Positions 1 through 64,000 of a stretch of DNA of 64,000 bases are shown piece by piece. Positions within the stretch are counted from its first letter, which is position 1. Each line of letters begins with the position of its first letter. Location of the stretch: assembly GCF_037126435.1 (NCBI RefSeq), contig NZ_CP147020.1, positions 2,717,293 to 2,781,292 on the forward strand, in the 5' to 3' direction. Origin of the DNA: Bernardetia sp. ABR2-2B. Its GTDB lineage: Bacteria > Bacteroidota > Bacteroidia > Cytophagales > Bernardetiaceae. The position numbers and the translations under genes were made by a program. The notes beneath the pieces were generated by a model. The model was not told the DNA's origin. It searched no databases and saw only the letters and a list, made by a program, of their open reading frames with translations.

Positions 1-1
1 C

Positions 2-115
2 AAATTATGGGATGGCGAAAACATCTATTTCTTAGTCCTTAACATTGATGAGTACGATAACATTACTTATGTTACTATTACAGACGACCTGTTAAGAAGA
101 TCTATTTCTAACTAA
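2..115 (+). CDS. C-terminal fragment of an unidentified protein
   Basis: A reading frame is open from the window edge to a TAA at 113-115 and gives 37 residues ending in TDDLLRRSISN. Both other forward frames are closed by stops. The fragment is too short to assign a family. It lies on the same strand as the next gene, about 83 bp upstream, so it may be the end of a preceding gene in the same direction. Confidence 0.5.
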   Translation, partial: KLWDGENIYFLVLNIDEYDNITYVTITDDLLRRSISN

Positions 116-198
116 ATCAATCCTACTTTCTAAAAAAGTGACTTGGTAACTAAAATTATCAAGTCCTTAAAACTTATTATTCAAAATTTTACTACGTG

Positions 199-1584
199 AT
201 GAAATATTCAAAAAATATACTACTTCTTCTTTTATTATTTATTCCTCTTTTTGTTCAAGCAAAAGATATTAGTGGTACGTATCTCTGCCACAATATGTAT
301 GTTGCAAGTACAGAAATAGCTCAACGTCCAGATGGCTCAATCAAGCTTGAAATGAAGTTTTTTTATAACGGAATTGATATGAATGACATCAGTACAACCT
401 TAGCACCTATCAATAATGAAAAAACAATTTTTGAAACTGTAGAAAATACTAAATATCCTTTACACATAATTATTAGCGACGGTACAGCGGAGTTATATGT
501 CTTAAATGAAGCTAGAGCTATTCAAGATTATTTTTTGCTATGTCAAGACAAAAAACTTTTGAAGAATCTAATGAAAGAAAAAGGTCTCAAAAGTAAGGCA
601 CAACAAAAAATGACTTTACTGAAAAATGAAGAGTATCAAAGTGAGTATAGCTCAAAACCTGCTATTTTTATTGCCTCTAACCCAACTTCAGATTTTCACG
701 CCAAAAATGCAGGAAAAGTAGTTTTCTTTTCAGAAAAGCCAGAAATAGGTAAGGAAGATATGTCTAAAATTAAGACAAAATTCACACTTGGAGATCAAAT
801 TTGGGCTGTGGCTTATTTTCCTGTGGCTCTTGAAAAACTACCTCGTCTGATGGATACCAATAGAAAGAACTTTTTAGAAGTTGGTTTCTTTGATTATACC
901 AAAAACCTAACTGAAGAAGAAAGAACTATCGGAAGTCAGTCTGTATTGGCATTAGATGAAGAGATGAGAAAACAAAACTACTTTATCTTTCAAGTTATTC
1001 CAACGACAGGCAAGTACAATAATATAGATATACAGAATACAGTTTGGATAGTCAATAAATTAAAGACCTTAGGAGCATTCAACCATACTATCAAAATGAC
1101 AATGGGAGATGACTATGATTATGATGATAGTGTAAATGATTATCAACCTTATTATGAAAATCTATTTTCTGGAACTTTTGAACTGGATATGAGTGATAAA
1201 GAAGCCGTAGCAAAATGGAGTAAAGCACTAAATGATAGTGAGTTTGAATCAAGAGAAATGCCTAATGTGCCAAGAGCTCCAGCTAGTTTTGAGGCTGATA
1301 TTATCGCAAGACTAAATGGTCTGAATGAGAGAAGAGGCTGGGACAGAAAGTGGATAAAAGTATTGAATGATGGTGCTTGGAACTGGATGACTAGAAGAGA
1401 TGACTATGGATTTATTACTGAAAGATATGCTGGCTTCATAGGTGTTTTTGAAGATAAAAAAGGCTGTGGATATATACAACTTACCCTCAAGCAAAAGTAC
1501 ATAGATAACGGTCAGTTTGAAGAAAAAATGTACTGGGATTATGAAGGTAGAGCATATTACCTTTCTTGTGAAAAAGCAAAATAA
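199..1584 (+). CDS. Hypothetical exported protein, 461 aa
   Basis: The N-terminus MKYSKNILLLLLLFIPLF followed by VQA-KD is a clear Sec signal peptide, so the product is periplasmic or surface exposed. An in-frame GTG lies one codon upstream at 196, but the ATG at 199 gives the more normal signal peptide. The mature part is mixed alpha/beta, rich in Lys and aromatic residues, with an acidic YDYDDS-type patch near residue 315. There is no lipobox, no T9SS sorting domain and no catalytic motif I can name. I do not recognise the family. It heads a run of small plus-strand hypotheticals, which may be a loose co-transcribed group. Confidence 0.8.
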   Translation: MKYSKNILLLLLLFIPLFVQAKDISGTYLCHNMYVASTEIAQRPDGSIKLEMKFFYNGIDMNDISTTLAPINNEKTIFETVENTKYPLHIIISDGTAELYVLNEARAIQDYFLLCQDKKLLKNLMKEKGLKSKAQQKMTLLKNEEYQSEYSSKPAIFIASNPTSDFHAKNAGKVVFFSEKPEIGKEDMSKIKTKFTLGDQIWAVAYFPVALEKLPRLMDTNRKNFLEVGFFDYTKNLTEEERTIGSQSVLALDEEMRKQNYFIFQVIPTTGKYNNIDIQNTVWIVNKLKTLGAFNHTIKMTMGDDYDYDDSVNDYQPYYENLFSGTFELDMSDKEAVAKWSKALNDSEFESREMPNVPRAPASFEADIIARLNGLNERRGWDRKWIKVLNDGAWNWMTRRDDYGFITERYAGFIGVFEDKKGCGYIQLTLKQKYIDNGQFEEKMYWDYEGRAYYLSCEKAK

Positions 1585-1677
1585 AGCATTTATCTAAAAA
1601 ACAATTACCAAATTTATTTTTTTACAAGACTTTGCTTTCAAAAAAAGTGAAGTCTTAACTTTCAACCAGCTTTACTA

Positions 1678-1926
1678 ATGATTTCAGATATAGGATTCTT
1701 TATAATGATTTTAGGAGGAGTAAATACACTTTGGAATTTACTTTGGCTAATAATGGCTCAAAGCAGCATAGCAGGAGCTAAAATTTCGAAACAAGTGGGA
1801 ACAGACAACGAAAACACAGATGAAAATATAGAAATTGGAAAGTCTTTTTCTAAGCAACTCATCAGTAATATTGTACCAAGAGTAGCTATAACTCTTATAG
1901 GTACACTTATGTATTTATTAGGTTAG
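1678..1926 (+). CDS. Small two-helix membrane protein, 82 aa
   Basis: The protein has two hydrophobic segments, about residues 4-27 and 64-81, separated by a polar loop rich in Asn, Glu and Lys (near residues 40-58). It is probably an inner-membrane protein with a short soluble loop. The next gene begins 6 bp after its stop, which suggests translation from one mRNA. No family is recognised. The conservative two-helix layout and tight spacing support it being a real gene. Confidence 0.65.
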   Translation: MISDIGFFIMILGGVNTLWNLLWLIMAQSSIAGAKISKQVGTDNENTDENIEIGKSFSKQLISNIVPRVAITLIGTLMYLLG

Positions 1927-1932
1927 AAAATA

Positions 1933-2289
1933 ATGTCTATACAAAATCAACTTCAAGGAAAATGGAAATCTACTGAGCAGATTGAAAGACTACCAGACTA
2001 TGGTTTAGATTTTTCAAAATGGATAGGACAAGGTGCTAGAGATGGTCATTACTACTTTTCTGTTTTACAACAAGAAGAAGAAATAATAGCTCAAGTAGAT
2101 ATTCCTGTGGGTGTAACTGGTTATTTTTCTATTTACAAAGGAAGATTTCAATCTACAAAAACTCAAATCAAAATTTGGCAGAATGACCAAAATCCTGTCA
2201 GAATAAAATATACTCTTGGAGATGACTTACTCACTTTAAAATTATTTTCAACAACTATTAGGTTCAAAAAAACAAATTCAAAAAAATGA
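1933..2289 (+). CDS. Small lipocalin-like hypothetical protein, 118 aa
   Basis: The N-terminal pattern LQGKWKSTEQ, followed by alternating beta-strand-like stretches and a late IKYTLGDDLLTLKL motif, resembles lipocalin-like or META-type beta-barrel proteins of Bacteroidota. There is no signal peptide, so it is predicted to be cytoplasmic. The last codons overlap the next gene by 4 bp (ATGA at 2286-2289), the usual arrangement for translational coupling. Ligand and role are unknown, and the fold assignment is by eye. Confidence 0.7.
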   Translation: MSIQNQLQGKWKSTEQIERLPDYGLDFSKWIGQGARDGHYYFSVLQQEEEIIAQVDIPVGVTGYFSIYKGRFQSTKTQIKIWQNDQNPVRIKYTLGDDLLTLKLFSTTIRFKKTNSKK

Positions 2290-2855
2290 AAAAAATACTT
2301 TTAATTCTATTATTATCAATTTTTACTTTCAACCTAAAAGCACAGGATACGAGTGTAGAGCAATCTACATTTGGAATCCAAACAGGAATTTTAGGTTTTT
2401 GGGTACACAATGAAACAAAACTAAGTAACAAAATTGCTCTCAGAACTGAGCTAGGTTTAGAAGGACAAGTCTATAAAATAGGAAGAAATGATGATAATCT
2501 AGCTAATTATGTTCTTACTCCAGTCTTGACCATAGAACCTCGTTGGTATTATAATTTGAATAAGAGGGCTAATAAATCAAAAAATATTGATGGAAATAGT
2601 GGTAATTTTTTATCTCTCAAAACGAGTTATTATCCAGACTGGTTTATGATTTCAAATGATGAAGGACTACTCATGACAAATCAAATTTTTGTAATTCCTA
2701 CTTGGGGAATGCGAAGAAACTTAGGCAAAAACTTTGTTTTTGAGACAGGAATCGGTTTTGGCTATGCCTACTATTTCACAAAGAAAAATGGATATGACGA
2801 AAACGAAAGTGGAGCAGCTATTAACCTTCATTTAAGAATTGGTTATCGCTTCTAA
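2286..2855 (+). CDS. Outer-membrane beta-barrel-like protein, 189 aa
   Basis: A Sec signal peptide (MKKILLILLLSIFTFNLKA-QD) is followed by alternating amphipathic strands. The protein ends in a typical outer-membrane C-terminus, LHLRIGYRF, with a terminal Phe. The Gly/aromatic-rich strands (FGIQTGILGFWV, GIGFGYAYYF) fit a small 8-strand barrel. It overlaps the upstream gene by 4 bp, so the two are likely coupled. The function is unknown; porin-like or structural roles are possible. Confidence 0.75.
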   Translation: MKKILLILLLSIFTFNLKAQDTSVEQSTFGIQTGILGFWVHNETKLSNKIALRTELGLEGQVYKIGRNDDNLANYVLTPVLTIEPRWYYNLNKRANKSKNIDGNSGNFLSLKTSYYPDWFMISNDEGLLMTNQIFVIPTWGMRRNLGKNFVFETGIGFGYAYYFTKKNGYDENESGAAINLHLRIGYRF

Positions 2856-2884
2856 AAAACCACTTTGAATAAGGATTATTATAA

Positions 2885-3352
2885 ATGATAAATAAGCACC
2901 AATTACATCACAAAAAGTATAAATCTTTTCTAAGAGAAAATAGACAAGACCCTATTACTGGAGATACTATCCAAGAAAATGATACTGTTGTAATTTGTGC
3001 TGTCTGTAAATCAGCTTTTTTAGAAGATTCTTGGAGTTATATGAATGGTCAGCATTGTAATCAATCATCAACTTTAAAAAAAATTCCTAAAGAGAATGCT
3101 CTTATAATCAAACAAGAAAAAACAAAACCTAAAAAAGCAAATAAACAAAAAAACACAGAACGAAATGAAAAGTATAGGAGTATTTCTTTATCACTTGCTG
3201 TTATTTTACCTATAGGCTTTTATGTATTCTGTATGGTCAACTATTTTAAACCAACAGATACTGGTTTTTTAATGACAGGAGTATTCTTGACAGCAGGTAT
3301 TTCTGGAGTATTAATAATGTTTGTTGATTATTTTTTTAAAAATATAACTTAA
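2885..3352 (+). CDS. RING-like half-zinc-site protein with two membrane helices, 155 aa
   Basis: Residues 12-68 form a small domain with DPITG at 22-26, a Cys pair at 38 and 41 (VVICAVC), a Trp at 50 and His57-Cys58. The spacing copies bacterial RING-like domains, but ligands 1, 2, 5 and 6 are replaced by Asp/Thr and non-ligand residues, leaving only the CxxC plus HC site. A Lys-rich linker (about 78-98) is followed by two transmembrane segments near residues 102-120 and 127-148. The N-terminal domain matches the protein encoded at 45244-46020 without gaps. The stop codon overlaps the convergent LuxR gene by 4 bp. The RING relation is inferred by pattern and the function is unknown. Confidence 0.75.
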   Translation: MINKHQLHHKKYKSFLRENRQDPITGDTIQENDTVVICAVCKSAFLEDSWSYMNGQHCNQSSTLKKIPKENALIIKQEKTKPKKANKQKNTERNEKYRSISLSLAVILPIGFYVFCMVNYFKPTDTGFLMTGVFLTAGISGVLIMFVDYFFKNIT

Positions 3353-4017
3353 GCCAAATTAAAATTTAAGGCAAATTGTATTAGTTCTGCACTTGAAGAA
3401 AAACCACTTTTTTTATAGATATTTTTTTTATGTTTAGTAATGGTATGAGGAGATAAAAATAATTTTTCAGCAATTTCCTTTACCTCAAGCCCTTGACAAA
3501 CGAGCTGAATAACTTCCTTCTCTCGCTTTGAAAACTCTTTATAGAGAGAAAGATTTTTTTCAATATAACTTGAAGAGTCAAAAAGAGTATTTACCTCTTC
3601 TTTAAATTCATCCACTTGTGTAATCGGACAAGTTATACTTTGAAATATATTTCTTTTAATATTGAGCTTTACACAAGTAAAATAAACTTGATATTCTGTC
3701 TGTCCTTTTAATCTCAATCGTTGAAAATAACTAAGCGTTTTGCTCTCATCATTTTCAGCAGCAAACTCATGTAATTGAGGCAAACATCGTTGAATATCTT
3801 CAGGGTGCATAATATCTAATAAAAACTCTGCTCCTGCCTCTTGTATTTCCTCAAGTGTTTTACCATATAATTGACAGCCCTTTTCTTCTAAATACAACAA
3901 GTTAATTGTATCTTTATCATTTTCATGATAGAAACCTAAGAAATCTTCTGTACCTGTTTTTACCTCATCTATATTGTTCAGACGAGCAAGAGATTTTTGT
4001 ATATCTAAAACACCCAT
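3349..4017 (-). CDS. LuxR-family regulator with PAS-like sensor domain, 222 aa
   Basis: The C-terminal 60 residues form a GerE/LuxR helix-turn-helix (FSKREKEVIQLVCQGL, then EIAEKLFLSPHTITKHKKNI), which binds DNA. Residues about 20-135 look like a PAS fold, with a HPEDI element at about 93 followed by beta strands, so it probably senses a signal directly rather than by phosphorylation. It is the downstream member of a tandem pair, 15 bp after the start of its paralogue's stop, and likely shares its mRNA. Target genes cannot be read from the sequence; the neighbouring small genes or the metal-efflux operon are possibilities. Confidence 0.85.
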   Translation of the reverse strand: MGVLDIQKSLARLNNIDEVKTGTEDFLGFYHENDKDTINLLYLEEKGCQLYGKTLEEIQEAGAEFLLDIMHPEDIQRCLPQLHEFAAENDESKTLSYFQRLRLKGQTEYQVYFTCVKLNIKRNIFQSITCPITQVDEFKEEVNTLFDSSSYIEKNLSLYKEFSKREKEVIQLVCQGLEVKEIAEKLFLSPHTITKHKKNIYKKSGFSSSAELIQFALNFNLA

Positions 4018-4032
4018 ATAATTAAATCTATT

Positions 4033-4704
4033 TTACTTGTGTATTTTGAATTTTACAGCAAAGTTATAAAATCTAAAAAAACTATGAACATTCATTTTTC
4101 TATAAATATTAATCTTATGGTTTTTAATAGTATGAACAGATACACCCATTGCATCAGCCACTCCTTGTAAAGAATTTCCACTACATAAATATTTACAAAC
4201 TTCTATTTCTTTTTTGGTCAGAAGGCTAAACCTTTCCAAGTTCTCTTTGATAAAATTTACATTTTCATAAATATCATTGATACTTTGATTGAAGAGTTCT
4301 AAATCATGGACAGGTACACTCAAGTTTAATATACGACTATCATCTAATATTTTACCTCTCGTATAATAGAGCATTTCTTTGTGAGAAGGATAAGTAACTC
4401 GCTGAAAAAATGAAACATGTGTCATCTCTTCTTGATTGTTAATGTAATCTAAGTTTACATTAACTGCATTTGTCAAGTCTTGAGGATGAACCGTTTTTTG
4501 TAAATAAGTAAAACCTTCTCTATTTAACTCTTCGATATCTATATCAAAATACTCTAATAACTTGGTATCAGATTCAATAACAGAAAAATCTTCTAATGAG
4601 TTGATATGCAAATGACATGGAATATGTCTTGTTATTTCTTCAATAGACTTTTCACCTGTTTTGATTTGACGAGAAACTTCATGAATACTAAACTGTTCGA
4701 ACAT
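4033..4704 (-). CDS. LuxR-family regulator with PAS-like sensor domain, 223 aa
   Basis: Same architecture as the next gene downstream: a PAS-like N-terminal region with a VHPQDL element, then a C-terminal LuxR/GerE helix-turn-helix (LTKKEIEVCKYLCSGN and SVHTIKNHKINIYRKM). I chose the ATG at 4704 rather than a TTG at 4737 because it gives a length matching the paralogue (222 aa) and a normal start codon. The pair appears to be an old tandem duplication with strongly diverged sensor domains, so the two may respond to different signals. They are transcribed away from the metal-efflux operon, with 278 bp of shared upstream DNA. Confidence 0.82.
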   Translation of the reverse strand: MFEQFSIHEVSRQIKTGEKSIEEITRHIPCHLHINSLEDFSVIESDTKLLEYFDIDIEELNREGFTYLQKTVHPQDLTNAVNVNLDYINNQEEMTHVSFFQRVTYPSHKEMLYYTRGKILDDSRILNLSVPVHDLELFNQSINDIYENVNFIKENLERFSLLTKKEIEVCKYLCSGNSLQGVADAMGVSVHTIKNHKINIYRKMNVHSFFRFYNFAVKFKIHK

Positions 4705-4911
4705 AAGCTTATCTTTTTGATAGTGAAGGGAATACAAAGTTAAGGTTTTTAAATAAAAATGAGAAATTAATGATATTTATAACAAAAATCTCAACCTTAT
4801 TATTTCATAGACTATACTCACAGATACATCGCTGCTTATCATAAAACTAGATAACTTCAGAACCTATTCTAAATTAAACTCTTTCCAAATTAGCTTTTTA
4901 AGAAAGTTTAT

Positions 4912-4943
4912 TTTGAAAGAGGACAACAAATTTCTCACTTTTG
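4912..4943 (+). promoter_or_regulatory. Candidate promoter of the metal-efflux operon
   Basis: TTTG at 4912-4915, 20 bp of spacer and CACTTTTG at 4936-4943 fit the Bacteroidota -33/-7 consensus with one mismatch (C for T at the first base of the -7 box). Transcription would begin near 4949, about 34 nt before the ATG at 4983. The leader would include the palindrome CCTCAACGAGG at 4960-4970. Confidence 0.45.
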
Positions 4944-4959
4944 TAGTACATACACTATA

Positions 4960-4970
4960 CCTCAACGAGG
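4960..4970. repeat. Short palindromic repeat CCTCAACGAGG
   Basis: An 11-bp near-palindrome lies just before the first gene of the efflux operon. Its core matches the arms of the larger inverted repeat at 8726-8801, so it looks like a solitary half-copy of the same family. Confidence 0.45.
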
Positions 4971-4982
4971 TTTAAATAAAAA

Positions 4983-5417
4983 ATGAAGAACTTTTCTAAC
5001 ATATCGCAAAATCTCAAAACTCGCTTTCCACTTTTTTGGATAGTCATGAGTTTGTTTTTGCTTGTCGGACATTCATTTACACCTCATTGTCATCATCAAC
5101 ATGTAGTTTGTCAATCAAATACAATTCATACACACAAAGCAAAGTCTTCAAACTTTTTTGCTTTGCTCTATTCTCCAAATATGGGAGAAGAACATCTGCA
5201 TAATTTTACAGAAGAAGGTAGTTCTGTTTCTAAAAAGCTTCAAAAAACAGTAAAACAAAACCCTCAAGTTGTTTTTACAAACTTTTCTACTGCCCAAACT
5301 CATCTAAAACAAGCAATAGTTTCTAGCAAAAATACGTGTCTCTGTTTCTTTGCACATACCATTCAAGATATTCTTTTTAAGAATATTCCTCTTCGTGCGC
5401 CCCCAGTTTTAGCATAA
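4983..5417 (+). CDS. Small Cys/His-rich exported or membrane-anchored protein of the metal-efflux operon, 144 aa
   Basis: One hydrophobic segment (about residues 16-32) is followed by a His/Cys-rich stretch (HSFTPHCHHQHVVC), further His pairs near residues 48-50 and 74-76, and a late CLCFFAH element. Such residues suit binding of soft metals such as Cu, Ag, Zn or Co. Its position as first gene before an RND metal pump supports a role as a metal chaperone or sensor, but this rests on context only. The gap to the pump gene contains two GC-rich palindromes, so expression may be uncoupled from the downstream genes. Confidence 0.7.
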   Translation: MKNFSNISQNLKTRFPLFWIVMSLFLLVGHSFTPHCHHQHVVCQSNTIHTHKAKSSNFFALLYSPNMGEEHLHNFTEEGSSVSKKLQKTVKQNPQVVFTNFSTAQTHLKQAIVSSKNTCLCFFAHTIQDILFKNIPLRAPPVLA

Positions 5418-5447
5418 TCTTTCGATTTATTTTATTTTTTATTTCTA

Positions 5448-5525
5448 GTTCAAGCCTTGAGGCTTGAACCAGTTAATACATTATACCGTATTCCTCCTCT
5501 CCTTCGGAGGGGTTGGGGGAGGTCA
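5448..5525. repeat. GC-rich palindromic element before czcA
   Basis: GTTCAAGCC (5448-5456) and GGCTTGAAC (5461-5469) form a perfect 9-bp hairpin with a 4-nt loop. Twenty-odd bases later a second hairpin is built on CTCCTTCGGAG (TTCG tetraloop) and is flanked by CCTCC and GGGGGAGG. This GC content stands out strongly from the AT-rich surroundings. It falls inside the open frame upstream of the czcA ATG and is probably non-coding. Confidence 0.55.
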
Positions 5526-5538
5526 AATCAAAAATTTT

Positions 5539-8500
5539 ATGTTAGACAACCTAATCGGATTTTCTATCCGTAATAAATTCATTGTCTTTATGGGCATGTT
5601 GGCTCTTATTGGTTGGGGAATGTATTCTCTTCTCAATTTGCCCTTAGATGCCGTCCCAGATATTACAAATAATCAAGTTCAGATTGTAACACAATCGCCT
5701 ACCTTAGCACCTCAAGAAGTGGAGCGTTTTATTACTACACCTGTCGAACTCTCCATGGCAAATTTGCCAAATGTGGTTGAGGTGCGTTCAGTTTCAAAAT
5801 ACGGTCTTTCAGTTGTTACAATTGTTTTCAAAGAAGACACAAAACTTCTGGAAGCTCGTCAGCTTGTTAGCGAACAATTAACAGCTATTTCTGGTGAAAT
5901 TCCTGCTCATTTGGGAGTTCCTTCCTTAATGCCTATCACAACAGGATTGGGCGAAATTTATCAATATACACTCAAAGTAGAAGAAAAATTTGAAAAAAAA
6001 TATTCTATTACTGACCTAAGAACCATTCAAGATTGGATTGTAAAAAGGCAAATGGCAGGTATTGAAGGAGTTGTAGAAGTGAGTTCTTTTGGTGGAAATC
6101 TCAAACAATATGAAGTTTCTGTCAATCCTTCGACCTTGCAAGGTTTGGGAATTACTTTGAATGATATTTATGATGCTTTGGCAAGTAATAACTCTAATGG
6201 TGGAGGAAGTTATATCGAAAAAACACATTATAGATATTATGTCAGAACAGAAGGATTAATAGAATCTTTAGAGCAAATCAAACAAATTCCTATCAAAGTC
6301 AGAAACTCAAAACCTATTTTGATTGGAGAAATTGCTGAAGTAAAAGAAGGATTTGCACCACGATTAGGCGCAATGACACAAGGAGGAACAGGCGAAGCAG
6401 TCGGTGGAATTGTCTTGATGCTCAAAGGCGCAAACTCTTCAGAAGTCATTGCAAATATTGATGAACGTGTAAAATTAGTTCAAAAAGCCTTGCCCGAAGG
6501 AGTTAGTATTGTTCCTTATTTGGAGCGTTCCGACTTGATTGGAAGAGCCATTGCAACCGTTTCGAACAACTTAGCAGAAGGTGCATTGATTGTAATTTTT
6601 GTTTTGGTACTGCTTTTAGGAAATTTCAGAGCAGGTTTTATTGTTGCTTCTGTAATTCCACTAGCGTTAATGTTTGCCTTTGGAATGATGAATCTTTTTG
6701 GAGTTTCGGCAAACCTGATGAGTTTGGGAGCAATTGATTTTGGGTTGATTGTCGATGGTTCGGTTATTATTGTTGAAAATGTAGTTCATCAATTATACAA
6801 AAAACACAAAGGGCAGAAACTGACAACCCAGCAAATGGATAATGCCGTTTTGGATTCTTCTCTACAAATCAGACAATCGGCAGCCTTTGGAGAAATCATT
6901 ATTTTGATGGTTTATTTACCAATTTTGGCACTTACAGGCACAGAAGGAAAAATGTTTAAACCAATGGCAGAAACCGTAATTTTTGCCATTTTGGGAGCGT
7001 TTATTTTGTCTTTGACGTATATTCCAATGATGTCGGCTTGGCTTTTATCCAAAAATGTAAAAGAAAAACACAGTTTTGCAGAACGAATTTCAAATTCAAT
7101 TATGCAAGCTGCTGAAAACTTTTATATTCCTATCCTCAAAAAATCATTACAATTTGGAAAAAGTATTGTAATCATTTTTGTACTCGTTTTTGGTGTAAGT
7201 GTGTATATGTTTTCACAAATGGGAGGCGAATTTATACCAACTTTAGAAGAAGGCGATTTTGCGATGCAGCTCACTCTTCCAGCAGGAAGTTCTTTAGAGG
7301 AAAGCATCAAAACCAGTACAGCAGCTGAACAGATTTTAATAAAAGAATTTCCTAATGAAGTGCGTGATGTAGTTTCAAAAATAGGAACAGCAGAAATTCC
7401 GACTGACCCTATGTCGATTGAAAATGCTGATATTATGATTTTATTACGACCAAAATCAGAATGGACAACCACACAAGACCAAGAGAAATTAGTTGAAAAA
7501 ATGAAAAAGGCTTTAGAGATTTTGCCGTATGCAGAATTTGAATTTACGCAGCCTATTCAACTTCGTTTTAATGAACTTATCACAGGTGATAAATCAGATA
7601 TTGCCATTCGTCTTTTTGGCGAAAATTTGGATACCCTTTATAGTTATGGACAACAAATAGGCTCACTTTCAGAAAAAATTGAAGGTGTTGGAGATGTGCG
7701 AGTAGAGCAGATTGTCGGACTTCCTCAATTTGTTGTTGAGTACGATAGACAAAAATTAGCGCAGTATGGAATTACGATTGATGAAGCAAATAAACTAGTC
7801 GAAACGGCTTTTGCAGGTGGTTATGCAGGTACGATTTACGAAGGCGAAAAGCGTTTTGATTTGGTAGTTCGTCTGTCTGAAAAAGACAGAAACAAGCCTG
7901 AAACGCTAGAAAATCTATTTATTTCAATTCCTACTACAAATCAGCAAGTTCCTTTAAATACTCTCGCCAAAATCAAGCGAATTGAAGGCGCAGCACAGAT
8001 TTCAAGAGAAAATACACAACGAAAACTTACCGTCGGAATCAATGTCAGAGGGCGAGATGTAGAATCTTTAGTCAATGAGCTTTCTGAAAAAATTGATACT
8101 CAAATCAAATTACCTACTGGCTATTTGGTTACTTATGGAGGACAATTTGAAAACCTACAAGCTGCAAAAGCTCGTCTGCAAATTGCCGTTCCTGTGGCAT
8201 TGCTTATGATTTTTGCCCTCCTTTTTATCACTTTCGGTTCGCTTGAGCAAACTATTTTGATTTTTACTGCTATTCCACTTTCTGCCATTGGTGGCGTTTG
8301 GGCGTTGCATTTGCGTGATATGCCGTTCAGTATTTCGGCTGGAGTGGGTTTTATTGCCCTTTTTGGTGTGGCTGTTTTGAATGGAATTGTGTTGATTGCT
8401 CGTTTTAATGACCTTAAAAAAGAGGAAAATACAGGAAAAGCAAGTCCGAAAGAAGAAAATCCAACCGAAACTTTACCATTAAAAGAACGCATCAAAATAC

Positions 8501-8742
8501 GAATCATTCAAGGCACAAAAGACCGTCTAAGACCTGTTTTGATGACTGCTCTAACGGCTGCATTAGGATTTTTACCGATGGCACTTTCGACGGCAGCAGG
8601 TGCAGAAGTTCAGAAACCTCTTGCAACCGTGGTGATTGGTGGACTTATTACAGCAACTGTTTTGACACTTATTGTTCTTCCTATTTTGTATGGATTTTTG
8701 GAGGAAAGAAAAAAACATTCTACAACCGTCAACGAGGCATAA
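5539..8742 (+). CDS. czcA: Heavy-metal efflux RND pump, CzcA/CusA family, 1067 aa
   Basis: This inner-membrane proton antiporter drives metal ions out of the cell through the adaptor and outer-membrane factor encoded downstream. The N-terminus (MLDNLIGFSIRNKF) and twelve-helix layout with two large periplasmic loops match the family. Helix 4 has DFGLIVDGSVIIVEN, whose acidic residues are the proton relay of the heavy-metal (HME) subgroup. The frame stays open upstream to 5464, but that part is encoded by a GC-rich palindrome, so I place the start at ATG 5539, which gives the usual family length. The last six codons (TTVNEA) lie in a repeat element. Cu/Ag versus Co/Zn/Cd specificity cannot be settled by eye. 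Confidence 0.93.
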   Translation: MLDNLIGFSIRNKFIVFMGMLALIGWGMYSLLNLPLDAVPDITNNQVQIVTQSPTLAPQEVERFITTPVELSMANLPNVVEVRSVSKYGLSVVTIVFKEDTKLLEARQLVSEQLTAISGEIPAHLGVPSLMPITTGLGEIYQYTLKVEEKFEKKYSITDLRTIQDWIVKRQMAGIEGVVEVSSFGGNLKQYEVSVNPSTLQGLGITLNDIYDALASNNSNGGGSYIEKTHYRYYVRTEGLIESLEQIKQIPIKVRNSKPILIGEIAEVKEGFAPRLGAMTQGGTGEAVGGIVLMLKGANSSEVIANIDERVKLVQKALPEGVSIVPYLERSDLIGRAIATVSNNLAEGALIVIFVLVLLLGNFRAGFIVASVIPLALMFAFGMMNLFGVSANLMSLGAIDFGLIVDGSVIIVENVVHQLYKKHKGQKLTTQQMDNAVLDSSLQIRQSAAFGEIIILMVYLPILALTGTEGKMFKPMAETVIFAILGAFILSLTYIPMMSAWLLSKNVKEKHSFAERISNSIMQAAENFYIPILKKSLQFGKSIVIIFVLVFGVSVYMFSQMGGEFIPTLEEGDFAMQLTLPAGSSLEESIKTSTAAEQILIKEFPNEVRDVVSKIGTAEIPTDPMSIENADIMILLRPKSEWTTTQDQEKLVEKMKKALEILPYAEFEFTQPIQLRFNELITGDKSDIAIRLFGENLDTLYSYGQQIGSLSEKIEGVGDVRVEQIVGLPQFVVEYDRQKLAQYGITIDEANKLVETAFAGGYAGTIYEGEKRFDLVVRLSEKDRNKPETLENLFISIPTTNQQVPLNTLAKIKRIEGAAQISRENTQRKLTVGINVRGRDVESLVNELSEKIDTQIKLPTGYLVTYGGQFENLQAAKARLQIAVPVALLMIFALLFITFGSLEQTILIFTAIPLSAIGGVWALHLRDMPFSISAGVGFIALFGVAVLNGIVLIARFNDLKKEENTGKASPKEENPTETLPLKERIKIRIIQGTKDRLRPVLMTALTAALGFLPMALSTAAGAEVQKPLATVVIGGLITATVLTLIVLPILYGFLEERKKHSTTVNEA

Positions 8743-8801
8743 AGCCGTCGTTGAGGTAAATAAAAATCTCGTTGACCGCTGCATTTGAGCCTCAACGACG
8801 G
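8726..8801. repeat. Interleaved inverted repeat at the czcA 3' end
   Basis: Four related words of 9 to 12 bp alternate in orientation. GTCAACGAG (8728-8736) pairs with CTCGTTGAC (8768-8776), and CCGTCGTTGAGG (8745-8756) pairs perfectly with CCTCAACGACGG (8790-8801). The two pairs interleave rather than nest, so both stems can form only as a pseudoknot. The first word lies inside the coding end of czcA. Confidence 0.6.
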
Positions 8802-8830
8802 TTAGATTAAACATAAAAAAGATCAAAAAA

Positions 8831-10057
8831 ATGAAACCATCAAAAATAATAATACTTCTATTTTTTCTATTGATTCAGTTTCCTGTTTTTTCACAAACGG
8901 ATTCTTTAAAAGTTTCTTCTTTAGATAAAATAATTGAAATTGCCTTTTCTAGTAATGGATTATTACAAAATAATAAACTAGACATTGAAAGCGCAATCAG
9001 TCAGCAAAAAGGAGCTTTTTCTGTTCCCAAAACAAATATTTCTCTTCAATATGGAAATGTTCAGAGTAGTTATAATCGTGATGTAATGGTTACTATTACT
9101 CAAAATTTTAATCCTATTGGTTCGATTTCGACAACTAAAAAAGCCTTTCAAGCACAAGAAATGAGCGCAGAAGCAAATCTGAAGTATCAAAAAAATGTAC
9201 TCAAAAATCAGATTAGCCAACTTTATTACAAATTTGTCTTTTTTTCTCAAAAAAACCTTCTTCTACAAAAACAGGATAGCTTGTGGAAAACTGTTGAGAG
9301 AATCACTTCGGCACAAACTGAGGCAGGACAAACCAACAAAATGGAACTTCTGACAGCGCAAAATCAGCGTTTTCAGCTTTTACAACAAAAATCTATCAAT
9401 GAAAGTGAATTAAAAAACACATTTCATCAACTACAAAAATTAGCTCAAAATGAATTATCTTTTTTAGAAATAGATAATCAAAATCAAAAAATAGAGAACG
9501 TAAATAAAGTTACCTCAAACCTAATACTTTCAGATTCTTCTGTTTCTAATTCAATGATTAACTACTTTGAATCACAGACCAATTTAGCTCAAACACAAAT
9601 TGCAGTAGAACGCAGCAAAGCGATGCCTGAGTTATATTTGGGTTATTCTTCTCCTACTTTTGATGGCGAAGTTGGTATTTATAATGCTTTTCAAGCAGGA
9701 TTTTCTATTCCTTTGGTTTGGAGAGAATACAATTCAAAAATTCAAGTTGCCAAAATCAAAGAAGTACAAGCTCAAAATGAATTAGCATATCAAAAAAATG
9801 CGATTTCGGAAGAAAAAAAGGCTGTTTTGATGAAATTACAAAACCTTCAAACCATTTTGGAAAGCTATCGCAACCAGCAACTTCCACAAGCCGAAGAACT
9901 GATTAATTTGACTCAAATCAGATACAGAGAAGGCGAAATTTCAGTTTTACAGCTTGTTCAAATCCAACAGCAAACTTTGCAAACGTCACTTTCTTATCTT
10001 GAAACAATAGAAAATTTCAATAGCACATTAGCCATGTGGGAGTTTTTGAATAATTAA
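8831..10057 (+). CDS. TolC-family outer-membrane factor of the metal-efflux system, 408 aa
   Basis: A signal peptide (MKPSKIIILLFFLLIQFPVF) is followed by two similar halves of long alpha-helical and short beta-strand segments, as in OEP/TolC proteins. Examples are the AQNQRFQLLQQKS helix in the first half and the LTQIRYREGEISVLQLVQ motif near residue 360, the latter typical of CusC/CzcC-like proteins. It forms the trimeric outer-membrane exit duct of the RND complex. There is no lipobox. It lies 88 bp after czcA, beyond a repeat element, and is followed by the adaptor gene. In many metal operons the adaptor comes before the pump, so the order here is slightly unusual. Confidence 0.88.
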   Translation: MKPSKIIILLFFLLIQFPVFSQTDSLKVSSLDKIIEIAFSSNGLLQNNKLDIESAISQQKGAFSVPKTNISLQYGNVQSSYNRDVMVTITQNFNPIGSISTTKKAFQAQEMSAEANLKYQKNVLKNQISQLYYKFVFFSQKNLLLQKQDSLWKTVERITSAQTEAGQTNKMELLTAQNQRFQLLQQKSINESELKNTFHQLQKLAQNELSFLEIDNQNQKIENVNKVTSNLILSDSSVSNSMINYFESQTNLAQTQIAVERSKAMPELYLGYSSPTFDGEVGIYNAFQAGFSIPLVWREYNSKIQVAKIKEVQAQNELAYQKNAISEEKKAVLMKLQNLQTILESYRNQQLPQAEELINLTQIRYREGEISVLQLVQIQQQTLQTSLSYLETIENFNSTLAMWEFLNN

Positions 10058-10060
10058 AAA

Positions 10061-10128
10061 GTATCACAGACTTCCCAGTCTGCACAAAAAAATAAAATAT
10101 TCTTCACAGACTAGGAAGTCTGTGGTAC
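10061..10128. repeat. Paired inverted repeat, CAGACTTCC-type family, copy 1
   Basis: The left arm (10061-10082) contains CACAGACTTCCCAGTCTG and the right arm (10105-10128) is its near reverse complement, CACAGACTAGGAAGTCTGTG. Each arm is itself a small palindrome (CAGACT/AGTCTG). The element fills the gap between the TolC-type and adaptor genes. A second, very similar pair lies at 15359-15426. Confidence 0.7.
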
Positions 10129-10148
10129 AAAATATAAATATAAAAAAA

Positions 10149-11348
10149 ATGAAAACTCAAATCATATACTCAGCCTTTCTCGCTTGTCTTGTGCTTCTTT
10201 TTTGGAGTTGTGAAAAAGATGCGACACATGCACACGACCATACTGAAAAAGGAGTTACAAATGAACAACAAACAACAGAAGAAACCCATCCTATTTTCAC
10301 AAATGAGCAAATCAAAAAACTAGGAATTGAGATAAATAAATCTTCTCTCAAATCAATTCCAACAATAATTGAAGCAACAGGAACAATTCATTTACCACCA
10401 CAAAATAAGGCTTTAGTAGGTAGTGTTTTGGGAGGGAAAATAAAACAAATTATGATTCATGAAGGCGATTATGTCAAAAAAGGGCAGACGATTGCCATTC
10501 TTGAAAACCCAGAAGCTATCAAAATGCAACAAGAATACTTTACTGTTTCGGCTCGTTTGATAATGTTGGAGTCGGATTTAGAACGCCAAAAAAATCTACA
10601 AAATCAAGATGCCACTACTCAAAAAATTGTGCAAAAAGCACAAGCTGAATTAGACATGGCAAAGGCTCAAAAAGCAGGACTGGAAACTCAACTTCAACTT
10701 ATTAATTTACGTCCAAAATCAAACTCTATCTCTTCTACTTTTTCAGTTCTTGCACCTATTTCGGGAATGACACATAATATTGTCGGACAGTTGGGGGAAT
10801 TTGTTGATGCAAACAAATCTATGGTAGAAATTTTGAATGAAGACCATTTACATATCGAAATTTTGATCTATGAAAAAGATATTGATACGATTAAAGAAGG
10901 ACAAAAAGTCAATTTTATTCCTTACAATTCGCCAACTGTAAAACCTGTTGAAGCTGTTGTTTACTCCATTTCAAATACGATTGACCCAATTACCAAAACG
11001 GTAAGTCTTCATGCAGAAATCAAACAAAAACTTTCTACCATTCTTAGAGATGGAACACTAGGAAAAATAACGATTGAAAGCGAAGGACAAGACCGTTCTA
11101 CTTTGCCAAAAGATGCCTTGATTCAAGAAGGAAAACAGTTTTTTGTATTTATTCAAAAAGACAGAACAGAAAAAGGAATTGAGTTTGATAAAGTAGAAAT
11201 TGAAATATACACTCAAAATGAAAAAGAATTTCAGTTTTTTATCAAAAATAATTCCATCCAAAAATCTATTTCTGAACTCCTCTTTGTTAGTAAAGGAGCG
11301 TATTATTTGAATGCTTCTTCGGCTGAAATGGCTGGACATTCGCATTAA
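10149..11348 (+). CDS. Periplasmic adaptor (membrane-fusion) lipoprotein of the metal-efflux RND system, 399 aa
   Basis: The start at ATG 10149 gives a lipoprotein signal with lipobox LFWSC, Cys about residue 22, so the adaptor is lipid-anchored. A His-rich segment (ATHAHDHTEKG) follows and the protein ends GHSH; both may bind metal. The central part has a lipoyl-like half motif (GGKIKQIMIHEGDYVKKGQ), a coiled-coil hairpin near residues 125-190 and a beta-barrel, the standard HlyD/CusB order. It links the pump to the outer-membrane factor. Its stop lies 1 bp from the stop of the convergent acyltransferase gene. The upstream frame from 10122 is encoded by a repeat arm and is not favoured. Confidence 0.9.
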   Translation: MKTQIIYSAFLACLVLLFWSCEKDATHAHDHTEKGVTNEQQTTEETHPIFTNEQIKKLGIEINKSSLKSIPTIIEATGTIHLPPQNKALVGSVLGGKIKQIMIHEGDYVKKGQTIAILENPEAIKMQQEYFTVSARLIMLESDLERQKNLQNQDATTQKIVQKAQAELDMAKAQKAGLETQLQLINLRPKSNSISSTFSVLAPISGMTHNIVGQLGEFVDANKSMVEILNEDHLHIEILIYEKDIDTIKEGQKVNFIPYNSPTVKPVEAVVYSISNTIDPITKTVSLHAEIKQKLSTILRDGTLGKITIESEGQDRSTLPKDALIQEGKQFFVFIQKDRTEKGIEFDKVEIEIYTQNEKEFQFFIKNNSIQKSISELLFVSKGAYYLNASSAEMAGHSH

Positions 11349-11349
11349 A

Positions 11350-12219
11350 TTAATCTTTTTTTGCCCTTTTCCAACGTTTGTGTGTCCAAAGCCAGTTTTC
11401 AGGCGATTTTCTGACGGCTTCTTCTATAATTTTTGAATATTTATCTAAAATAGAAAAATCATTTCCATTTTCATCGGTATTATAAGGAGCCTGACATACA
11501 GGCTCTAATTCATATTCATAGTGTCCTCTTTTGGGTTTTGTAATTCTGACAAAATAAACTGGCAAATTAGTTTGGGGTGCAAGACGAGCAACACCCACAA
11601 AAAAAGGAACTTGCTTTCCAAAAAACTCTGTCCAATACTGCTTGTTATGTGAAGCTGGTGTTTGGTCTGCTACCAAAATGTAGGAGGTCGAAACATCTTT
11701 TGGTTTCATAATTTCTCTGTTCGAAATCCTCATTTCTAAAGGAACAGCTCCAAACTGTGAGCGCATTTTATAAATAAGTTTATCAATTTCTGTATTGGCT
11801 AATTTTTTATAGACTGGAGAAACTACTGTTTCCAATTCTGATGAACAGGACAAACTTACCCATTCCCAACTAAAATGATGTGTTACCAAAGAAATCATAG
11901 ACTGATTACTTTTAGCCAAATGAGCTGCAATTTCTAAAGACTTTCCTACTGGACGAGTACGCCTAACAATTTCTTGCTCTGAAATATGAAATGACTTTAT
12001 TGTTTCGATAACAAAATCACAGAAATTTTTATAAAAAGCCTTTGCTATTTGCTCTCTTTCTTTCTGTGTTTTTTCTGGAAAAGCAATTTGCAGATTACTT
12101 AAAACTACTTTTTTACGATAGAGTTTACCATAATAAACTACTACAAAAAGCAAATCAGAAATTCTATACAAAAACCAAAGAGGAAGACGGGCTAAGAGTT
12201 TTATGAAAAGCGCAATCAT
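11350..12219 (-). CDS. Lipid A biosynthesis acyltransferase (LpxL/HtrB family), 289 aa
   Basis: An N-terminal membrane anchor (residues about 3-28) is followed by the catalytic HX4E motif, H114 to E119, in THHFSWEW. Later family elements follow, such as ILVADQTPASHNKQYW and FFVGVARLAPQTNLPVY. The enzyme transfers a secondary acyl chain to the lipid A precursor at the inner membrane. In Bacteroidota these proteins are often annotated only as lysophospholipid acyltransferases, so exact acyl chain and position remain open. It is likely co-transcribed with the lipoprotein gene that lies just upstream on the minus strand (5 bp gap). Confidence 0.85.
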   Translation of the reverse strand: MIALFIKLLARLPLWFLYRISDLLFVVVYYGKLYRKKVVLSNLQIAFPEKTQKEREQIAKAFYKNFCDFVIETIKSFHISEQEIVRRTRPVGKSLEIAAHLAKSNQSMISLVTHHFSWEWVSLSCSSELETVVSPVYKKLANTEIDKLIYKMRSQFGAVPLEMRISNREIMKPKDVSTSYILVADQTPASHNKQYWTEFFGKQVPFFVGVARLAPQTNLPVYFVRITKPKRGHYEYELEPVCQAPYNTDENGNDFSILDKYSKIIEEAVRKSPENWLWTHKRWKRAKKD

Positions 12220-12224
12220 ATTTC

Positions 12225-12917
12225 TTATTTTATTTTCATTTTATTATCCAAATTAGCTCTACCAGAAAGAAGTTCAGAAAAGCTATAATTCAAAACAATT
12301 TCATTCTTATCATCAGAAGAATATGTTGCTTTTTTATTTGAGTATTTTTTGATTTTACCTTCCGTTCTGACAATAAAAACATAGTTTGCAGATTCAAAAA
12401 CATAGTCTTGAAAACGTTTTGTAGCTTCATCTTCTGGCATTTTTTGCCTTTCTTTTGCTTTATCTAAAAGAGGTTGGAGGTAGTGGGTATTATTTCTTTC
12501 AAATTTACGTTTTCCAAATTCAAAGGCAGGTTTTGAAGGTGCTGGTTCAGTATTGAGCTGGTTGAGGGCAGCCGTAAGTGATTCTACATTATCAAAATCA
12601 AAACTAAAGCCTGTCAAATAATTTTCATAATCAGTAGTATATTCAACGTGTGTAATTCCTCCAATTTCGGAAAAACTCTCGCTACTTTTCTGAATTACAC
12701 TTTCAATATTGGAAACAAAGTTTTTTTCTTCATTCGTAGAATCTGTAAGCGAAGTAGTAACGGCAATTTCTTGTTTGCGCCCACTTAAATCTACTGTTAA
12801 TGAGTATGTTCCCGAACCGTCTTTTTTGATATAAACTTCTTCACGAAGCTCAAAACAAGAGGTAAGTGTAAAAACAGAAAGTAGCACAAAAATTAATTGT
12901 AGTAGTATTTTTTTCAT
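12225..12917 (-). CDS. Hypothetical lipoprotein, 230 aa
   Basis: I place the start at the ATG at 12917, because it gives a lipoprotein signal (MKKILLQLIFVLLSVFTLTSC) with lipobox LTSC at Cys21. The longer frame to 12995 adds 26 residues that would bury the signal. The mature part begins with ELREEVYIKKDGSGTYSL, a pattern seen in many uncharacterised Bacteroidota lipoproteins that precede lipid or envelope genes. No catalytic motif is visible. Its close spacing with the acyltransferase gene suggests an envelope role, which is inference. Confidence 0.75.
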   Translation of the reverse strand: MKKILLQLIFVLLSVFTLTSCFELREEVYIKKDGSGTYSLTVDLSGRKQEIAVTTSLTDSTNEEKNFVSNIESVIQKSSESFSEIGGITHVEYTTDYENYLTGFSFDFDNVESLTAALNQLNTEPAPSKPAFEFGKRKFERNNTHYLQPLLDKAKERQKMPEDEATKRFQDYVFESANYVFIVRTEGKIKKYSNKKATYSSDDKNEIVLNYSFSELLSGRANLDNKMKIK

Positions 12918-13103
12918 TGAGAATGAAGTTAAAAATGAGCGTAATTTATCTAAGACTTTAAAGCATCTAATAAATAACATAAAAGTGAGAATCAAAATTA
13001 CACAAATAGAATTAGAAAGTTGTGAATTAATTAGTTTCCTTATTTTATATAAACAAATTCTTTATCAAATAAGGGATAAAATAGTTCTGATTTTTATCGG
13101 CTT

Positions 13104-14402
13104 TTAAATCTTTCGATACCCTACCAAATAATCTGTTCTGCTACTCATCGGACGGTAATAAATAAAGACATCATAGACATTTTCAGTCTGAAAATAATTT
13201 TCTTCCAATGGAGAATAATCGATTTCTTTCTTGTCATTGACTGTTGTATAGAAATAATTATAAATGCCTTGCTTCAATAAAACTTCAGCTGTATAATATC
13301 CACCTTCATTTACATAATTCATCTTAAAGAGTGGATTTATTTTCCAATCTGTTAGTCCTCCAATTATATACACATCATTATCTAGCTTTTGAGATTTCAA
13401 GACAAAATTGACATACGCATAATCTGCTTCTGTTCTTGATTGTTCTGCTCGTTGGCTATTTTCTATATAAAACTGTCCGTTAAAATCCTCTAAGCGAGTT
13501 CCATAGGCTAGACCTGCTCTTGATTTTTCGCCTTGTAAAAAAACATGGTCGCTACCTTTTTGATAACGAACACTATCTACTCCCCAACCAAATTTTCTTT
13601 GACTACGAATATCAAATAATCTAAATTCGTTACTACCTAAAAAACGCTGCGACTCTGTTAGAGAACTGAATTCTAACGTTTTTTGATGGTCTTTTACAAA
13701 GGTTGGTTTTAATTCTTTTTTTGCAGTCTCCCATCGGTAGTTTTGTCTTACCACAATTTTAAATTGCTTATTTGGATTTACAACTCCTTTTACTCCTGTA
13801 TAATTTACAGAAAGTTTGAACTGCTGACTAACAAGTGAACTTTCTCCACCCACAGCAGGAATTTGCTCAAAACCAATACTTGTTTTTTCCTCAAAGACCA
13901 TAAACCTCTTGGTCAGAATTAGATTTTCTTCATCTTGATAAAATACTTTTACTACATAATTTCCAGAAATTTTGACCTTCGGAATTTCGAATTTGTAATG
14001 CACAAAAGGAATTTTTGTATTTATAGAAAAATCATAATCACGTATCAAAAAATCATTATAAACACTCAAATATTCCATATCTGGAAGACTGCTTTCTGTC
14101 CAATCGGATTCGCAACGAATAATTTTGACTTTATAAACTCGTGCATCACTTGCCAATTCATCAAAGGTCAATAGTAGGCGACTATGCTGCGAAAGTGCTA
14201 TGATAGGTTGTTGTAATTGCTCCGATTGTGAACCGTTTTTTTGTGGATAAAGCCGAACGGTTTTGATATAAGGGTCATAGATAAAATCCTCCGTTTTGAA
14301 AGACATATCTTCGTAATAGGTTTCTGTGTTTTGAGCAAAAACTGTATTTGAAATACAAATTATTGCTAATAAAACTGTAAATAGTGTGAGTTTAAATTTC
14401 AT
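13104..14402 (-). CDS. Type IX secretion system plug protein (DUF5103 family), 432 aa
   Basis: A signal peptide (MKFKLTLFTVLLAIICISNTVFA) is followed by the EDMSFKTEDFIYDPYIKTVR and QLQQPIIALSQHSRLLLTFD elements that mark this family. A C-terminal immunoglobulin-like part carries DYAYVNFVLKSQ and YNYFYTTVNDKKEIDYSP. In Flavobacterium the homologue plugs the SprA translocon of the type IX secretion system on the periplasmic side. That fits a genome encoding T9SS cargo, two examples of which are in this window. The assignment is from remembered family features, not a search. Confidence 0.8.
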   Translation of the reverse strand: MKFKLTLFTVLLAIICISNTVFAQNTETYYEDMSFKTEDFIYDPYIKTVRLYPQKNGSQSEQLQQPIIALSQHSRLLLTFDELASDARVYKVKIIRCESDWTESSLPDMEYLSVYNDFLIRDYDFSINTKIPFVHYKFEIPKVKISGNYVVKVFYQDEENLILTKRFMVFEEKTSIGFEQIPAVGGESSLVSQQFKLSVNYTGVKGVVNPNKQFKIVVRQNYRWETAKKELKPTFVKDHQKTLEFSSLTESQRFLGSNEFRLFDIRSQRKFGWGVDSVRYQKGSDHVFLQGEKSRAGLAYGTRLEDFNGQFYIENSQRAEQSRTEADYAYVNFVLKSQKLDNDVYIIGGLTDWKINPLFKMNYVNEGGYYTAEVLLKQGIYNYFYTTVNDKKEIDYSPLEENYFQTENVYDVFIYYRPMSSRTDYLVGYRKI

Positions 14403-14416
14403 TTTGTGTAAAATAT

Positions 14417-14440
14417 GTATGACAGACTTCCTAGTCTATC
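14417..14440. repeat. Single arm of the CAGACTTCC repeat family
   Basis: TATGACAGACTTCCTAGTCTATCA matches one arm of the paired elements at 10061-10128 and 15359-15426 but has no partner nearby. It lies directly upstream of the T9SS plug gene start. Confidence 0.55.
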
Positions 14441-14469
14441 AGAATTAAAATCAATATTTTTTGGTCTTT

Positions 14470-15348
14470 TTATTGATAATTTTCAAAGTATTTTTTTGCA
14501 TCTTCAAAAGTCACCTTTTGGCTTTTAGTTTTCACTTCTTTTCCATTTTTGATTTTGAATTCCTCTAAAATCCCTCCTCCTTCTTTATGATTATAAGACT
14601 TTTCTAAGTGTCTTATTTCTACCAAACTATCATTTTGCCATTTGTTAATAATTTTATGATGTGTACAGCAATTTCCTCCATCTATAAATGAAATGACTGT
14701 TTTATTTTTTTCGTTAGTAAGTAGTTCGTAAGTAGAATTAGTCATTTTTATTCTCTCAAAATCCGAATCCATTATTATTAAATAATCAGCTATCATTCTA
14801 TTAACAAACCAAGGACGTTGAAACAGAATATCTGTTTTTTTATCAAAATTTATATCTCTACGCTGAATTTTGGAGTTTCTCCAACTCATTTCATCAAATT
14901 CAAATTGATTTTTCAACTCAAATTTATCTTTATGTTTCACATATAAGTAAGTCGGAGTTTTTAAAGAATCTAATAAATCTGCATACATACTTTCAACAAA
15001 AACAAAATCAGAAAAACCATCTTGTGCTTTTCCATACATTGCGTATGTAAATCCATTTTTTATAATCGTATCTGTTTCAAATTCTGTAACATTTAAAAAA
15101 CCTATCATAGAGTCTAAGGACAAACGAAAAATAGAATCAAGTCTAGCATCATCGTACTCATAAAAGTTAAAAGGTTCTTCCTTTTTTGATTTTTCTTTCG
15201 CTATTTCTTCTAGTTCCTTTTCTTCTTGTTTTTTCAATCTTTCCTTTATTACTTCTAACTCTTCTGTTTTGTTATTAGTAGAAACAGGCTTTTGATTGCA
15301 AGAAAAAAACAAAGGAAATAATAGAATTGATAAAATTTGAAATTTCAT
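14470..15348 (-). CDS. Hypothetical lipoprotein with charged linker, 292 aa
   Basis: The lipoprotein signal MKFQILSILLFPLFFSC has its lipidated Cys at residue 17. A strongly charged Lys/Glu coiled-coil-like linker follows (about residues 28-58), then a globular domain with no motif I can name. A Cys pair (GGNCCTHH) near residue 222 could bind metal or form a disulfide. XFE-rich composition resembles the many Bacteroidota proteins of unknown function that carry FG-GAP-like or DUF repeats. It is bounded on both sides by CAGACTTCC-type repeats, so it may be an independent unit. Confidence 0.7.
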   Translation of the reverse strand: MKFQILSILLFPLFFSCNQKPVSTNNKTEELEVIKERLKKQEEKELEEIAKEKSKKEEPFNFYEYDDARLDSIFRLSLDSMIGFLNVTEFETDTIIKNGFTYAMYGKAQDGFSDFVFVESMYADLLDSLKTPTYLYVKHKDKFELKNQFEFDEMSWRNSKIQRRDINFDKKTDILFQRPWFVNRMIADYLIIMDSDFERIKMTNSTYELLTNEKNKTVISFIDGGNCCTHHKIINKWQNDSLVEIRHLEKSYNHKEGGGILEEFKIKNGKEVKTKSQKVTFEDAKKYFENYQ

Positions 15349-15358
15349 TTGATATTCA

Positions 15359-15426
15359 GTATAACAGACTTCCCAGTCTGTTGGGATAATATATTTCTTT
15401 TCAACAGACTAGGAAGTCTGTTATAC
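15359..15426. repeat. Paired inverted repeat, CAGACTTCC-type family, copy 2
   Basis: The left arm (15359-15382) and right arm (15403-15426) are 24-bp reverse complements with one mismatch, separated by a 20-bp AT-rich loop. Each arm begins GTATAACAGACTTCC and is internally palindromic. The structure and spacing match copy 1 at 10061-10128 almost exactly. Confidence 0.75.
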
Positions 15427-15430
15427 AGGT

Positions 15431-15880
15431 TTATTTGTCCAACAATCGTCTATGATAGTTTATTTGTCCTAGATGATAATTGAGATGAGCATGTAAATGT
15501 AAGAGCAAAAAAGCTGTTGTTTGTTTTTCTGTGAATTTTGGAACAGAAGTTTCAGCATATAATTCTTCTTCAGTCAATGATTTTATTGAGTCATCAACAA
15601 CTTTGACAACATCTTCCAATTCTTTAATTAACTTTTCTCTTGGAATATTTTTCTGAGAAAACTCTAATTCTCTTTTTCTAACATATCCTGTTTTTCCAAT
15701 TCCTGCACCAATAAAATGATTGAGGTTTCCGATAAGATGCAAACAAAGGTTTCCAGCAGAATTGAGAATTTCTCCATCTAATTTCCACATATTTTCTTCG
15801 TTTTTATAGCTCTCAATTTCTGTTTTTACTCTTATTATATCTCTTTCAAAAAGTGTGCGTAAGGTTTGGCTGAGTGTCAT
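15431..15880 (-). CDS. DinB-like four-helix protein (DUF1572-type), 149 aa
   Basis: The protein is all-helical with three His residues at positions expected of the DinB metal site: HLIGNLNHF near residue 48, and HLHAHLNYHLGQI near residue 128-140. The C-terminal NYHRRLLDK is typical of DUF1572. DinB-like proteins include thiol-dependent transferases (mycothiol or bacillithiol), and a substrate cannot be read from this one. It has no signal peptide and is cytoplasmic. Its stop is next to the CAGACTTCC repeat. It is transcribed separately from the VapC-like gene, 67 bp upstream. Confidence 0.8.
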   Translation of the reverse strand: MTLSQTLRTLFERDIIRVKTEIESYKNEENMWKLDGEILNSAGNLCLHLIGNLNHFIGAGIGKTGYVRKRELEFSQKNIPREKLIKELEDVVKVVDDSIKSLTEEELYAETSVPKFTEKQTTAFLLLHLHAHLNYHLGQINYHRRLLDK

Positions 15881-15947
15881 TTTTGGTTTTTATTAATCTT
15901 TTAAAACGCTTTACATTTATGAAAGCTTTGTCAGTAGTTTTTTGTAA

Positions 15948-16382
15948 TTAAGGTTTGACCTTTATTTTTTTTAAAAAATTAGGCTCTAAATGGTCAAAAT
16001 CATTATCCGTAGTGATAAGTGTTGCATCTAATATAGTCGAAACGGCAGCTATCCAAATATCATTTTTACCCATATTACGAGCAGAAAAATTACTTTGCAT
16101 TGTTTTTAATCTACCTTGACTAAAAGCATCTATTTGAGCATACATCTTTGTAACATCTTTCGAATGAATATCTGCAACTATATAATTTTCTAGCAACTCA
16201 TCTAATAACTTTATTTTTCTTTCTCCCCAACCATTTCTAGTAGCTAAAAAATAGATTTCTCCTTCTGTAACTACACATATAATTGCTGTATTATCCTTCA
16301 AAAAATCATGATAAATACGTTCTTTAAACTCTTCACTTCGTATAGAAAGCAAAATGATATTTGTGTCTAGTACATAGTTCAT
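15948..16382 (-). CDS. PIN-domain protein, VapC-like toxin or RNase, 144 aa
   Basis: The conserved acidic residues of the PIN nuclease active site are present: Asp6 in YVLDTNI, Glu40/Glu42 in VVTEGEIYFLA, Asp108 in KNDIWIAA and Asp126/Asp128 in TTDNDFDHL. VapC proteins cut RNA, often tRNA, when freed from the antitoxin. The ATG overlaps the end of the upstream 88-aa gene by 4 bp, the usual toxin-antitoxin coupling. The intact catalytic set suggests an active nuclease. Confidence 0.85.
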   Translation of the reverse strand: MNYVLDTNIILLSIRSEEFKERIYHDFLKDNTAIICVVTEGEIYFLATRNGWGERKIKLLDELLENYIVADIHSKDVTKMYAQIDAFSQGRLKTMQSNFSARNMGKNDIWIAAVSTILDATLITTDNDFDHLEPNFLKKIKVKP

Positions 16383-16645
16383 ATATCTGCTAATAATTGT
16401 TCAATAGGTTCTGTAATGTTCAGTTCTTTGGATAATCTAGTATAATTTTGATAATCAAAACCTTTATATTTTTGCTCTTCTATCAAATCTTCAATACGCA
16501 ATTCTTTACGCATAGGCTTTAAGATAGAATGCGTTTTTATTTGATTTTTCCAAAAAAACTCTACTTTCTCTAAAAGGTTTTCATCTTGAAGTAGCAGAAT
16601 CTGATGTACTAGCCAGTATTTTCTGGAGTCTAATTGTGATAACAT
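16379..16645 (-). CDS. Probable antitoxin partner of the PIN-domain protein, 88 aa
   Basis: This small charged protein is placed directly upstream of, and overlapping by 4 bp, the VapC-like gene. That order and coupling are typical of VapBC modules. The helical sequence (KVEFFWKNQIKTHSIL, and the C-terminal NITEPIEQLLADI) has no clear AbrB or ribbon-helix-helix motif, so the role rests on context. It could bind the toxin with its C-terminal segment. Confidence 0.65.
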   Translation of the reverse strand: MLSQLDSRKYWLVHQILLLQDENLLEKVEFFWKNQIKTHSILKPMRKELRIEDLIEEQKYKGFDYQNYTRLSKELNITEPIEQLLADI

Positions 16646-16708
16646 AGTATTATTTTAAAAGTATAATTAAAAATACCAAAAATAAGAAAAAAAAACAAAG
16701 TCGCTTTA

Positions 16709-18643
16709 TTAAAACTCCTCTTCTTCTTCAATAAATTTCTGAATATCATTTTTCTTCCACCATTCTTGAAAAACAATAAATGCCCAAACGTGATTTTGGT
16801 CATAATCTGTTCCTTGTTTTACTTTTTGTTTTAGGTTTTCTGTATAAGCAGGACTAAAAATACCTTGTTCTTGTATAAAATCTCTATCCAAAGACTGCTC
16901 AACGAGTGGCTTTAAAAGCGTTTGAAAACCTTTCGCTAATGGCACATCAAAGCCGTGTTTGCTTCGGTTGTAGATTTCAGCAGGAAGAATGGTTTTAAAA
17001 GCATCTTGAAGGATTCGTTTCTTTATCTTTGGATTGATTTTGTATTGTTCTTCAATCTGAAAAGCAAAATTTACGAGATTATGGTCAAGAAAAGGAACAC
17101 GAACTTCAAGCGCATGAGCCATCGAAAACTGGTCGGCTTTATGAAGCATGTCGTTTGGTAAAAGTAAATTCATATCAGCATATAACATTTCGTTTATATC
17201 GCCTTTTCTGCTTTCTGAAATGAATTTTGTAAACTCCTTTTTACGATTTTGAAATTTGTTATCTTCATTTGATAAATCAAAAACATCTGATTGAAAGATA
17301 TTTTGAATGTTTTGTTCGTCAATAAAACTACTCAAAAACCAATAACGTTCTTGCTTGGATAACTGTGCAGCTTTTGCAAAACGATGTAATTGTCTGAATT
17401 TATTTCCCCAAAATGAGTTTCTTGATTTAGGTAATTTTTCTAAAAATCCTAAGTTATTCTTTATTAAATTTTCTTTCCAACCTGCATTTCTGACTTTGTA
17501 TTCTCCCAAATATTTATTGTAACCTGCAAAAAGCTCATCACCACCATCTCCAGAAAGAGCTACCGAAGCTGTTTGTTTGGTGTGTTTGCTCAAAACATAA
17601 AACGGAATAGCCGAAGAATCTGCAAAAGGCTCACTCAAAAAAGGAAGCATATCAAAAACAGCTTCATAAATATCATTATTCGAAAGCGTAAAAACAGTAT
17701 GATTGGTATTAAATTTTTTGGCAACAAGATTAGCATAACTCGTTTCATCAAAAAGAGGTTCGTCTTTGTAGCCAATCGAAAATGTATTGAGGTGTTTGGT
17801 ATGACGAGTAGCCAAGGCAACAATGGCAGAAGAGTCTGTTCCACCACTCAAAAAAGAACCAATCGGCACATCAGAAATAAGACGTTTTTTTACAGATTCT
17901 TCCAATAAATGTAATAATTCTTTTTGTGCGTTATCATACGAAATAGAATTATAACTTTGATTTTCGTAGTTTTTCGGAATTTCGTAATAATGTTCTAACT
18001 GAACTTCTTTTTTCTTGATTTTGAGATAATGCCCAGCAGGAAGTTTTGAGACATTTTCGAAAATAGTATGAGGAGCAGGAATATAATGCAGCGAAAAATA
18101 TAAACGAACACTTGCCCAATCTATTTTCTTAGGAAAACGATATGCCATCAAAGAAGACATTTCAGAAGAAAAAACAAACTTGTCGTCGTCGTGATAATAT
18201 AAAAGTGGTTTTATTCCAACTCTATCACGAGCTATAAAAATAGATTGTTCTTGATTGTCATAAACTGCAAAAGAGAAAAAACCATTTAGTTTTTCTAAGC
18301 ATTTTTCTTTAAAACGAATATAGAGCTGCAACAGAACTTCTGTATCTCCTTCCGTTTCAAATTCTACATCACTCAAAAACTCCTTTCGTAGTTCTTTAAA
18401 ATTATAAATCTCGCCATTAAAAACAATCGTATAACGTTCATCTTTTGTACTCATCGGCTGATTCGCATCAGAAGACAAATCTAAAATAGACAGACGACGA
18501 TGTCCCAGACCAACAAAAAAATCGTTGTACAAACGCTGTGCATCTTGTCCACGATGTTCTAGTCTTTCGGTTGCCTCTTGCAAACGCACCAACGAAAAAC
18601 GACCAATTTCATTAAAGGCAAAAATTCCTGTTATTCCACACAT
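16709..18643 (-). CDS. asnB: Asparagine synthetase (glutamine-hydrolysing), 644 aa
   Basis: The enzyme makes asparagine from aspartate, glutamine and ATP. The N-terminal glutaminase domain begins MCGITGIF with nucleophile Cys2, and includes GHRRLSILDLS near residue 47 and NGEIYNFKELR near residue 76. The synthetase domain has the ATP pyrophosphatase loop SGGTDS at 266-271 and a SGDGGDELFAGY motif near residue 370. Length and the C-terminal HVWAFIVFQEWWKK fit the AsnB/WbpS-like class found in Bacteroidota. Nothing nearby makes polysaccharide, so a housekeeping role is likelier. The start is directly preceded by an AACTGATAACTG repeat. Confidence 0.93.
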   Translation of the reverse strand: MCGITGIFAFNEIGRFSLVRLQEATERLEHRGQDAQRLYNDFFVGLGHRRLSILDLSSDANQPMSTKDERYTIVFNGEIYNFKELRKEFLSDVEFETEGDTEVLLQLYIRFKEKCLEKLNGFFSFAVYDNQEQSIFIARDRVGIKPLLYYHDDDKFVFSSEMSSLMAYRFPKKIDWASVRLYFSLHYIPAPHTIFENVSKLPAGHYLKIKKKEVQLEHYYEIPKNYENQSYNSISYDNAQKELLHLLEESVKKRLISDVPIGSFLSGGTDSSAIVALATRHTKHLNTFSIGYKDEPLFDETSYANLVAKKFNTNHTVFTLSNNDIYEAVFDMLPFLSEPFADSSAIPFYVLSKHTKQTASVALSGDGGDELFAGYNKYLGEYKVRNAGWKENLIKNNLGFLEKLPKSRNSFWGNKFRQLHRFAKAAQLSKQERYWFLSSFIDEQNIQNIFQSDVFDLSNEDNKFQNRKKEFTKFISESRKGDINEMLYADMNLLLPNDMLHKADQFSMAHALEVRVPFLDHNLVNFAFQIEEQYKINPKIKKRILQDAFKTILPAEIYNRSKHGFDVPLAKGFQTLLKPLVEQSLDRDFIQEQGIFSPAYTENLKQKVKQGTDYDQNHVWAFIVFQEWWKKNDIQKFIEEEEEF

Positions 18644-18645
18644 GT

Positions 18646-18682
18646 TCAGTTATCAGTTATCAGTGAGTAGTTACCAGTTAAT
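18646..18682. repeat. Direct-repeat tract (CAGTTAT) upstream of asnB
   Basis: The stretch reads CAGTTATCAGTTATCAGTGAGTAG and goes on to TTACCAGTTA, giving three to four imperfect copies of a 7-8 bp unit just upstream of the asnB start codon. On the minus strand this is an AACTGATAACTGA-type tract. Such tracts are widespread in intergenic DNA of several bacterial groups, and their function is unknown. Confidence 0.5.
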
Positions 18683-18762
18683 TTCTTGTAACCTTTGGAT
18701 TTCTTTTTATTCAAATTTACTGAAATTTTGGAATAAAAAGACTACTTAATTTTATCCAAATA

Positions 18763-18803
18763 AAATAACCCTTATCAAATTTTGGTTTTGATAAGGGTTT
18801 TAA
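18763..18803 (-). terminator. Rho-independent-type terminator of the 1483-aa gene
   Basis: A perfect 13-bp stem (AACCCTTATCAAA at 18767-18779 with its complement at 18787-18799) and a 7-nt loop lie 20 bp beyond the stop codon. On the minus strand the stem is followed by an AT-rich tail. Confidence 0.75.
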
Positions 18804-18822
18804 ATCAACTTTTGTAATTCAG

Positions 18823-21800
18823 TTACTCTACAATTATTTTCTTAATAATTTTTCCTTCTTCATTATTGTCTAAGGATTCTAATTGAATGATATACATTCC
18901 CCTTTGAAGATTTGGAAAAGGTGTCGTATAGGTTTGTCTATCAAAAGTAATATTCCAGCTTTCAATACTTCTACCTGCCATATCGTACAGAATAGCCTTC
19001 CATTCTCCATTTAGCCCTTCAATATTTAAGTTTTGTCCTGAAGAAATTGGATTAGGATAAATCGTAATATCTAAATCGTTGTTTCTTCTAAACACAATTG
19101 TATTACTAAGTGTAGGAGTGCCATCTGTATCTACTTGCTTGAGTCTGTAATATACTACCCCAGTCCAGTTTTCATAATCAAAGGTCTGATATTCTCTTGT
19201 TTGAGTAGAAATTTTTTGTCCCTGAATAACATCAATAGTTACAAAATCTTGTCCATCAAAACTACGCTGAACTTCAAAGTAAGCATTATCTTTTTCTGAT
19301 GCTGTCGCCCAATCTAATTGTACTTTATCCCCCTTGTCTTGTCCATTAAAATAAATAAGCTGAATTGGAAGAGGGTCAAAGCAATTTGCAATAGTATAAG
19401 GTCCTAAGAAATTATTATTGTATTCACATTCTGCAACAGAAGTATTAGGTAAAGAAATAGGGCTTCCTGGTGTGCTACCTCCAGCATCATTGAGTACAAC
19501 ATATACGTCAGCAGGATCACTTGTCAGAGGAAAGGAATAAGTGTATTCTCTTTGTTCTCCAACAGCTAAACCATCATTAATTGCAAAGTTACTTAACTGA
19601 GTCCAAGAAGAACCTTGTGGGTCATTACTATAAAAAGTAATTGGATATTGTACCGTCACATCTGCATCTCCTTGATTCTCTATATCGATAGTAAAGGTTA
19701 CTTCACTAGGACAATTTCCTAAATTAATTGCACCATCATCTACATCTACTAAAGCTACAATATCAGCAGCAGGAATAAAAGGAACTGTAGAATTACTAAG
19801 AGGACGCTGTGCCATATAATTATTGAGTGGAGGAGCGACTGTCAAATAATTTGGGGTTGTGATGGTAGCAGGAACAGTTAAATCTCCATTGATATTTGTG
19901 ATATTATAATTTACTTGATTCCACACATCACGAGAAGGTAGCCAAGGAATATTTGAAGACTGATAAATGATTACCCTACCATTACAAGAAGCGATTATCT
20001 CTGTTTGTCCGTCATTATTTACATCTCCAATAGTTGGAATTTCCATTCCTGTACCACTTGCACAGGTAGGAAAGCCAGAGGTTTGAGAGTTGAAATAAAC
20101 ATCTCCACTTGCTCCTTGGAAAATACGTACTTTTGTTTGGTCTCTATAAACAAGGTTAGCGAACCCTGTTCCTAAGAAATCAAAAGAAGAAAGTCCTGTA
20201 GTACCCGAATCATCTGTTGTCGGTAATGTCCACATCGGCTGTAAATCTCCACCGTTTGCAGCAATATTAGCAGTATCTACATCATTAAACATAACTACGC
20301 CATTTGCTTTGGTTACACCAAATTCGTTTCTACCATCATTATCAAAGTCATTTATAGTAGGAATACCTGAGTAAGGATTTGCTCCTCCCACCCCTTCTAC
20401 ACCATTTATGAAATCCCCAGGATTATAAGCTCTTAAATCAAAAACATTAGAAAGAAGTGTGGGAGTTTGAATATCCCAAACATAAATTCTACCATAACCA
20501 GATACAACAGCATCAATATCACCATCATTATCCATATCAGCAACAGACATCACAGCATCTCTAAACCCTCCTATTAGAGGAATAGGAGCTACTGCAACAG
20601 GAGTTATTGTGTTGGTAGCAATATTTACTGAATAGACTGTATTTCCAGCAAGTAGTTCAAGTCCTGCACAATCTGCACAAAAAGCATTTGGTAAAACATC
20701 AGCAGCATTAGATATTTGAAAGATAGGGTCTCCTGTATCTCTTGGGTCACCATCAGGGTTTCCAGCACCTACATAACCTAGCCATTCTCCTGTTTGTGCA
20801 TTAAAGATTGTGCCTCCTGTATAAACCTCTGGAACACCATCTTCGTTAAAGTCAGTCAAGTTTGTATTTGCTCTATCTGTATTAGAAACTCTTCTTGCTG
20901 CTATTGGATTTATAGCTGGGTCATCACTTTCCCACTCTAATTGAAAGCCTACTCCAGGTACATATTGATAGGAAACAACAGGAGAATTATTATCGCTTGT
21001 TACATAGAAAAACTCTATAAAAGCATCTCCATCTACATTTGCCATCGTTAGTAAACTTGTTGCTCCATCTGGGTCTCTAAGTCCTGTTTGAGTATATTCT
21101 ACATCAGGGTTTCCATCATTACGAGGGTTTAAAACACTTATAATTCCATTATCTCCAAGAACTACAATTTCAGTTTCTCCATCGCCATCAACATCTCCAA
21201 AAATAGGAGTTTGATAACCAATATTATTACCATTTACAGGAATTACTTTAAACTGAAATAACTGAAATTCTCCTGGGTCTGTAATTTGAAAGATACAACC
21301 AGGACAGTCATCTATTCCTGCACAGTCTGGGTCTCCACAATCTATATTTCCATCTCCATCATCATCTATGCTGTTATTACAGATTTCTGGCTGTACAGTA
21401 ATGCTGGCACATTGTTCTCCAGAGATAGGACTTTCCTCCCCACAAGCATTTACTTGAGTTATTCTAAAACAAGTAGAGGGAGGAGAAGGAAATAGACCTG
21501 CTACTGCTACTGATGTAGTAGTTTCATCAATACCAGATGTAAATGTAACAGATGGCGTAGGTGGAATAGGGTCTCCATTTCTATATCTATACACTCTTAT
21601 TTGTCTTATTTCTGTATCACCACTTGCATCAAAAGTCAGTGTAACCTGTCCATTTGGAGATGGTAAAGTTACAGGAGTCGCTGCTGTAAAATTCATTGCA
21701 GTAGGGACTGCACCATTTGTAGGAATAGCTGTATCTGTTCCTTCACAAGGAGATTCTACATCTGTTAGAGTAACTGGTACTAATCTAAAGTAATTCAAAC

Positions 21801-23274
21801 GACAGTTTGTTAGTCCTGTAAGTGTAGTAGCTAATGTAGTTTGGTCAGTAATAGTAGCTAATAAATTGGTAGGGTTATTAGAAAGTCCTCCATAGATTCT
21901 ATACTCTTGAAAATTAGCAAGCCCTGGGTTTGTCCAAGTCAAATCTACTTCTCCAGAGTTTCCATTGGCAGTTGCTGTAAGAGATATAACTGCTCCTGAT
22001 GCTTGTGCTACTGTAAAATAGACATTATCTGGAATAGCAAGAGTTCCTTGGTAAATAGAAGTAGCACCAACTTGCGTGAGGGGAGTAATTGTTGCACCAC
22101 TTGTAAAGTCATTATCTCCGTCTGTAAGAATATTTAACTGACAGGCAGCAGCACCAGGTAGCTGAGAAGCATCTATTCTAAAAGTAACTGTCCCTATTGT
22201 ACCTGTAACATCTGCTCTCCAAGTTCTTGCAACTCGTTCATATCCAGCAGGAGAGTTTGTTGTTGTATAAGTGCCTATATTTCCATTATCGTGTCCCATA
22301 AAGAGATATGAATTTGGATTTATGGTGTTTACAGCATTAATTTCTACAAAAGATGATGTAGAAGCAAGGTGTGTATTCGTTCCTGTTTCTCTTCCAACTC
22401 CCACTACATCATGGAAAAATGGCTGTGCAGTTACGGCATCGTGAGAATAAAAATCATTTAGAGTAAGTGCTGTTCCTTGATATTTTGAAGAAAGATAATT
22501 TTGTACTATAATTCTTTCTGCATTATTCAAAACTCTATCATAGACAATTATTTCTGCTAAATCACCTCCAAACCTGTGGTCTGTTGTAAAGTTTTGTGCT
22601 AAAGTACTAATACGTTGATTGGTCATAGCTTGTGTACTTTGAAACTCTACAGAAAACACTTCAAACTGATTATAAGTCCATTGTTGTACATTTGAGTTTC
22701 CTACAAAACCTGTAAAGTTTGCTCCATTAATAGAATATCTAGCTTGCGTTCCTCCTGAACCATCAAAACTAAAACCTCTATTATTTCCTCCCCCACGAGC
22801 ATCTATAGCAACTTGTGCCTGAGTGGGGTCATAGTCTCCCCATAATTGTCCTAAATCACCAGTATTTTGTGTAGTAGAAGAAGGTCTGCAAACTACGAAT
22901 ACAGTACGTGCAGCATATGCGTAAGCATCATCGTACTGTGAACCAGCAGTTGTATTCAAACCATTAAAACGAATAATGGGAAATGTATTAGCTATATTAG
23001 CTTGGTATAATGCACGCACGCCATCACCTCCACCATTCGAATTAGTTGAATGTCTATTATGTCCAGAAACATCTATAAAATCAGTCGCAGCTCCATCAGC
23101 AGGTATAGGTGTAATAGCATCAGCACGTTGCCATAATTGTAAAGGTGCTACTCCTGTATTTGTTCCAACTCCTCCAGGACCTGTTTGAGCTTGTGCTATT
23201 AAACAGGAAAAAATACTTAGAAATATAAATGAAAAAATATTTTTATATCTCATAAAACTATATAAAGGATTCAT
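18823..23274 (-). CDS. Large T9SS-secreted adhesin-like protein with VCBS/FG-GAP repeats, 1483 aa
   Basis: The signal peptide is within MRYKNIFSFIFLSIFSCLIA; an internal ATG at 23253 is an equally good start. Residues about 40-270 resemble a LamG/concanavalin-type domain seen in Bacteroidota cell-surface proteins. The middle has fibronectin-like segments, a Ca-binding-type acidic stretch (SIDDDGDGNIDCGDPDC) and several FG-GAP repeats (FGDVDGDGETEIVV, DMDNDGDIDAVV, DFDNDGRNEFGV) that form a beta-propeller. The C-terminus (YPNPISSGQ, then GMYIIQLES and KIIKKIIVE) is a T9SS type A sorting domain. It is likely surface anchored and involved in adhesion or substrate binding. Confidence 0.88.
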   Translation of the reverse strand: MNPLYSFMRYKNIFSFIFLSIFSCLIAQAQTGPGGVGTNTGVAPLQLWQRADAITPIPADGAATDFIDVSGHNRHSTNSNGGGDGVRALYQANIANTFPIIRFNGLNTTAGSQYDDAYAYAARTVFVVCRPSSTTQNTGDLGQLWGDYDPTQAQVAIDARGGGNNRGFSFDGSGGTQARYSINGANFTGFVGNSNVQQWTYNQFEVFSVEFQSTQAMTNQRISTLAQNFTTDHRFGGDLAEIIVYDRVLNNAERIIVQNYLSSKYQGTALTLNDFYSHDAVTAQPFFHDVVGVGRETGTNTHLASTSSFVEINAVNTINPNSYLFMGHDNGNIGTYTTTNSPAGYERVARTWRADVTGTIGTVTFRIDASQLPGAAACQLNILTDGDNDFTSGATITPLTQVGATSIYQGTLAIPDNVYFTVAQASGAVISLTATANGNSGEVDLTWTNPGLANFQEYRIYGGLSNNPTNLLATITDQTTLATTLTGLTNCRLNYFRLVPVTLTDVESPCEGTDTAIPTNGAVPTAMNFTAATPVTLPSPNGQVTLTFDASGDTEIRQIRVYRYRNGDPIPPTPSVTFTSGIDETTTSVAVAGLFPSPPSTCFRITQVNACGEESPISGEQCASITVQPEICNNSIDDDGDGNIDCGDPDCAGIDDCPGCIFQITDPGEFQLFQFKVIPVNGNNIGYQTPIFGDVDGDGETEIVVLGDNGIISVLNPRNDGNPDVEYTQTGLRDPDGATSLLTMANVDGDAFIEFFYVTSDNNSPVVSYQYVPGVGFQLEWESDDPAINPIAARRVSNTDRANTNLTDFNEDGVPEVYTGGTIFNAQTGEWLGYVGAGNPDGDPRDTGDPIFQISNAADVLPNAFCADCAGLELLAGNTVYSVNIATNTITPVAVAPIPLIGGFRDAVMSVADMDNDGDIDAVVSGYGRIYVWDIQTPTLLSNVFDLRAYNPGDFINGVEGVGGANPYSGIPTINDFDNDGRNEFGVTKANGVVMFNDVDTANIAANGGDLQPMWTLPTTDDSGTTGLSSFDFLGTGFANLVYRDQTKVRIFQGASGDVYFNSQTSGFPTCASGTGMEIPTIGDVNNDGQTEIIASCNGRVIIYQSSNIPWLPSRDVWNQVNYNITNINGDLTVPATITTPNYLTVAPPLNNYMAQRPLSNSTVPFIPAADIVALVDVDDGAINLGNCPSEVTFTIDIENQGDADVTVQYPITFYSNDPQGSSWTQLSNFAINDGLAVGEQREYTYSFPLTSDPADVYVVLNDAGGSTPGSPISLPNTSVAECEYNNNFLGPYTIANCFDPLPIQLIYFNGQDKGDKVQLDWATASEKDNAYFEVQRSFDGQDFVTIDVIQGQKISTQTREYQTFDYENWTGVVYYRLKQVDTDGTPTLSNTIVFRRNNDLDITIYPNPISSGQNLNIEGLNGEWKAILYDMAGRSIESWNITFDRQTYTTPFPNLQRGMYIIQLESLDNNEEGKIIKKIIVE

Positions 23275-23470
23275 AAATGGATAAGGTTAGATACATAAGG
23301 AGTTTTGTAGCAAAAAATAGTCTGTAACTCTACGTTTTAATAACAATTTTTATGCAAGAAAGTAAGTTAAGTTAGAACGATAATGCAAATTTATTGATAA
23401 TCAGTAAATTATAAAACTAATTAATCAATTAAATTATATTTTATGGTACGTTGTTAAATTAATATGTGTT

Positions 23471-24406
23471 TCATATCAAAAAACTCACTCCAAAAAGGAT
23501 TACAAAAAGCAAAGTAGAAAGCGCAAGTTGTTTCAAAAGTGGGTCAAGTTCCATGTCTTTTCTTTTGAAAACTTGAATGATATTTCGTATAAATAATGGA
23601 AACGTAATCAAGAAAATAAGGTTTGTAAGATTTTGATAATTTAAACCTAAAAAAATGAGTGCGCAAAGCCAAGCCAAAACCAAAACAGAAGCATGATAAA
23701 TACTAGCTTTTTCCTTACCAATTCGGACAGGAATAGAGTTTTTTCCAGCCAAAATATCCGAATTTATATCTCTAATGTTATTCAGATTTAGAACACCAAC
23801 AGCAAAAAGCCCACAACTTGTAGCAGGAAGAAAAATATCCCAAGAAATAGCTTGAAAATCTGTAGAAGTTTGGAAAAAGGCTTGTGCTTGTAAAAAATAT
23901 GTTCCTCCACCTGCCACCCAACCAAAGAAAATCAAAACAGCAATATCTCCCAAACCCATATAACCATAGGGTTTCTTTCCTGCTGTGTAGAGAATCGCTC
24001 CAGCAATACAAAAAACACCCAATCCTAAAAAGAAACCAAGCGTTTTCCAGCTACTCTCTTTTTGAAAATCTATTGCCACAATCAGTAATAAAACACCACT
24101 CACAAATGACAAAACAGAAAACAAAATAACAGCCTTTCGCATCTGTGCAGACGTAATTTTTCCTTCCTGTACAGCACGTTTAGGACCTACTCTGCCTTTG
24201 TGGTCTGCACCGTGAATGCTATCTCCATAATCATTAGCATAATTTGATAAAACTTGCAGTAAAATAGCCGTCAAAATAGTCAGAGAAGCTATTTTTATAT
24301 CAAAATATCCATTTATAGCAGCCAAAAAACAACCCATTAGCATACTTGCAAGAGCCAAAGGCAAGGTTCGTAATCGTGCAGCTTCTATCCAAGATTTTAA
24401 ATTCAT
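23471..24406 (-). CDS. menA: 1,4-dihydroxy-2-naphthoate polyprenyltransferase (MenA), 311 aa
   Basis: This UbiA-family membrane enzyme attaches the isoprenoid tail in menaquinone synthesis. The first Asp-rich motif is visible at residues 55-62 (NYANDYGD), followed by GADHKGRVGPKRAVQEG, a hallmark of MenA. The second motif lies in NLNNIRDINSDILAGK. About eight to nine hydrophobic helices are evident. No other men genes are nearby. The gene is divergent from the SpoIIE-type signalling gene, with 451 bp between the two starts. Confidence 0.93.
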   Translation of the reverse strand: MNLKSWIEAARLRTLPLALASMLMGCFLAAINGYFDIKIASLTILTAILLQVLSNYANDYGDSIHGADHKGRVGPKRAVQEGKITSAQMRKAVILFSVLSFVSGVLLLIVAIDFQKESSWKTLGFFLGLGVFCIAGAILYTAGKKPYGYMGLGDIAVLIFFGWVAGGGTYFLQAQAFFQTSTDFQAISWDIFLPATSCGLFAVGVLNLNNIRDINSDILAGKNSIPVRIGKEKASIYHASVLVLAWLCALIFLGLNYQNLTNLIFLITFPLFIRNIIQVFKRKDMELDPLLKQLALSTLLFVILFGVSFLI

Positions 24407-24857
24407 AATTTTTAGTGATAAACAATAGAATACAGATTTTTTTACAAAAATATACTGAAAATCAGATTATAAAGACATAATTCAAAGCATAAATTAAATG
24501 AAACTACTTTTCCTTGAAAAAAATATTCATAGAAATAAAATAATAGTTGGTAGAAATAAAAAATTAAATAAATAGAAAAAGTAGAAAATGGTCTGATTTT
24601 TACTTAAATTTAAGTTATTCAATCAAAACAGCATTTTTTATCAATTTATATAAAAGCTAAATGATAAACTTAGACCAAACTTAAAAATAAGTTTGGCAAT
24701 AAATCAAAAAAGTTAGTATCTTTTGACTAGATTTACTAGATATAAGGAAAGTATAAGTCTATAAACCTTATCTTTTCTTTGAGAAATATTTTAAGTAAAG
24801 ATACATATTTTATATATTGTTCTAATTATTATTGTTTTAAGGCTAAATATATTCGTT
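24407..24857. other. Divergent intergenic region with two palindromes
   Basis: This AT-rich region lies between the starts of menA and the 7TMR-DISM gene. It holds a perfect 14-bp palindrome, ACTTAAATTTAAGT at 24602-24615, and a 9-bp hairpin, CCAAACTTA-AAAA-TAAGTTTGG at 24675-24696, with no poly-T tail. Either could be an operator. I saw no convincing TAnnTTTG promoter or further gene. Confidence 0.5.
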
Positions 24858-27629
24858 TTGCCCATTCTTTTTGTTATAAAAAATCATTCTTTACTCAATT
24901 TCAACTTCAAAAATGATTCAATTTTGAGGTTTTTCTTCTTGTCCTTAGCTCTAGCAATAAGTTTTTTATTCAATTTTTCAGTCCAAGCACAAGTTTTTGA
25001 TTTAAGTGATTCTACAAAAGTGTATGCTTTGGGCAAAGACGTATTTATCTTGCCAGATACAGAAGGAACATATACAATAGATGATGTCAGCAGAACTGAT
25101 AAGGTAAAAGATTTTAGGCTTTATAAAGATACTAAACCTGTTTATGATGATGATACAGATATTTATTGGGTTCGTTTTACACTAAAAAATACGTTTGCAA
25201 GTCGTAAACTTTATCTTCTAAAAGCAAAAGATGCAGAAGTAGCTTATCTTTATACACCTACCACCAATGGAATTAGTTATATAAGAAGTGAGGACGGAAT
25301 TATTTTTCCTCATTACAGTAGAAATATAAAAATAGACCGTTCGGCTTGTTTTGTTGTTACCTTAGATAGATTTGAATCGAAAACTTTTTTTCTACGTGTA
25401 GAACATCGTACAGCATTTGCAAAACAGAATAAAGAACTTCTCAATACATTAGAACATCTCACAATAGAAGATTTATCTCGTGCTATCGAACTTTCAAAAG
25501 AACGACGTTACTATCAAGGTTTTTATTTGGGTGCTATGGTTCTTTTAGCTCTGAATAGTCTATTTGTTTCATTTTTATTTAGAGATAGCCGTTACTTATA
25601 TTATGTAGGGCTTCTGTTTATGGCAGCCCTTCTGAATATGATTTTTGAGGAGTATTTGATAGAGTTTTTTATTCCAAATGACCCATCACTAAACTGGTTA
25701 TTGACCGTTCCTGTTACAGCTTTACTGTGGTTTTTTTACACATTATTTTTCAGAAGTTTTCTAAATCTTAAAAAAGTAGCTCCTTTTTGGGATAAGTTTT
25801 TTATTGGCATAGCTGGTCTTTGTTTGGTTATTTTTGGACTTACTTTCATAGGTCTTCATAAGATGCAATGGATGGTAGGTTTGCTTGTCTTTACTATTTC
25901 TGTCGCACTTGTTGTCAATACTGGTATTGTAATTAAACTGAAACATCGTCCTGCTTCTTTTTTACTAGCTGCAAATATTGTTTACTTTGGTGGAATTTTG
26001 ATTTTTGCAATGGCTCAATTAGAGCTTATTCCTAGAAGTTATTTTGCTATGCATGCCTCACAGTTTGCCGATATTTTATTAGGTTTATTTGTTTCCTTAG
26101 GACTTGCTGACCGTGTAAATTACTTGCGCACTGAAATAGAGCGAAGAAATGAAGAGAATAGAGTTTTGATAGAGGAACAAAAAACGAAATTAGAAAAAGA
26201 AGTAGCTGAACGTACACGAGAAATTACCAAAATAAATATGGAACTCGTTACACAACAAGAAGAGGTTACTAGGCAAAAGGAGCAAATTGAAAAAGCAAAC
26301 GAAAATCTACAAGGACAACAGGGAGAGCTAAGAAAAGCCTATCAAGATATAAATCTTTTAAGCGATATTGGAAGAGATATTACAGCTTCTTTGGATATTG
26401 GCGTAATTATAAATACAGTGTATAAGCACGTCGATGAAATGATGGACGCTACTGTTTTTGGAATTGGAACATACGATGAAGAGAGAGAAATTATAGGCTT
26501 TAGCCATTTTTATAAAGAAGGTGAAATGGTTCCTTACAGAGAAGCTCCAATTAATGATGATAGACTTTCTACGTGGTGTGCTAGAAATAAAAAACCTATT
26601 TTCATAACTGATTTTGATGAAGAATATTCACAATTTTTGGAAGAAAAAGCTCGTGGTGTCTTGGTAGAAGAACGAAATTCTATTATTTATTATCCTTTGA
26701 TTCAAGAAGAAAAACTATTAGGAGTAATTACGGTACAAAGTCCACTCAAAAATGCTTATTCTCGTAATCATTATCGTATTTTGGAAAGTTTGGCTGCTTA
26801 TATTACTATTGCACTTTCAAATTATGATGCCTATCAAACGATACAACTTGCAAAAGATGAGATTGACAGAAAAAATCTACAAATTACAGATTCATTACGC
26901 TATGCAAGAGATATTCAAGGCGTAATTTTGCCTGGAGAACGTCGTTTCAAACGTTTATTTAAAGAACACTTTTTACTTTATAAGCCTAAAGATTTTGTTT
27001 CAGGAGATTTCTTTTGGATAGAGGAATATGAAAACAAAACTTTTGTAGGAGTGATTGATTGTACAGGACACGGCGTACCAGGGGCATTTATGTCTCTTAT
27101 CGGAACAATGCAACTCAATCAAATTTTATCAAAAACACAAGAGCCATCAGAAATTTTGGATCAGCTTCATATTGGAATTAAAAAAGCCTTAAAGCAAGAT
27201 ATTTATAATAATGATGATGGAATGGATGTTTGTTTGTGTTGTATTGAGCATTTAGAAGAAATAAATAGGTATAAAGTAGTTTTTGCAGGTGCAAAACGTC
27301 CTCTCTACTATGTAAGTAACGATGCTCTACATCAACTTAAAGGAACACGAAAAACTATTGGAGGAAGAGGAAAGAATGACAAACCATTTGAGCAAGAAGA
27401 AATTTGGCTCAATGAGGGAGATGCTGTTTATTTCACAACTGATGGATATGTTGATCAGTCTTCACCACGCAAAAAGAAAATAGGTACAATGCAACTTCTT
27501 ACTTGGTTAGAACAAATCAATGCTCAACCAATGGAAAAACAAGGAGAGTTTTTCAAAGAAGAACTGGAAAGACACCAGCAATATGAAGAACAGCGAGATG
27601 ATATTACTCTTTTAGGAATTAGGTTATAG
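24858..27629 (+). CDS. 7TMR-DISM sensor with GAF and SpoIIE/PP2C phosphatase domains, 923 aa
   Basis: Domain order is signal peptide, 7TMR-DISMED2-like extracellular domain (about 50-190), seven-helix membrane block (about 215-410), coiled coil (about 420-495), GAF domain (about 495-665) and SpoIIE serine phosphatase (about 715-923). The phosphatase keeps metal-binding Asp residues in DFFWIEE, GVIDCTGHGVPGAFMS and FTTDGYVDQ. It probably turns an external signal into dephosphorylation of an anti-sigma antagonist, though no partner is nearby. There is no ATG in the N-terminal region. I list the outermost TTG at 24858, but TTG at 24924 gives a tighter signal peptide (RFFFLSLALAISFLF). Confidence 0.88.
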   Translation: MPILFVIKNHSLLNFNFKNDSILRFFFLSLALAISFLFNFSVQAQVFDLSDSTKVYALGKDVFILPDTEGTYTIDDVSRTDKVKDFRLYKDTKPVYDDDTDIYWVRFTLKNTFASRKLYLLKAKDAEVAYLYTPTTNGISYIRSEDGIIFPHYSRNIKIDRSACFVVTLDRFESKTFFLRVEHRTAFAKQNKELLNTLEHLTIEDLSRAIELSKERRYYQGFYLGAMVLLALNSLFVSFLFRDSRYLYYVGLLFMAALLNMIFEEYLIEFFIPNDPSLNWLLTVPVTALLWFFYTLFFRSFLNLKKVAPFWDKFFIGIAGLCLVIFGLTFIGLHKMQWMVGLLVFTISVALVVNTGIVIKLKHRPASFLLAANIVYFGGILIFAMAQLELIPRSYFAMHASQFADILLGLFVSLGLADRVNYLRTEIERRNEENRVLIEEQKTKLEKEVAERTREITKINMELVTQQEEVTRQKEQIEKANENLQGQQGELRKAYQDINLLSDIGRDITASLDIGVIINTVYKHVDEMMDATVFGIGTYDEEREIIGFSHFYKEGEMVPYREAPINDDRLSTWCARNKKPIFITDFDEEYSQFLEEKARGVLVEERNSIIYYPLIQEEKLLGVITVQSPLKNAYSRNHYRILESLAAYITIALSNYDAYQTIQLAKDEIDRKNLQITDSLRYARDIQGVILPGERRFKRLFKEHFLLYKPKDFVSGDFFWIEEYENKTFVGVIDCTGHGVPGAFMSLIGTMQLNQILSKTQEPSEILDQLHIGIKKALKQDIYNNDDGMDVCLCCIEHLEEINRYKVVFAGAKRPLYYVSNDALHQLKGTRKTIGGRGKNDKPFEQEEIWLNEGDAVYFTTDGYVDQSSPRKKKIGTMQLLTWLEQINAQPMEKQGEFFKEELERHQQYEEQRDDITLLGIRL

Positions 27630-27739
27630 AGATTAGGAAAACTAATTTCAATTTTGAAATTATGCTTCTGTTTCATTTCTTGAACTCTTCAAATAATAAA
27701 TATAATTTCTTTTCAAGTTTTTCAAACTTAAACCCCACT

Positions 27740-28441
27740 ATGAAATTAGTACATTCTTTTCCTTCTTTGACAGAAAATTTGATTACTAAATTAGAAACTA
27801 TACTTCAAAAAGAGTTTGGCTATCCTTCAATTCCTAATGATTATAAAGAATTTTTGTTGAAAAGTAATGGAGGATATGTTTCTCCTGGTTATGTAGAGGA
27901 TACAGAAATTACTCAACATCAAAAAGAGGTAGTTTTTGAAACTCCTTTAAAGTGGGTAAAAAACAATAATGAGCCTGTAAAACCTTGTTTAGTTGCCTTT
28001 TTCGTAGTTTGGTTAGAAAATGATATGAATGAGAGTGAGGTTGAGGATTGGGACATGTCTGAACTAGTAGCTTCTAATGAACATTCAAAACTTGACTTTG
28101 ATATTTTGCCAAATAACATGATGTCTATTGCAAAATGTAGTCATCCAGATTGTGCTGATATGCTGTGTATATCATTAGATGAAAAAGAGTACGGTTCGAT
28201 ATATTACAATTACGGATTATGTAACCATCCTGCAAATTTTCATGGCAACTTCTATCAAAATAGAATAGAGAAAGTTTTTGAAGAGTATAATATTGATAGT
28301 TATGAACAAATAGACGAAGAAACTATAAAGGGACAAGAAGTTATAGACCACATAAAAAGAGCATACTTTGTCAAAGTAGGAAATAGTTTTTCAGAGTTTT
28401 TAGAAAGCTGTAAGGTTATAGAAGTAGAAAGAGAGATTTGA
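27740..28441 (+). CDS. SMI1/KNR4 (SUKH)-family protein, 233 aa
   Basis: The sequence has the SUKH pattern: an N-terminal helix, then IPNDYKEFLLKSNGGYVSPG, an acidic mid-region and a C-terminal FSEFLESCKVIEVE helix. SUKH proteins are commonly immunity proteins against secreted nuclease or deaminase toxins. I find no toxin gene beside it, so it may be an orphan immunity gene or have another role. The ATG at 27740 is preferred over an earlier in-frame start at 27662, because the N-terminal extension is Asn/Ser/Phe-rich and unlike the family. Confidence 0.78.
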   Translation: MKLVHSFPSLTENLITKLETILQKEFGYPSIPNDYKEFLLKSNGGYVSPGYVEDTEITQHQKEVVFETPLKWVKNNNEPVKPCLVAFFVVWLENDMNESEVEDWDMSELVASNEHSKLDFDILPNNMMSIAKCSHPDCADMLCISLDEKEYGSIYYNYGLCNHPANFHGNFYQNRIEKVFEEYNIDSYEQIDEETIKGQEVIDHIKRAYFVKVGNSFSEFLESCKVIEVEREI

Positions 28442-28468
28442 ATCTACTTTTATATTACAACCAGTAAC

Positions 28469-29722
28469 CTAATCTGCTCTAAGTGCCACAATAGGAGCAA
28501 TTTTGGCAGCCTTGTAAGCAGGAAAAAAACCTGCTAAAGCTCCTGAAAACACAAGCAACCCAATAGCCACCAAGACTACATACAAATCTACTTCTGGATT
28601 TCTAAAAAAAGCTCCTCCATCTCCTACAAGCATTTTCATTCCCATAATAGCACCTACTCCCAAAGTAAGTCCGAAGAAACCAGCCACAGAAGTAATTACA
28701 ATTGCTTCACTTACAATCAAACTGACGATAGAGTAAGGAGTTGCACCAAGTGCTTTTCTGACACCAATCTCTTTTGTGCGTTCTTTTACAATAATTAGCA
28801 TAATATTGCTTACCCCAATTATTCCAGCCAAAATAGTCATTAGACTTACTACCCAAACAAAACCTCGGATAAAGAGAAAAAGCATTTGAAATTTTTCGAA
28901 TTCTTCTACTGTATTCCGAACTCTTACAGCTCTATCATCATCAGGGGAAAATTTATGACGTGCTGCAAAGTCTTTCTGAATATTTTTTGCAATAGCATTT
29001 GCTTCCTTCACAGAAGCATCGCCGACGGTCATCATGAGTTGATTAATACGATTTTTTCCATTAAAAGCAAGTTGTGCTGTTGTGATAGGCAAATACATAT
29101 ATTGCATTTCTCGCTCATTACCATTGTCTGAAAAAACACCTACTACTTGAAAAGGAACATCTCCAATACTAATCCATTTTTTAATAGGAATTTGTGGATT
29201 TTCTTCAAAGCCTTCGAAAAGTTCTTCAGCAACTAATTTTCCAATCACGACTACTTTTCTTTTTTTATCTAAATCAGTTTGATTAATAAACCGTCCATCA
29301 TCCATAATTGTATTTTCAAGATATTTGTGTTCTGGATGAACACAACGAGTATTATAAGACGAACTCTTGTCTTTATACCTTGTAATAAAATCTCCTCTCA
29401 AATAAAACCTTCCAGATGTATATTCTATTCCATCTATATTTTCTAAGGCATCATAATCTTCATTTTTAAATTGAATCTGACGACCAACTGGCATTCCTTT
29501 ATACGCAACCGATGTTTGTCCGTCATAAAGCCACAAACTATTTACAGCATCATCTCTAAAATTATATTCTACACCATTTTGAAGTCCTTTTCCTGCTCCT
29601 AAAAGCAGAACAAGCATAAAAATCCCCCAGCCAACGCCCAAAGCAGTTAATGAAGTTCGGAGTTTGTGTCTAAAGAGTGTATCAATTATCTCACTCCACT
29701 TATCTGTATCTATTAATCTCAT
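28469..29722 (-). CDS. ABC transporter permease, MacB/FtsX type, 417 aa
   Basis: One transmembrane helix (about residues 22-44, LRTSLTALGVGWGIFMLVLLL) is followed by a periplasmic MacB_PCD-like domain (about 50-265) and three C-terminal helices of the FtsX domain, with the GVSNIMLIIVKERTKEIGVRKALGAT motif. These permeases drive mechanotransmission for lipoprotein, peptide or drug export. No ATPase gene is adjacent, so the partner lies outside the window or is shared. The upstream DNA contains a large compound inverted repeat. Confidence 0.88.
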   Translation of the reverse strand: MRLIDTDKWSEIIDTLFRHKLRTSLTALGVGWGIFMLVLLLGAGKGLQNGVEYNFRDDAVNSLWLYDGQTSVAYKGMPVGRQIQFKNEDYDALENIDGIEYTSGRFYLRGDFITRYKDKSSSYNTRCVHPEHKYLENTIMDDGRFINQTDLDKKRKVVVIGKLVAEELFEGFEENPQIPIKKWISIGDVPFQVVGVFSDNGNEREMQYMYLPITTAQLAFNGKNRINQLMMTVGDASVKEANAIAKNIQKDFAARHKFSPDDDRAVRVRNTVEEFEKFQMLFLFIRGFVWVVSLMTILAGIIGVSNIMLIIVKERTKEIGVRKALGATPYSIVSLIVSEAIVITSVAGFFGLTLGVGAIMGMKMLVGDGGAFFRNPEVDLYVVLVAIGLLVFSGALAGFFPAYKAAKIAPIVALRAD

Positions 29723-29754
29723 AAGAACAATTACGAATTATAAAATAGAAGCTA

Positions 29755-29879
29755 TTTAAGAATGGGTTTTACGTGTATTTGTTGGTGTCGCTTCGCTAAA
29801 ACACCAACAAAGGCTAGGTTATTTTTCCTTAGAATTGGTTTTGAAAACCCAATTCTAAGGAAAAACCTGCATTCTTAAA
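29755..29879. repeat. Compound three-arm inverted repeat, 125 bp
   Basis: Outer arms TTTAAGAATG (29755-29764) and CATTCTTAAA (29870-29879) are perfect complements. Inside lie two further hairpins. One has an 11-bp perfect stem, TTTGTTGGTGT (29778-29788) with ACACCAACAAA (29801-29811). The other is a stem of about 20 bp with one bulge, TTTTTCCTTAGAATTGGTTTT (29822-29842) with its partner at 29844-29865. The whole can fold as a three-way junction on either strand. It has no coding capacity and looks like a non-autonomous or REP-type element. Confidence 0.7.
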
Positions 29880-30013
29880 CAACTTCATAATCAGCGTAGC
29901 CAATTAAAAATTACGAATAATTTTATTTACTAAAAATATCGTTGTCTTAAATATAAAGAAAGTCTCATTTGAAATTATATTATTATCCTATTTTTAACGG
30001 ATTTTAGTTTTCC

Positions 30014-30325
30014 TTATAAAAAAAACTCAAAAACTGCCCAAGCAGCTATTCCCAAAACTAAAATGATGAGTAGCCAAACATACCAAGGTGCAATTCTTTG
30101 ATTAGGTTTTGAGTAGGGTTGTTCTCCTTCAATATCTCTGTATAGTTGAAAGTAAGCACGTCTAGCCCCTGTCATTCCTTCCAAAATTTGTTTGTGCTTT
30201 TCGAAAGAATCAGCTAACTCTTTTTCTTTTTCTAACTTTTCTTCAAAAGCTTTTTTTTCTTTTTCTGAAAGAGAATCTGATAAATAGTCATTAAATTTTT
30301 GTGTAGAAGAACTTGATAGATTCAT
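30014..30325 (-). CDS. Small membrane-anchored coiled-coil protein, 103 aa
   Basis: A charged coiled-coil N-terminal part (about residues 12-50, SEKEKKAFEEKLEKEKEL) is followed by a Pro-rich stretch and one C-terminal membrane helix (WYVWLLIILVLGIAAWAVFEFF). It resembles the membrane-anchored part of small anti-sigma-like proteins of Bacteroidota but lacks a zinc-finger motif, and no sigma factor is next to it. The topology suggests a cytoplasmic N-terminus. The function is unknown. Confidence 0.65.
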   Translation of the reverse strand: MNLSSSSTQKFNDYLSDSLSEKEKKAFEEKLEKEKELADSFEKHKQILEGMTGARRAYFQLYRDIEGEQPYSKPNQRIAPWYVWLLIILVLGIAAWAVFEFFL

Positions 30326-30767
30326 AGTTTATAAAAATACGTTTTGCTTAGGAAATAAAATACTACTTGATAAGTAAATAACGATAAATAAGTTAGAATT
30401 TAGCTACTTTTAAACGAAAATAATTAACTCAAATAGCTCTTTAGATACAAGATAACAAATTATCATGCTTTGTACATCACCTCTTAAACTAAGTAACGTT
30501 ATAATCAGTTAATGACCGAGCAAAATAGAATTTGATAAAACTACTGCTTCGTAAAACAGTTATTCTGTCTAAATTCGTCTATATTACTTAAAAAATTAGA
30601 TTTAGAAAAGCATATTTGTCAGAATACCTTCAAGATGTCAAGTAATTTGCTTTTAAAGTATCTGACAGGTTTATTACAAAAAAGTAAAACTATTTTCTGT
30701 CAAGATATGAACCAAAAAGTGTTTAAAGCTAATACACTTTTATTTTTTAAATTTGATAAAAAACCCT
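30326..30767. other. Gene-free region
   Basis: This 442-bp AT-rich region separates two divergent genes. I see no persuasive ORF, hairpin or promoter in it. Confidence 0.3.
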
Positions 30768-31403
30768 ATGAAAAAGCGATTTTGTATATCTATTTTTATA
30801 TTTATTCTGCAAATAACTGTAAGTGTGGTTTTGGCTCAAAACTTTTCAAAAGAATATTGGCATAAAGGAGAAGTTTATTTATTTACAGAAGAAAGCATAA
30901 AAGGAAGTGTTAGATATGACTTAGACCAAAACAATATTACCATCCGAACACTTGATAATAAATTGCGTTCGTATAACGCCTCACAAGTAGAACAGTTTTG
31001 GATTCAAGACGAATTGCAAGAACGAGTTCGTTACTTTTATGCTCTCCCTCAAATTACCAAAAATGATTATAGAGTTCTTTATTTCTTTGAATTATTAACT
31101 GAAGGAAAAATCACGCTTCTTTGTAGAGAAAACTTTGTAGTGAAACAGGTGGGTTATTATTCGCCGTATATGTGGGGAGGTTGGACTAATGGGGGAAGTT
31201 ATGTTGTTCAAGAAGATGATTATTTTTTATTAAATAAGGAAGGAAACGTAGTTGATGTAGAAGAAGATAGAGAGGCAATTATGAATCTTTTTGGTAAGAA
31301 AAAAGAAGTAATGGAACTTTATTTAATAGATCATGATAATAAATTACGTAATAGAGAAGATTTATTAAAGATGATTCGTTATTACAATGAAGTTTATAAA
31401 TAG
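30768..31403 (+). CDS. Hypothetical exported protein, 211 aa
   Basis: The ATG at 30768 gives a signal peptide (MKKRFCISIFIFILQITVSVVLA). An earlier in-frame start at 30753 adds five residues and is less likely. The mature part contains a beta-rich N-terminal region (WHKGEVYLFTEESIKGSVRYDL) and a YSPYMWGGWTNGGSYVV segment. It resembles a group of Bacteroidota proteins of unknown function, and no catalytic motif is seen. It could be periplasmic or surface exposed. Confidence 0.7.
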   Translation: MKKRFCISIFIFILQITVSVVLAQNFSKEYWHKGEVYLFTEESIKGSVRYDLDQNNITIRTLDNKLRSYNASQVEQFWIQDELQERVRYFYALPQITKNDYRVLYFFELLTEGKITLLCRENFVVKQVGYYSPYMWGGWTNGGSYVVQEDDYFLLNKEGNVVDVEEDREAIMNLFGKKKEVMELYLIDHDNKLRNREDLLKMIRYYNEVYK

Positions 31404-31455
31404 TAATTTTATATCTACTTTTTGATAATTTACTGAATTAAAGGCGTTTCAATGC

Positions 31456-31485
31456 TTGTTATTTGGAATAAAATGTTTAATTTTG
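31456..31485 (+). promoter_or_regulatory. Promoter of rpmE
   Basis: TTG at 31456-31458 and TAATTTTG at 31478-31485 are separated by 19 bp, a close match to the Bacteroidota sigma-ABfr consensus. The predicted mRNA starts near 31491 and has a leader of about 100 nt. Confidence 0.6.
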
Positions 31486-31501
31486 CAGTTCGTTTTTTAG
31501 G

Positions 31502-31523
31502 AGTTTATAGCTTTTTATAAACT
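31502..31523 (+). promoter_or_regulatory. Leader hairpin upstream of rpmE
   Basis: AGTTTATA (31502-31509) and TATAAACT (31516-31523) form a perfect 8-bp stem with a 6-nt loop near the predicted mRNA 5' end. It could stabilise the mRNA or take part in L31 feedback control. The stem is AT-only, so it is weak. Confidence 0.35.
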
Positions 31524-31591
31524 TTACTAAAAAATTATTTTAAATTTATAGGGTAAGTGGCGCAATCCTCTTACATTAAACTGTTTATACA

Positions 31592-31891
31592 ATGAAAAAA
31601 GAAATTCACCCAGATTACCGTGAAGTAGTATTTTTAGATACTTCTAGCGATTATAAATTCTTAACTCGTTCTACTGTCCTAACAAAAGATACTATCACTT
31701 GGGAAGATGGAAAAGAATATCCATTAGTAAAAGTAGAGGTTAGTTCTGCATCTCACCCATTCTATACAGGTGGAAAAGGAAACTTTGGACGTACTACTGG
31801 ACGTGTTGAGCGTTTCAACCGTCGTTATAAGCGTACTGATAAAAATGCAGAAGCTCCAGCAGAAACAAAAGAAGAATCTACTGAAAAGTAA
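31592..31891 (+). CDS. rpmE2: 50S ribosomal protein L31, type B, 99 aa
   Basis: The N-terminus [19 protein letters not shown], the FLTRSTV and [10 protein letters not shown] elements and the [12 protein letters not shown] end are characteristic of bacterial L31 type B. It lacks the CxxC pairs of zinc-binding type A, so it is the zinc-independent form. The extra acidic/Ala-rich tail after residue 83 is common in Bacteroidota. It has its own promoter and a strong terminator and appears to be a single-gene transcript. Confidence 0.95.
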
Positions 31892-31913
31892 TTCATTTTG
31901 TTTTTTAGCATTA

Positions 31914-31959
31914 AAAAAAGCCTTCAAACTCTACATTATTAGATTTTGAAGGCTTTTTT
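31914..31959. terminator. Bidirectional terminator after rpmE
   Basis: AAAAAAGCCTTCAAA (31914-31928) and TTTGAAGGCTTTTTT (31945-31959) form a perfect 15-bp stem with T-tracts on both strands. It can end both rpmE and the convergent lipoprotein transcript. Confidence 0.85.
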
Positions 31960-31979
31960 GTTTTTGAAGAATTTGGTTT

Positions 31980-32459
31980 TTATTTCTTCTTGTAAGTAGA
32001 TACTTTCATTAGGCTACTAGAGGCATCTGTAAGAGTTAATATATCTGGACAGACATCTAATACATAATTTCTTTCAATATTTCCTGCATTCAACCAAGTA
32101 AAACTGAAAGTTCCTAACGTTGTGTCTGCCAAAGCATTTATTCTATATTCCCAAATTCCTGTTGCCTGTCCGTTTTCAAGTTCTTCTACTGTTGCACCTA
32201 AGCTAAAGACTAAAGACATTGTTTTGCCCTCTGTTTCAGGGTTCTCTACTATTTCTCCATTTCTTCCTTCACTACGAGATTCTATCCATTCCCAGCTACT
32301 TTGAGCAAGAATGGCATTTGCTTCTGAAACTTCACTTACTGAGCTTTCACAGCTAATTATAGGCTCTACTTTTTCGTCTTCGTCTTTACAAGATGAAAAA
32401 GCAAAAACACTGATAACTAACATCAGAATTGATACAGAATAATTTATTGATTTTTTCAT
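31980..32459 (-). CDS. Lipocalin-like hypothetical lipoprotein, 159 aa
   Basis: The signal with lipobox FSSC places the lipidated Cys at residue 24. The mature part starts with an acidic linker (KDEDEKVEP). Two elements typical of lipocalin-like Bacteroidota lipoproteins follow: ILAQSSWEWIESRSEG and, later, WEYRINALADTTLGTF. A role in the envelope is likely. No ligand can be proposed. Confidence 0.75.
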   Translation of the reverse strand: MKKSINYSVSILMLVISVFAFSSCKDEDEKVEPIISCESSVSEVSEANAILAQSSWEWIESRSEGRNGEIVENPETEGKTMSLVFSLGATVEELENGQATGIWEYRINALADTTLGTFSFTWLNAGNIERNYVLDVCPDILTLTDASSSLMKVSTYKKK

Positions 32460-32550
32460 TTTTGTTTTAATTTTTAAGGGTTAAAAATAAGGGAATAGGC
32501 AATCTGAATACGTAAAGTTCAGAATCGTTATTGTTCAAATAGTATAGTGC

Positions 32551-32596
32551 AAAAAAACACCTAACTACTAGAATAAACTAGGTTAGGCGTTTTTTA
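32551..32596 (-). terminator. Terminator of the M43 metalloprotease gene
   Basis: CCTAAC...CTAG (32560-32571 region) pairs with CTAGGTTAGG (32578-32587), forming a stem with a 2-nt bulge and an AATAAA loop. A/T runs flank it on both sides, giving a T-tract on the minus strand. It lies about 55 bp past the stop codon. Confidence 0.7.
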
Positions 32597-32649
32597 TTTT
32601 ATACAAAGATAAATAATTTCACTTATTTATACTTGAATTATAGTTTGAT

Positions 32650-35148
32650 TTATTCTTTGATAAATTTGATTGTTTCTATCTCACGACCATTATTAACGCT
32701 CAAGATATACATTCCTTTAGGAAGTTTTGAAACATTAATAGCAGTTTCTTGAGAAGTAAGTGTAGTGTTCAGAACTCTTGCTCCTGTTACACTATAAACA
32801 ACCACTTCTGAATCTAAGCTAAAGTAACCTAAACGAATATTTAATGTCTGACTTGCAGGGTTAGGGAATGCTACAAAAGCAACATCTCCGTCTTTAGTTC
32901 CATCAACTCTAGCATCTTGCGCTCTATCATTGTGATAAGCCATTGGAGAAGGATTGATTCTGTTTGTAGTACCAATTACTACTGTATAGTCTTCAACTTC
33001 ACCATAAGAGAATGTTTCACAAGGAGTTGCGTTTCCGTTATACTTCATCGTTACACGCATACGAGTAGAGCCGTTTGCAGCAGAAGAAGGAATTGTAAAT
33101 GAACCACTTACAGAAGAGCTTGTACTTCTTGTACGAGTATAAACTTTTTCTCCTGAATCATTAAAATCACCATCTTGGTTATAATCTATCCAAACATCAT
33201 ATGCTTCACTATAAGTACGACCAGACCAAGTTGGCGTAATTGTGATTGTGTAAGAAGTTCCTTTTCCAAATGTTGTAGAAAGATTTGTAAAGTCGCCATA
33301 TCCACCGTTTGCACCTGAATTGTTGTTGATTGAACCAACTTGTACTCTCTGAATCCACTCATCAGCAACACTATTTCCTTTAGAATCACAGTAAGAAAGA
33401 ACTGGAGCAGCAGATGTTGTTACAAATCTACTTGAAGAATAAGAGCTACTTACTGAACAGTTTGCACGTACTTGGAACTCATATTGAGTAGAAGCAGATG
33501 CGCCTGTAAGATTAAGTGAAGTAGAAGTAGAATTAAGAACATTCCAAGAACCACCACTAGTACGAACACGAAGATCATAAGAAGTTGCACCTGAAACAGC
33601 AGACCAAGAAGCAGTAAATGAAGAACTTGTTACAGAAGAAGAAGAAAGATTAGAAGGAACACCACAAGAAGGAGCAGATGCACCAGTAATATTTACAGTG
33701 TAATCTTCAACTTCGCCATAAGAGAAAGTTTCACAAGCAGTTTGTGCGCCATTATATTTCATTGATACACGCATACGAGTAGAACCAGTAGCTGCATTTG
33801 AAGGAATAGAAAGTGTTCCGTTTACTACTGAACTACTTAAAGAACCAGCATCATAAACTAATTCACCAGCATCATCAAAATCATTATCTTTATTGAAGTC
33901 AATCCAAATTTTCCAATATTCATTATATGTACTACTAGCAAAACCAGGAGTAAGTGTAACTGCATTGTTACTTCCTTGAGAAAGACTTACAGAAGATGAA
34001 GTATTATCTGCATATCCACCATTATTTCCACTTGTTTTGTTTAGAGAACCAACTTTAACACCAGCAATCCATTCATAACTAGCATCATTTCCTTTAGATG
34101 CACAGTAAGAAGGAGTTGGGTTTCCTCCACCTCCACCAGTAGAACCTGAAACTAAATCAGAACGAAATCCAGTAAGAACAGCACGCATACGGTTTTTCTG
34201 ACCTGTTGTGAACATAAACATACAAGCATCATTTGTATAATCCATATAGTTCATAAACATATCACTTGAAAAACCACCGTTGTTAGAACAAGATTTTGAA
34301 GGATAAGAAGGACATCCACCGTTAGAAGCTGCTGCAATAGGTGTATCAGTTACAAAATCGTCTTGGCTACAGTTACCATCTCCCCAAATATGGCGAAGGT
34401 TTAACCAGTGACCAACTTCGTGAGTTGCTGTACGTCCTTTATCAAAAGGAGCATTTACGTTTCCAGTAGAACCAAAAGCAGTAGTAAGCATTACAACACC
34501 GTCAGTATTGGCAGCACCACTACCTGGGAATTGAGCATAACCCAAAATTCCACCACTCATGTTACATACCCACATATTCAAATATTTTTGAGTATCCCAA
34601 GCATCTTTACCACCTTGAGAAGTAAATTTCATTTCATCATTTGTAGAAAAAGATGATTTGTTTGTAGAAGTACGAGTAATACCTGAAGTTGGATTACCAT
34701 TAGGGTCTGTATCTGCTAAAACAAACTGTATTTCTGTATCAGCTACTGAACCTAAAAACTCATTAGGAGTATTTACATAATCAGGATTAGTTCTTCTAAA
34801 GTCAGCATTCAATACATCAATTTGAGATTGAATCTGTGCGTTACTAATGTTTTGAGCAGATGTTCTATATAATACGTGTACTACAACAGGTATTGTATAA
34901 ACTTCAGCTTCTGTACGTTGATTTTTTTGATTTTGAACGTAATTCTGTGTAAATGATTCAATATTACGCATTGTTTGCTTTGCTTCAGGGTTGATAGAAA
35001 GCAAACGTTCTAAGTTATTGTCTGTATGACATGAACGACCGTCTTTATGGTCGTGAGAATCTTGAGCGAATGATGTCGAACTTGCAAGCATTCCTATGCC
35101 GAGTCCGAAGCTAAAAAGTGTGCGTTTGATTGTTTTTGTAAAAGTCAT
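32650..35148 (-). CDS. Secreted M43 (pappalysin-type) zinc metalloprotease, T9SS cargo, 832 aa
   Basis: The ATG at 35148 gives a normal signal peptide ending near SFAQD; the longer frame to 35199 would place 17 extra residues before it. The metzincin zinc site HEVGHWLNLRH has ligands at 243, 247 and 253, and the Met-turn FMNYMDY lies near 298-304. After the catalytic domain come a GEVED domain (about 360-490), a fibronectin type III domain, a second GEVED domain and a T9SS sorting tail with GMYILSVNN. Related proteases (cytophagalysin type) digest extracellular protein. It has a strong promoter at 35234-35264. Confidence 0.92.
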   Translation of the reverse strand: MTFTKTIKRTLFSFGLGIGMLASSTSFAQDSHDHKDGRSCHTDNNLERLLSINPEAKQTMRNIESFTQNYVQNQKNQRTEAEVYTIPVVVHVLYRTSAQNISNAQIQSQIDVLNADFRRTNPDYVNTPNEFLGSVADTEIQFVLADTDPNGNPTSGITRTSTNKSSFSTNDEMKFTSQGGKDAWDTQKYLNMWVCNMSGGILGYAQFPGSGAANTDGVVMLTTAFGSTGNVNAPFDKGRTATHEVGHWLNLRHIWGDGNCSQDDFVTDTPIAAASNGGCPSYPSKSCSNNGGFSSDMFMNYMDYTNDACMFMFTTGQKNRMRAVLTGFRSDLVSGSTGGGGGNPTPSYCASKGNDASYEWIAGVKVGSLNKTSGNNGGYADNTSSSVSLSQGSNNAVTLTPGFASSTYNEYWKIWIDFNKDNDFDDAGELVYDAGSLSSSVVNGTLSIPSNAATGSTRMRVSMKYNGAQTACETFSYGEVEDYTVNITGASAPSCGVPSNLSSSSVTSSSFTASWSAVSGATSYDLRVRTSGGSWNVLNSTSTSLNLTGASASTQYEFQVRANCSVSSSYSSSRFVTTSAAPVLSYCDSKGNSVADEWIQRVQVGSINNNSGANGGYGDFTNLSTTFGKGTSYTITITPTWSGRTYSEAYDVWIDYNQDGDFNDSGEKVYTRTRSTSSSVSGSFTIPSSAANGSTRMRVTMKYNGNATPCETFSYGEVEDYTVVIGTTNRINPSPMAYHNDRAQDARVDGTKDGDVAFVAFPNPASQTLNIRLGYFSLDSEVVVYSVTGARVLNTTLTSQETAINVSKLPKGMYILSVNNGREIETIKFIKE

Positions 35149-35187
35149 TATATGTGTAAAAATATTTGGGGGAAATGAATTTATTTG

Positions 35188-35204
35188 AGGATTTGTCAAA
35201 TCCT
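35188..35204. promoter_or_regulatory. Perfect 17-bp palindrome in the M43 protease leader
   Basis: AGGATTTG-T-CAAATCCT is an 8-bp inverted repeat around a single base. It lies about 25-40 nt downstream of the predicted start of transcription. It may be an operator, since a one-base loop cannot form a full hairpin. Confidence 0.45.
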
Positions 35205-35233
35205 TAGTTAAACCTTACTTTTGAAAGGTGTTG

Positions 35234-35264
35234 CAAACATACGGCGTATTTTTAGAAAAACAAA
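35234..35264 (-). promoter_or_regulatory. Promoter of the M43 metalloprotease gene
   Basis: On the minus strand, TTTG (35264-35261), a 19-bp spacer and TATGTTTG (35241-35234) match the Bacteroidota promoter consensus exactly. Transcription should start near 35227, giving a leader of about 80 nt. Confidence 0.7.
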
Positions 35265-35860
35265 ATTTTGCAAAAACATTATTAAACGGTACAAAAACCA
35301 AAAAACAGACCACAAACCAAATTTTAAATCCAAAAAACACCACTTTAACCAAATAATATTCTTTTTTACCTTATTATATCAGTTTAATCCAAATAATATT
35401 TTATATTGTTTAATCTTATTTTATCCAAAAAAAATTTCAATTTTATCTAAAAAACCAAATTTTAATTTCAATTTTGAAAAAAATTCTCCTTTTTAGTTAA
35501 AAAAGCTCTTTAAAATTACTCGCAAATGCAACACTGTTGCAAATAAAGACAGCAAAAAACGTAACCTTTTCTTTTTAGTTTCGTAAGATGTATTCGGAAT
35601 ATATTAAACAATAGCACTATATAAACTCAGTGCTTTGTTAGTTCTGCTAAAACAAAAAATAAGTATCAAAATTTTAGCTCATCTAATAAGATAATAACAT
35701 AGATAACCTCTATAATCTATTTACAATCAACTGTTTTATAAAAAACTCTTATTAGTCATGTAACTTGGCTTATTTAACAAGCCTAAAAATAAAAAACAGC
35801 CAAACTCAATACGATTAATCCAAAAGTAGAATAATAATGTAATTTATTCTCATTCTTTTT
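35265..35860. other. Strand-asymmetric gene-free region
   Basis: From about 35300 to 35490 the plus strand is rich in A, T and C but almost without G. It contains a direct repeat, TTTAA(T)CCAAATAATATT, at 35344-35360 and 35383-35400. An ORF of 91 codons crosses it, but its composition is of low complexity and it overlaps the promoter region, so I do not call it. TGCAAC-ACT-GTTGCA at 35527-35541 is a further short palindrome. Confidence 0.4.
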
Positions 35861-35864
35861 TTAG

Positions 35865-35872
35865 TATATTTG
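35865..35872 (+). promoter_or_regulatory. -7 promoter element of accA
   Basis: TATATTTG is an exact TAnnTTTG match, 82 bp upstream of the accA start. No clear -33 element lies at the expected spacing. A leader of about 75 nt follows. Confidence 0.5.
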
Positions 35873-35953
35873 CAGTTGATTTTATCAGATTTTGATGGAA
35901 TCCTTTTGCTGTATCTTGTTATATTAATTGTCAATCCGTTTATTTTTATTGCT

Positions 35954-36922
35954 ATGTTATTAGATTTTGAAAAGCCTATTTTTGAGTTAGAAGAAAAGTT
36001 ACAAGAAACTAAAACACTTGCAGCCAAAAATAATATGGATGTGAGTCAGGCTGTAAAACTATTAGAAGAGCGTATTGTACATTTGAAAAAAGAAACCTTC
36101 AAGAATCTAACTCGTTGGCAACGTGTACAACTTTCTCGCCATCCAGACCGTCCTTATACACTTGATTATATTGCTTATTTAACTGATGATTTTGTAGAAC
36201 TACATGGAGACAGAGGTTTTGGAGATGATAAAGCCATGATTGGAGGAATCGCTCAAATTGATGGTCAATCTGTAATGATAATCGGACAGCAAAAGGGACG
36301 AAACACTAAACAAAGACAACATCGTAACTTCGGAATGGCAAATCCAGAAGGTTATCGCAAGGCATTGCGTTTGATGCAACTTGCCAATAAATTTGGAATA
36401 CCAATTCTGACTTTGATAGATACCCCTGGTGCTTATCCAGGAATAGAAGCCGAAGAGCGAGGACAAGGAGAAGCAATTGCAAGAAATTTGAAAGAAATGT
36501 TTTTGTTAGATGTTCCTGTTATTTGTATCGTAATTGGTGAAGGAGCTTCAGGTGGCGCACTTGGTATTGCTATCGGAGATAGAGTTTGTATGCTTGAAAA
36601 CACATGGTATTCGGTTATTTCTCCTGAATCTTGTTCCTCTATTTTATGGCGTAGTTGGGATTATAAAGAACAAGCTGCGAGTGCATTGCGTCTTACTTCT
36701 TTGGATATGCACAAATTTGGGTTAATAGATAGAATAATAGAAGAGCCTCTTGGTGGAGCGCACCGTTATCAAGAAGAAACAATGGAGATTGTGAAAAAAG
36801 CTGTTTTGGAAATGATAAAAGAACTCTCAAAACTAGATAGTAAGACATTGAAACAACAACGCACAGAAAAATTTTCTAAAATGGGAGAGTTTGAAGAAGC
36901 TCAAGTAAATAAGGTAAGCTAA
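35954..36922 (+). CDS. accA: Acetyl-CoA carboxylase carboxyltransferase subunit alpha (AccA), 322 aa
   Basis: This is half of the carboxyltransferase that makes malonyl-CoA for fatty acid synthesis. The ATG at 35954 gives the standard N-terminus [16 protein letters not shown]; the longer frame to 35870 would overlap the promoter element. Family motifs include [20 protein letters not shown] near residue 80, [40 protein letters not shown] and [11 protein letters not shown]. Length is normal. The beta subunit gene is not here, which is common. The gene is divergent from the M43 protease gene. Confidence 0.96.
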
Positions 36923-37021
36923 AACAGTAATCCAAAACAAAAAGATGTATCAATAATGAGTATGTGATTTTATCCAATTTCTAGTAAATTAGGATTAAAA
37001 CTAAAGTCAAATAGAAACGAA

Positions 37022-37537
37022 ATGAAAAAGCTACAAAATTTTCATTCTCATAATTGGAATCTCAATCAACGAACCTATATTTTGCCTTTTGACAAAAATC
37101 GTTTGCTTGTCCATCTAAAACATCTAACAAAACCTTACGGAGAAAAGCCAAAACGTAAAAAAGATTACGAGCGTTATCGTTTTACAGGTAAGATAGAAAA
37201 AAATACATTTCGCCTTTCAAGAACTGTTTTAGAACCCAATAATTTTTTAAGTATTGCAGAGGGAAAGATTGAATCTACTTCAAAAGGATGTTTTATTCAA
37301 GTTGAATACAAAGTTTTCACATTTACTAGAATCTTGATTTGGTTTTGGGGACTTTTAGGAGTTTCTATGACTTTATACTTTAGTTTTTATAAAATAAATG
37401 CTTTATATGCTATTCTAATAGGAATTTTTACACTTGCTCATACAGCTGTTTGTATATTGAGCATTCGAAGGCAGAAGAAAATTTTGGAAGGTATTTTTGA
37501 TGAAGTCTTCAATTCTTATAATGATTTTTTGAATTGA
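37022..37537 (+). CDS. Hypothetical membrane protein, 171 aa
   Basis: A soluble, basic N-terminal part (about residues 1-95) is followed by two adjacent transmembrane helices (about 102-121 and 128-148) and a short C-terminal tail. There is no signal peptide, so the N-terminus is likely cytoplasmic. No family is recognised. It lies 99 bp downstream of accA on the same strand and ends in a strong terminator, so it may be read from the accA mRNA. Confidence 0.65.
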   Translation: MKKLQNFHSHNWNLNQRTYILPFDKNRLLVHLKHLTKPYGEKPKRKKDYERYRFTGKIEKNTFRLSRTVLEPNNFLSIAEGKIESTSKGCFIQVEYKVFTFTRILIWFWGLLGVSMTLYFSFYKINALYAILIGIFTLAHTAVCILSIRRQKKILEGIFDEVFNSYNDFLN

Positions 37538-37561
37538 TTTACTCTAACTAATTTTTTACAC

Positions 37562-37601
37562 AAAAAACACAGTAGCTTCAAAACTACTGTGTTTTTTTTT
37601 T
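37562..37601 (+). terminator. Rho-independent terminator
   Basis: AAAAAACACAGTAG (37562-37575), an 8-nt loop and CTACTGTGTTTTTTTTTT (37584-37601) form a textbook stem with a long T-tract. It also carries A/T symmetry that could end the convergent RimK-type gene. Confidence 0.9.
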
Positions 37602-37625
37602 GATAATTCTACATTATCTTTTTTC

Positions 37626-38501
37626 TTATTCTACATTGCGCTCCATATATTTTATAATAGATGTTGCAATATCTTTTCCTGTCGCCATTTCGATTCCTTC
37701 TAATCCAGGAGAAGAATTTACTTCTAAAATAAGAGGTCCTCTTGAAGATTGTAACATATCGACACCAGCAACTCCTAAACCTAATACTTTTGCAGCTTTT
37801 AGAGCAGCATTTTCTTCTTGGTCTGTCAGTTCGATAATATTTGCACTTCCTCCTCTGTGAAGATTCGAACGAAATTCTCCTTCTTTTCCTTGTCTTTTCA
37901 TTGCACCTACCACTACGCCATCAACAATAAAGACACGAATATCTGCCCCTCCTGCTTCTTTGATAAACTCTTGTACAATAACACGAGCTTTCAAACCATT
38001 GAAAGCCTCTAACATAGACTCGGCTGTATTCTTATTATCTGCCAAAACTACTCCTAAGCCTTGTGTTCCTTCTAAAAGCTTGATAACTAAAGGCGCACCA
38101 CCTGCTTTATCTACTACACTACTTACATCTCTTGAGTAATTACTAAAAACAGTTTTTGGCAAATCAAGACCTGCTCTAGCCAAAATTTGAAGACTTCTTA
38201 GTTTATCTCTTGAGCGAACTAAGGCTTGTGATTCGGTAGAAGTAAAAATCTTCATCATCTCAAACTGACGAACTACTGCCGTTCCAAAAAAAGTTACAGA
38301 AGCTCCAATACGTGGAATTACGCCATCAATATCAGTCATTTCAGCACCTTTATAAATTACATTTGGCTTCTTTTTTTCTATAACCAAATCACATTTTGTA
38401 TGGTCTATAACAATCATTTCGTGTCCTTTTTTTTCTCCTGCTTCAATGATGCGTTTGGTAGAATAAAGGTTTTTATTTGCTGATAAGATGGCTAATTTCA
38501 T
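37626..38501 (-). CDS. rimK: RimK-family ATP-grasp ligase (ribosomal S6 glutamate ligase type), 291 aa
   Basis: The protein has the RimK/ATP-grasp layout. An N-terminal fold ([18 protein letters not shown]) is followed by ATP-grasp motifs [40 protein letters not shown] and, at the end, [19 protein letters not shown], which carries the Mg-binding Glu and Asn. RimK adds glutamate to ribosomal protein S6; other members act on different peptides, so the substrate is by homology. Length is typical. The gene is a single unit bounded by terminators on both sides. Confidence 0.9.
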
Positions 38502-38570
38502 GAATTCTGTTTTAAATAATTTTGTTTTAATTTTTATTCACAAAAGATAGGCATTAATCTATCAAATCCA

Positions 38571-38606
38571 AAAAAAACGACTTCTTTATACAAGAAGCCG
38601 TTTTTG
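38571..38606 (-). terminator. Terminator of the gene at 38637-39239
   Basis: AAAAACGACTTCTT and AAGAAGCCGTTTTT form a stem with one mismatch around an AT-rich loop. On the minus strand the stem is followed by a T-tract, about 30 bp past the stop codon. Confidence 0.75.
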
Positions 38607-38636
38607 TAAGTAAGTAAAACACTTTATTTTTTTATT

Positions 38637-39239
38637 CTATAATCTCATCATTTTTGGATATTTGTAGATTGCATAAGCAATAGAAGCTGCTGCATGACGC
38701 ACAAAAGCATCTGTAAAATTAGGATTTAGAGCTGTTTTTTGCTTAAACTTAGCTGCTGAAAATCCGTGATTATTATCTTCAAATTCAGACATTCTTCCAG
38801 TTGCTTGATAGTTTACAGAACCATCTTTTTTATACGTAATTCTGAGCATTGTCTTTCTATCCAAATCCCACTTATAACCTTTGTTCACAGAATAAAATAT
38901 TTTTATTACATATTCTCCCGTTGAGCTACGTTTGTCGATAGCAACCATCGTTGTATTATAAACAAGATTAGATTTTCCTCCTCTTTCTCTATGAACGAAA
39001 TAAGTATATTGTCCAGAGCGTGACGAACGCTCTAACTCCCACTTATACTTTACACCTTTACGAACCAAATAACCACGAGGATTATCTTTTACTTTATTTA
39101 TTTCACTACTAGCATTCAAATCTGTAAAAATAGAATTGTAATATTCATGAAAGGAAGTTGTTGCATAACTACTTCCAACAAAGAAGAAAAAAGAAAAGGC
39201 TAGAACGATTTTTTGGATTGTTTTTGTCGTATTAGTCAT
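38637..39239 (-). CDS. Hypothetical exported protein, 200 aa
   Basis: I choose the ATG at 39239 because it gives a clean signal peptide (MTNTTKTIQKIVLAFSFFFF). The longer frame to 39353 places 38 residues in front of it. The mature part is basic, with beta-rich repeats around YFVHRERGGKSNLVYN and VIKIFYSVNKGYKWDLDRKT, and a C-terminal helix (AAASIAYAIYKYPKMMRL). No family is recognised. Confidence 0.72.
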   Translation of the reverse strand: MTNTTKTIQKIVLAFSFFFFVGSSYATTSFHEYYNSIFTDLNASSEINKVKDNPRGYLVRKGVKYKWELERSSRSGQYTYFVHRERGGKSNLVYNTTMVAIDKRSSTGEYVIKIFYSVNKGYKWDLDRKTMLRITYKKDGSVNYQATGRMSEFEDNNHGFSAAKFKQKTALNPNFTDAFVRHAAASIAYAIYKYPKMMRL

Positions 39240-39400
39240 TTTATAAAAAGGATTTGAGGTAAGAATAGTAATAATATTTAGAGACTGAAAATATATAAAA
39301 TAAGTAAGTGGAATAAAGTCTTTGCACCCTATAAAAAACACAAACCACGCCAACTATCAGAATCCTTGCAAAAAAAGTTAAATAAAAAATGATTTAATTT

Positions 39401-40201
39401 TTACTTGTTAAAGTGCAACTTAATATCACTTTGAAGTTCTTTCAAATAATCAACTGTACATTTCAGACGACTTCCATACCACGAAAAAAGTTCTCCATCT
39501 ACTATTCTGATATAGGTATTTGGCAATATTTGAGCAAACTCTTCGATATGTTTTTCTTTAAAAGGATAAGGTTCAGAAGAAAGTAAAATTATTTGAGGAT
39601 TCAATTCTTTTATTTGTTCTTTGTCAAGAATAGGGTAGCGATTCTCTATACTACTGTTTTTGAAATTCATTTGATTTAAAATATTATTGATAAAAGTATC
39701 TTTCCCTGCTATCATAAATGGGTCTTTCCAAATAAAATAAAGCACCTTATAACTTTCAGAATTTATACTTTTTAATCCTTTAAAATCTTGATTCAATTGA
39801 TAAACTAAACTATCAGCTTCTTTTGGTTTTCCTACCAATTTCCCCACTTCCAAAATCATTTTAAAAGCCGAACTCAAATCATTTATATCACTTATCCACA
39901 CAGGAAATTTTGCATCTAATTTTTCAATTCCCTCTTTATAGTTTTCTTCTTTGTTGGCAATAATCAAATCAGGATTCAATTCAATTATTTTGTCAATATC
40001 AAAATCTTTCGTTCCTCCGACTTTATCTATTTTCTTGATTTTTTCTTTTGGATGAATACAGTATTTAGTAATTCCTACGACATTTTCGCCTACACCCAAA
40101 TCAAAAAGAAGTTCTGTTTGAGAAGGAACAAGCGAAATAATACGTTTTGGAAATTCTGTTACTTCTACTTTACGATTGAGCTGGTCTGTATAAATAGACA
40201 T
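39401..40201 (-). CDS. BtuF-like helical-backbone metal/cobalamin-binding protein, 266 aa
   Basis: It has the two-lobed periplasmic-binding fold of the cobalamin/siderophore group: FPKRIISLVPSQTELLFDLG, then VVGITKYCIHP, VGGTKDFDIDKIIELNPDLII and, at the end, DGELFSWYGSR. Unusually it has no signal peptide or lipobox, and the protein starts directly with MSIYTDQLNRKVEV. It may therefore act in the cytoplasm or be exported in another way. No permease or ATPase is adjacent. It lies 24 bp downstream of lpxK on the same strand and may be co-transcribed. Confidence 0.82.
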   Translation of the reverse strand: MSIYTDQLNRKVEVTEFPKRIISLVPSQTELLFDLGVGENVVGITKYCIHPKEKIKKIDKVGGTKDFDIDKIIELNPDLIIANKEENYKEGIEKLDAKFPVWISDINDLSSAFKMILEVGKLVGKPKEADSLVYQLNQDFKGLKSINSESYKVLYFIWKDPFMIAGKDTFINNILNQMNFKNSSIENRYPILDKEQIKELNPQIILLSSEPYPFKEKHIEEFAQILPNTYIRIVDGELFSWYGSRLKCTVDYLKELQSDIKLHFNK

Positions 40202-40224
40202 TTACTTTAGTTTTATTTTTTTTG

Positions 40225-41310
40225 CTATATCAATTCTTGAAATTGCTTTTCTTCATTCTTATCTAAAAAAACAACTTTTATAGGAATATAAAAAATGGAA
40301 ATTTTATTTTGTTCTTCTTTACTAAATGATTCAATCAAAGGGCGTAATTTGACAGCATCTTTTTCTGTAGTAAACCAAGTTATATTCGAATCAGAGCCTT
40401 GATTTTTATTTTTCAAAAACTCAATATCTTTTTCTGTATAATTATAATGGTCTGGAAAATGTTTATGACTTTCTAATTTTCCAAAACTAGCAAATTGAGT
40501 TTCTATATATTTTTGAAAAGGTTTATAATTTGCAATTCCTGTCAGTATTCCGAAAGAATATTTTTTATCATCTTCTAACTTCAATTCTTGATTAGAATCT
40601 AATAAAGAAACAGCTTTATCATAGTCAAAACTCGTAAAAAAAACAGGCGATTTTGTATAATAATTGATTTTCTGACAAATATATTTTCTTTTTTCTTCTG
40701 TCAAATCTAAAGGACACTTACTTACCAAAACTACATCAGCACGTTTTGCGCCTTTTCTATTTTCTCTAATTCTTCCCATTGGTAACAAAAAATCTTCATA
40801 AAAAGGACGATTATAATCAGAAAGTAAAATCGAAAAATGAGGCTTTATGGCTCTATGTTGAAAAGCATCATCTAATAAAATTGTCTTTGTATTAAGAAAT
40901 AATTCAAGAATTTTCTGCATCCCCAGAACTCGTTTTTCACAAACAGTAATATTTACTTTTTCTAATTTATTATTTGCTGCAAATTTTTGATAAAACTGCA
41001 TTGGCTCGTCACCAATTTCAGAAGCTGTTGTTTGCTCATTTGCTAAAATAAAACCCTTCGTTTCTCGTCCATATCCTCTTGAAAGGGTGGCTAGTTTATA
41101 ATTTTCTGAGCTTTCATTTTTTTCTAAAAAATATCGAATCAAATATTCTATGTGTGGCGTTTTTCCTGTTCCTCCTACGGTCAAATTTCCAACTGAAATC
41201 GTAAAAACAGAAGGCTGCACAGATTTAAACCATTTTTTATCATAAAAATAATTTCTGACTTGGGTTATTAAATCGTATAAAATAGCGAAAGGGAAAAGGA
41301 GGTATTTCAA
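40225..41310 (-). CDS. lpxK: Tetraacyldisaccharide 4'-kinase (LpxK), 361 aa
   Basis: LpxK phosphorylates the lipid A disaccharide at the 4' position at the inner membrane. A hydrophobic N-terminal helix (KYLLFPFAILYDLI) precedes the P-loop GNLTVGGTGKT (about residues 41-51). Other motifs include LSRGYGRE, DEPMQFYQK, LLDDAFQHRA and, at the end, FTTEKDAVKL. The frame is open up to 41481, but that part overlaps the start of the divergent Uma2-type gene. No ATG occurs near the expected family start, so I place it at TTG 41310; it could be a different codon nearby. Confidence 0.88.
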   Translation of the reverse strand: MKYLLFPFAILYDLITQVRNYFYDKKWFKSVQPSVFTISVGNLTVGGTGKTPHIEYLIRYFLEKNESSENYKLATLSRGYGRETKGFILANEQTTASEIGDEPMQFYQKFAANNKLEKVNITVCEKRVLGMQKILELFLNTKTILLDDAFQHRAIKPHFSILLSDYNRPFYEDFLLPMGRIRENRKGAKRADVVLVSKCPLDLTEEKRKYICQKINYYTKSPVFFTSFDYDKAVSLLDSNQELKLEDDKKYSFGILTGIANYKPFQKYIETQFASFGKLESHKHFPDHYNYTEKDIEFLKNKNQGSDSNITWFTTEKDAVKLRPLIESFSKEEQNKISIFYIPIKVVFLDKNEEKQFQELI

Positions 41311-41398
41311 GGGGAATAGATTAAATTTAACTCTCGTTGATTTTAAAACTCTCTGAAAATAGTGTATTTTTATAGAACACACTAAAATAGATAAGATT

Positions 41399-42064
41399 AT
41401 GGCAACTACAAAAGAAGAAAGAGAAAATAGATTAAGAACAAAGACTGCTAAAAAAGAAAAGTCTAATAAAAGCAATTTCATTTCAGAAGATGAATATTTA
41501 AAAAGAGAATTTTTAGCTGAAACAAAAAGCGAGTATCACGCAGGAAAAGTTGTCGCTATGGCTGGTGCAACTTATGTTCATAATTTACTTGTTTCTAGAT
41601 TAATAGTTCAGTTAAGTAACTGTATGGAAGAAAAAGATTGTGAAGTTATTAATAGTGATATGCTTATTCATATACCTGAATGTAAAAAATATGTTTATCC
41701 AGATGTAACAGTGATTTGTGGAAAACCAGAATTTGCAGAAAAGAAAAAAGGCAGGTCAGAAGCTCTCACTAATCCTCAAATCGTAGTAGAAGTTTTATCA
41801 AAAGGTACAGCAGAATATGATATGGGAGAAAAAATGATATGTTATCTCAAACTGAAAAATTTGAAGCAATATGTTATTGTGAGCAGTGAACGAAAATCAA
41901 TTATCACTTATACAAAAGATAAAGACGGAGATTTTAAAGTAAAAACCTATTCAGAAAACGAGGATATTTTGATAGGAGAATGTAAAATTCCAATAGAAAA
42001 AATATATAATAAAGTGGGTTTTGAGATGGAAAGTAAAGAAGAGGAAAATCAAGAAAAAGAGTAA
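41399..42064 (+). CDS. Uma2-family (PD-(D/E)XK-like) protein, 221 aa
   Basis: The core shows the Uma2 pattern: YLKREFLAETKSEYHAGKVVAMAGAT near residues 27-53, then NSDMLIHIPECKKYVYPDVTVICG with the metal-binding Asp, and PQIVVEVLSKGTAEYDMGEK with the Glu and Lys. The fold is restriction-endonuclease-like. Many copies are common in some bacteria and cyanobacteria, and biological roles are mostly unknown. Extra charged tails at both ends (Lys-rich N-terminus, Glu-rich C-terminus) are unusual. Its start overlaps the longest possible frame of lpxK on the other strand. Confidence 0.85.
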   Translation: MATTKEERENRLRTKTAKKEKSNKSNFISEDEYLKREFLAETKSEYHAGKVVAMAGATYVHNLLVSRLIVQLSNCMEEKDCEVINSDMLIHIPECKKYVYPDVTVICGKPEFAEKKKGRSEALTNPQIVVEVLSKGTAEYDMGEKMICYLKLKNLKQYVIVSSERKSIITYTKDKDGDFKVKTYSENEDILIGECKIPIEKIYNKVGFEMESKEEENQEKE

Positions 42065-42111
42065 GTTTCACAATAATTGTCAAGACAGTTTAATTTGAAC
42101 AATCTAAAAAC

Positions 42112-42528
42112 TTAGTCAAAGTCTTCACAATAAAATATTTTACGTAAATTTATAGTAGTATCTACTTTATTTTTTCTTTTAACCGTAAGCAGTAAAGAAT
42201 TTTCATTTTTATACAACGTATCTCCTAAATTGACAACTGAAGGATATTTATAGGTAGATAAACTTATTTTTTTTGCGTTACTTAATTGTATAGTATGACC
42301 ATATTTGCGATGAGAGTTTTTCTTTATAAGTGCTACAAACTCCCCTTTCAGTTCTCTTTCATTCCACTCTTCTAACAAAATACAGTCAGGAGTTACAAAT
42401 AGTCCATATTTTTCCATATATTCTTTTTTATTATGAACACTATATAAAAATAGTCCTCCTACTGGAAAAATAATAAACAATGATAGTGCAAGTCGCAATA
42501 ACTTGTTATTCAGTTTTTGATTATCCAT
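42112..42528 (-). CDS. Small single-helix membrane protein, 138 aa
   Basis: One transmembrane segment (about residues 10-29, LLRLALSLFIIFPVGGLFLY) is followed by a beta-rich soluble region. The N-terminus is short and basic, so the soluble part probably lies outside the inner membrane. No motif or family is recognised. The gene converges with the Uma2-type gene and diverges from the ABC-F gene. Confidence 0.65.
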   Translation of the reverse strand: MDNQKLNNKLLRLALSLFIIFPVGGLFLYSVHNKKEYMEKYGLFVTPDCILLEEWNERELKGEFVALIKKNSHRKYGHTIQLSNAKKISLSTYKYPSVVNLGDTLYKNENSLLLTVKRKNKVDTTINLRKIFYCEDFD

Positions 42529-42596
42529 TTGATTATTCTATAAGTTAAGACTAAAAAAATAAAGTTAGTCAGTTTGAGCTGTAAACGCAAAACCAC

Positions 42597-42627
42597 TTTG
42601 TTTTGACAAGAAACTATCGTAATTTTG
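42597..42627 (+). promoter_or_regulatory. Promoter of the ABC-F gene
   Basis: TTTG at 42597-42600, a 19-bp spacer and TAATTTTG at 42620-42627 match the Bacteroidota consensus. The -7 box ends only 6 bp before the ATG at 42634, so the mRNA would start at or within a few bases of the start codon. Confidence 0.65.
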
Positions 42628-42633
42628 CTCATT

Positions 42634-44598
42634 ATGCTTAGTATCAACAATCTCTCGTTTTATTTTGCCGATCGCCCTATTTATTTTGAGGCTTCTTTAC
42701 ACGTTAAACCTAAAGAACGTATCGGTCTTATTGGTGCCAATGGAACTGGCAAATCTACACTTTTACGTCTTATCGATGGCGAATATACTCCCGATGAAGG
42801 CGATATTAGCAAGTCTAAAGACTGTACACTTGGTTTTTTAAATCAAGATTTGCTCTCTTATGAAAGTCATGAGCCAATTATCAATGTGGCAATGCAGGCT
42901 TTTACTCGTGAAAATGAACTTTCTGCACGTATCAATAAAATTCTATCCAAAATAGAAACAGAATATAACGACAAGCTTTTAGATGAACTTGCAACCCTTC
43001 AAACAGAGTTTGAAACACTAGGAGGATATTCTATTCAAGCTAGAGCAGAAGAAATTTTGGAGGGTTTGGGCTTCAAAACGGCTGAACTTACCAAACCACT
43101 TGCACAGTTTTCAGGAGGTTGGCGTATGCGTGTAATGCTTGCAAAATTATTATTGCAAAAACCTGCGCTTTTGATGCTAGATGAGCCTACCAACCACTTA
43201 GATTTACCTTCGATTGAATGGTTAGAAAATTATTTGACTAACTATGAAGGTTCGATAATGATTGTTTCTCACGACCAAGACTTTTTGAATAATTGCTGTA
43301 ATGTAATTGTTGAGGTTTGGGGACAAGATTTGATTCGTTATTCTGGAAATTATGACTTTTATAGAGAAGAAAAGGCTTTGAGAGCCGATTTGCAACAAAA
43401 AGCCTACGAAAATCAACAACAAAAAATTAAAGAAGCAGAGCGTTTTATTGAGCGTTTTAAAGCAAAAGCATCAAAGGCAAAACAAGCACAATCAAGAGTA
43501 AAACAACTAGACAAAGTAGAAAGAATTGAGGCGGTAGAATCGGATGCTCCGACAATGAGAATGCGTTTTACCTTCCAAAAACCATCTGGAAAAATAGTAG
43601 CTGAACTAGACCATGTATCAAAAAGTTATGGACAACTTCAAATTTTGGATGAAGCCGAAGCCATGATAGAAAGAGGCGACAAAATTGCTTTAATTGGTGC
43701 AAATGGAAAAGGAAAATCTACCGTTTTGAGAATGCTCGCAGATGCAGAAAGCTATAACTCTGGAGAGCTAAAAGAAGGACACCACGTAAGACAGTCGTTT
43801 TATGCACAGCATCAATTAGAAGCCTTGCATTTAGAGAATGACCTTTTAGAAGAACTTCGCAGCGCAGGAGCAGACCGAACAGAAGCAGAACTGAGAGCTG
43901 TTTTGGGCTGTTTTTTGTTTGCTGGAGATGATATTTTTAAGAAAATACGTGTTCTTTCAGGAGGAGAAAAATCAAGAGTTGCACTAGCGAAGATGTTGCT
44001 TTCAGAAGCAAATTTTCTATTACTAGATGAGCCTACCAACCACTTGGATATGAAGTCTGTCGATATTTTGATAGAAGCTGTCAATAATTATGAAGGTTCG
44101 TGTATTGTCGTTTCTCACAATCGTCATTTTATCCAAAGTATAGCCAATAAAATTTGGTGGATTGAAGAAGGTAAAATTAAAGAATATCCAGGGACGTATG
44201 ATGAGTTCAAATATTGGAAGCAACTTAGAGATGCCGAAGAGAAAGAAAATAAATCAAATGGTTTAGAAGCAAAGAAAGCTAAAGAAGAGAAAAAAGCAAA
44301 GCAAGAGGAATACAAAAATAGCAAACAAGACAATCAACATCTTTCGCAAGAAGAACAAAAAGAACTTCAAAGAAAAGTTCGTCAAGCTGAACGTAATCTT
44401 GAAAATGTAGAGAAAGAAGTCAATAAATTAGAAGCTGATATTAAAGAACTAGAAAAAGAACTTGCCCTGCCAAGCACTTACGAAAACCCAGAAAAAGCTG
44501 AAAAACTTTCTAAAAAACACGCTTCTCTCAAAAAAAGTTTGGAAGTGAGAACTTCCGAGTGGGAAAATGCAATGCTTGAAGTAGAAGAGTTGAAATAA
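42634..44598 (+). CDS. ABC-F family ATPase (ribosome-associated type), 654 aa
   Basis: This soluble protein has two ABC domains and no membrane segment. The first carries P-loop GANGTGKS (34-41), signature FSGGWRMRV and Walker B LLMLDEPTNHLD. The second carries GANGKGKS, LSGGEKSRVALAK and LLLDEPTNHLD. A charged linker of about 80 residues between them and a long C-terminal coiled coil complete the ABC-F layout. Members act at the ribosome E-site in translation quality control or antibiotic protection; which applies here is open. ATG 42634 is used rather than TTG 42625, which lies inside the promoter -7 box. Confidence 0.92.
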   Translation: MLSINNLSFYFADRPIYFEASLHVKPKERIGLIGANGTGKSTLLRLIDGEYTPDEGDISKSKDCTLGFLNQDLLSYESHEPIINVAMQAFTRENELSARINKILSKIETEYNDKLLDELATLQTEFETLGGYSIQARAEEILEGLGFKTAELTKPLAQFSGGWRMRVMLAKLLLQKPALLMLDEPTNHLDLPSIEWLENYLTNYEGSIMIVSHDQDFLNNCCNVIVEVWGQDLIRYSGNYDFYREEKALRADLQQKAYENQQQKIKEAERFIERFKAKASKAKQAQSRVKQLDKVERIEAVESDAPTMRMRFTFQKPSGKIVAELDHVSKSYGQLQILDEAEAMIERGDKIALIGANGKGKSTVLRMLADAESYNSGELKEGHHVRQSFYAQHQLEALHLENDLLEELRSAGADRTEAELRAVLGCFLFAGDDIFKKIRVLSGGEKSRVALAKMLLSEANFLLLDEPTNHLDMKSVDILIEAVNNYEGSCIVVSHNRHFIQSIANKIWWIEEGKIKEYPGTYDEFKYWKQLRDAEEKENKSNGLEAKKAKEEKKAKQEEYKNSKQDNQHLSQEEQKELQRKVRQAERNLENVEKEVNKLEADIKELEKELALPSTYENPEKAEKLSKKHASLKKSLEVRTSEWENAMLEVEELK

Positions 44599-44642
44599 TA
44601 TAACTGCTATTTTTTCTATTTGATTTGAGAAGTATAGCTCCT

Positions 44643-44682
44643 AATGCTCATTTTATCTTTATGATAGAATGAGTATTTTTTT
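44643..44682 (+). terminator. First terminator after the ABC-F gene
   Basis: ATGCTCATT (44644-44652) and AATGAGTAT (44668-44676) form a 9-bp stem with one G-T pair, followed by a T-tract to 44682. Confidence 0.7.
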
Positions 44683-44702
44683 GCAGTTTATATAGCAAAA
44701 TA

Positions 44703-44736
44703 AAAAACACACTCTTCAACTGAAAAGTGTGTTTTT
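44703..44736 (+). terminator. Second terminator after the ABC-F gene
   Basis: AAAAACACACT (44703-44713) and AGTGTGTTTTT (44726-44736) are perfect complements around a 12-nt loop, with a T-tract. Together with the hairpin at 44643 it forms a tandem stop. Confidence 0.75.
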
Positions 44737-44844
44737 GATAGGTTTGCCCCATAATGATTTTCACAATTAGACTTTAATACAATCAACAAAAAGTATTTAA
44801 TGTTGATTTATATATCATTGATTTTCTGATTTTTTTTAATTAAG

Positions 44845-45022
44845 AAGGTCAGAGAACTTAATGTACACAGCAGTATTCCCCTTACTTTTGTATACGTTTC
44901 TTTTTTAGACTATTAAATTATTCATTCAATTTTTGAGTACTCGTCCCCTTAAAATTTTCCTCAAGCAAAAAAAGAAACATTCTCTGACCTACTGCCTATT
45001 TGGAACAATATCTCCAAATAAA
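44845..45022. ncRNA. Candidate structured RNA, strand unknown
   Basis: In a 645-bp gene-free gap, AGGTCAGAGAA (44847-44857) and TTCTCTGACCT (44981-44991) form a perfect 11-bp long-range stem. Inside, GTTTCTTTTTT (44897-44907) and AAAAAAGAAAC (44969-44979) form a second perfect stem. GTACACA/TGTATAC (44864-44896) makes a third with one mismatch. TATTTGGA/TCCAAATA (44998-45020) is a perfect 8-bp hairpin just outside. CCCCTT occurs three times in the region. The layout suits a structured RNA or attenuator. I do not recognise 6S, RNase P, tmRNA or SRP signatures. Confidence 0.35.
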
Positions 45023-45243
45023 GGACTTATATATCCCCTTGTTACTACTTAATGACAAAAAGTAGGTAATCATTACAGAATATTTTGAAAAAAAATTAAC
45101 AAAAATCTAAAAAAACTCACAAACACTTGATTATCAACTAATTATACGTAAAAATATTTTTTATTTGAGAACAAAAAAACACCTTAATAAACTTAACAAA
45201 TGTTAATATTTATAGCGTTTTAATTTTTTTTTTACTCTATAAT
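45023..45243. other. Gene-free remainder of the 44.6-45.2 kb gap
   Basis: The stretch is very AT-rich. CTACTT/AAGTAG near 45047-45065 gives a weak hairpin on a loop containing AATGAC. No ORF of note and no clear promoter were found. Confidence 0.3.
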
Positions 45244-46020
45244 TCAAAAATCTTTATTAATTATTCTTAGATTATAAGGAAGTTGAGAAATAAAATTACT
45301 CCATTCTAGAATGGTTTCTCTATGAATGGTAGCATAATAACTTACAGCTTCATATCCATCTATTCTTAGTTTTAATTGACAAAATAATCTTGAACTTAGG
45401 TCTTGAGTAGGGTGATAGTTGATAAAATATTTCAATTCGTGTATGTTTTCAAACAAAATTAGTCGTTCTACATTGTTTTTCTCCTTTATGACTATTCCTC
45501 CTTTTTTAAGATTTATGCCAATATTCAGATAGGATTTTGTATTTTCTATTTGCTTTATGGTTGGATTTTTAAGTTTTAGAGGCTTACTGTTATGCCACTC
45601 TACCCAGCCAATAAAACCTATAATAGATAAGAAAAACATGATGGCTATTGCCCAACCAAATGAAACTCCAATAATTGGAAATAAAATAGGGGCAGCTATC
45701 ATCATCAAAACTCCTATAACTTTTAGCCCACTGCTAGGAACATACATGGGTTGGTAAGCAAAACCAAAATTCAAAAACTCCATTGGTTTGGCTTCTAAAA
45801 CTAAGTTTTTTGAAATAGGAATTTCTTCAAGCGTTTCAAATTGCTCACAATGCGACTCATTGAGATACTCCCAGCTTTCTATAAAAAAGGCAGATTTACA
45901 GGCAGCACAAATAACAACTGTATGTCCTTCTTCTATTTTTTCGCCTGTGATTGGGTCAGTTCTATCTTGCTTCAAAAAATCTTGATAAGTTTCTGAACGA
46001 ATAGTATGTGTATAGATCAT
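45244..46020 (-). CDS. RING-like half-zinc-site membrane protein, 258 aa
   Basis: Residues 12-68 match the N-terminal domain of the protein at 2885-3352 without gaps: DPITG at 22-26, Cys38 and Cys41, Trp50, His57 and Cys58. By hand count about 36 of the first 68 residues are identical. Two membrane helices follow near residues 102-122 and 124-144, then a C-terminal domain (about 160-258) not present in the paralogue, with ERLILFENIHELKYFI and REWTILEW-like helices. The domain resembles RING-like zinc domains with one site lost. The function is unknown; a role at the cytoplasmic membrane face is plausible. Confidence 0.75.
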   Translation of the reverse strand: MIYTHTIRSETYQDFLKQDRTDPITGEKIEEGHTVVICAACKSAFFIESWEYLNESHCEQFETLEEIPISKNLVLEAKPMEFLNFGFAYQPMYVPSSGLKVIGVLMMIAAPILFPIIGVSFGWAIAIMFFLSIIGFIGWVEWHNSKPLKLKNPTIKQIENTKSYLNIGINLKKGGIVIKEKNNVERLILFENIHELKYFINYHPTQDLSSRLFCQLKLRIDGYEAVSYYATIHRETILEWSNFISQLPYNLRIINKDF

Positions 46021-46074
46021 AGAAGAATTTTATGTAAAATGACTAGACTTATTTTAATCTCATAACTTAGTGCG

Positions 46075-46082
46075 TATATTTG
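46075..46082 (+). promoter_or_regulatory. -7 promoter element of purS
   Basis: TATATTTG is an exact match to TAnnTTTG, 87 bp upstream of the purS ATG. No good -33 element was seen at 19-21 bp spacing. Confidence 0.45.
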
Positions 46083-46168
46083 TTCTTATAAATGGTTTTC
46101 CAAAAGGCACAAAAACTCCTTATTCAAACTTATTTCAATAAATACATCATTCAAAATTACACAAAACT

Positions 46169-46429
46169 ATGAAGTTCAGAGCAGAAATTGACGTAATGCC
46201 ACTCAAAGAAATCTTAGACCCACAAGGAAAAGCTGTAAAATTAGGCTTGGATAATTTGGGAGTAAAAGAAGTACATGATGTACGTATCGGAAAACATATT
46301 CAGTTGGAAATTGAAGCCACTGATAAAGCACAAGCAGAAGAAAAAGTTGAATTAGCTTGTAAAAAATTATTAGCTAATTTGATTATGGAATTCTATGAGT
46401 ACAAAATATTTGAAGCAGAAGTAGCTTAA
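46169..46429 (+). CDS. purS: Phosphoribosylformylglycinamidine synthase subunit PurS, 86 aa
   Basis: PurS is the small subunit that joins PurL and PurQ in the fourth step of purine synthesis. The sequence shows the PurS pattern: an initial strand, VMPLKEILDPQGKAVKLGLDNLG, then VHDVRIGKHIQLEI, and a final CKKLLANLIMEFYEY. The length is normal. purL and purQ are not in this window, so the gene stands alone. It has its own promoter element and a strong terminator, consistent with a monocistronic unit. Confidence 0.92.
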   Translation: MKFRAEIDVMPLKEILDPQGKAVKLGLDNLGVKEVHDVRIGKHIQLEIEATDKAQAEEKVELACKKLLANLIMEFYEYKIFEAEVA

Positions 46430-46451
46430 TTTTTTGAGAAAAAACACTTAC

Positions 46452-46491
46452 AAACCGTTGATAATAATTTTGTATTATCAACGGTTTTTTT
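46452..46491 (+). terminator. Terminator of purS
   Basis: A perfect 14-bp stem (AAACCGTTGATAAT at 46452-46465 with its complement at 46474-46487) and an 8-nt loop precede a T-run. It may also stop the convergent gene at 46505. Confidence 0.88.
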
Positions 46492-46504
46492 AATGGCTAA
46501 GAAT

Positions 46505-47329
46505 TTAGATTACTTTCAAAAAACCAACAGCTAAAAGCTCTTCTTCGCTATTCTTTCCTTCTTTAAAAACAGAAATGCGATATGTTCCCTTTAGCTCAAA
46601 GGTTTGCTCAAAAAATGAAAAGCGAAGTTGTTTGTCTATAAAAAAAGTCTCTTCTGTATATTTTTGATAGACTCCTTCTTTATTTTGTTTTTCAATCGTT
46701 ATTTTCAAAGATTCTGAACCAAATGGAACTTCATCTTTTATGAAAATATAAACTCCTTTTTTTGACTCTTCTAATTTGAATGTTTTCTGATGAGAAATAG
46801 GATATTTTCGTTTGTCTAAATCATTACTAAACAAAATTTTTGATTTATAACTAATCGTAATTTCTTTAGAAATCAGTGTCTTTTTATCAGCATTTGCAAT
46901 CGAAATTTTATATACCCCAGCTTGTAGAAATGTATATTGGATGGCTGCCCAGTTACGTTTTTTATTAATGTAAATCTTCTTGTTGTCGTACTCTTCGAAG
47001 CTAAATTCTTCTTTGTCTTCTTTTTGAGAGGTTACTTTTTTATCTATAAAAAGATATAACTTGGGGTCTTTAATTTCTGTTTCTTGTCTGAACAAAACAT
47101 ACAAAAAACTGCCTTCAATCGCATCTATTTTCCATTGACTACTCGTGAAAAGCTCATCTGCAACTCCATTGTTATCATATTTAGCTGTCAAAAATAATTC
47201 TTGTGCAGACACAGAAAAGCTCAAAAAACAAAGATTTATAAGCCAAAATACAATAGAGTAATTAATTTTAGATTTATAATGATTTCTTGGTAAAAAAAAG
47301 AGTGAAAAATTCGCTACAAAGCGATTCAT
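46505..47329 (-). CDS. Hypothetical exported protein, 274 aa
   Basis: The N-terminus is long and basic before a hydrophobic core (NYSIVFWLINLCFLSFSVSAQ), which reads as a Sec signal with an extended n-region; a later start is possible but no ATG is closer. The mature part is beta-rich, with immunoglobulin-like strand patterns (AAIQYTFLQAGVYKISIANA and QTFELKGTYRISVFKEG). It may be a periplasmic protein with two beta-sandwich domains. No family is recognised. Confidence 0.68.
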   Translation of the reverse strand: MNRFVANFSLFFLPRNHYKSKINYSIVFWLINLCFLSFSVSAQELFLTAKYDNNGVADELFTSSQWKIDAIEGSFLYVLFRQETEIKDPKLYLFIDKKVTSQKEDKEEFSFEEYDNKKIYINKKRNWAAIQYTFLQAGVYKISIANADKKTLISKEITISYKSKILFSNDLDKRKYPISHQKTFKLEESKKGVYIFIKDEVPFGSESLKITIEKQNKEGVYQKYTEETFFIDKQLRFSFFEQTFELKGTYRISVFKEGKNSEEELLAVGFLKVI

Positions 47330-47395
47330 AAAAGTAATTTATTGATAATAAGTTAGGATAATTAGTTGAGCAGATTAAAATATCATTTTGTTAAG

Positions 47396-47722
47396 CTAGT
47401 TTAGCTTTTTGTTTTCTTTGTGCCTTGTGCTATCTCGTTTTGTTTTTTTGTCCAAGTTTTTCTGTAATGCTTCTGTCAAATTTACACCTGTTTGATTTGC
47501 CAAACAAATGACCACAAAAAGAACATCAGCTAGTTCATCAGAAAGTTCTTTGTCTTTGTCTGACTCTTTGAAAGATTGTTCGCCATATTTTCGTGCAATT
47601 ATTCTAGCAACCTCACCAACTTCTTCGGTCAGCATTGCCATATTGGTAAGTTCATTAAAGTATCGGATTCCGAATTGGTTTATCCAGTCATCAACTGTTT
47701 TTTGAGCTTCTTCTAAAGTCAT
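47396..47722 (-). CDS. MazG-like nucleotide pyrophosphohydrolase, 108 aa
   Basis: The motif EEVGEVARIIARKYGEQ, followed by ELSDELADVLFVVICLAN, gives the EExxE and ExxD metal-binding clusters of all-alpha NTP pyrophosphatases. The short length and single domain match the MazG-like family (RS21-C6/dCTPase-like). These enzymes clear non-canonical or surplus dNTPs. I use the ATG at 47722 because the frame upstream to 47764 adds an unrelated hydrophobic stub. The gene is probably a single transcript. Confidence 0.88.
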   Translation of the reverse strand: MTLEEAQKTVDDWINQFGIRYFNELTNMAMLTEEVGEVARIIARKYGEQSFKESDKDKELSDELADVLFVVICLANQTGVNLTEALQKNLDKKTKRDSTRHKENKKLN

Positions 47723-47812
47723 TTGAAAATTATTTTTTTGGAATGGGAAAGCATAAATACACACAAAGATATAAGTTATTTACCAACTGATTGTTACACA
47801 AAAATCGAACAA

Positions 47813-47836
47813 AAAAACCATCTCAAGGAGATGGTT
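47813..47836 (-). terminator. Terminator of the hsp20 gene
   Basis: AACCATCTC-AAG-GAGATGGTT is a perfect 9-bp stem at 47816-47836. On the minus strand it is followed by a T-tract. It lies about 90 bp past the hsp20 stop. Confidence 0.75.
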
Positions 47837-47929
47837 CTTTTGGATTTCACAACTTAACTACTGTTGATCTTAAATATTTTATTATATTTTTTCTAGTATT
47901 TCTATCTATTGGTAGTTTGCACAATAGAT

Positions 47930-48403
47930 TTACGAAATAGCTACTTTTTTCTTGTTAATAACTTCAGTCTTCTTAGGTAAAGTAAGTTTCAAAACTCCGT
48001 TTTCGTAAGAAGCTGCTATATTTTCGCCATCTACATTCTTAGGTAATGTAAATGAACGTTTGAATGAAGAAGAACGAAACTCACGACGAGTATAGTAATT
48101 TTGTTTTTTGTTTTCCTGTGCTATCTCTTCATCGCTACCCGAACTTTCTTCTCTCTCCTCTTTCGTTTCTGCCGAAATAGTAAGTTTATTATCTTCTACT
48201 TCAATATTGAACTGGTCTTTTTCAAAACCTGCTGCCGAAACCTCAATCAAGTGTTCATTTTCATTTTCACTAATATTTACGGCTGGCATTGAAATTTCTG
48301 AACCAAACAAACTTCTATTACTTGGTAAAAAGTCTTGCTCAAAAAATTCTGAAAAAGAAGATGGCAAAAATGAATTACTAGGTCTATATTTAATAAGTGT
48401 CAT
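47930..48403 (-). CDS. Small heat-shock protein, Hsp20/alpha-crystallin family, 157 aa
   Basis: The alpha-crystallin domain begins near residue 37 (MPAVNISENENEHLIEVSAAGF). It continues through FNIEVEDNKLTISAETKEE and ends with ASYENGVLKLTLPKK, which includes the C-terminal dimer strand and the IxI-type region. The N-terminal arm is short and hydrophobic, as in bacterial family members. It holds unfolding proteins as an ATP-independent chaperone. Two copies of TATGACAAAATGAC lie upstream and may mediate heat control. Its terminator lies about 90 bp downstream. Confidence 0.94.
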   Translation of the reverse strand: MTLIKYRPSNSFLPSSFSEFFEQDFLPSNRSLFGSEISMPAVNISENENEHLIEVSAAGFEKDQFNIEVEDNKLTISAETKEEREESSGSDEEIAQENKKQNYYTRREFRSSSFKRSFTLPKNVDGENIAASYENGVLKLTLPKKTEVINKKKVAIS

Positions 48404-48488
48404 AACTAATAAGATTTAAAATATTAATAAATAGATTAAAAATAAAATTATTTAATATAACTATTCTATGTTATATTTGACTTATATA

Positions 48489-48602
48489 GTTCAAATAATG
48501 AACCAAAACGATTTTAAAGCATTCTTACGTATAAATATGACAAAATGACGTTATCAAAGTTTTTTTAGAATTTTGAAGCACTTTTAAGTATGACAAAATG
48601 AC
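48489..48602 (-). promoter_or_regulatory. Candidate control region of hsp20 with two 14-bp direct repeats
   Basis: TATGACAAAATGAC occurs at 48536-48549 and again, identically, at 48589-48602, about 130 and 185 bp upstream of the hsp20 start. The 53-bp periodicity is close to five helical turns. An inverted repeat, GTTCA-AATAA-TGAAC, lies nearer the gene at 48489-48503. No TAnnTTTG box is seen, so a special sigma factor or regulator may be used. Confidence 0.45.
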
Positions 48603-48760
48603 TAAACCTATTATCTAATCAACTTTGCATATGAAAATTTGATGCCAAAAAATAATGATTGGCTTATTTAACTTCTATTTCAAGTATTTTCTTATATTAC
48701 TAACAGTTTAAAGTGAAAATTGTTTGGATTGGTCTTTTATTAAAGCTTATTCTGTTTTCT
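48603..48760. other. Gene-free DNA between the MscS and hsp20 genes
   Basis: No ORF or clear hairpin was seen here. It is the far end of the roughly 357-bp gap upstream of hsp20. Confidence 0.3.
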
Positions 48761-49648
48761 TCAAATTCCTTTTGAAACAAGTTGGCTGCCTTTGTTACTG
48801 CCTTGACTTATATGACGATGGGGTACGCCTATTTGTATTCCTTCTTCATCAAAACGGTATTTTATTTCTCTAATCAAATCACAATACATATCAAAAGAAG
48901 TGGCAAGGTCTTTTGCCCAAACACTTGCCCTTATTTTTATTCCTCGCTCATCCATTCCAGTAGGTCTGACAAGTACAATTGGCTCTCCATTTATTTTTTC
49001 TTCTAGTGTTCTTCCATCTATCATATCAGGATGTTTCATAGATTCTTCTTCCATAATAGACATTGCTTTTTTCAAATCAGTATCATAGGTAATCCAAATT
49101 TCTACGAAACGTTGTATGGTTGGGTCTTCTATCGTCGAATTGACAATTACATCACTACTAATGTTAGAATTAGGAATAATAATTCGCCTATTTTCTAAGC
49201 CTTTAATAACTGTATGGCGTAGTGTGATGTCTTCTACCGAACCAAAATGAGTACCTACCACAACTATATCTCCCACTCTAAATGGCTTGAACCAAACAAT
49301 AAAAATCCCACTCACAATATTACTAAAGGCTTGTTGAGAAGCAAAAGCAATAAAGGCAGCAAAAATACTAGCACCAGCAAAAAGTGTAACAGCCAATGCA
49401 CGTAGCGAAGGAATGGTATAAGTAATGAGTAAAACGGTAAGAATAACAATAATAAAATTCACACCATTTTTGAGGAAACGAAGACGAGTAGCATTATCAT
49501 AATCTTTTGATTCTTGAGAGTCAGCAATATTTCTCAAATGTTTATTGATAGCTGATTTTGCCAAACGAGAAGCTACTCCTGCAACGATGAGGATTAATAT
49601 AATTGTTAATAATAATCCAGTATCAAAGGGAATTATTTTGTCTATCAT
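48761..49648 (-). CDS. MscS-family mechanosensitive ion channel, 295 aa
   Basis: Three membrane helices occupy about residues 9-115. The pore-lining TM3 region shows AVTLFAGASIFAAFIAFASQQAFSNIV-type small residues, followed by the FVWFKPFRVGDIVVVGTHFGSVEDI beta domain that characterises MscS. The C-terminal alpha/beta domain ends in GVPHRHISQG. The channel opens under membrane tension to release solutes at osmotic down-shock. Length and topology match small MscS (YnaI/MscS-like) proteins. The gene is likely monocistronic. Confidence 0.93.
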   Translation of the reverse strand: MIDKIIPFDTGLLLTIILILIVAGVASRLAKSAINKHLRNIADSQESKDYDNATRLRFLKNGVNFIIVILTVLLITYTIPSLRALAVTLFAGASIFAAFIAFASQQAFSNIVSGIFIVWFKPFRVGDIVVVGTHFGSVEDITLRHTVIKGLENRRIIIPNSNISSDVIVNSTIEDPTIQRFVEIWITYDTDLKKAMSIMEEESMKHPDMIDGRTLEEKINGEPIVLVRPTGMDERGIKIRASVWAKDLATSFDMYCDLIREIKYRFDEEGIQIGVPHRHISQGSNKGSQLVSKGI

Positions 49649-49768
49649 AAAACAAATTTAGAATTTAGAAGTCAGAACATAGAAGTAAATACAAAGGTAA
49701 AGTTTAGAGTTGAAAATTAAATATAATTTTGATTACTTCTAAGGTTGATTTAAGTATTATTTCTTCTG

Positions 49769-50188
49769 TCAAAAATGAGTTACAGAATTTTTACTAAATA
49801 AAGTTTTTCTAAATTCATTTGGCTTTTTATCATTGAGAAGCTCCAACCCTCCTTTTAATTTCATTATTTCTGCAAAGTGTTCTTCTCGTTTTTCATACTG
49901 TTGTTTGCTAGAGTAAGTAGTAATAAGCATAATTTCGAAAGACGAATCTTTATCAGCATCCATTTCAAAAAGCTCAAAAGAATCAATATATCCTTTTTCT
50001 AAAGCCATTTCTCTCAATACTTTCCAGTTTTTTTGATAATAAAAAATTGCTTCTTCTTTGTTATTATTCAGAATTTGTACAAAGTCAATTGTAGATAATT
50101 TTTCAGTATTTTCTGTTGTGCTAGTTTTGATACTTGTACAGCCAAACATCAAAAAAAGTAAGGGTATAAATATTGACTTAGCTTTCAT
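49769..50188 (-). CDS. Hypothetical lipoprotein, 139 aa
   Basis: The lipoprotein signal MKAKSIFIPLLFLMFGC has its lipidated Cys at residue 17. The mature part is helical (IDFVQILNNNKEEAIFYYQKN, then KQQYEKREEHFAEIM). It lacks motifs I recognise. It is close to the next hypothetical membrane gene on the same strand and may be co-transcribed. The function is unknown. Confidence 0.7.
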   Translation of the reverse strand: MKAKSIFIPLLFLMFGCTSIKTSTTENTEKLSTIDFVQILNNNKEEAIFYYQKNWKVLREMALEKGYIDSFELFEMDADKDSSFEIMLITTYSSKQQYEKREEHFAEIMKLKGGLELLNDKKPNEFRKTLFSKNSVTHF

Positions 50189-50236
50189 AGTTTTTTAGAA
50201 TTTTAAGGATAAACTATTTTTTTTGAATTACAATTA

Positions 50237-50740
50237 TTAGAAAGAAAAATCCTCATAAACCTCCCAATTTCCATCTAATCTATTCTCATCATAAATTTCT
50301 TCGCACCAGTTTAAATACTTATTGAAGTATTTTTTCTTTATTATACGATGACTATTACCAAATATCCCAGTCTTTTTATATTGCATAAAAACTTTCTGAG
50401 ACAGCTCTTGTCTATTTACAGCTAAAACCTTTACATCTTTCCATTGATTAAGTGGTTTTTCAGAATAAATTACTGCTCCTAAAATAAAGTAGATAAGTAG
50501 TAGCATCGAAATACTTATAATTTTAGAGTTTATATTATTCGAACTAATCATTAAATAAATATTCATTAAAGCAATGCTAATAAAGCCATAAAAAAATATT
50601 TGCCAATAAATGAGTTGATGCTCAAAAAAAACTAATTCTAAAGGAGAAAAACTAATCACAAGTAGTAGTACAAGTAAAAATAGCCCACTATAAAAAGAGA
50701 GTTTCAGTATTTGTCGTTTGGAGTTAATTTGTGTTCTCAT
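50237..50740 (-). CDS. Hypothetical membrane protein, 167 aa
   Basis: Three hydrophobic helices span about residues 14-30, 41-62 and 72-92. A soluble C-terminal domain follows, with Lys/Tyr-rich FMQYKKTGIFGNSHRIIKKK. There is no signal peptide, and the first helix probably serves as anchor. No family is recognised. It is 48 bp upstream of the lipoprotein gene on the same strand, so the two may form an operon. Confidence 0.65.
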   Translation of the reverse strand: MRTQINSKRQILKLSFYSGLFLLVLLLVISFSPLELVFFEHQLIYWQIFFYGFISIALMNIYLMISSNNINSKIISISMLLLIYFILGAVIYSEKPLNQWKDVKVLAVNRQELSQKVFMQYKKTGIFGNSHRIIKKKYFNKYLNWCEEIYDENRLDGNWEVYEDFSF

Positions 50741-50811
50741 TTTTTCTCTTTACTATCAAGTTTCACAAGGTTATTGGTTAAAATTTGATTTGAGCTTCAT
50801 TGTTTTATGAA

Positions 50812-53112
50812 TTAAAATTTCCAATTAAATCCCAAATTCCATCTCAAAGGGTCTTGAGGTACACCTACAAAAGTAGTTACGTTCGGAACAGAAGTATTGT
50901 AATAACGAGTATCCAATAAGTTTCTAAAGCGAGTAAAGAGAGTAAATTTTTCTTTTATAGTATAACCTGCATACAAAGAAGCTATCCAAAAAGGGTCATT
51001 CCCAAGTGCATTTCCTGCATCATCTTTAAAAGTAGTATGATATGATGTGCTTCTATACAAAATGGACGGTGTAAAATCAAAGTTTTTATAAGAAAAATCC
51101 CCTATCAATCGTAACGTATGCATGGCACTAAGAGGAAGCTGTTCCCCATTGAGTGTTCCGTCTGAATATGAATAAGCTAAAGTAGTATGCACTTCGGTAA
51201 CTCCAAATTTTTTATGATAAATAGCTTGAAAAGTCCCTCCATACGTAGTTGCGTTTCCTTGATTTAGAGGCACTTCAGCAGCAGTTACCTCAATTCCTTT
51301 AAACATTTGTCCTGACTGAATAACATCTGTAATCAAATCTGTGAGTGTATTATGATACACATCAGCACTAAAACGAAGATCGTTAATAGGAGCATAAGAA
51401 GTGTTGATTTCGAATGTTCTGTTACGCTCTGGACGTAATTGTGGGTTAGGAAGATGATAAAAAGGCAAAATAAAATTAGTAACTTGGTTATTATCATTTG
51501 TAATAGGAACAAAATCTCCAAACTGTTGAAATGTCTTTTGATTAGAAGGAGCTAAAAAAGCCTCTCCATACAAAAGTTTGATATTAAACTTTGTATCAGG
51601 TGAAAAAACAAGTCCCACACGAGGATTAAAAGCCCCTTCATAACGAGTATTATAATCATAACGAGTTCCCAAAGTCATATACAAACGGTCAGAAAAATTG
51701 GTTTTAAATTGTGCATAAACACCATAATTTTGATATTGTGTCCAATAAAAATTCTGAAAAATACTCAAGTCATTTCCTAAAGAGTCAGTTATATTTGTTC
51801 CGATATAATATTGCTCCGTCGAAAACTCAGGTACATTTATATCATAAGGAAAAGGCAAGTCTCCTGTTTGTGGAAGTGCTTTCGAATTCTGAAAAAGAAC
51901 TCCAAAAGTAAGGTTTGTCTTTTCGGTAAAATAATATTGAAATTGTTGGTCAAACTGAAAAGCAGATTCAGAAGCATATTTATAACCCTTTTGGTAGCCA
52001 GAATACACATTTTCAAAGTTAGAGTCTTTATCTACTGTGAAATGATTGAAAGAAGCAATCGTTCTGAAATAAAACTTATCTATCGTTCTTTGAAAGGAAG
52101 TATAAATATTTGTCAGATTTGTACCATACCTAATATTTTTTTTGAATAATGTGTATTCAGGACGGTTTGCGACAGAAGTAGAATGAATTTGTTTGTGATG
52201 CGTAAAGCCTACTGTGAAATTTTCTCCTACACTTATTTTTGTACCTACATTATAGGCTTGTGTGGGCATTGCAAAAGGCTCAATTTCGACGGTTCGTGTT
52301 ACATCAGGCACAAACTGACTTGCCAAAACTTCTCCATTGGTTTGATAACGATTGATGTACCAGTCAAAATCTTCTTGATAAAACTCTGGAAAATTTGGCT
52401 CTGCAGAATAATACTGTTTTCCATAAATCATAACTGAAATATCTTTTATGGCTGCACCTGCAACAAAAGAATTATCGGCTGTATTAAATCTACCGTAAGA
52501 AGAATTTATTTCTGCCCCTTTTATCTCTGCTCCATTTTTGGTAATAATATTTATAATCCCTGAAAATGCATCTGCACCATAGAGAGCCGAAGCAGGTCCT
52601 AAGATTACCTCAATTTGTTTGGCATGATAAATAGCAAAATTATGTTGAATAGGCATCAAAACTCCTGTAATTGAGCTAATTCTGATTCCATCTTGCAAAA
52701 TAACAAAACGCTCATTTCCACCAATTCCACGAATAGAATAATAACTATTCGTATAGGTGTTTGCTTTTTGTTGAATTTCTATTTCTGGAATATCTCCCAA
52801 AACGTCCTCCAAAGAAGTATAGCCTCGCTGTCTAATTTGCTCATCTGTAATGACATAAATTGTCGCTGGGGCAGTTCCGATACGCTCTACACTTCTACTG
52901 GCAGTCATTACTCGTGCATTTGACCAAAGATTTTCATAATCAACTTCTTCCTCCAAAAGTTCTTGCAAACTGGCTTCAAAAGAATGTCTCATGGCAGAAT
53001 CTGGGGCTACTTTTGTAGTATTGTCTTGAGCTGTTTCTTGGGCATGAACAATATTGATTTTTATAAAAAAAACTAATAGAAAGACAATAGGAATATAGAA
53101 ATTTTTATTCAT
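50812..53112 (-). CDS. TonB-dependent outer-membrane receptor, 766 aa
   Basis: The ATG at 53112 gives a signal peptide (MNKNFYIPIVFLLVFFIKI). The plug domain is at about residues 65-190 (IGTAPATIYVITDEQIRQRG, then YTSLEDVLGDIPEI). The 22-strand barrel ends in WNLGFNWKF with a terminal Phe. There is no N-terminal carboxypeptidase-like extension and no SusD-type neighbour, so it is a stand-alone receptor for a siderophore, vitamin B12 or a peptide rather than a glycan system. No ligand can be read. It is divergent from the dioxygenase gene. Confidence 0.93.
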   Translation of the reverse strand: MNKNFYIPIVFLLVFFIKINIVHAQETAQDNTTKVAPDSAMRHSFEASLQELLEEEVDYENLWSNARVMTASRSVERIGTAPATIYVITDEQIRQRGYTSLEDVLGDIPEIEIQQKANTYTNSYYSIRGIGGNERFVILQDGIRISSITGVLMPIQHNFAIYHAKQIEVILGPASALYGADAFSGIINIITKNGAEIKGAEINSSYGRFNTADNSFVAGAAIKDISVMIYGKQYYSAEPNFPEFYQEDFDWYINRYQTNGEVLASQFVPDVTRTVEIEPFAMPTQAYNVGTKISVGENFTVGFTHHKQIHSTSVANRPEYTLFKKNIRYGTNLTNIYTSFQRTIDKFYFRTIASFNHFTVDKDSNFENVYSGYQKGYKYASESAFQFDQQFQYYFTEKTNLTFGVLFQNSKALPQTGDLPFPYDINVPEFSTEQYYIGTNITDSLGNDLSIFQNFYWTQYQNYGVYAQFKTNFSDRLYMTLGTRYDYNTRYEGAFNPRVGLVFSPDTKFNIKLLYGEAFLAPSNQKTFQQFGDFVPITNDNNQVTNFILPFYHLPNPQLRPERNRTFEINTSYAPINDLRFSADVYHNTLTDLITDVIQSGQMFKGIEVTAAEVPLNQGNATTYGGTFQAIYHKKFGVTEVHTTLAYSYSDGTLNGEQLPLSAMHTLRLIGDFSYKNFDFTPSILYRSTSYHTTFKDDAGNALGNDPFWIASLYAGYTIKEKFTLFTRFRNLLDTRYYNTSVPNVTTFVGVPQDPLRWNLGFNWKF

Positions 53113-53763
53113 AATCAATGAAGAATTTAGGAAAATGAGTAACAAGAAAACAAAATGAAAACTTAGAAGGGAATTTTTAGTGTATCAAATTACTCATAAC
53201 TAACCTTTTTTCAAAATCTATTAAATTAAAGATGTTTATATTTTCTATTTCTTGTGCGATTATCAACATGCTATCAAACCATTGTGTAAGAGTTTTTTAA
53301 GGTAACTCTAAAACTTGTTCTATATTTTTCTTTGCCTCTATTCATCAATTTGTATTTTTATCATATACCTTAATAGTGCTGCTAAGCTAAACAAATTGCT
53401 GTTTTTAGAGTAAAAACTTGTATTTTGCTTCATGCTATTATGAGTATCCATAGAAATAAAATGTATCTTTAATTTTTAAAGCAAGTAAACAGAGTTAATC
53501 ATATCTTATAGAAAAGTGTATTTCAAGAGTATATTGGCTACAAAGGATTCTAAGCTTTCTGTGAATGCTGTGTTTAAAATTAAATATAATTTATTTTATC
53601 CTAGCACTTGGTAATGAGTAAAGTGCTTTCTCAGAAGTATGATATTTGCATTAAAATATACCTCTAAGAAAACATAAAAGCTCATTTGCTCACAAATAAA
53701 AATATAGATATATTCTATAAATACGACTTTTATCTATTTTATTTACAGTCAAATTATTTAATA
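53113..53763. other. Divergent intergenic region
   Basis: This 651-bp AT-rich gap separates the receptor and dioxygenase genes. GATATTTG at 53641-53648 is one base from the TAnnTTTG consensus and could be the -7 box of the dioxygenase gene. No Fur-like palindrome or ORF was recognised. Confidence 0.35.
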
Positions 53764-54627
53764 ATGAATACAAATCCAGAAACAAAAAAGAAAGTAGCTA
53801 CTATAAAAAGCTCAGAGGCATTCCCTCACTACACCCTTCCTTGTAGAGTTTTTGAAAATATAAATGTCAAGAATCTTAGTCAAGAAGAGTTTGAAGAAAT
53901 ACGCAAAGCAATTCCTCAAAATGGTGTTATTCTTATCAAAAATCAACACCTTTCGTTAGATGAGTTGGTAGCTTGGACAAAACGTTTTGGAGAGCCTGTC
54001 GAACTTCCAGACGGACTTCGCTTTAATAACTTTCATAAAGAATATCCAGAAGTTACACGTATTTCGAATATTTTACCAAATGGAGATTTATTACAAAATT
54101 ATTCGGGTGCAGAGTATTGGCATAGTGATGGAGATTTTTGGCAAGCTCCTAAAAATTATGTTTTCAGTTGTCTGTATGCTGAAAAAGTACCACCAACAGG
54201 AGGAGAAACAGGTTTTGCTGATTTAAGATTAGCATATAATGGACTTAGTCAAGAATTAAAAGACAAAATTAAGAATCTTCGTGTTTGGGTTTCGCCTAAA
54301 AACATTCCTGATTTTGAAGGAGCAGAAGAATCAGAGCTTCCACCTGATGCCTATCACAATATTGCTTATGTACACCCAGAAACGCAGCTATTATGTTTGT
54401 ATTTTGGTTGTACTGCTTCTGATATTGAAGGTTTGAGTAGAGAGGAAGGACAAGCTCTTTTGAAAGAATTGATGGCAGAAGTAGAAAAAAATGAATATGT
54501 TTATGCTCATAAATGGAGTCCGAATGACCTTTTGATGTGGGATAATACTTCGACTATGCACCGTAGTTTGGGTGGGTATGGAAACTACCCTAGGTTAATG
54601 TATCGTACACAGGCTTATGCTAAATAG
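53764..54627 (+). CDS. TauD/TfdA-family Fe(II)/2-oxoglutarate dioxygenase, 287 aa
   Basis: The iron-binding triad is visible as H120 and D122 in YWHSDGDFW and H266 in MHRSLGGY. Arg277 or Arg281 (PRLMYRTQ) is the likely 2-oxoglutarate anchor. The enzyme hydroxylates a small substrate with release of succinate and CO2. Related proteins act on taurine, herbicide acids or modified amino acids, and the substrate is unknown here. The ATG at 53764 is chosen over a start at 53686, because the longer N-terminus is low complexity. A REP-like element follows the stop codon. Confidence 0.88.
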   Translation: MNTNPETKKKVATIKSSEAFPHYTLPCRVFENINVKNLSQEEFEEIRKAIPQNGVILIKNQHLSLDELVAWTKRFGEPVELPDGLRFNNFHKEYPEVTRISNILPNGDLLQNYSGAEYWHSDGDFWQAPKNYVFSCLYAEKVPPTGGETGFADLRLAYNGLSQELKDKIKNLRVWVSPKNIPDFEGAEESELPPDAYHNIAYVHPETQLLCLYFGCTASDIEGLSREEGQALLKELMAEVEKNEYVYAHKWSPNDLLMWDNTSTMHRSLGGYGNYPRLMYRTQAYAK

Positions 54628-54643
54628 TGAAGTTTGGTTTTAA

Positions 54644-54713
54644 AACGAAATCCATAACTTTAGTTATGGGATAGTAGAAATGCTTTTCCACAATTAAAAT
54701 CGTGGATTTCGTT
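54644..54713. repeat. REP-like three-arm palindromic element, 70 bp
   Basis: Outer arms AACGAAATCCA (54644-54654) and TGGATTTCGTT (54703-54713) are perfect complements. Within them lie CCATAACT-TT-AGTTATGG (54652-54669) and CCACAATT-AA-AATCGTGG (54688-54705), the second with one A-C mismatch that is a G-T pair on the opposite strand. The arms partly overlap, so the fold is a compact three-way junction. The compactness resembles REP or IS200/IS605-end hairpins. Confidence 0.65.
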
Positions 54714-54758
54714 ATATATTAATTTTGCTCAATTACTTACAGCCCATAATTTTCGTTT

Positions 54759-57700
54759 TTACTCTTCTTCCTCAAACTTATCCTCTTCACTATCAAATAT
54801 GTTTTGAATGTAAAGAGAAGCCTTTAATGTTCCTTCGTCAGAATTATATTCTATTATAAAACCTAATTTTTCACAGATTCTTTTCATTGCTTTATTTTCT
54901 GACAAAATATCGGCTGTCAGAAGTTCTATGCCTTCACTACGACAAACCTCAACGGCTCTACTCAAAAGCTCAAAGCCTAACCCTTCGCCTTGATAACCAT
55001 CGACGATTGTCATTCCAAATTCGGCTTGTTTTGTTCCGTGAACTTTTATTATTCGGATTGCTCCAATGATTTCATTTTTTGTATCTTTTCCTTTTTCTAT
55101 AATAAGTGTAATTTGTCTGTCATAATCAGCAAAACAAATTCGTGAAAGACGCTCATGGGATGTTCTTTGGTCAAGACTAACCGCATGAAAAAATCTAAAA
55201 TAAACACTTTGAGGAGAAAGTTTTTTGTGAAATTCTGCCATTGAAGGCTCATCTTCTGGACGAATAGGACGAATCAAAACCTCTTGATTGCTTTTTGGTA
55301 AAACCCATTTTTCTTCATATTCAGAAGGATATGGACGAATTGCCAAACGAATAAGTTCTTCTCCTTTTACATCATTGGGCTGCAAAATCATAACAGCATC
55401 AAGAATCGAAACACCCTCTGTACGAGAAACTGAAATCGGATTGAGGTAAATTTCTTTGATAAAAGGCTGCTCAATGATAAGCTGACTAAAACGAACCATA
55501 GACTGTTCCAAAAGCATTAAAGTAGGCTCATGCAAATCATCTGTTCTGACAAGGTTTTTAAAAATGGTTGTTTGTTCTATTGCTCTTCGTGCTAAAGTTG
55601 CATTTAAAGGAGGTAAAGCAACGGCTCTATCTTGATAATATTGTAATGACTTTCCACCATTGCCAAAGAAAATAATTGAACCAAATTGTACATCAACTCT
55701 ACTTCCCATTAACATTTCAATAGAATCGTGTGTATTCATTTCTTGCACCGTAACTCCCAAAAATTCAGCAGGATTTACACGCTCTTCGATATTCTTTTTG
55801 ATTTCTTGATACGCTTTTCTGACTGCAGTTTCATCTTTCAAATACAAACGAACTCCACCTACTTCGCTTTTATTAATAATCGTACTTGAATGAACCTTCA
55901 AAACAACAGGTTTTCCTATCGCTTTAGCTTGTTGCCAAGCTTCATCTTCTGAAAGAGCTAAACGAGTATCAATAACAGGCAGATTATAAGCTGACAAAAT
56001 TAGTTTTGCTTCCCACTCTGTAAGGATTGTACGTCCTTCTACTCTTGCATTAGCTATAATTTGAGTTACTACGGCTCTATTAGGTGGATTTTTTTTCATT
56101 GAATCCGAAATACGAGGCGTTTGATAAATGCCTTTCAAGTTGTAGGCATATTTCCATAAATAATTAAAAATATGAGCTGCTGCATCTGGGTATTGAAAGT
56201 TTGGAACACCTGCTTTTGAGAGCAACTTTCGCCCTTCTTTTGTGGTGTCTCCTCCCATCCAACTAACTAATAGTGGTTTCTTTTTAAGAGAAGCAAAACG
56301 CAATAAATTTTTGGCTGTTTCGGTAGGTTTACTGACAGCTTGAGGTGCAAGAATCACTAAAAGTCCATCTACGTTTTTGTCTTCTAATAAAATTTCGGTT
56401 GCCTTTTCATAGAGTTTAGGTGTTGCAAACTGATGTAAATCTAATGGGTTTTCATACTCCCAACCTTTTGGTAAAAATTCTGATAAAGATTCAATAGTCT
56501 TTTCTGAAAGCGTAGCTAACTGCCCTCCACCTTTCATCAGCATTGTCGTTGCGAGTTGAGCAGGTGCATTTGCATTTGTTAGAATAGCTAAATTTTTTCC
56601 TTTCGGACGTGGTTGCTTAGAAATTACTTCTACCATAAAAAATACTTCTGCCATCGTATCGACACGAAGCATTCCCGAACGACGAAAAGCAGCATTGAAA
56701 ATCAAATCCTCATCTACTTCAAAACGAATAGGAGAGACAGCCTGACTAGAAGTATCATTTTCTATCTGTTGTCTTTTACCTGTTTTGAGAACAATAATAG
56801 GCTTTGAATAAGAAACTTCTTTTGCAGCAGAGAGAAAAGAACGAGCATAATTAATTGTTTCCATATACAAGACAATAGCTTTTGTTCGCTGGTCGTCTCC
56901 TAAATAATGTATTACATCTCCCCAACTTATATCAATCATTCCACCAATCGAAACAAAAGCACTAAAACCTACGTTTTGGCTATTTCCCCAATCTAAAACA
57001 CCTTCTCCCATAGCCCCACTTTGAGAAACAAACCCAATACTTCCTTCTTTTGGGCGTTGGTCTGAAAAAGTAGCAAAAAGATTTAGATGAGGACGTATGA
57101 AACCAATAGAGTTTGTTCCGATAATACGGACATCAGCTTTTCTTGCTTCTAATAATACTTCTGCTTCGAATTCTTCTCCTTTTTCACCTGCTTCTCTAAA
57201 ACCTGTGGATAAAATAAGTGCATTTTTTACGTTTGCTTCTCCACATTCCTTTATGATTTCGGCAACAGTTTTGGCAGGTGTGATAATAATTGCTAAATCT
57301 ATAAACTCATCTATATCTTCAATTTTTTTATAACAGACAGAACCATTAATCTCTTCATATTTTGGATTAACAGGAAATACTTCTCCTTTATAATCTAATA
57401 AAGTTAGGTTTTCGAATAATCGTTTTCCTAAAGCTCCCTCCCTTTTACTTGCTCCAACAACAGCAATCGTTTTGGGATGAAAAAGAGCTTCCATTTTACT
57501 TTTATCGTAAGAAGGATGAAAATGGTGCGCCGAAACGCCCTCGCCCCAAGAGCGAATACCTTCTAAAACTCGTTCTAAAATACGTTGAAAAGAATGCTGC
57601 ATAACAGTTTGGATTCCGATAGCCAACTGATTGGCTAGGTAATTATAGTTTCTTTTTAAAGGTAGAAAAGAATTTGTTTTTTTACGATTATAGGTCTCAA

Positions 57701-57794
57701 AATTATTTATTTTATTTTGAGCTATTTGTGATGATTTAGATGGTTTGAATTCTCTTCTCTTTGATTCTTTATTACTCAAATATACAACAGGCAT
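54759..57794 (-). CDS. Acyl-CoA synthetase (ADP-forming) / GNAT acetyltransferase fusion, 1011 aa
   Basis: The order is a CoA-binding domain (FHPKTIAVVGASKREGALGK near residue 105), a succinyl-CoA ligase-like domain with FVSQSGAMGEGVLDW near 265, an ATP-grasp domain (about 580-790, with KPVVLKVHSSTIINKSEVGGV) and a C-terminal GNAT domain (about 855-1000, with GAIRIIKVHG and GMTIVDGYQGEGLG). This is the layout of the Pat/YfiQ-type protein acetyltransferases and of bifunctional acetate-CoA ligases. Activity as a ligase or a lysine acetyltransferase is open. ATG codons at 57602 or about 57497 are alternative starts, since the first 64 residues look atypical. Confidence 0.88.
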   Translation of the reverse strand: MPVVYLSNKESKRREFKPSKSSQIAQNKINNFETYNRKKTNSFLPLKRNYNYLANQLAIGIQTVMQHSFQRILERVLEGIRSWGEGVSAHHFHPSYDKSKMEALFHPKTIAVVGASKREGALGKRLFENLTLLDYKGEVFPVNPKYEEINGSVCYKKIEDIDEFIDLAIIITPAKTVAEIIKECGEANVKNALILSTGFREAGEKGEEFEAEVLLEARKADVRIIGTNSIGFIRPHLNLFATFSDQRPKEGSIGFVSQSGAMGEGVLDWGNSQNVGFSAFVSIGGMIDISWGDVIHYLGDDQRTKAIVLYMETINYARSFLSAAKEVSYSKPIIVLKTGKRQQIENDTSSQAVSPIRFEVDEDLIFNAAFRRSGMLRVDTMAEVFFMVEVISKQPRPKGKNLAILTNANAPAQLATTMLMKGGGQLATLSEKTIESLSEFLPKGWEYENPLDLHQFATPKLYEKATEILLEDKNVDGLLVILAPQAVSKPTETAKNLLRFASLKKKPLLVSWMGGDTTKEGRKLLSKAGVPNFQYPDAAAHIFNYLWKYAYNLKGIYQTPRISDSMKKNPPNRAVVTQIIANARVEGRTILTEWEAKLILSAYNLPVIDTRLALSEDEAWQQAKAIGKPVVLKVHSSTIINKSEVGGVRLYLKDETAVRKAYQEIKKNIEERVNPAEFLGVTVQEMNTHDSIEMLMGSRVDVQFGSIIFFGNGGKSLQYYQDRAVALPPLNATLARRAIEQTTIFKNLVRTDDLHEPTLMLLEQSMVRFSQLIIEQPFIKEIYLNPISVSRTEGVSILDAVMILQPNDVKGEELIRLAIRPYPSEYEEKWVLPKSNQEVLIRPIRPEDEPSMAEFHKKLSPQSVYFRFFHAVSLDQRTSHERLSRICFADYDRQITLIIEKGKDTKNEIIGAIRIIKVHGTKQAEFGMTIVDGYQGEGLGFELLSRAVEVCRSEGIELLTADILSENKAMKRICEKLGFIIEYNSDEGTLKASLYIQNIFDSEEDKFEEEE

Positions 57795-58166
57795 CTGTAA
57801 AAAATGTAATGTAAACAGATAAAATTAAAAAAATTGTTGTGTGTTTTTGTTAGCGCAAAATCTTGTTCCAATTGGTTCGAATCAAAATCTTGCTTTGAAA
57901 GTAGATGAAATAAAACTATTATTTTGTAAGAAAAATATAAAAATCAAGCTTGTATCTAGTATAGGGTTTAAACAAAGCTAAATAAATATTTTACAAAATA
58001 ACACCTCTTACTATTAAAATTATGTTAAAAAATGACCAATAGTCATATTAACCGTTTTTAAAAAATAAGCCATAAAAACTCAAAAACAACTTTCTTGATT
58101 ATTGGAACGTTAGTTTTTTGCTTTAATTCAATTAAAAGTATATTTTTATTGAATTTTTTGGCTGTT
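57795..58166. other. Divergent intergenic region with ATGAC-N5-GTCAT
   Basis: The AT-rich gap upstream of marR contains ATGAC-CAATA-GTCAT (58032-58046), a 5-bp-arm inverted repeat that could be an operator. A direct repeat of AAAATCTTG lies at about 57857 and 57885. A GGTTCGAATC string at 57874 is not part of a tRNA. Confidence 0.35.
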
Positions 58167-58200
58167 TTTGCTACTTATAGAATTAGAAACGTTATTTTTG
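58167..58200 (+). promoter_or_regulatory. Candidate promoter of marR
   Basis: TTTG at 58167-58170 and TATTTTTG at 58193-58200 are separated by 22 bp, one more than the usual spacing. The leader would be about 60 nt. Confidence 0.5.
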
Positions 58201-58266
58201 CAAATAAGTTTTTTTACCGTATAAAAAACGTGTAAATTAATTATTAACAAATTACTACCAAAAAAA

Positions 58267-58746
58267 ATGACTACAATTCAGAAAACAAATAACGAGTCCA
58301 TTGTATTGGCTATCATCGAAATAGCTGCACAAATGCTTAAAAAAGGTTCAAATCTTACTAACATCGTTGGCTTGACAACCCAACAATGGATGGTTCTTTT
58401 ATATATACAAGGAGATACAAACATTCCTTATGCAGAAGAGCGACTTCAACAAGGGGGTATTTTGGCTTCAGATATTGCAGAAGCATTAAACGTTTCTCGT
58501 CCTAATATTACAAATTTAATACAAGTATTGGCTGACAAAGGATTAATAAAGCAAGATAAAGACCCAAGAGATAAACGCAGAAAAGTATTAGTATTGACAA
58601 GAAAAGGCAGAGATGCTATCGGAAAAGTAGCTCCTTTGAGAGAAAATGCAAATATGAGATTACTGTATGACTTTAGTGAAGACGAAAAAGAAGATTTCCT
58701 TGCAAAGCTAATGCACTGTCTTGACCGTTTGCATGGAAGAATATAA
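58267..58746 (+). CDS. MarR-family transcriptional regulator, 159 aa
   Basis: The winged-helix region is clear: LASDIAEALNVSRPNITNLIQVLADKGLI (about residues 70-98), followed by the wing DPRDKRRKVLVLTRKG with the Asp-x-Arg motif. N- and C-terminal helices provide dimerisation. MarR proteins usually repress adjacent genes until a small phenolic or oxidising ligand is bound. The SDR gene starts 45 bp downstream on the same strand, so it is the best candidate target or co-regulated gene. The gene has a candidate promoter and a possible upstream operator. Confidence 0.9.
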   Translation: MTTIQKTNNESIVLAIIEIAAQMLKKGSNLTNIVGLTTQQWMVLLYIQGDTNIPYAEERLQQGGILASDIAEALNVSRPNITNLIQVLADKGLIKQDKDPRDKRRKVLVLTRKGRDAIGKVAPLRENANMRLLYDFSEDEKEDFLAKLMHCLDRLHGRI

Positions 58747-58791
58747 ATCTATTGACATTCTAAATCTTTGAAAACAAAATTTTAACTGTTT

Positions 58792-59607
58792 ATGAGTAAA
58801 TCATTTAATAATAAAGTTGTTATAATTACGGGAGGCACTTCTGGAATTGGTAGAGCCTGTGCAGAAGCCTTTGGAAATCAAGGCGCAAAAGTAGTTATTA
58901 CAGGCAGAAATATAGAAAAACTAAAAGAAGCACAGATTTTTTTAGAAAATCAAAATATAGAAGTTTTGCCCCTTCAATTAGATGTCAGCAAAGAAGAAGA
59001 CAATAAAAAATTAGCAGAAAAAACAATTGAAAAGTTTGGAAAACTAGATATTTTGATAAATAATGCTGGTATTTCGATGCGTGCTTTATTCAAAGATTTA
59101 GATGTAGATGTCTTGAAAAGATTGATGGATATTAATTTTTGGGGAACTGTGTATGCAACCAAATACTGTATTCCTCATATCATAAAAACACAAGGTTCGA
59201 TAGTGGGAGTTTCATCTATTGCAGGTTTTAGGGGACTACCAGCTCGTACTGGGTATTCGGCTTCTAAGTTTGCGATGCAAGGTTTTTTGGAAGCTCTTCG
59301 AACAGAGATGAAAGCTGAAAATGTACACGTTTTGATTGCTTGTCCAGGATATACTTCTTCTAATATCAGAAACACAGCACTTTTGCAAGACGGTAGCAAA
59401 CAAGGAAGCTCTCCTAAAGATGAAGGAAAAATGATGAGTTCGGAAGAGTGCGCCAATCATATTTTGAAAGCTACAAAAAAACGAAAAAATATTTTAATAT
59501 TGACCTTACAAGGGAAAATAACGGTATTTTTGAATAAACTATTTCCTTCTTTTATGGATAAGTTGGTCTTAAATGCGATTGCAAAAGAAGGGGAAATTCC
59601 TAAATAA
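58792..59607 (+). CDS. Short-chain dehydrogenase/reductase (SDR) family enzyme, 271 aa
   Basis: A classical SDR. The NAD(P)-binding TGGTSGIG lies at 13-20, NNAG at 90-93, and the catalytic Ser141/142, Tyr155 and Lys159 (YSASK). The Arg40 in TGRN after strand 2 favours NADP(H). The C-terminal part (about 240-265) has a hydrophobic helix, as in membrane-associated SDRs that act on lipids or steroids. The substrate is unknown. It lies 45 bp after marR and is probably in the same transcript. Confidence 0.9.
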   Translation: MSKSFNNKVVIITGGTSGIGRACAEAFGNQGAKVVITGRNIEKLKEAQIFLENQNIEVLPLQLDVSKEEDNKKLAEKTIEKFGKLDILINNAGISMRALFKDLDVDVLKRLMDINFWGTVYATKYCIPHIIKTQGSIVGVSSIAGFRGLPARTGYSASKFAMQGFLEALRTEMKAENVHVLIACPGYTSSNIRNTALLQDGSKQGSSPKDEGKMMSSEECANHILKATKKRKNILILTLQGKITVFLNKLFPSFMDKLVLNAIAKEGEIPK

Positions 59608-59936
59608 AGTAAGATTTTAGAAGTAAACTCCAATGAAAAATATAATTGAATTAGCTTTTTTGACTTTTGATTCTAACTTCAGAAATCTGACTTCTAAATT
59701 TATTACTCTTTATGGTCAAAATATATTTGTGTTTCCCTGTGTTCTTTAATGAATTCAGCATTTAAAGTATATCTTGCATTTCATTTATTAAACAAAAAAA
59801 TGTACCTTTGCAAATCATTGTCTTTGCTTTTAAATTAATTAGACTTATTTTATGAATTATGGTAAAATAAAGAAATTGATTTAAGACAGACATTCCAAAA
59901 CTCATTCTACAATCACCTGAGTCCCAAACCGATTTT
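59608..59936. other. Intergenic region with promoter and a short repeat
   Basis: This 329-bp region includes the word AAATTTAGAAGTCAGA (as its complement, about 59685-59702), which recurs upstream of the MscS gene at about 49655-49673. It also holds a -7 box at 59803-59810. No ORF is convincing. Confidence 0.4.
59803..59810 (+). promoter_or_regulatory. -7 promoter element of the zinc-ribbon gene
   Basis: TACCTTTG is an exact TAnnTTTG match. The best upstream TTG is 25 bp away, longer than usual. The leader would be about 120 nt. Confidence 0.45.
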
Positions 59937-60773
59937 ATGGAACAACCTACTCCAGTAGCTAAACGAATAGATGCCCTAGTAAAACTTCAAGAAGTTGATT
60001 CTAAATTAGATGAATTACGTAAGATAAAAGGCGATTTGCCCGAAGAAGTCCAAGATTTAGAGGACGAAATAGAAGGATATCAAACACGAATTACAAAGTT
60101 TGAAGCTGAAAAGAAATCACTTACAGACCTTGAAGCAACACAAGATAACTCTATTAAAGACCACAAAAAATTAATCGTAAAATACGAAGAACAGCAAATG
60201 GACGTTCGCAATGACCGTGAATTCCAAGCTATTGCTCGTGAAATAGAAAATCAACAACTTGATATTCGTCTTGCTGAAAAGGCTGTTAGAGATACACAGT
60301 ATAAAGTAGAGCGCAAACAAAAGCAAATTGAAGAGACAAGGGCTACTTTAGAAGAGCGTAAAAAAGATTTAGAAAATAAAAAGAACGAGCTAGAAGGTAT
60401 CGTTAAGGAAAGTGAAGAAGAAGAAGCAAAATTAATGAAAGAGCGTGAAAAACGTAAAAAGAATGTTGCTGATAATTTATACTTATCCTACGAACGTATT
60501 CGTGAAAATGCTCGTAATGGTCTTGCTGTCGTGAATGTAAAACGTAATGCGTGTGGTGGCTGTTTTAATATTGTTCCTCCACAACGTCAAGTTGATATTA
60601 AAGAAAGAAAAAAACTAGTAGTCTGTGAACATTGTGGACGTGTTTTCGCTGATGTGGAAGCTGTTGAAGTCGTAGAGAAAAAACGTACTACTCGTCGTAA
60701 GCGTGTTACTAAAAAAGACAAAGAAGCAGCAGAAAAAGCAAAAGCTGAAAAAGCTGCAAAAAAAGCAAAATAA
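59937..60773 (+). CDS. Coiled-coil protein with C4 zinc ribbon (CT398-like), 278 aa
   Basis: Residues about 10-180 form a long antiparallel coiled-coil hairpin. A C4 zinc ribbon follows, with Cys206 and Cys209 (CGGC), then Cys230 and Cys233 (CEHC), separated by PPQRQVDIKERKK. The Lys/Ala-rich tail after residue 250 is likely disordered. Related proteins (CT398/HP0958-like) bind FlgE or RpoN or act in motility and secretion; in Bacteroidota the role is not fixed. The gene has its own promoter and a strong terminator, and appears to be a single unit. Confidence 0.9.
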   Translation: MEQPTPVAKRIDALVKLQEVDSKLDELRKIKGDLPEEVQDLEDEIEGYQTRITKFEAEKKSLTDLEATQDNSIKDHKKLIVKYEEQQMDVRNDREFQAIAREIENQQLDIRLAEKAVRDTQYKVERKQKQIEETRATLEERKKDLENKKNELEGIVKESEEEEAKLMKEREKRKKNVADNLYLSYERIRENARNGLAVVNVKRNACGGCFNIVPPQRQVDIKERKKLVVCEHCGRVFADVEAVEVVEKKRTTRRKRVTKKDKEAAEKAKAEKAAKKAK

Positions 60774-60792
60774 TATTTATGTCCTTTGTTTT

Positions 60793-60834
60793 AAAAATCC
60801 TTATTTTGTTTATAAACAAAATAAGGATTTTTTT
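60793..60834. terminator. Terminator after the zinc-ribbon gene
   Basis: AAAAATCCTTATTTTGTTT pairs perfectly with its complement through a fully palindromic centre (GTTTATAAAC), and ends in T-tracts on both strands. It can stop both convergent genes. Confidence 0.88.
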
Positions 60835-60840
60835 GATGGT

Positions 60841-61431
60841 TTAGTCTTCCAACTCTTCAAGTTCCTTTAATTCTTCCTTTAGCTCTTCTACGTAGTTTCC
60901 ATACAGATTTTTGATATACCATTTTATCACAAAATAATAAGCAGGAAGAGCAACTAAGGCAACTCCTCCAATTAAAAGTAGTCTAGTAATTGTAAAATCT
61001 TCAGAAGATACATTTTTCCATAGTAAGGGCAGTACAGCAGCAAAAATACCTAATACCAATGAACCATATAAATATACTTTTAAGTATAAATCTAGTGTCG
61101 AAATAAGTTGATATAGTGTTTGTTTTAGGTTTTTTTGTAAATCTACTTTTCTAATCTTTAGATATTTGAAAGCGTACCAAATCAAGGAGACTATCATAAC
61201 AAAACTCAAATAGGGAATAAGGAAAGGTGAGTAGAACCATTCTTTATTAAGCATAAAAAAAACACTCAACACAACAACAAGACTTGATTCTATTAGAATA
61301 CTACGCTTGATTTTAGAAATACTATCATTTGCTTTTCCTTTTAATAGTTTTCTAATTTGTTCCTTTTCAAGAACAGGTTCTGGGCTTGTTTGGAGCGTTT
61401 GCCAAGTAGATTTTAGATTGTCTATATCCAT
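60841..61431 (-). CDS. Membrane protein downstream of an ECF sigma factor, anti-sigma-like, 196 aa
   Basis: The cytoplasmic N-terminal part (MDIDNLKSTWQTLQ, about residues 1-45) is followed by four hydrophobic segments (about 47-65, 72-88, 112-132 and 150-167) and an acidic C-terminal tail (EELKEELKELEELED). It lies 65 bp downstream of the sigma factor gene on the same strand. That position suggests an anti-sigma factor, but there is no zinc-binding (HxxxCxxC) motif, so the role is inferred. The acidic tail is unusual and may mediate binding. Confidence 0.7.
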   Translation of the reverse strand: MDIDNLKSTWQTLQTSPEPVLEKEQIRKLLKGKANDSISKIKRSILIESSLVVVLSVFFMLNKEWFYSPFLIPYLSFVMIVSLIWYAFKYLKIRKVDLQKNLKQTLYQLISTLDLYLKVYLYGSLVLGIFAAVLPLLWKNVSSEDFTITRLLLIGGVALVALPAYYFVIKWYIKNLYGNYVEELKEELKELEELED

Positions 61432-61495
61432 TTTAGATTGTGCTTATCTTTTATAAAATGATAGAAATATTTTTTAGTAGTTAGAGTATTTTGAT

Positions 61496-61993
61496 TTATT
61501 GAGGTAGTTTTTCTAACGTTTGTTTTAATTTTTTCTTTATCCGATTAATTTTTACGCCTACATTCGTTTTGGTAATACCTATAATTTCGGCAATTTCATC
61601 ATAACTTTTTTCTTCAAGATAAAGCATAATAATACCCTTTTCTACCTTTGATAATTTTTGAATTGCCTTTTGAAGATTTTTGAGTTGTTCTTCCTTATCA
61701 GTATCAGGAGGAGTATCAGGAAATTGAAGGGTCGAATCTGAAATAGAAAATTCTGAAGGTTTGCGCTTCACTTTTCGCAGACGTGCAATAGCTGTATTGA
61801 GTGCAATGCGATACATCCAAGTAGAAATTTTGGAATCTCCTCTAAACTTTGGATAGGATTTCCAAAGCTGAAACAATACTTCTTGAAACAAATCCTGTCT
61901 ATCATCATCAGAATCACAATACATACGACATACCTTATGTATAATTCCTTGATGTTTCTGAATAAATGCTACAAAATCTTTGTCTTTGTCCAA
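61496..61993 (-). CDS. ECF-type RNA polymerase sigma factor, 165 aa
   Basis: Sigma region 2 is visible (HKVCRMYCDSDDDRQDLFQEVLFQLWKS near residues 15-42), with the DLFQE core. Region 4 is near residues 105-155 (KLSKVEKGIIMLYLEEKSYD, then EIAEIIGITKTNVGVKINR). It directs RNA polymerase to a small stress or envelope regulon. No ATG fits the N-terminus, so translation starts at TTG (61993) or a neighbouring codon. It is transcribed with the membrane protein gene downstream. Target promoters cannot be identified here. Confidence 0.9.
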   Translation of the reverse strand: MDKDKDFVAFIQKHQGIIHKVCRMYCDSDDDRQDLFQEVLFQLWKSYPKFRGDSKISTWMYRIALNTAIARLRKVKRKPSEFSISDSTLQFPDTPPDTDKEEQLKNLQKAIQKLSKVEKGIIMLYLEEKSYDEIAEIIGITKTNVGVKINRIKKKLKQTLEKLPQ

Positions 61994-62220
61994 AATGAGT
62001 AAAAAGGTTTATTTTTTAGTAAGAATGAAAATAGGTACAATAAGATTCATTCAAGATAGAGTTTCTAAAGTACAAATTTATACAATCAAGTGGCTAAAAA
62101 TAGCTAAATAAATAAGGTTTTTTATAAACTTTCAATTTATTTTGAAAGAAATGAAACTTCTCTAAAGTCTTTTCGTTTACATAGCTGTAAAGTAACTTCG
62201 AAATTAATCCAAAATTTGTT

Positions 62221-62673
62221 ATGATTTCCCCTTATAAAAAACCTTTATTACGAATTGATTTAGTTGTCCAACTACTTTTTTTGATTATTCTTTTTGGAGG
62301 GTATGGAATGACTTTTTTAAGTTTTCATTTTCCCTTAGAAGAGTTTGACTTTGCTTTCCTTTTTCCTATTTTGGCTTTGGCTATTTTAGGTTTGATAAAT
62401 CCAATAATGAATATTCTTCATTTAGTTTTAGGAGATTATTCTGATGAAACACATCAACTTCGTAAGAACTATACTTTTGCTATTTTGGCTTATTTAGGCA
62501 TTGGTGCTTTAGGATATTTGACTGCCCTTGCTTTTAATGCAATGTGGCTATTAGGTATTGTGGGTTACTTTTACATTTATGGAATTAGTCATTTTTTTGC
62601 AATTGGTTATGTTTATATTACTATTTTGGAAAACAAAACCCAAAAAATAGTTGAGAGAAGATTATATTATTAA
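62221..62673 (+). CDS. Hypothetical four-helix membrane protein, 150 aa
   Basis: Four hydrophobic helices fill the protein (about residues 15-33, 41-64, 80-106 and 112-136), with short charged loops. There is no signal peptide or known motif. The stop codon overlaps that of the convergent DUF389 gene by 4 bp. It starts 227 bp upstream of, and divergent from, the sigma factor gene. The function is unknown. Confidence 0.7.
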   Translation: MISPYKKPLLRIDLVVQLLFLIILFGGYGMTFLSFHFPLEEFDFAFLFPILALAILGLINPIMNILHLVLGDYSDETHQLRKNYTFAILAYLGIGALGYLTALAFNAMWLLGIVGYFYIYGISHFFAIGYVYITILENKTQKIVERRLYY

Positions 62674-64000
62674 TAATTAATAATTCCAATTTTCTTGTCT
62701 TTGAGTTTTACATTAATAAAATTCTTCAAACGGTCTTCGTATTTTTTGCGTGTGTATCTATTTCTTGCTGGTTCGCCTTCCCATTTTACCAACAACATAA
62801 AGGCTAACGAATCATTCTTAAAATCTGTTTGGCGCACTCTAGCTACACCAATTTCTTTGAGTTCTGGATAAATAGCCTTGAGTTCATTCTTTATGGTTTC
62901 GAAAGGCAACGTATCTCCTCTAGCATACAAAAGCTCTTGTTTTAGGTCTTCAATTTCTTTGTCTTTGCCTGTTATGATTTCATCTTTTTGCTTATATGTT
63001 CCCATTTCTTCCCTAAATTTTATCTCAATATAACGCTTTGCATTATTCATTACCGTACGCTCTACACGAGTTTCAGAATCGGCAGGTTCTTCTGATTGAA
63101 CTAGCTCAATATGCACACTATCTTCGCTATCAAAGCCTGTCAGTTTCCAAGAACTTTTTACCTCATCATTAAATGTTTTTTCTAAGTTGAGGAGCGAATC
63201 ATAATTGATATAACTTCCTGCCCCAAAGCTAATGACACGCAGCCTATAAATATTAGTAGAATCTAACTTTACCTTCCATTGTACTGAATTCAAATCATAA
63301 TTTGGATTTATATTTTCGGTAATAAAAGTAGTAATACGCTGATTACGAAAGTTTTCAGTTAGTTTTTTGAATAGAAAAATTACACTAGGAACAAGCAAAA
63401 GTGTAAGAACAATATAAGCTGTAATTCTTGCTCGTCTTGCCAAAACAGGATTTAAAACTTCCACATAAGGAAATTTCAAAAAACGCACAATCATATACGT
63501 AGAAAGACTTATAAAGACAGCGTTAATAAAAAACAAGTAAAATGCACCTGCAAAAACATCCCATTTTCCTGTTGCTAATCCAAAACCTGCCGTACAAAGA
63601 GGAGGCATTAAAGCTGTTGCAATCGCTACTCCCGGAATGGCATTGGTCTTTTCAGTACGAGAACCTGCAATAATACCAGCCAAGCCTCCAAAAAAAGCAA
63701 CCAAAACATCTAATAAATTAGGTTCAGTTCGTGAAAGCATTTGGTCGGTCAGAAGCCCTAGAGGAGTAATTTTAAAATAAATAACACTTGTAACCAACGT
63801 TAGAATAATGGCACTCAAAAAATTACGAAGCGACTTAATAAGTGTTTCTCTGTCATTAATCGCAGCTCCCAATCCAATCCCCAAAATAGGAGACATTAAG
63901 GGAGAAATAAGCATCGCACCAATAATGACAGCAGCCGAATCTAAGTCAAGACCAATAGAAGCAATCATGACTGAACAAATCAGCACCCAAAGGTTCGAAC
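62670..64000 (-). CDS. DUF389 (TIGR00341-type) membrane protein, N-terminus cut by the window end
   Basis: The frame stays open to the edge of the window, so the true N-terminus lies beyond 64000. The visible part includes IASIGLDLDSAAVIIGAMLISPLMSPILGIGLG-type helices typical of DUF389. Further helices with GLAGIIAGSRTEKTNAIPGVAIATALMPPLCTAGFGLATG follow, then a soluble C-terminal part with a charged coiled coil (near residues 330-360). The family is an uncharacterised multi-pass membrane group found across bacteria and archaea. A role in transport has been suggested but not shown. Confidence 0.88.
   Translation of the reverse strand, partial: SNLWVLICSVMIASIGLDLDSAAVIIGAMLISPLMSPILGIGLGAAINDRETLIKSLRNFLSAIILTLVTSVIYFKITPLGLLTDQMLSRTEPNLLDVLVAFFGGLAGIIAGSRTEKTNAIPGVAIATALMPPLCTAGFGLATGKWDVFAGAFYLFFINAVFISLSTYMIVRFLKFPYVEVLNPVLARRARITAYIVLTLLLVPSVIFLFKKLTENFRNQRITTFITENINPNYDLNSVQWKVKLDSTNIYRLRVISFGAGSYINYDSLLNLEKTFNDEVKSSWKLTGFDSEDSVHIELVQSEEPADSETRVERTVMNNAKRYIEIKFREEMGTYKQKDEIITGKDKEIEDLKQELLYARGDTLPFETIKNELKAIYPELKEIGVARVRQTDFKNDSLAFMLLVKWEGEPARNRYTRKKYEDRLKNFINVKLKDKKIGIINY

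Follow-up and report, generated by a model that had tools for sequence, protein, structure and literature searches.

A multi-copy family of membrane-anchored half-RING proteins in Bernardetia and its possible link to an endogenous ubiquitin-like pathway

The ubiquitin-like operons known from bacteria contain, to our knowledge, few or no E3 genes, and Burroughs in 2011 reportedly predicted RINGs in bacterial Ubl operons. Among the closest described systems are the Bil and Bub operons (PMC11354881, PMC13373217), which combine an E2, a Ubl and a JAB protease; the same components occur in Bernardetia, with an E1 in sister genomes. Unlike in those operons, the Bernardetia E1 lies apart from the Ubl-E2-JAB genes and a large RING-like family is present. 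The Bil Ubl (BilA) is a two-domain protein (PMC11354881), whereas the Ubl here is a single domain of 84 aa with one YukD-like match, and so does not fit the Bil type. The same review states that bacterial RINGs may be without two ligand pairs, and YukD has been reported as not conjugated (PMC1779556). Large, fast-changing families of ubiquitination-type domains have a bacterial precedent in the Parachlamydiaceae, although the F-box and BTB-box proteins described there are proposed to act on a eukaryotic host (PMC4209131), whereas here the genome has its own E2 and Ubl. The open-access literature searched showed no family of 8-56 half-RING copies alongside a single E2 match in each genome.

The window, a stretch of 64,000 nucleotides from Bernardetia sp. 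ABR2-2B (2717293-2781292 of contig C1 of a 5.38 Mb genome in 4 contigs), holds two family members. The shorter is an ATG-initiated forward-strand ORF of 155 aa (2885..3352), in which sequence, phmmer and a hydropathy scan point to a half-RING, a basic linker and two membrane helices, and which is without a C-terminal PH-like domain. Its half-RING covers residues 12-68 (2918..3088), modelled with AlphaFold. All of the residues listed in the first-pass annotation (DPITG at 22-26, Cys38, Cys41, Trp50 and His57-Cys58) are present, and the two-helix tether that it proposed was recovered by the hydropathy scan at residues 100-118 and 129-147 (3182..3325, forward strand). Because the linker before the helices is Lys/Arg-rich, the sequence suggests that the N-terminus is cytosolic. 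A syntenic orthologue of 157 aa, 61% identical, is kept in the related genome G003, which shares the gene order around the short copy (three neighbours 73-85% identical), and the short form is thus an old gene. The second member lies on the reverse strand (45244..46020) and was identified by family search, hydropathy scan and modelling as a 258-aa protein with a half-RING (residues 1-75, 45796..46020, from conservation and AlphaFold), two membrane helices and a PH-like C-terminal domain (residues 165-256, 45253..45528, with an added strand near 80-89). With VIA-align, rows 1-8 for this C-terminal part were all SPT16 or SSRP1 PH domains (Z 9.6-10.3, 94-101 aligned), the match to SPT16 having a Z of 10.3 and an rmsd of 2.9 over 101 aligned residues, so that the PH fold is matched; this PH-like call derives from a single model (pLDDT 80.8), made for the second window copy.

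A search of the whole genome with the short window protein returned 53 places, 51 of them at E below 1e-16; the remaining two were a remnant with three stops and a weak match to the membrane part. The remnant (G000:C1:1555536-1555622) adjoins an intact copy. The 51 are intact ORFs that carry the half-RING domain (found with phmmer from the window copy and all read), and they form 29 clusters, with 32/51 in arrays of two to five. So many copies with the same ligand-type residues go far past anything that chance would produce. By hydropathy scan, 36/51 have two membrane helices, eight have one and seven have three or four, and an N-terminal hydrophobic segment is absent in 49/51 (the scan being used here rather than a signal-peptide program). 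Pfam matches at E <= 0.1 comprised RDD in five members, TPR in one and a weak FERM_C (PH-like) in five. Only the window copy at 2885-3352 and one of 139 aa (L016) are shorter than 200 aa, and both are without the PH-like domain. No named NCBI family covers the window copy 2885..3352, and five named families among the 51 members hold one or two members each. No member matched PADLOC (0 of 51), which disfavours a defence family.

Conservation within the family bears directly on the two zinc sites of a cross-brace RING. Asp22 and Thr25, within the DPIT motif (residues 22-25, 2948..2959), stand at the places of ligands 1 and 2, Cys38-x2-Cys41 (2996..3007) provides ligands 3 and 4, Leu46 and Ser49 stand at the places of ligands 5 and 6 in the stretch that ends at Trp50 (3020..3034), and His57-Cys58 follows (3053..3058; all forward strand). 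Asp22, Thr25, Cys38, Cys41, Ser43, Phe45, Trp50, His57 and Cys58 occupy their positions in 51/51 own copies, ungapped, while position 46 is L in 42, F in seven, H in one and M in one, and position 49 is S in 41 and T in ten. The proposed loss of the site-1 ligands is therefore borne out at positions 22, 25 and 49 in every copy, with a single His at position 46 in 1/51. Eight ligands, as in a two-zinc-site RING, are not found, since positions 22, 25 and 49 are neither Cys nor His in 51/51; nor do the copies match a U-box, which has no zinc ligands at either site, since Cys38, Cys41, His57 and Cys58 are present in 51/51. As in a U-box, zinc ligands (in this case those of site 1) have given way to different residues, most of them polar; a U-box, though, binds no zinc, whereas the half-RING has four invariant ligand-type residues. 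A two-zinc ancestor was not found among the eight family copies of G008, a relative of another genus.

The pattern extends to relatives. Among 104 distinct proteins (the 51 own copies plus 53 drawn from three further assemblies, some of these 53 having been preselected with a pattern that spans residues 41-50), position 24, the E2-contact position of RING E3s, is Ile or Val in 104/104, and Cys58 is absent in one, which has Tyr instead. This is a 160-aa copy (L054 5744-6226) that keeps His57 and is perhaps decaying. A further 58 copies, from stretches of G001, G002, G003 and G006, have Asp22, Thr25, Cys38, Cys41, Trp50, His57 and Cys58 in 58/58; they were found by profile independently of the residue 41-50 pattern, Cys-x2-Cys-x8-Trp was required for placing them, one truncated ORF without it was dropped, and some G006 copies are common to both sets.

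How these residues correspond to a full set of ligands can be seen from two canonical Prok-RING_1 proteins of another member of the Bacteroidota (L113 and L114 of G583; PF14446), whose ligand pattern is C-x2-C, C-x2-C, H-x2-C-W, C-x4-C. Between ligand 1 and Trp the family has their order and spacing, and in both a hydrophobic helix comes next in the sequence; the family differs in that Asp, Thr, Leu and Ser stand at site 1 and the ligand-8 place is empty. The window protein aligns with L113 without a gap over these six ligand positions, the replacements being Cys to Asp22, Cys to Thr25, His to Leu46 and Cys to Ser49, with Cys38, Cys41 and Trp50 kept. After Trp, the two alignments with L113 differ: ligand 7 is Cys58 in one, which places Thr63 at ligand 8, and His57 in the other, which places Ser62 there. 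Ligands 7 and 8 of L113 and L114 are Cys five apart, and in neither alignment does the window protein have a Cys or His at the ligand-8 place. The claim that all four site-2 ligands remain thus holds for three, which are homologous, and fails for the eighth: His57 and Cys58, invariant in 51/51, would between them fill the roles of ligands 7 and 8, one being ligand 7 and the other a probable stand-in for the absent ligand 8. From the sequence, the fourth site-2 ligand is most likely this adjacent substitute, His57.

Homologues encoded elsewhere in Bacteroidia, within runs of pathway genes, form a graded series between these extremes. The G252 homologue has all eight ligands (CHYC, KCKH, HVHCW, C, C); the G416 homologue has lost site 1 alone (DPIT, KCEH, NSW, C, C), with the same Asp, Thr and Ser replacements; and in those of G372, G255, G357 and G059 ligand 4 is in addition Gln, with a His at the ligand-5 place in G059. 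The family profile matched the six operon proteins in hhalign with a probability of 96.6% (E 6.5e-10) and the two canonical Prok-RING_1 proteins with 84.1% over 27 columns, so that the family and the eight-ligand RINGs are homologous in sequence. At E <= 0.001 the family profile picks up only the G372, G255 and G059 proteins of these six, those of G357, G416 and G252 being linked by reading and by homology to the G372 protein. Given the graded series and the hhalign matches, the half-RING of the family is real in sequence, with the correction at ligand 8. The membrane proteins of these runs (L196-L198, L200-L202) resemble the family in having DPIT or DPYT in 5/6 and a common order of Cys, Trp and Cys; they differ in occurring as one copy per run and in carrying FHA (Pfam, in L094 and L198) and, in G372, vWA, whereas the own-type family has 8-56 copies, most of them dispersed, whose further parts are PH-like, RDD or TPR.

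The relationship to RING domains had previously been proposed by pattern only; profile comparisons now support it, and the structural rows point the same way at modest Z. Prok-RING_1 (PF14446) matches 39/51 members at E <= 0.1 (best E 1.2e-4), and its cut-off of 29.1 bits is reached nowhere in the 59 related genomes, the best score being 27.3 bits. AlphaFold gave a confident model of residues 1-81 from 55 sequences (pLDDT 87.1, pTM 0.72, 61/81 residues at pLDDT >= 90). In Foldseek the model had no significant match (best E 0.53), PHD and other fingers appearing near RINGs. With VIA-align on the Foldseek candidates, rows 1-17 were all RING domains (Z 5.2-6.5), the best being RNF38 (Z 6.5, rmsd 2.4, 58 aligned); a VIA Z below 8 is by itself insufficient to settle the RING fold for a predicted model. 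A plain zinc ribbon or an unrelated fold, which the first-pass annotation had named as the outcome that would speak against a RING, is not favoured by the model or by the Foldseek and VIA-align rows. Against the sequences of solved structures, the family profile had no significant match, the third row being NOSIP (E 0.72) with a shared DPVTGDKL stretch, and the profile of the operon proteins had no match at E <= 1. The linchpin Arg and the loop-2 Pro of RING E3s are not evident in the family.

The genome that carries the family also encodes an E2 and a Ubl. The one E2 (PF00179, 27.4 bits against a cut-off of 27) lies beside an 84-aa YukD-like Ubl (28.0 against 27), and a JAB protease (27.7 against 22.5) and a DinB protein are encoded there as well, all four genes being on the same strand (L171 7982-10270, equal to G000:C1 193481-195769). 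Sequence comparison pairs this E2 with solved E2 enzymes, Ubiquitin-conjugating enzyme E2 2 being the best match (E 2.4e-6), and places the HPN and the catalytic Cys in register. A search with PF14461 found no match, yet the controls were also silent, so that it gives no evidence of E2 absence. All eight genomes with the family have Ubl and E2 at this locus, and JAB was seen in 6/8 of the stretches read; the contig of G003 begins at the locus, and in G002 there is no JAB in the stretch read. Within the genus (seven genomes) the Ubl is 95-100% identical, against 76% for G008, and it ends in DAGK, or DAGYHLC in G008, as would be expected of a precursor tail if judged by sequence. The own DNA read, up to 0.36 Mb with overlaps counted, yielded no E1, and neither did the 18.5 kb read at the own array that matches the E1-bearing array of relatives. 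In G006 and G002, an E1 (ThiF, 183 bits) lies ~2.3 and ~4.0 kb, respectively, from a half-RING array, the G006 gene being at L205:8226-9455 on the reverse strand. Two genes (322 and 283 aa; L206 9370-11192) stand between the E1 and its upstream neighbour in G002 and are absent there in G006; the first, of 322 aa, is a putative DNA methyltransferase by its start.

Across related genomes, family and E2 occur together. The half-RING family is present in 8/59 related genomes (E <= 0.001) and not in 51, with 52, 23, 56, 41, 12, 17 and 40 matches per genome within the genus and eight in G008 of another genus (copies per genome thus ranging over 8-56). An E2 match (E <= 0.01) occurs in the same eight and not in the same 51, three of the eight exceeding the Pfam cut-off. 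Random assignment would give such an overlap once in 2.2e9, a figure that ignores kinship, the genomes being relatives. Because the co-occurrence is confined to one bacterial family (two genera with both, two with neither), it may represent a single event. Proximity on the chromosome is uneven. The own E2 is ~18 kb from the nearest two copies, a distance that chance gives in 18% and that is thus not closer than random, and the window copy 2885..3352 is not near pathway genes, or in a gene run with them, in the DNA read. G004 has two copies ~1.5 kb from its Ubl-E2-JAB locus, separated from it by a single gene, and closeness as in G006, G002 and G004 would arise by chance in ~3-6% per case at the copy spacing of the own genome.

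A wider sample of 395 genomes of the class contained E2 matches at E <= 0.01 in 11, six of them over the cut-off; the own locus (L171) and seven further stretches were read and the three weakest were left out. The family profile matched 113 of the 395 genomes at E <= 1, mostly as short, chance-level matches, and at E <= 0.001 only G372 and G255 remained in addition to the own genome; with ~0.4 genomes expected by chance, these two matches carry weight only with their gene context. In both, a STAND ATPase, E1, Ubl, E2, membrane JAB and half-RING protein are encoded on one strand, the half-RING protein of G372 having vWA and FHA domains (Pfam). One such one-strand run (L197 5726-15581) has a Ubl ending in GGK and a vWA-half-RING-FHA protein, and also holds, by appearance, a putative ion channel. 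In G357, G059 and G416, E1, Ubl, E2 and JAB are joined on one strand by a homologous membrane protein with the domain, and in G252, E1, E2 and JAB accompany a RING membrane protein on the same strand, with no Ubl detected. The contig of G432 ends after E1, Ubl and E2 are seen, so that a RING or half-RING protein is present in 6/6 of the stretches readable far enough. The canonical L113 of G583 likewise comes after Ubl and E1 genes. The stretch taken from G141, a weak profile match (E 0.003), had no pathway homologue.

The half-RING domain is exchanged between tandem copies while the C-terminal parts stay distinct. Synonymous difference in 41 same-array pairs was 0.39 in the N-terminal domain against 0.65 in the rest, compared with 0.64 and 0.67 in 1234 other pairs, and the rest exceeded the N-terminal domain in 38/41 array pairs and in 774/1234 others. 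Identity between array pairs climbs at the start codon and drops over codons 61-75; the N-terminal domains of tandem copies average 81% identity, reaching 96%, against ~31% for the C-terminal parts. Examples are the arrays at G000:C1:680936-685541 and 1018208-1022515, and those of L015, L019, L021 and L011. In 18/28 orthologue pairs with array mates, and not in the other ten, the DNA of the N-terminal domain resembles that of an array mate more closely than that of the orthologue; the pairs were chosen by C-terminal part, and the mate is the closest of at most four, a choice that works in its favour. Among 29 cross-species pairs with C-terminal parts at least 60% identical, the N-terminal domain is the less conserved part in seven; in the clearest (G002/G006) the C-terminal part is 98% identical and the N-terminal DNA 77%, with a break near codon 60, and in a second the values are 92% and 78%, with a break near codon 80. 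Such exchange suggests that the members of an array may share one docking partner while their C-terminal parts differ.

Taken together, the explanation towards which we lean, with moderate confidence, is that the half-RINGs are membrane-tethered, E3-like adaptors of an endogenous ubiquitin-like pathway, each a RING that has lost zinc site 1 and kept one zinc. What the analysis shows directly is the sequence, the number of copies, the predicted fold, the co-occurrence, the gene runs of other genomes and the recombination of the N-terminal domain; zinc number, E2 docking, transfer and substrates we infer. Asp22, Thr25, Leu46 and Ser49 would replace the site-1 ligands, their place perhaps being held by hydrogen bonds in the style of a U-box, and one zinc would be retained at Cys38, Cys41, His57 and Cys58. 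The E1 would activate the 84-residue YukD-like Ubl, the one E2 would carry it, and a half-RING would dock the E2 at the membrane and promote transfer, while the substrate or site would be picked by the C-terminal part, which is PH-like, RDD or TPR in members where its type could be recognised; the JAB protease may trim the Ubl precursor or reverse the tag. The broader proposal, that one Ubl, one E2, one JAB and dozens of membrane half-RING ligases with an exchanged docking domain and distinct recognition parts form a bacterial counterpart of the eukaryotic one-E2/many-E3 design, with the single-zinc domain a living intermediate between RING and U-box, is more tentative, and we place it somewhat below an even chance.

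Three other explanations have to be set against the adaptor reading. The half-RING could be a plain protein-binding domain, that is, a RING-descended membrane adaptor or sensor outside the pathway, family and pathway both being inherited from the same ancestor. The possibly single event behind the co-occurrence, the chance-level distance to the own pathway genes, the 51 copies facing one E2 match and the loss of a zinc site, which fits an altered role, all suit this account, which is nevertheless rather unlikely: homologous RING and half-RING domains stand in E1/E2/JAB runs of other families, two other genera of the same bacterial family are without both, and the E2-contact position 24 stays Ile or Val. 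That the domain is instead another small one-zinc knuckle or treble clef appears improbable. It would account for the single conserved set of four ligand-type residues and for the PHD and other fingers near RINGs in Foldseek (all with weak E, and VIA Z below 8), but not for the gapless match to canonical Prok-RING_1 from ligand 1 to Trp, for VIA-align rows 1-17 being exclusively RING domains, or for the graded series, which runs from eight ligands down to a lone site 2.

Slightly less probable still are polymorphic or host-acting effectors, in which the N-terminal part would be constant and serve delivery while the C-terminal parts would vary and act as effectors. Such proteins would show the constant and variable parts seen within arrays and the large copy number, and the ubiquitination-related expansions of the Parachlamydiaceae have been proposed as host effectors (PMC4209131). 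Against them, the hydropathy scan gives no N-terminal hydrophobic segment in 49/51 and two internal helices in 36/51, the recognised C-terminal parts are RDD, TPR and PH-like (the last from one model), no member has a PADLOC match, and E2, Ubl and JAB are encoded by the genome itself. If the adaptor reading is true, about fifty E3-like adaptors would serve a single E2 and Ubl, the expansion of substrate-choosing E3s would not be a eukaryotic invention, and Bernardetia would offer a genetic system for testing such an expansion at a membrane. With the single-site domain, and with eight-ligand and site-2-only homologues in like gene runs, the RING-to-U-box question can be put to the test by counting metal and by mutation.

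The neighbourhood of the short window copy has features of its own. Between the conserved neighbours and the copy lies a gene (window 2286-2855) for a 189-aa protein that looks secreted and barrel-like and has no Pfam match; the syntenic G003 stretch has no match to it. On the other side, on the reverse strand (window 3349-4737), are two adjacent LuxR-type regulators, both kept near the short copy in G003; compared crosswise, either regulator shows 25-27% identity to the other's orthologue.
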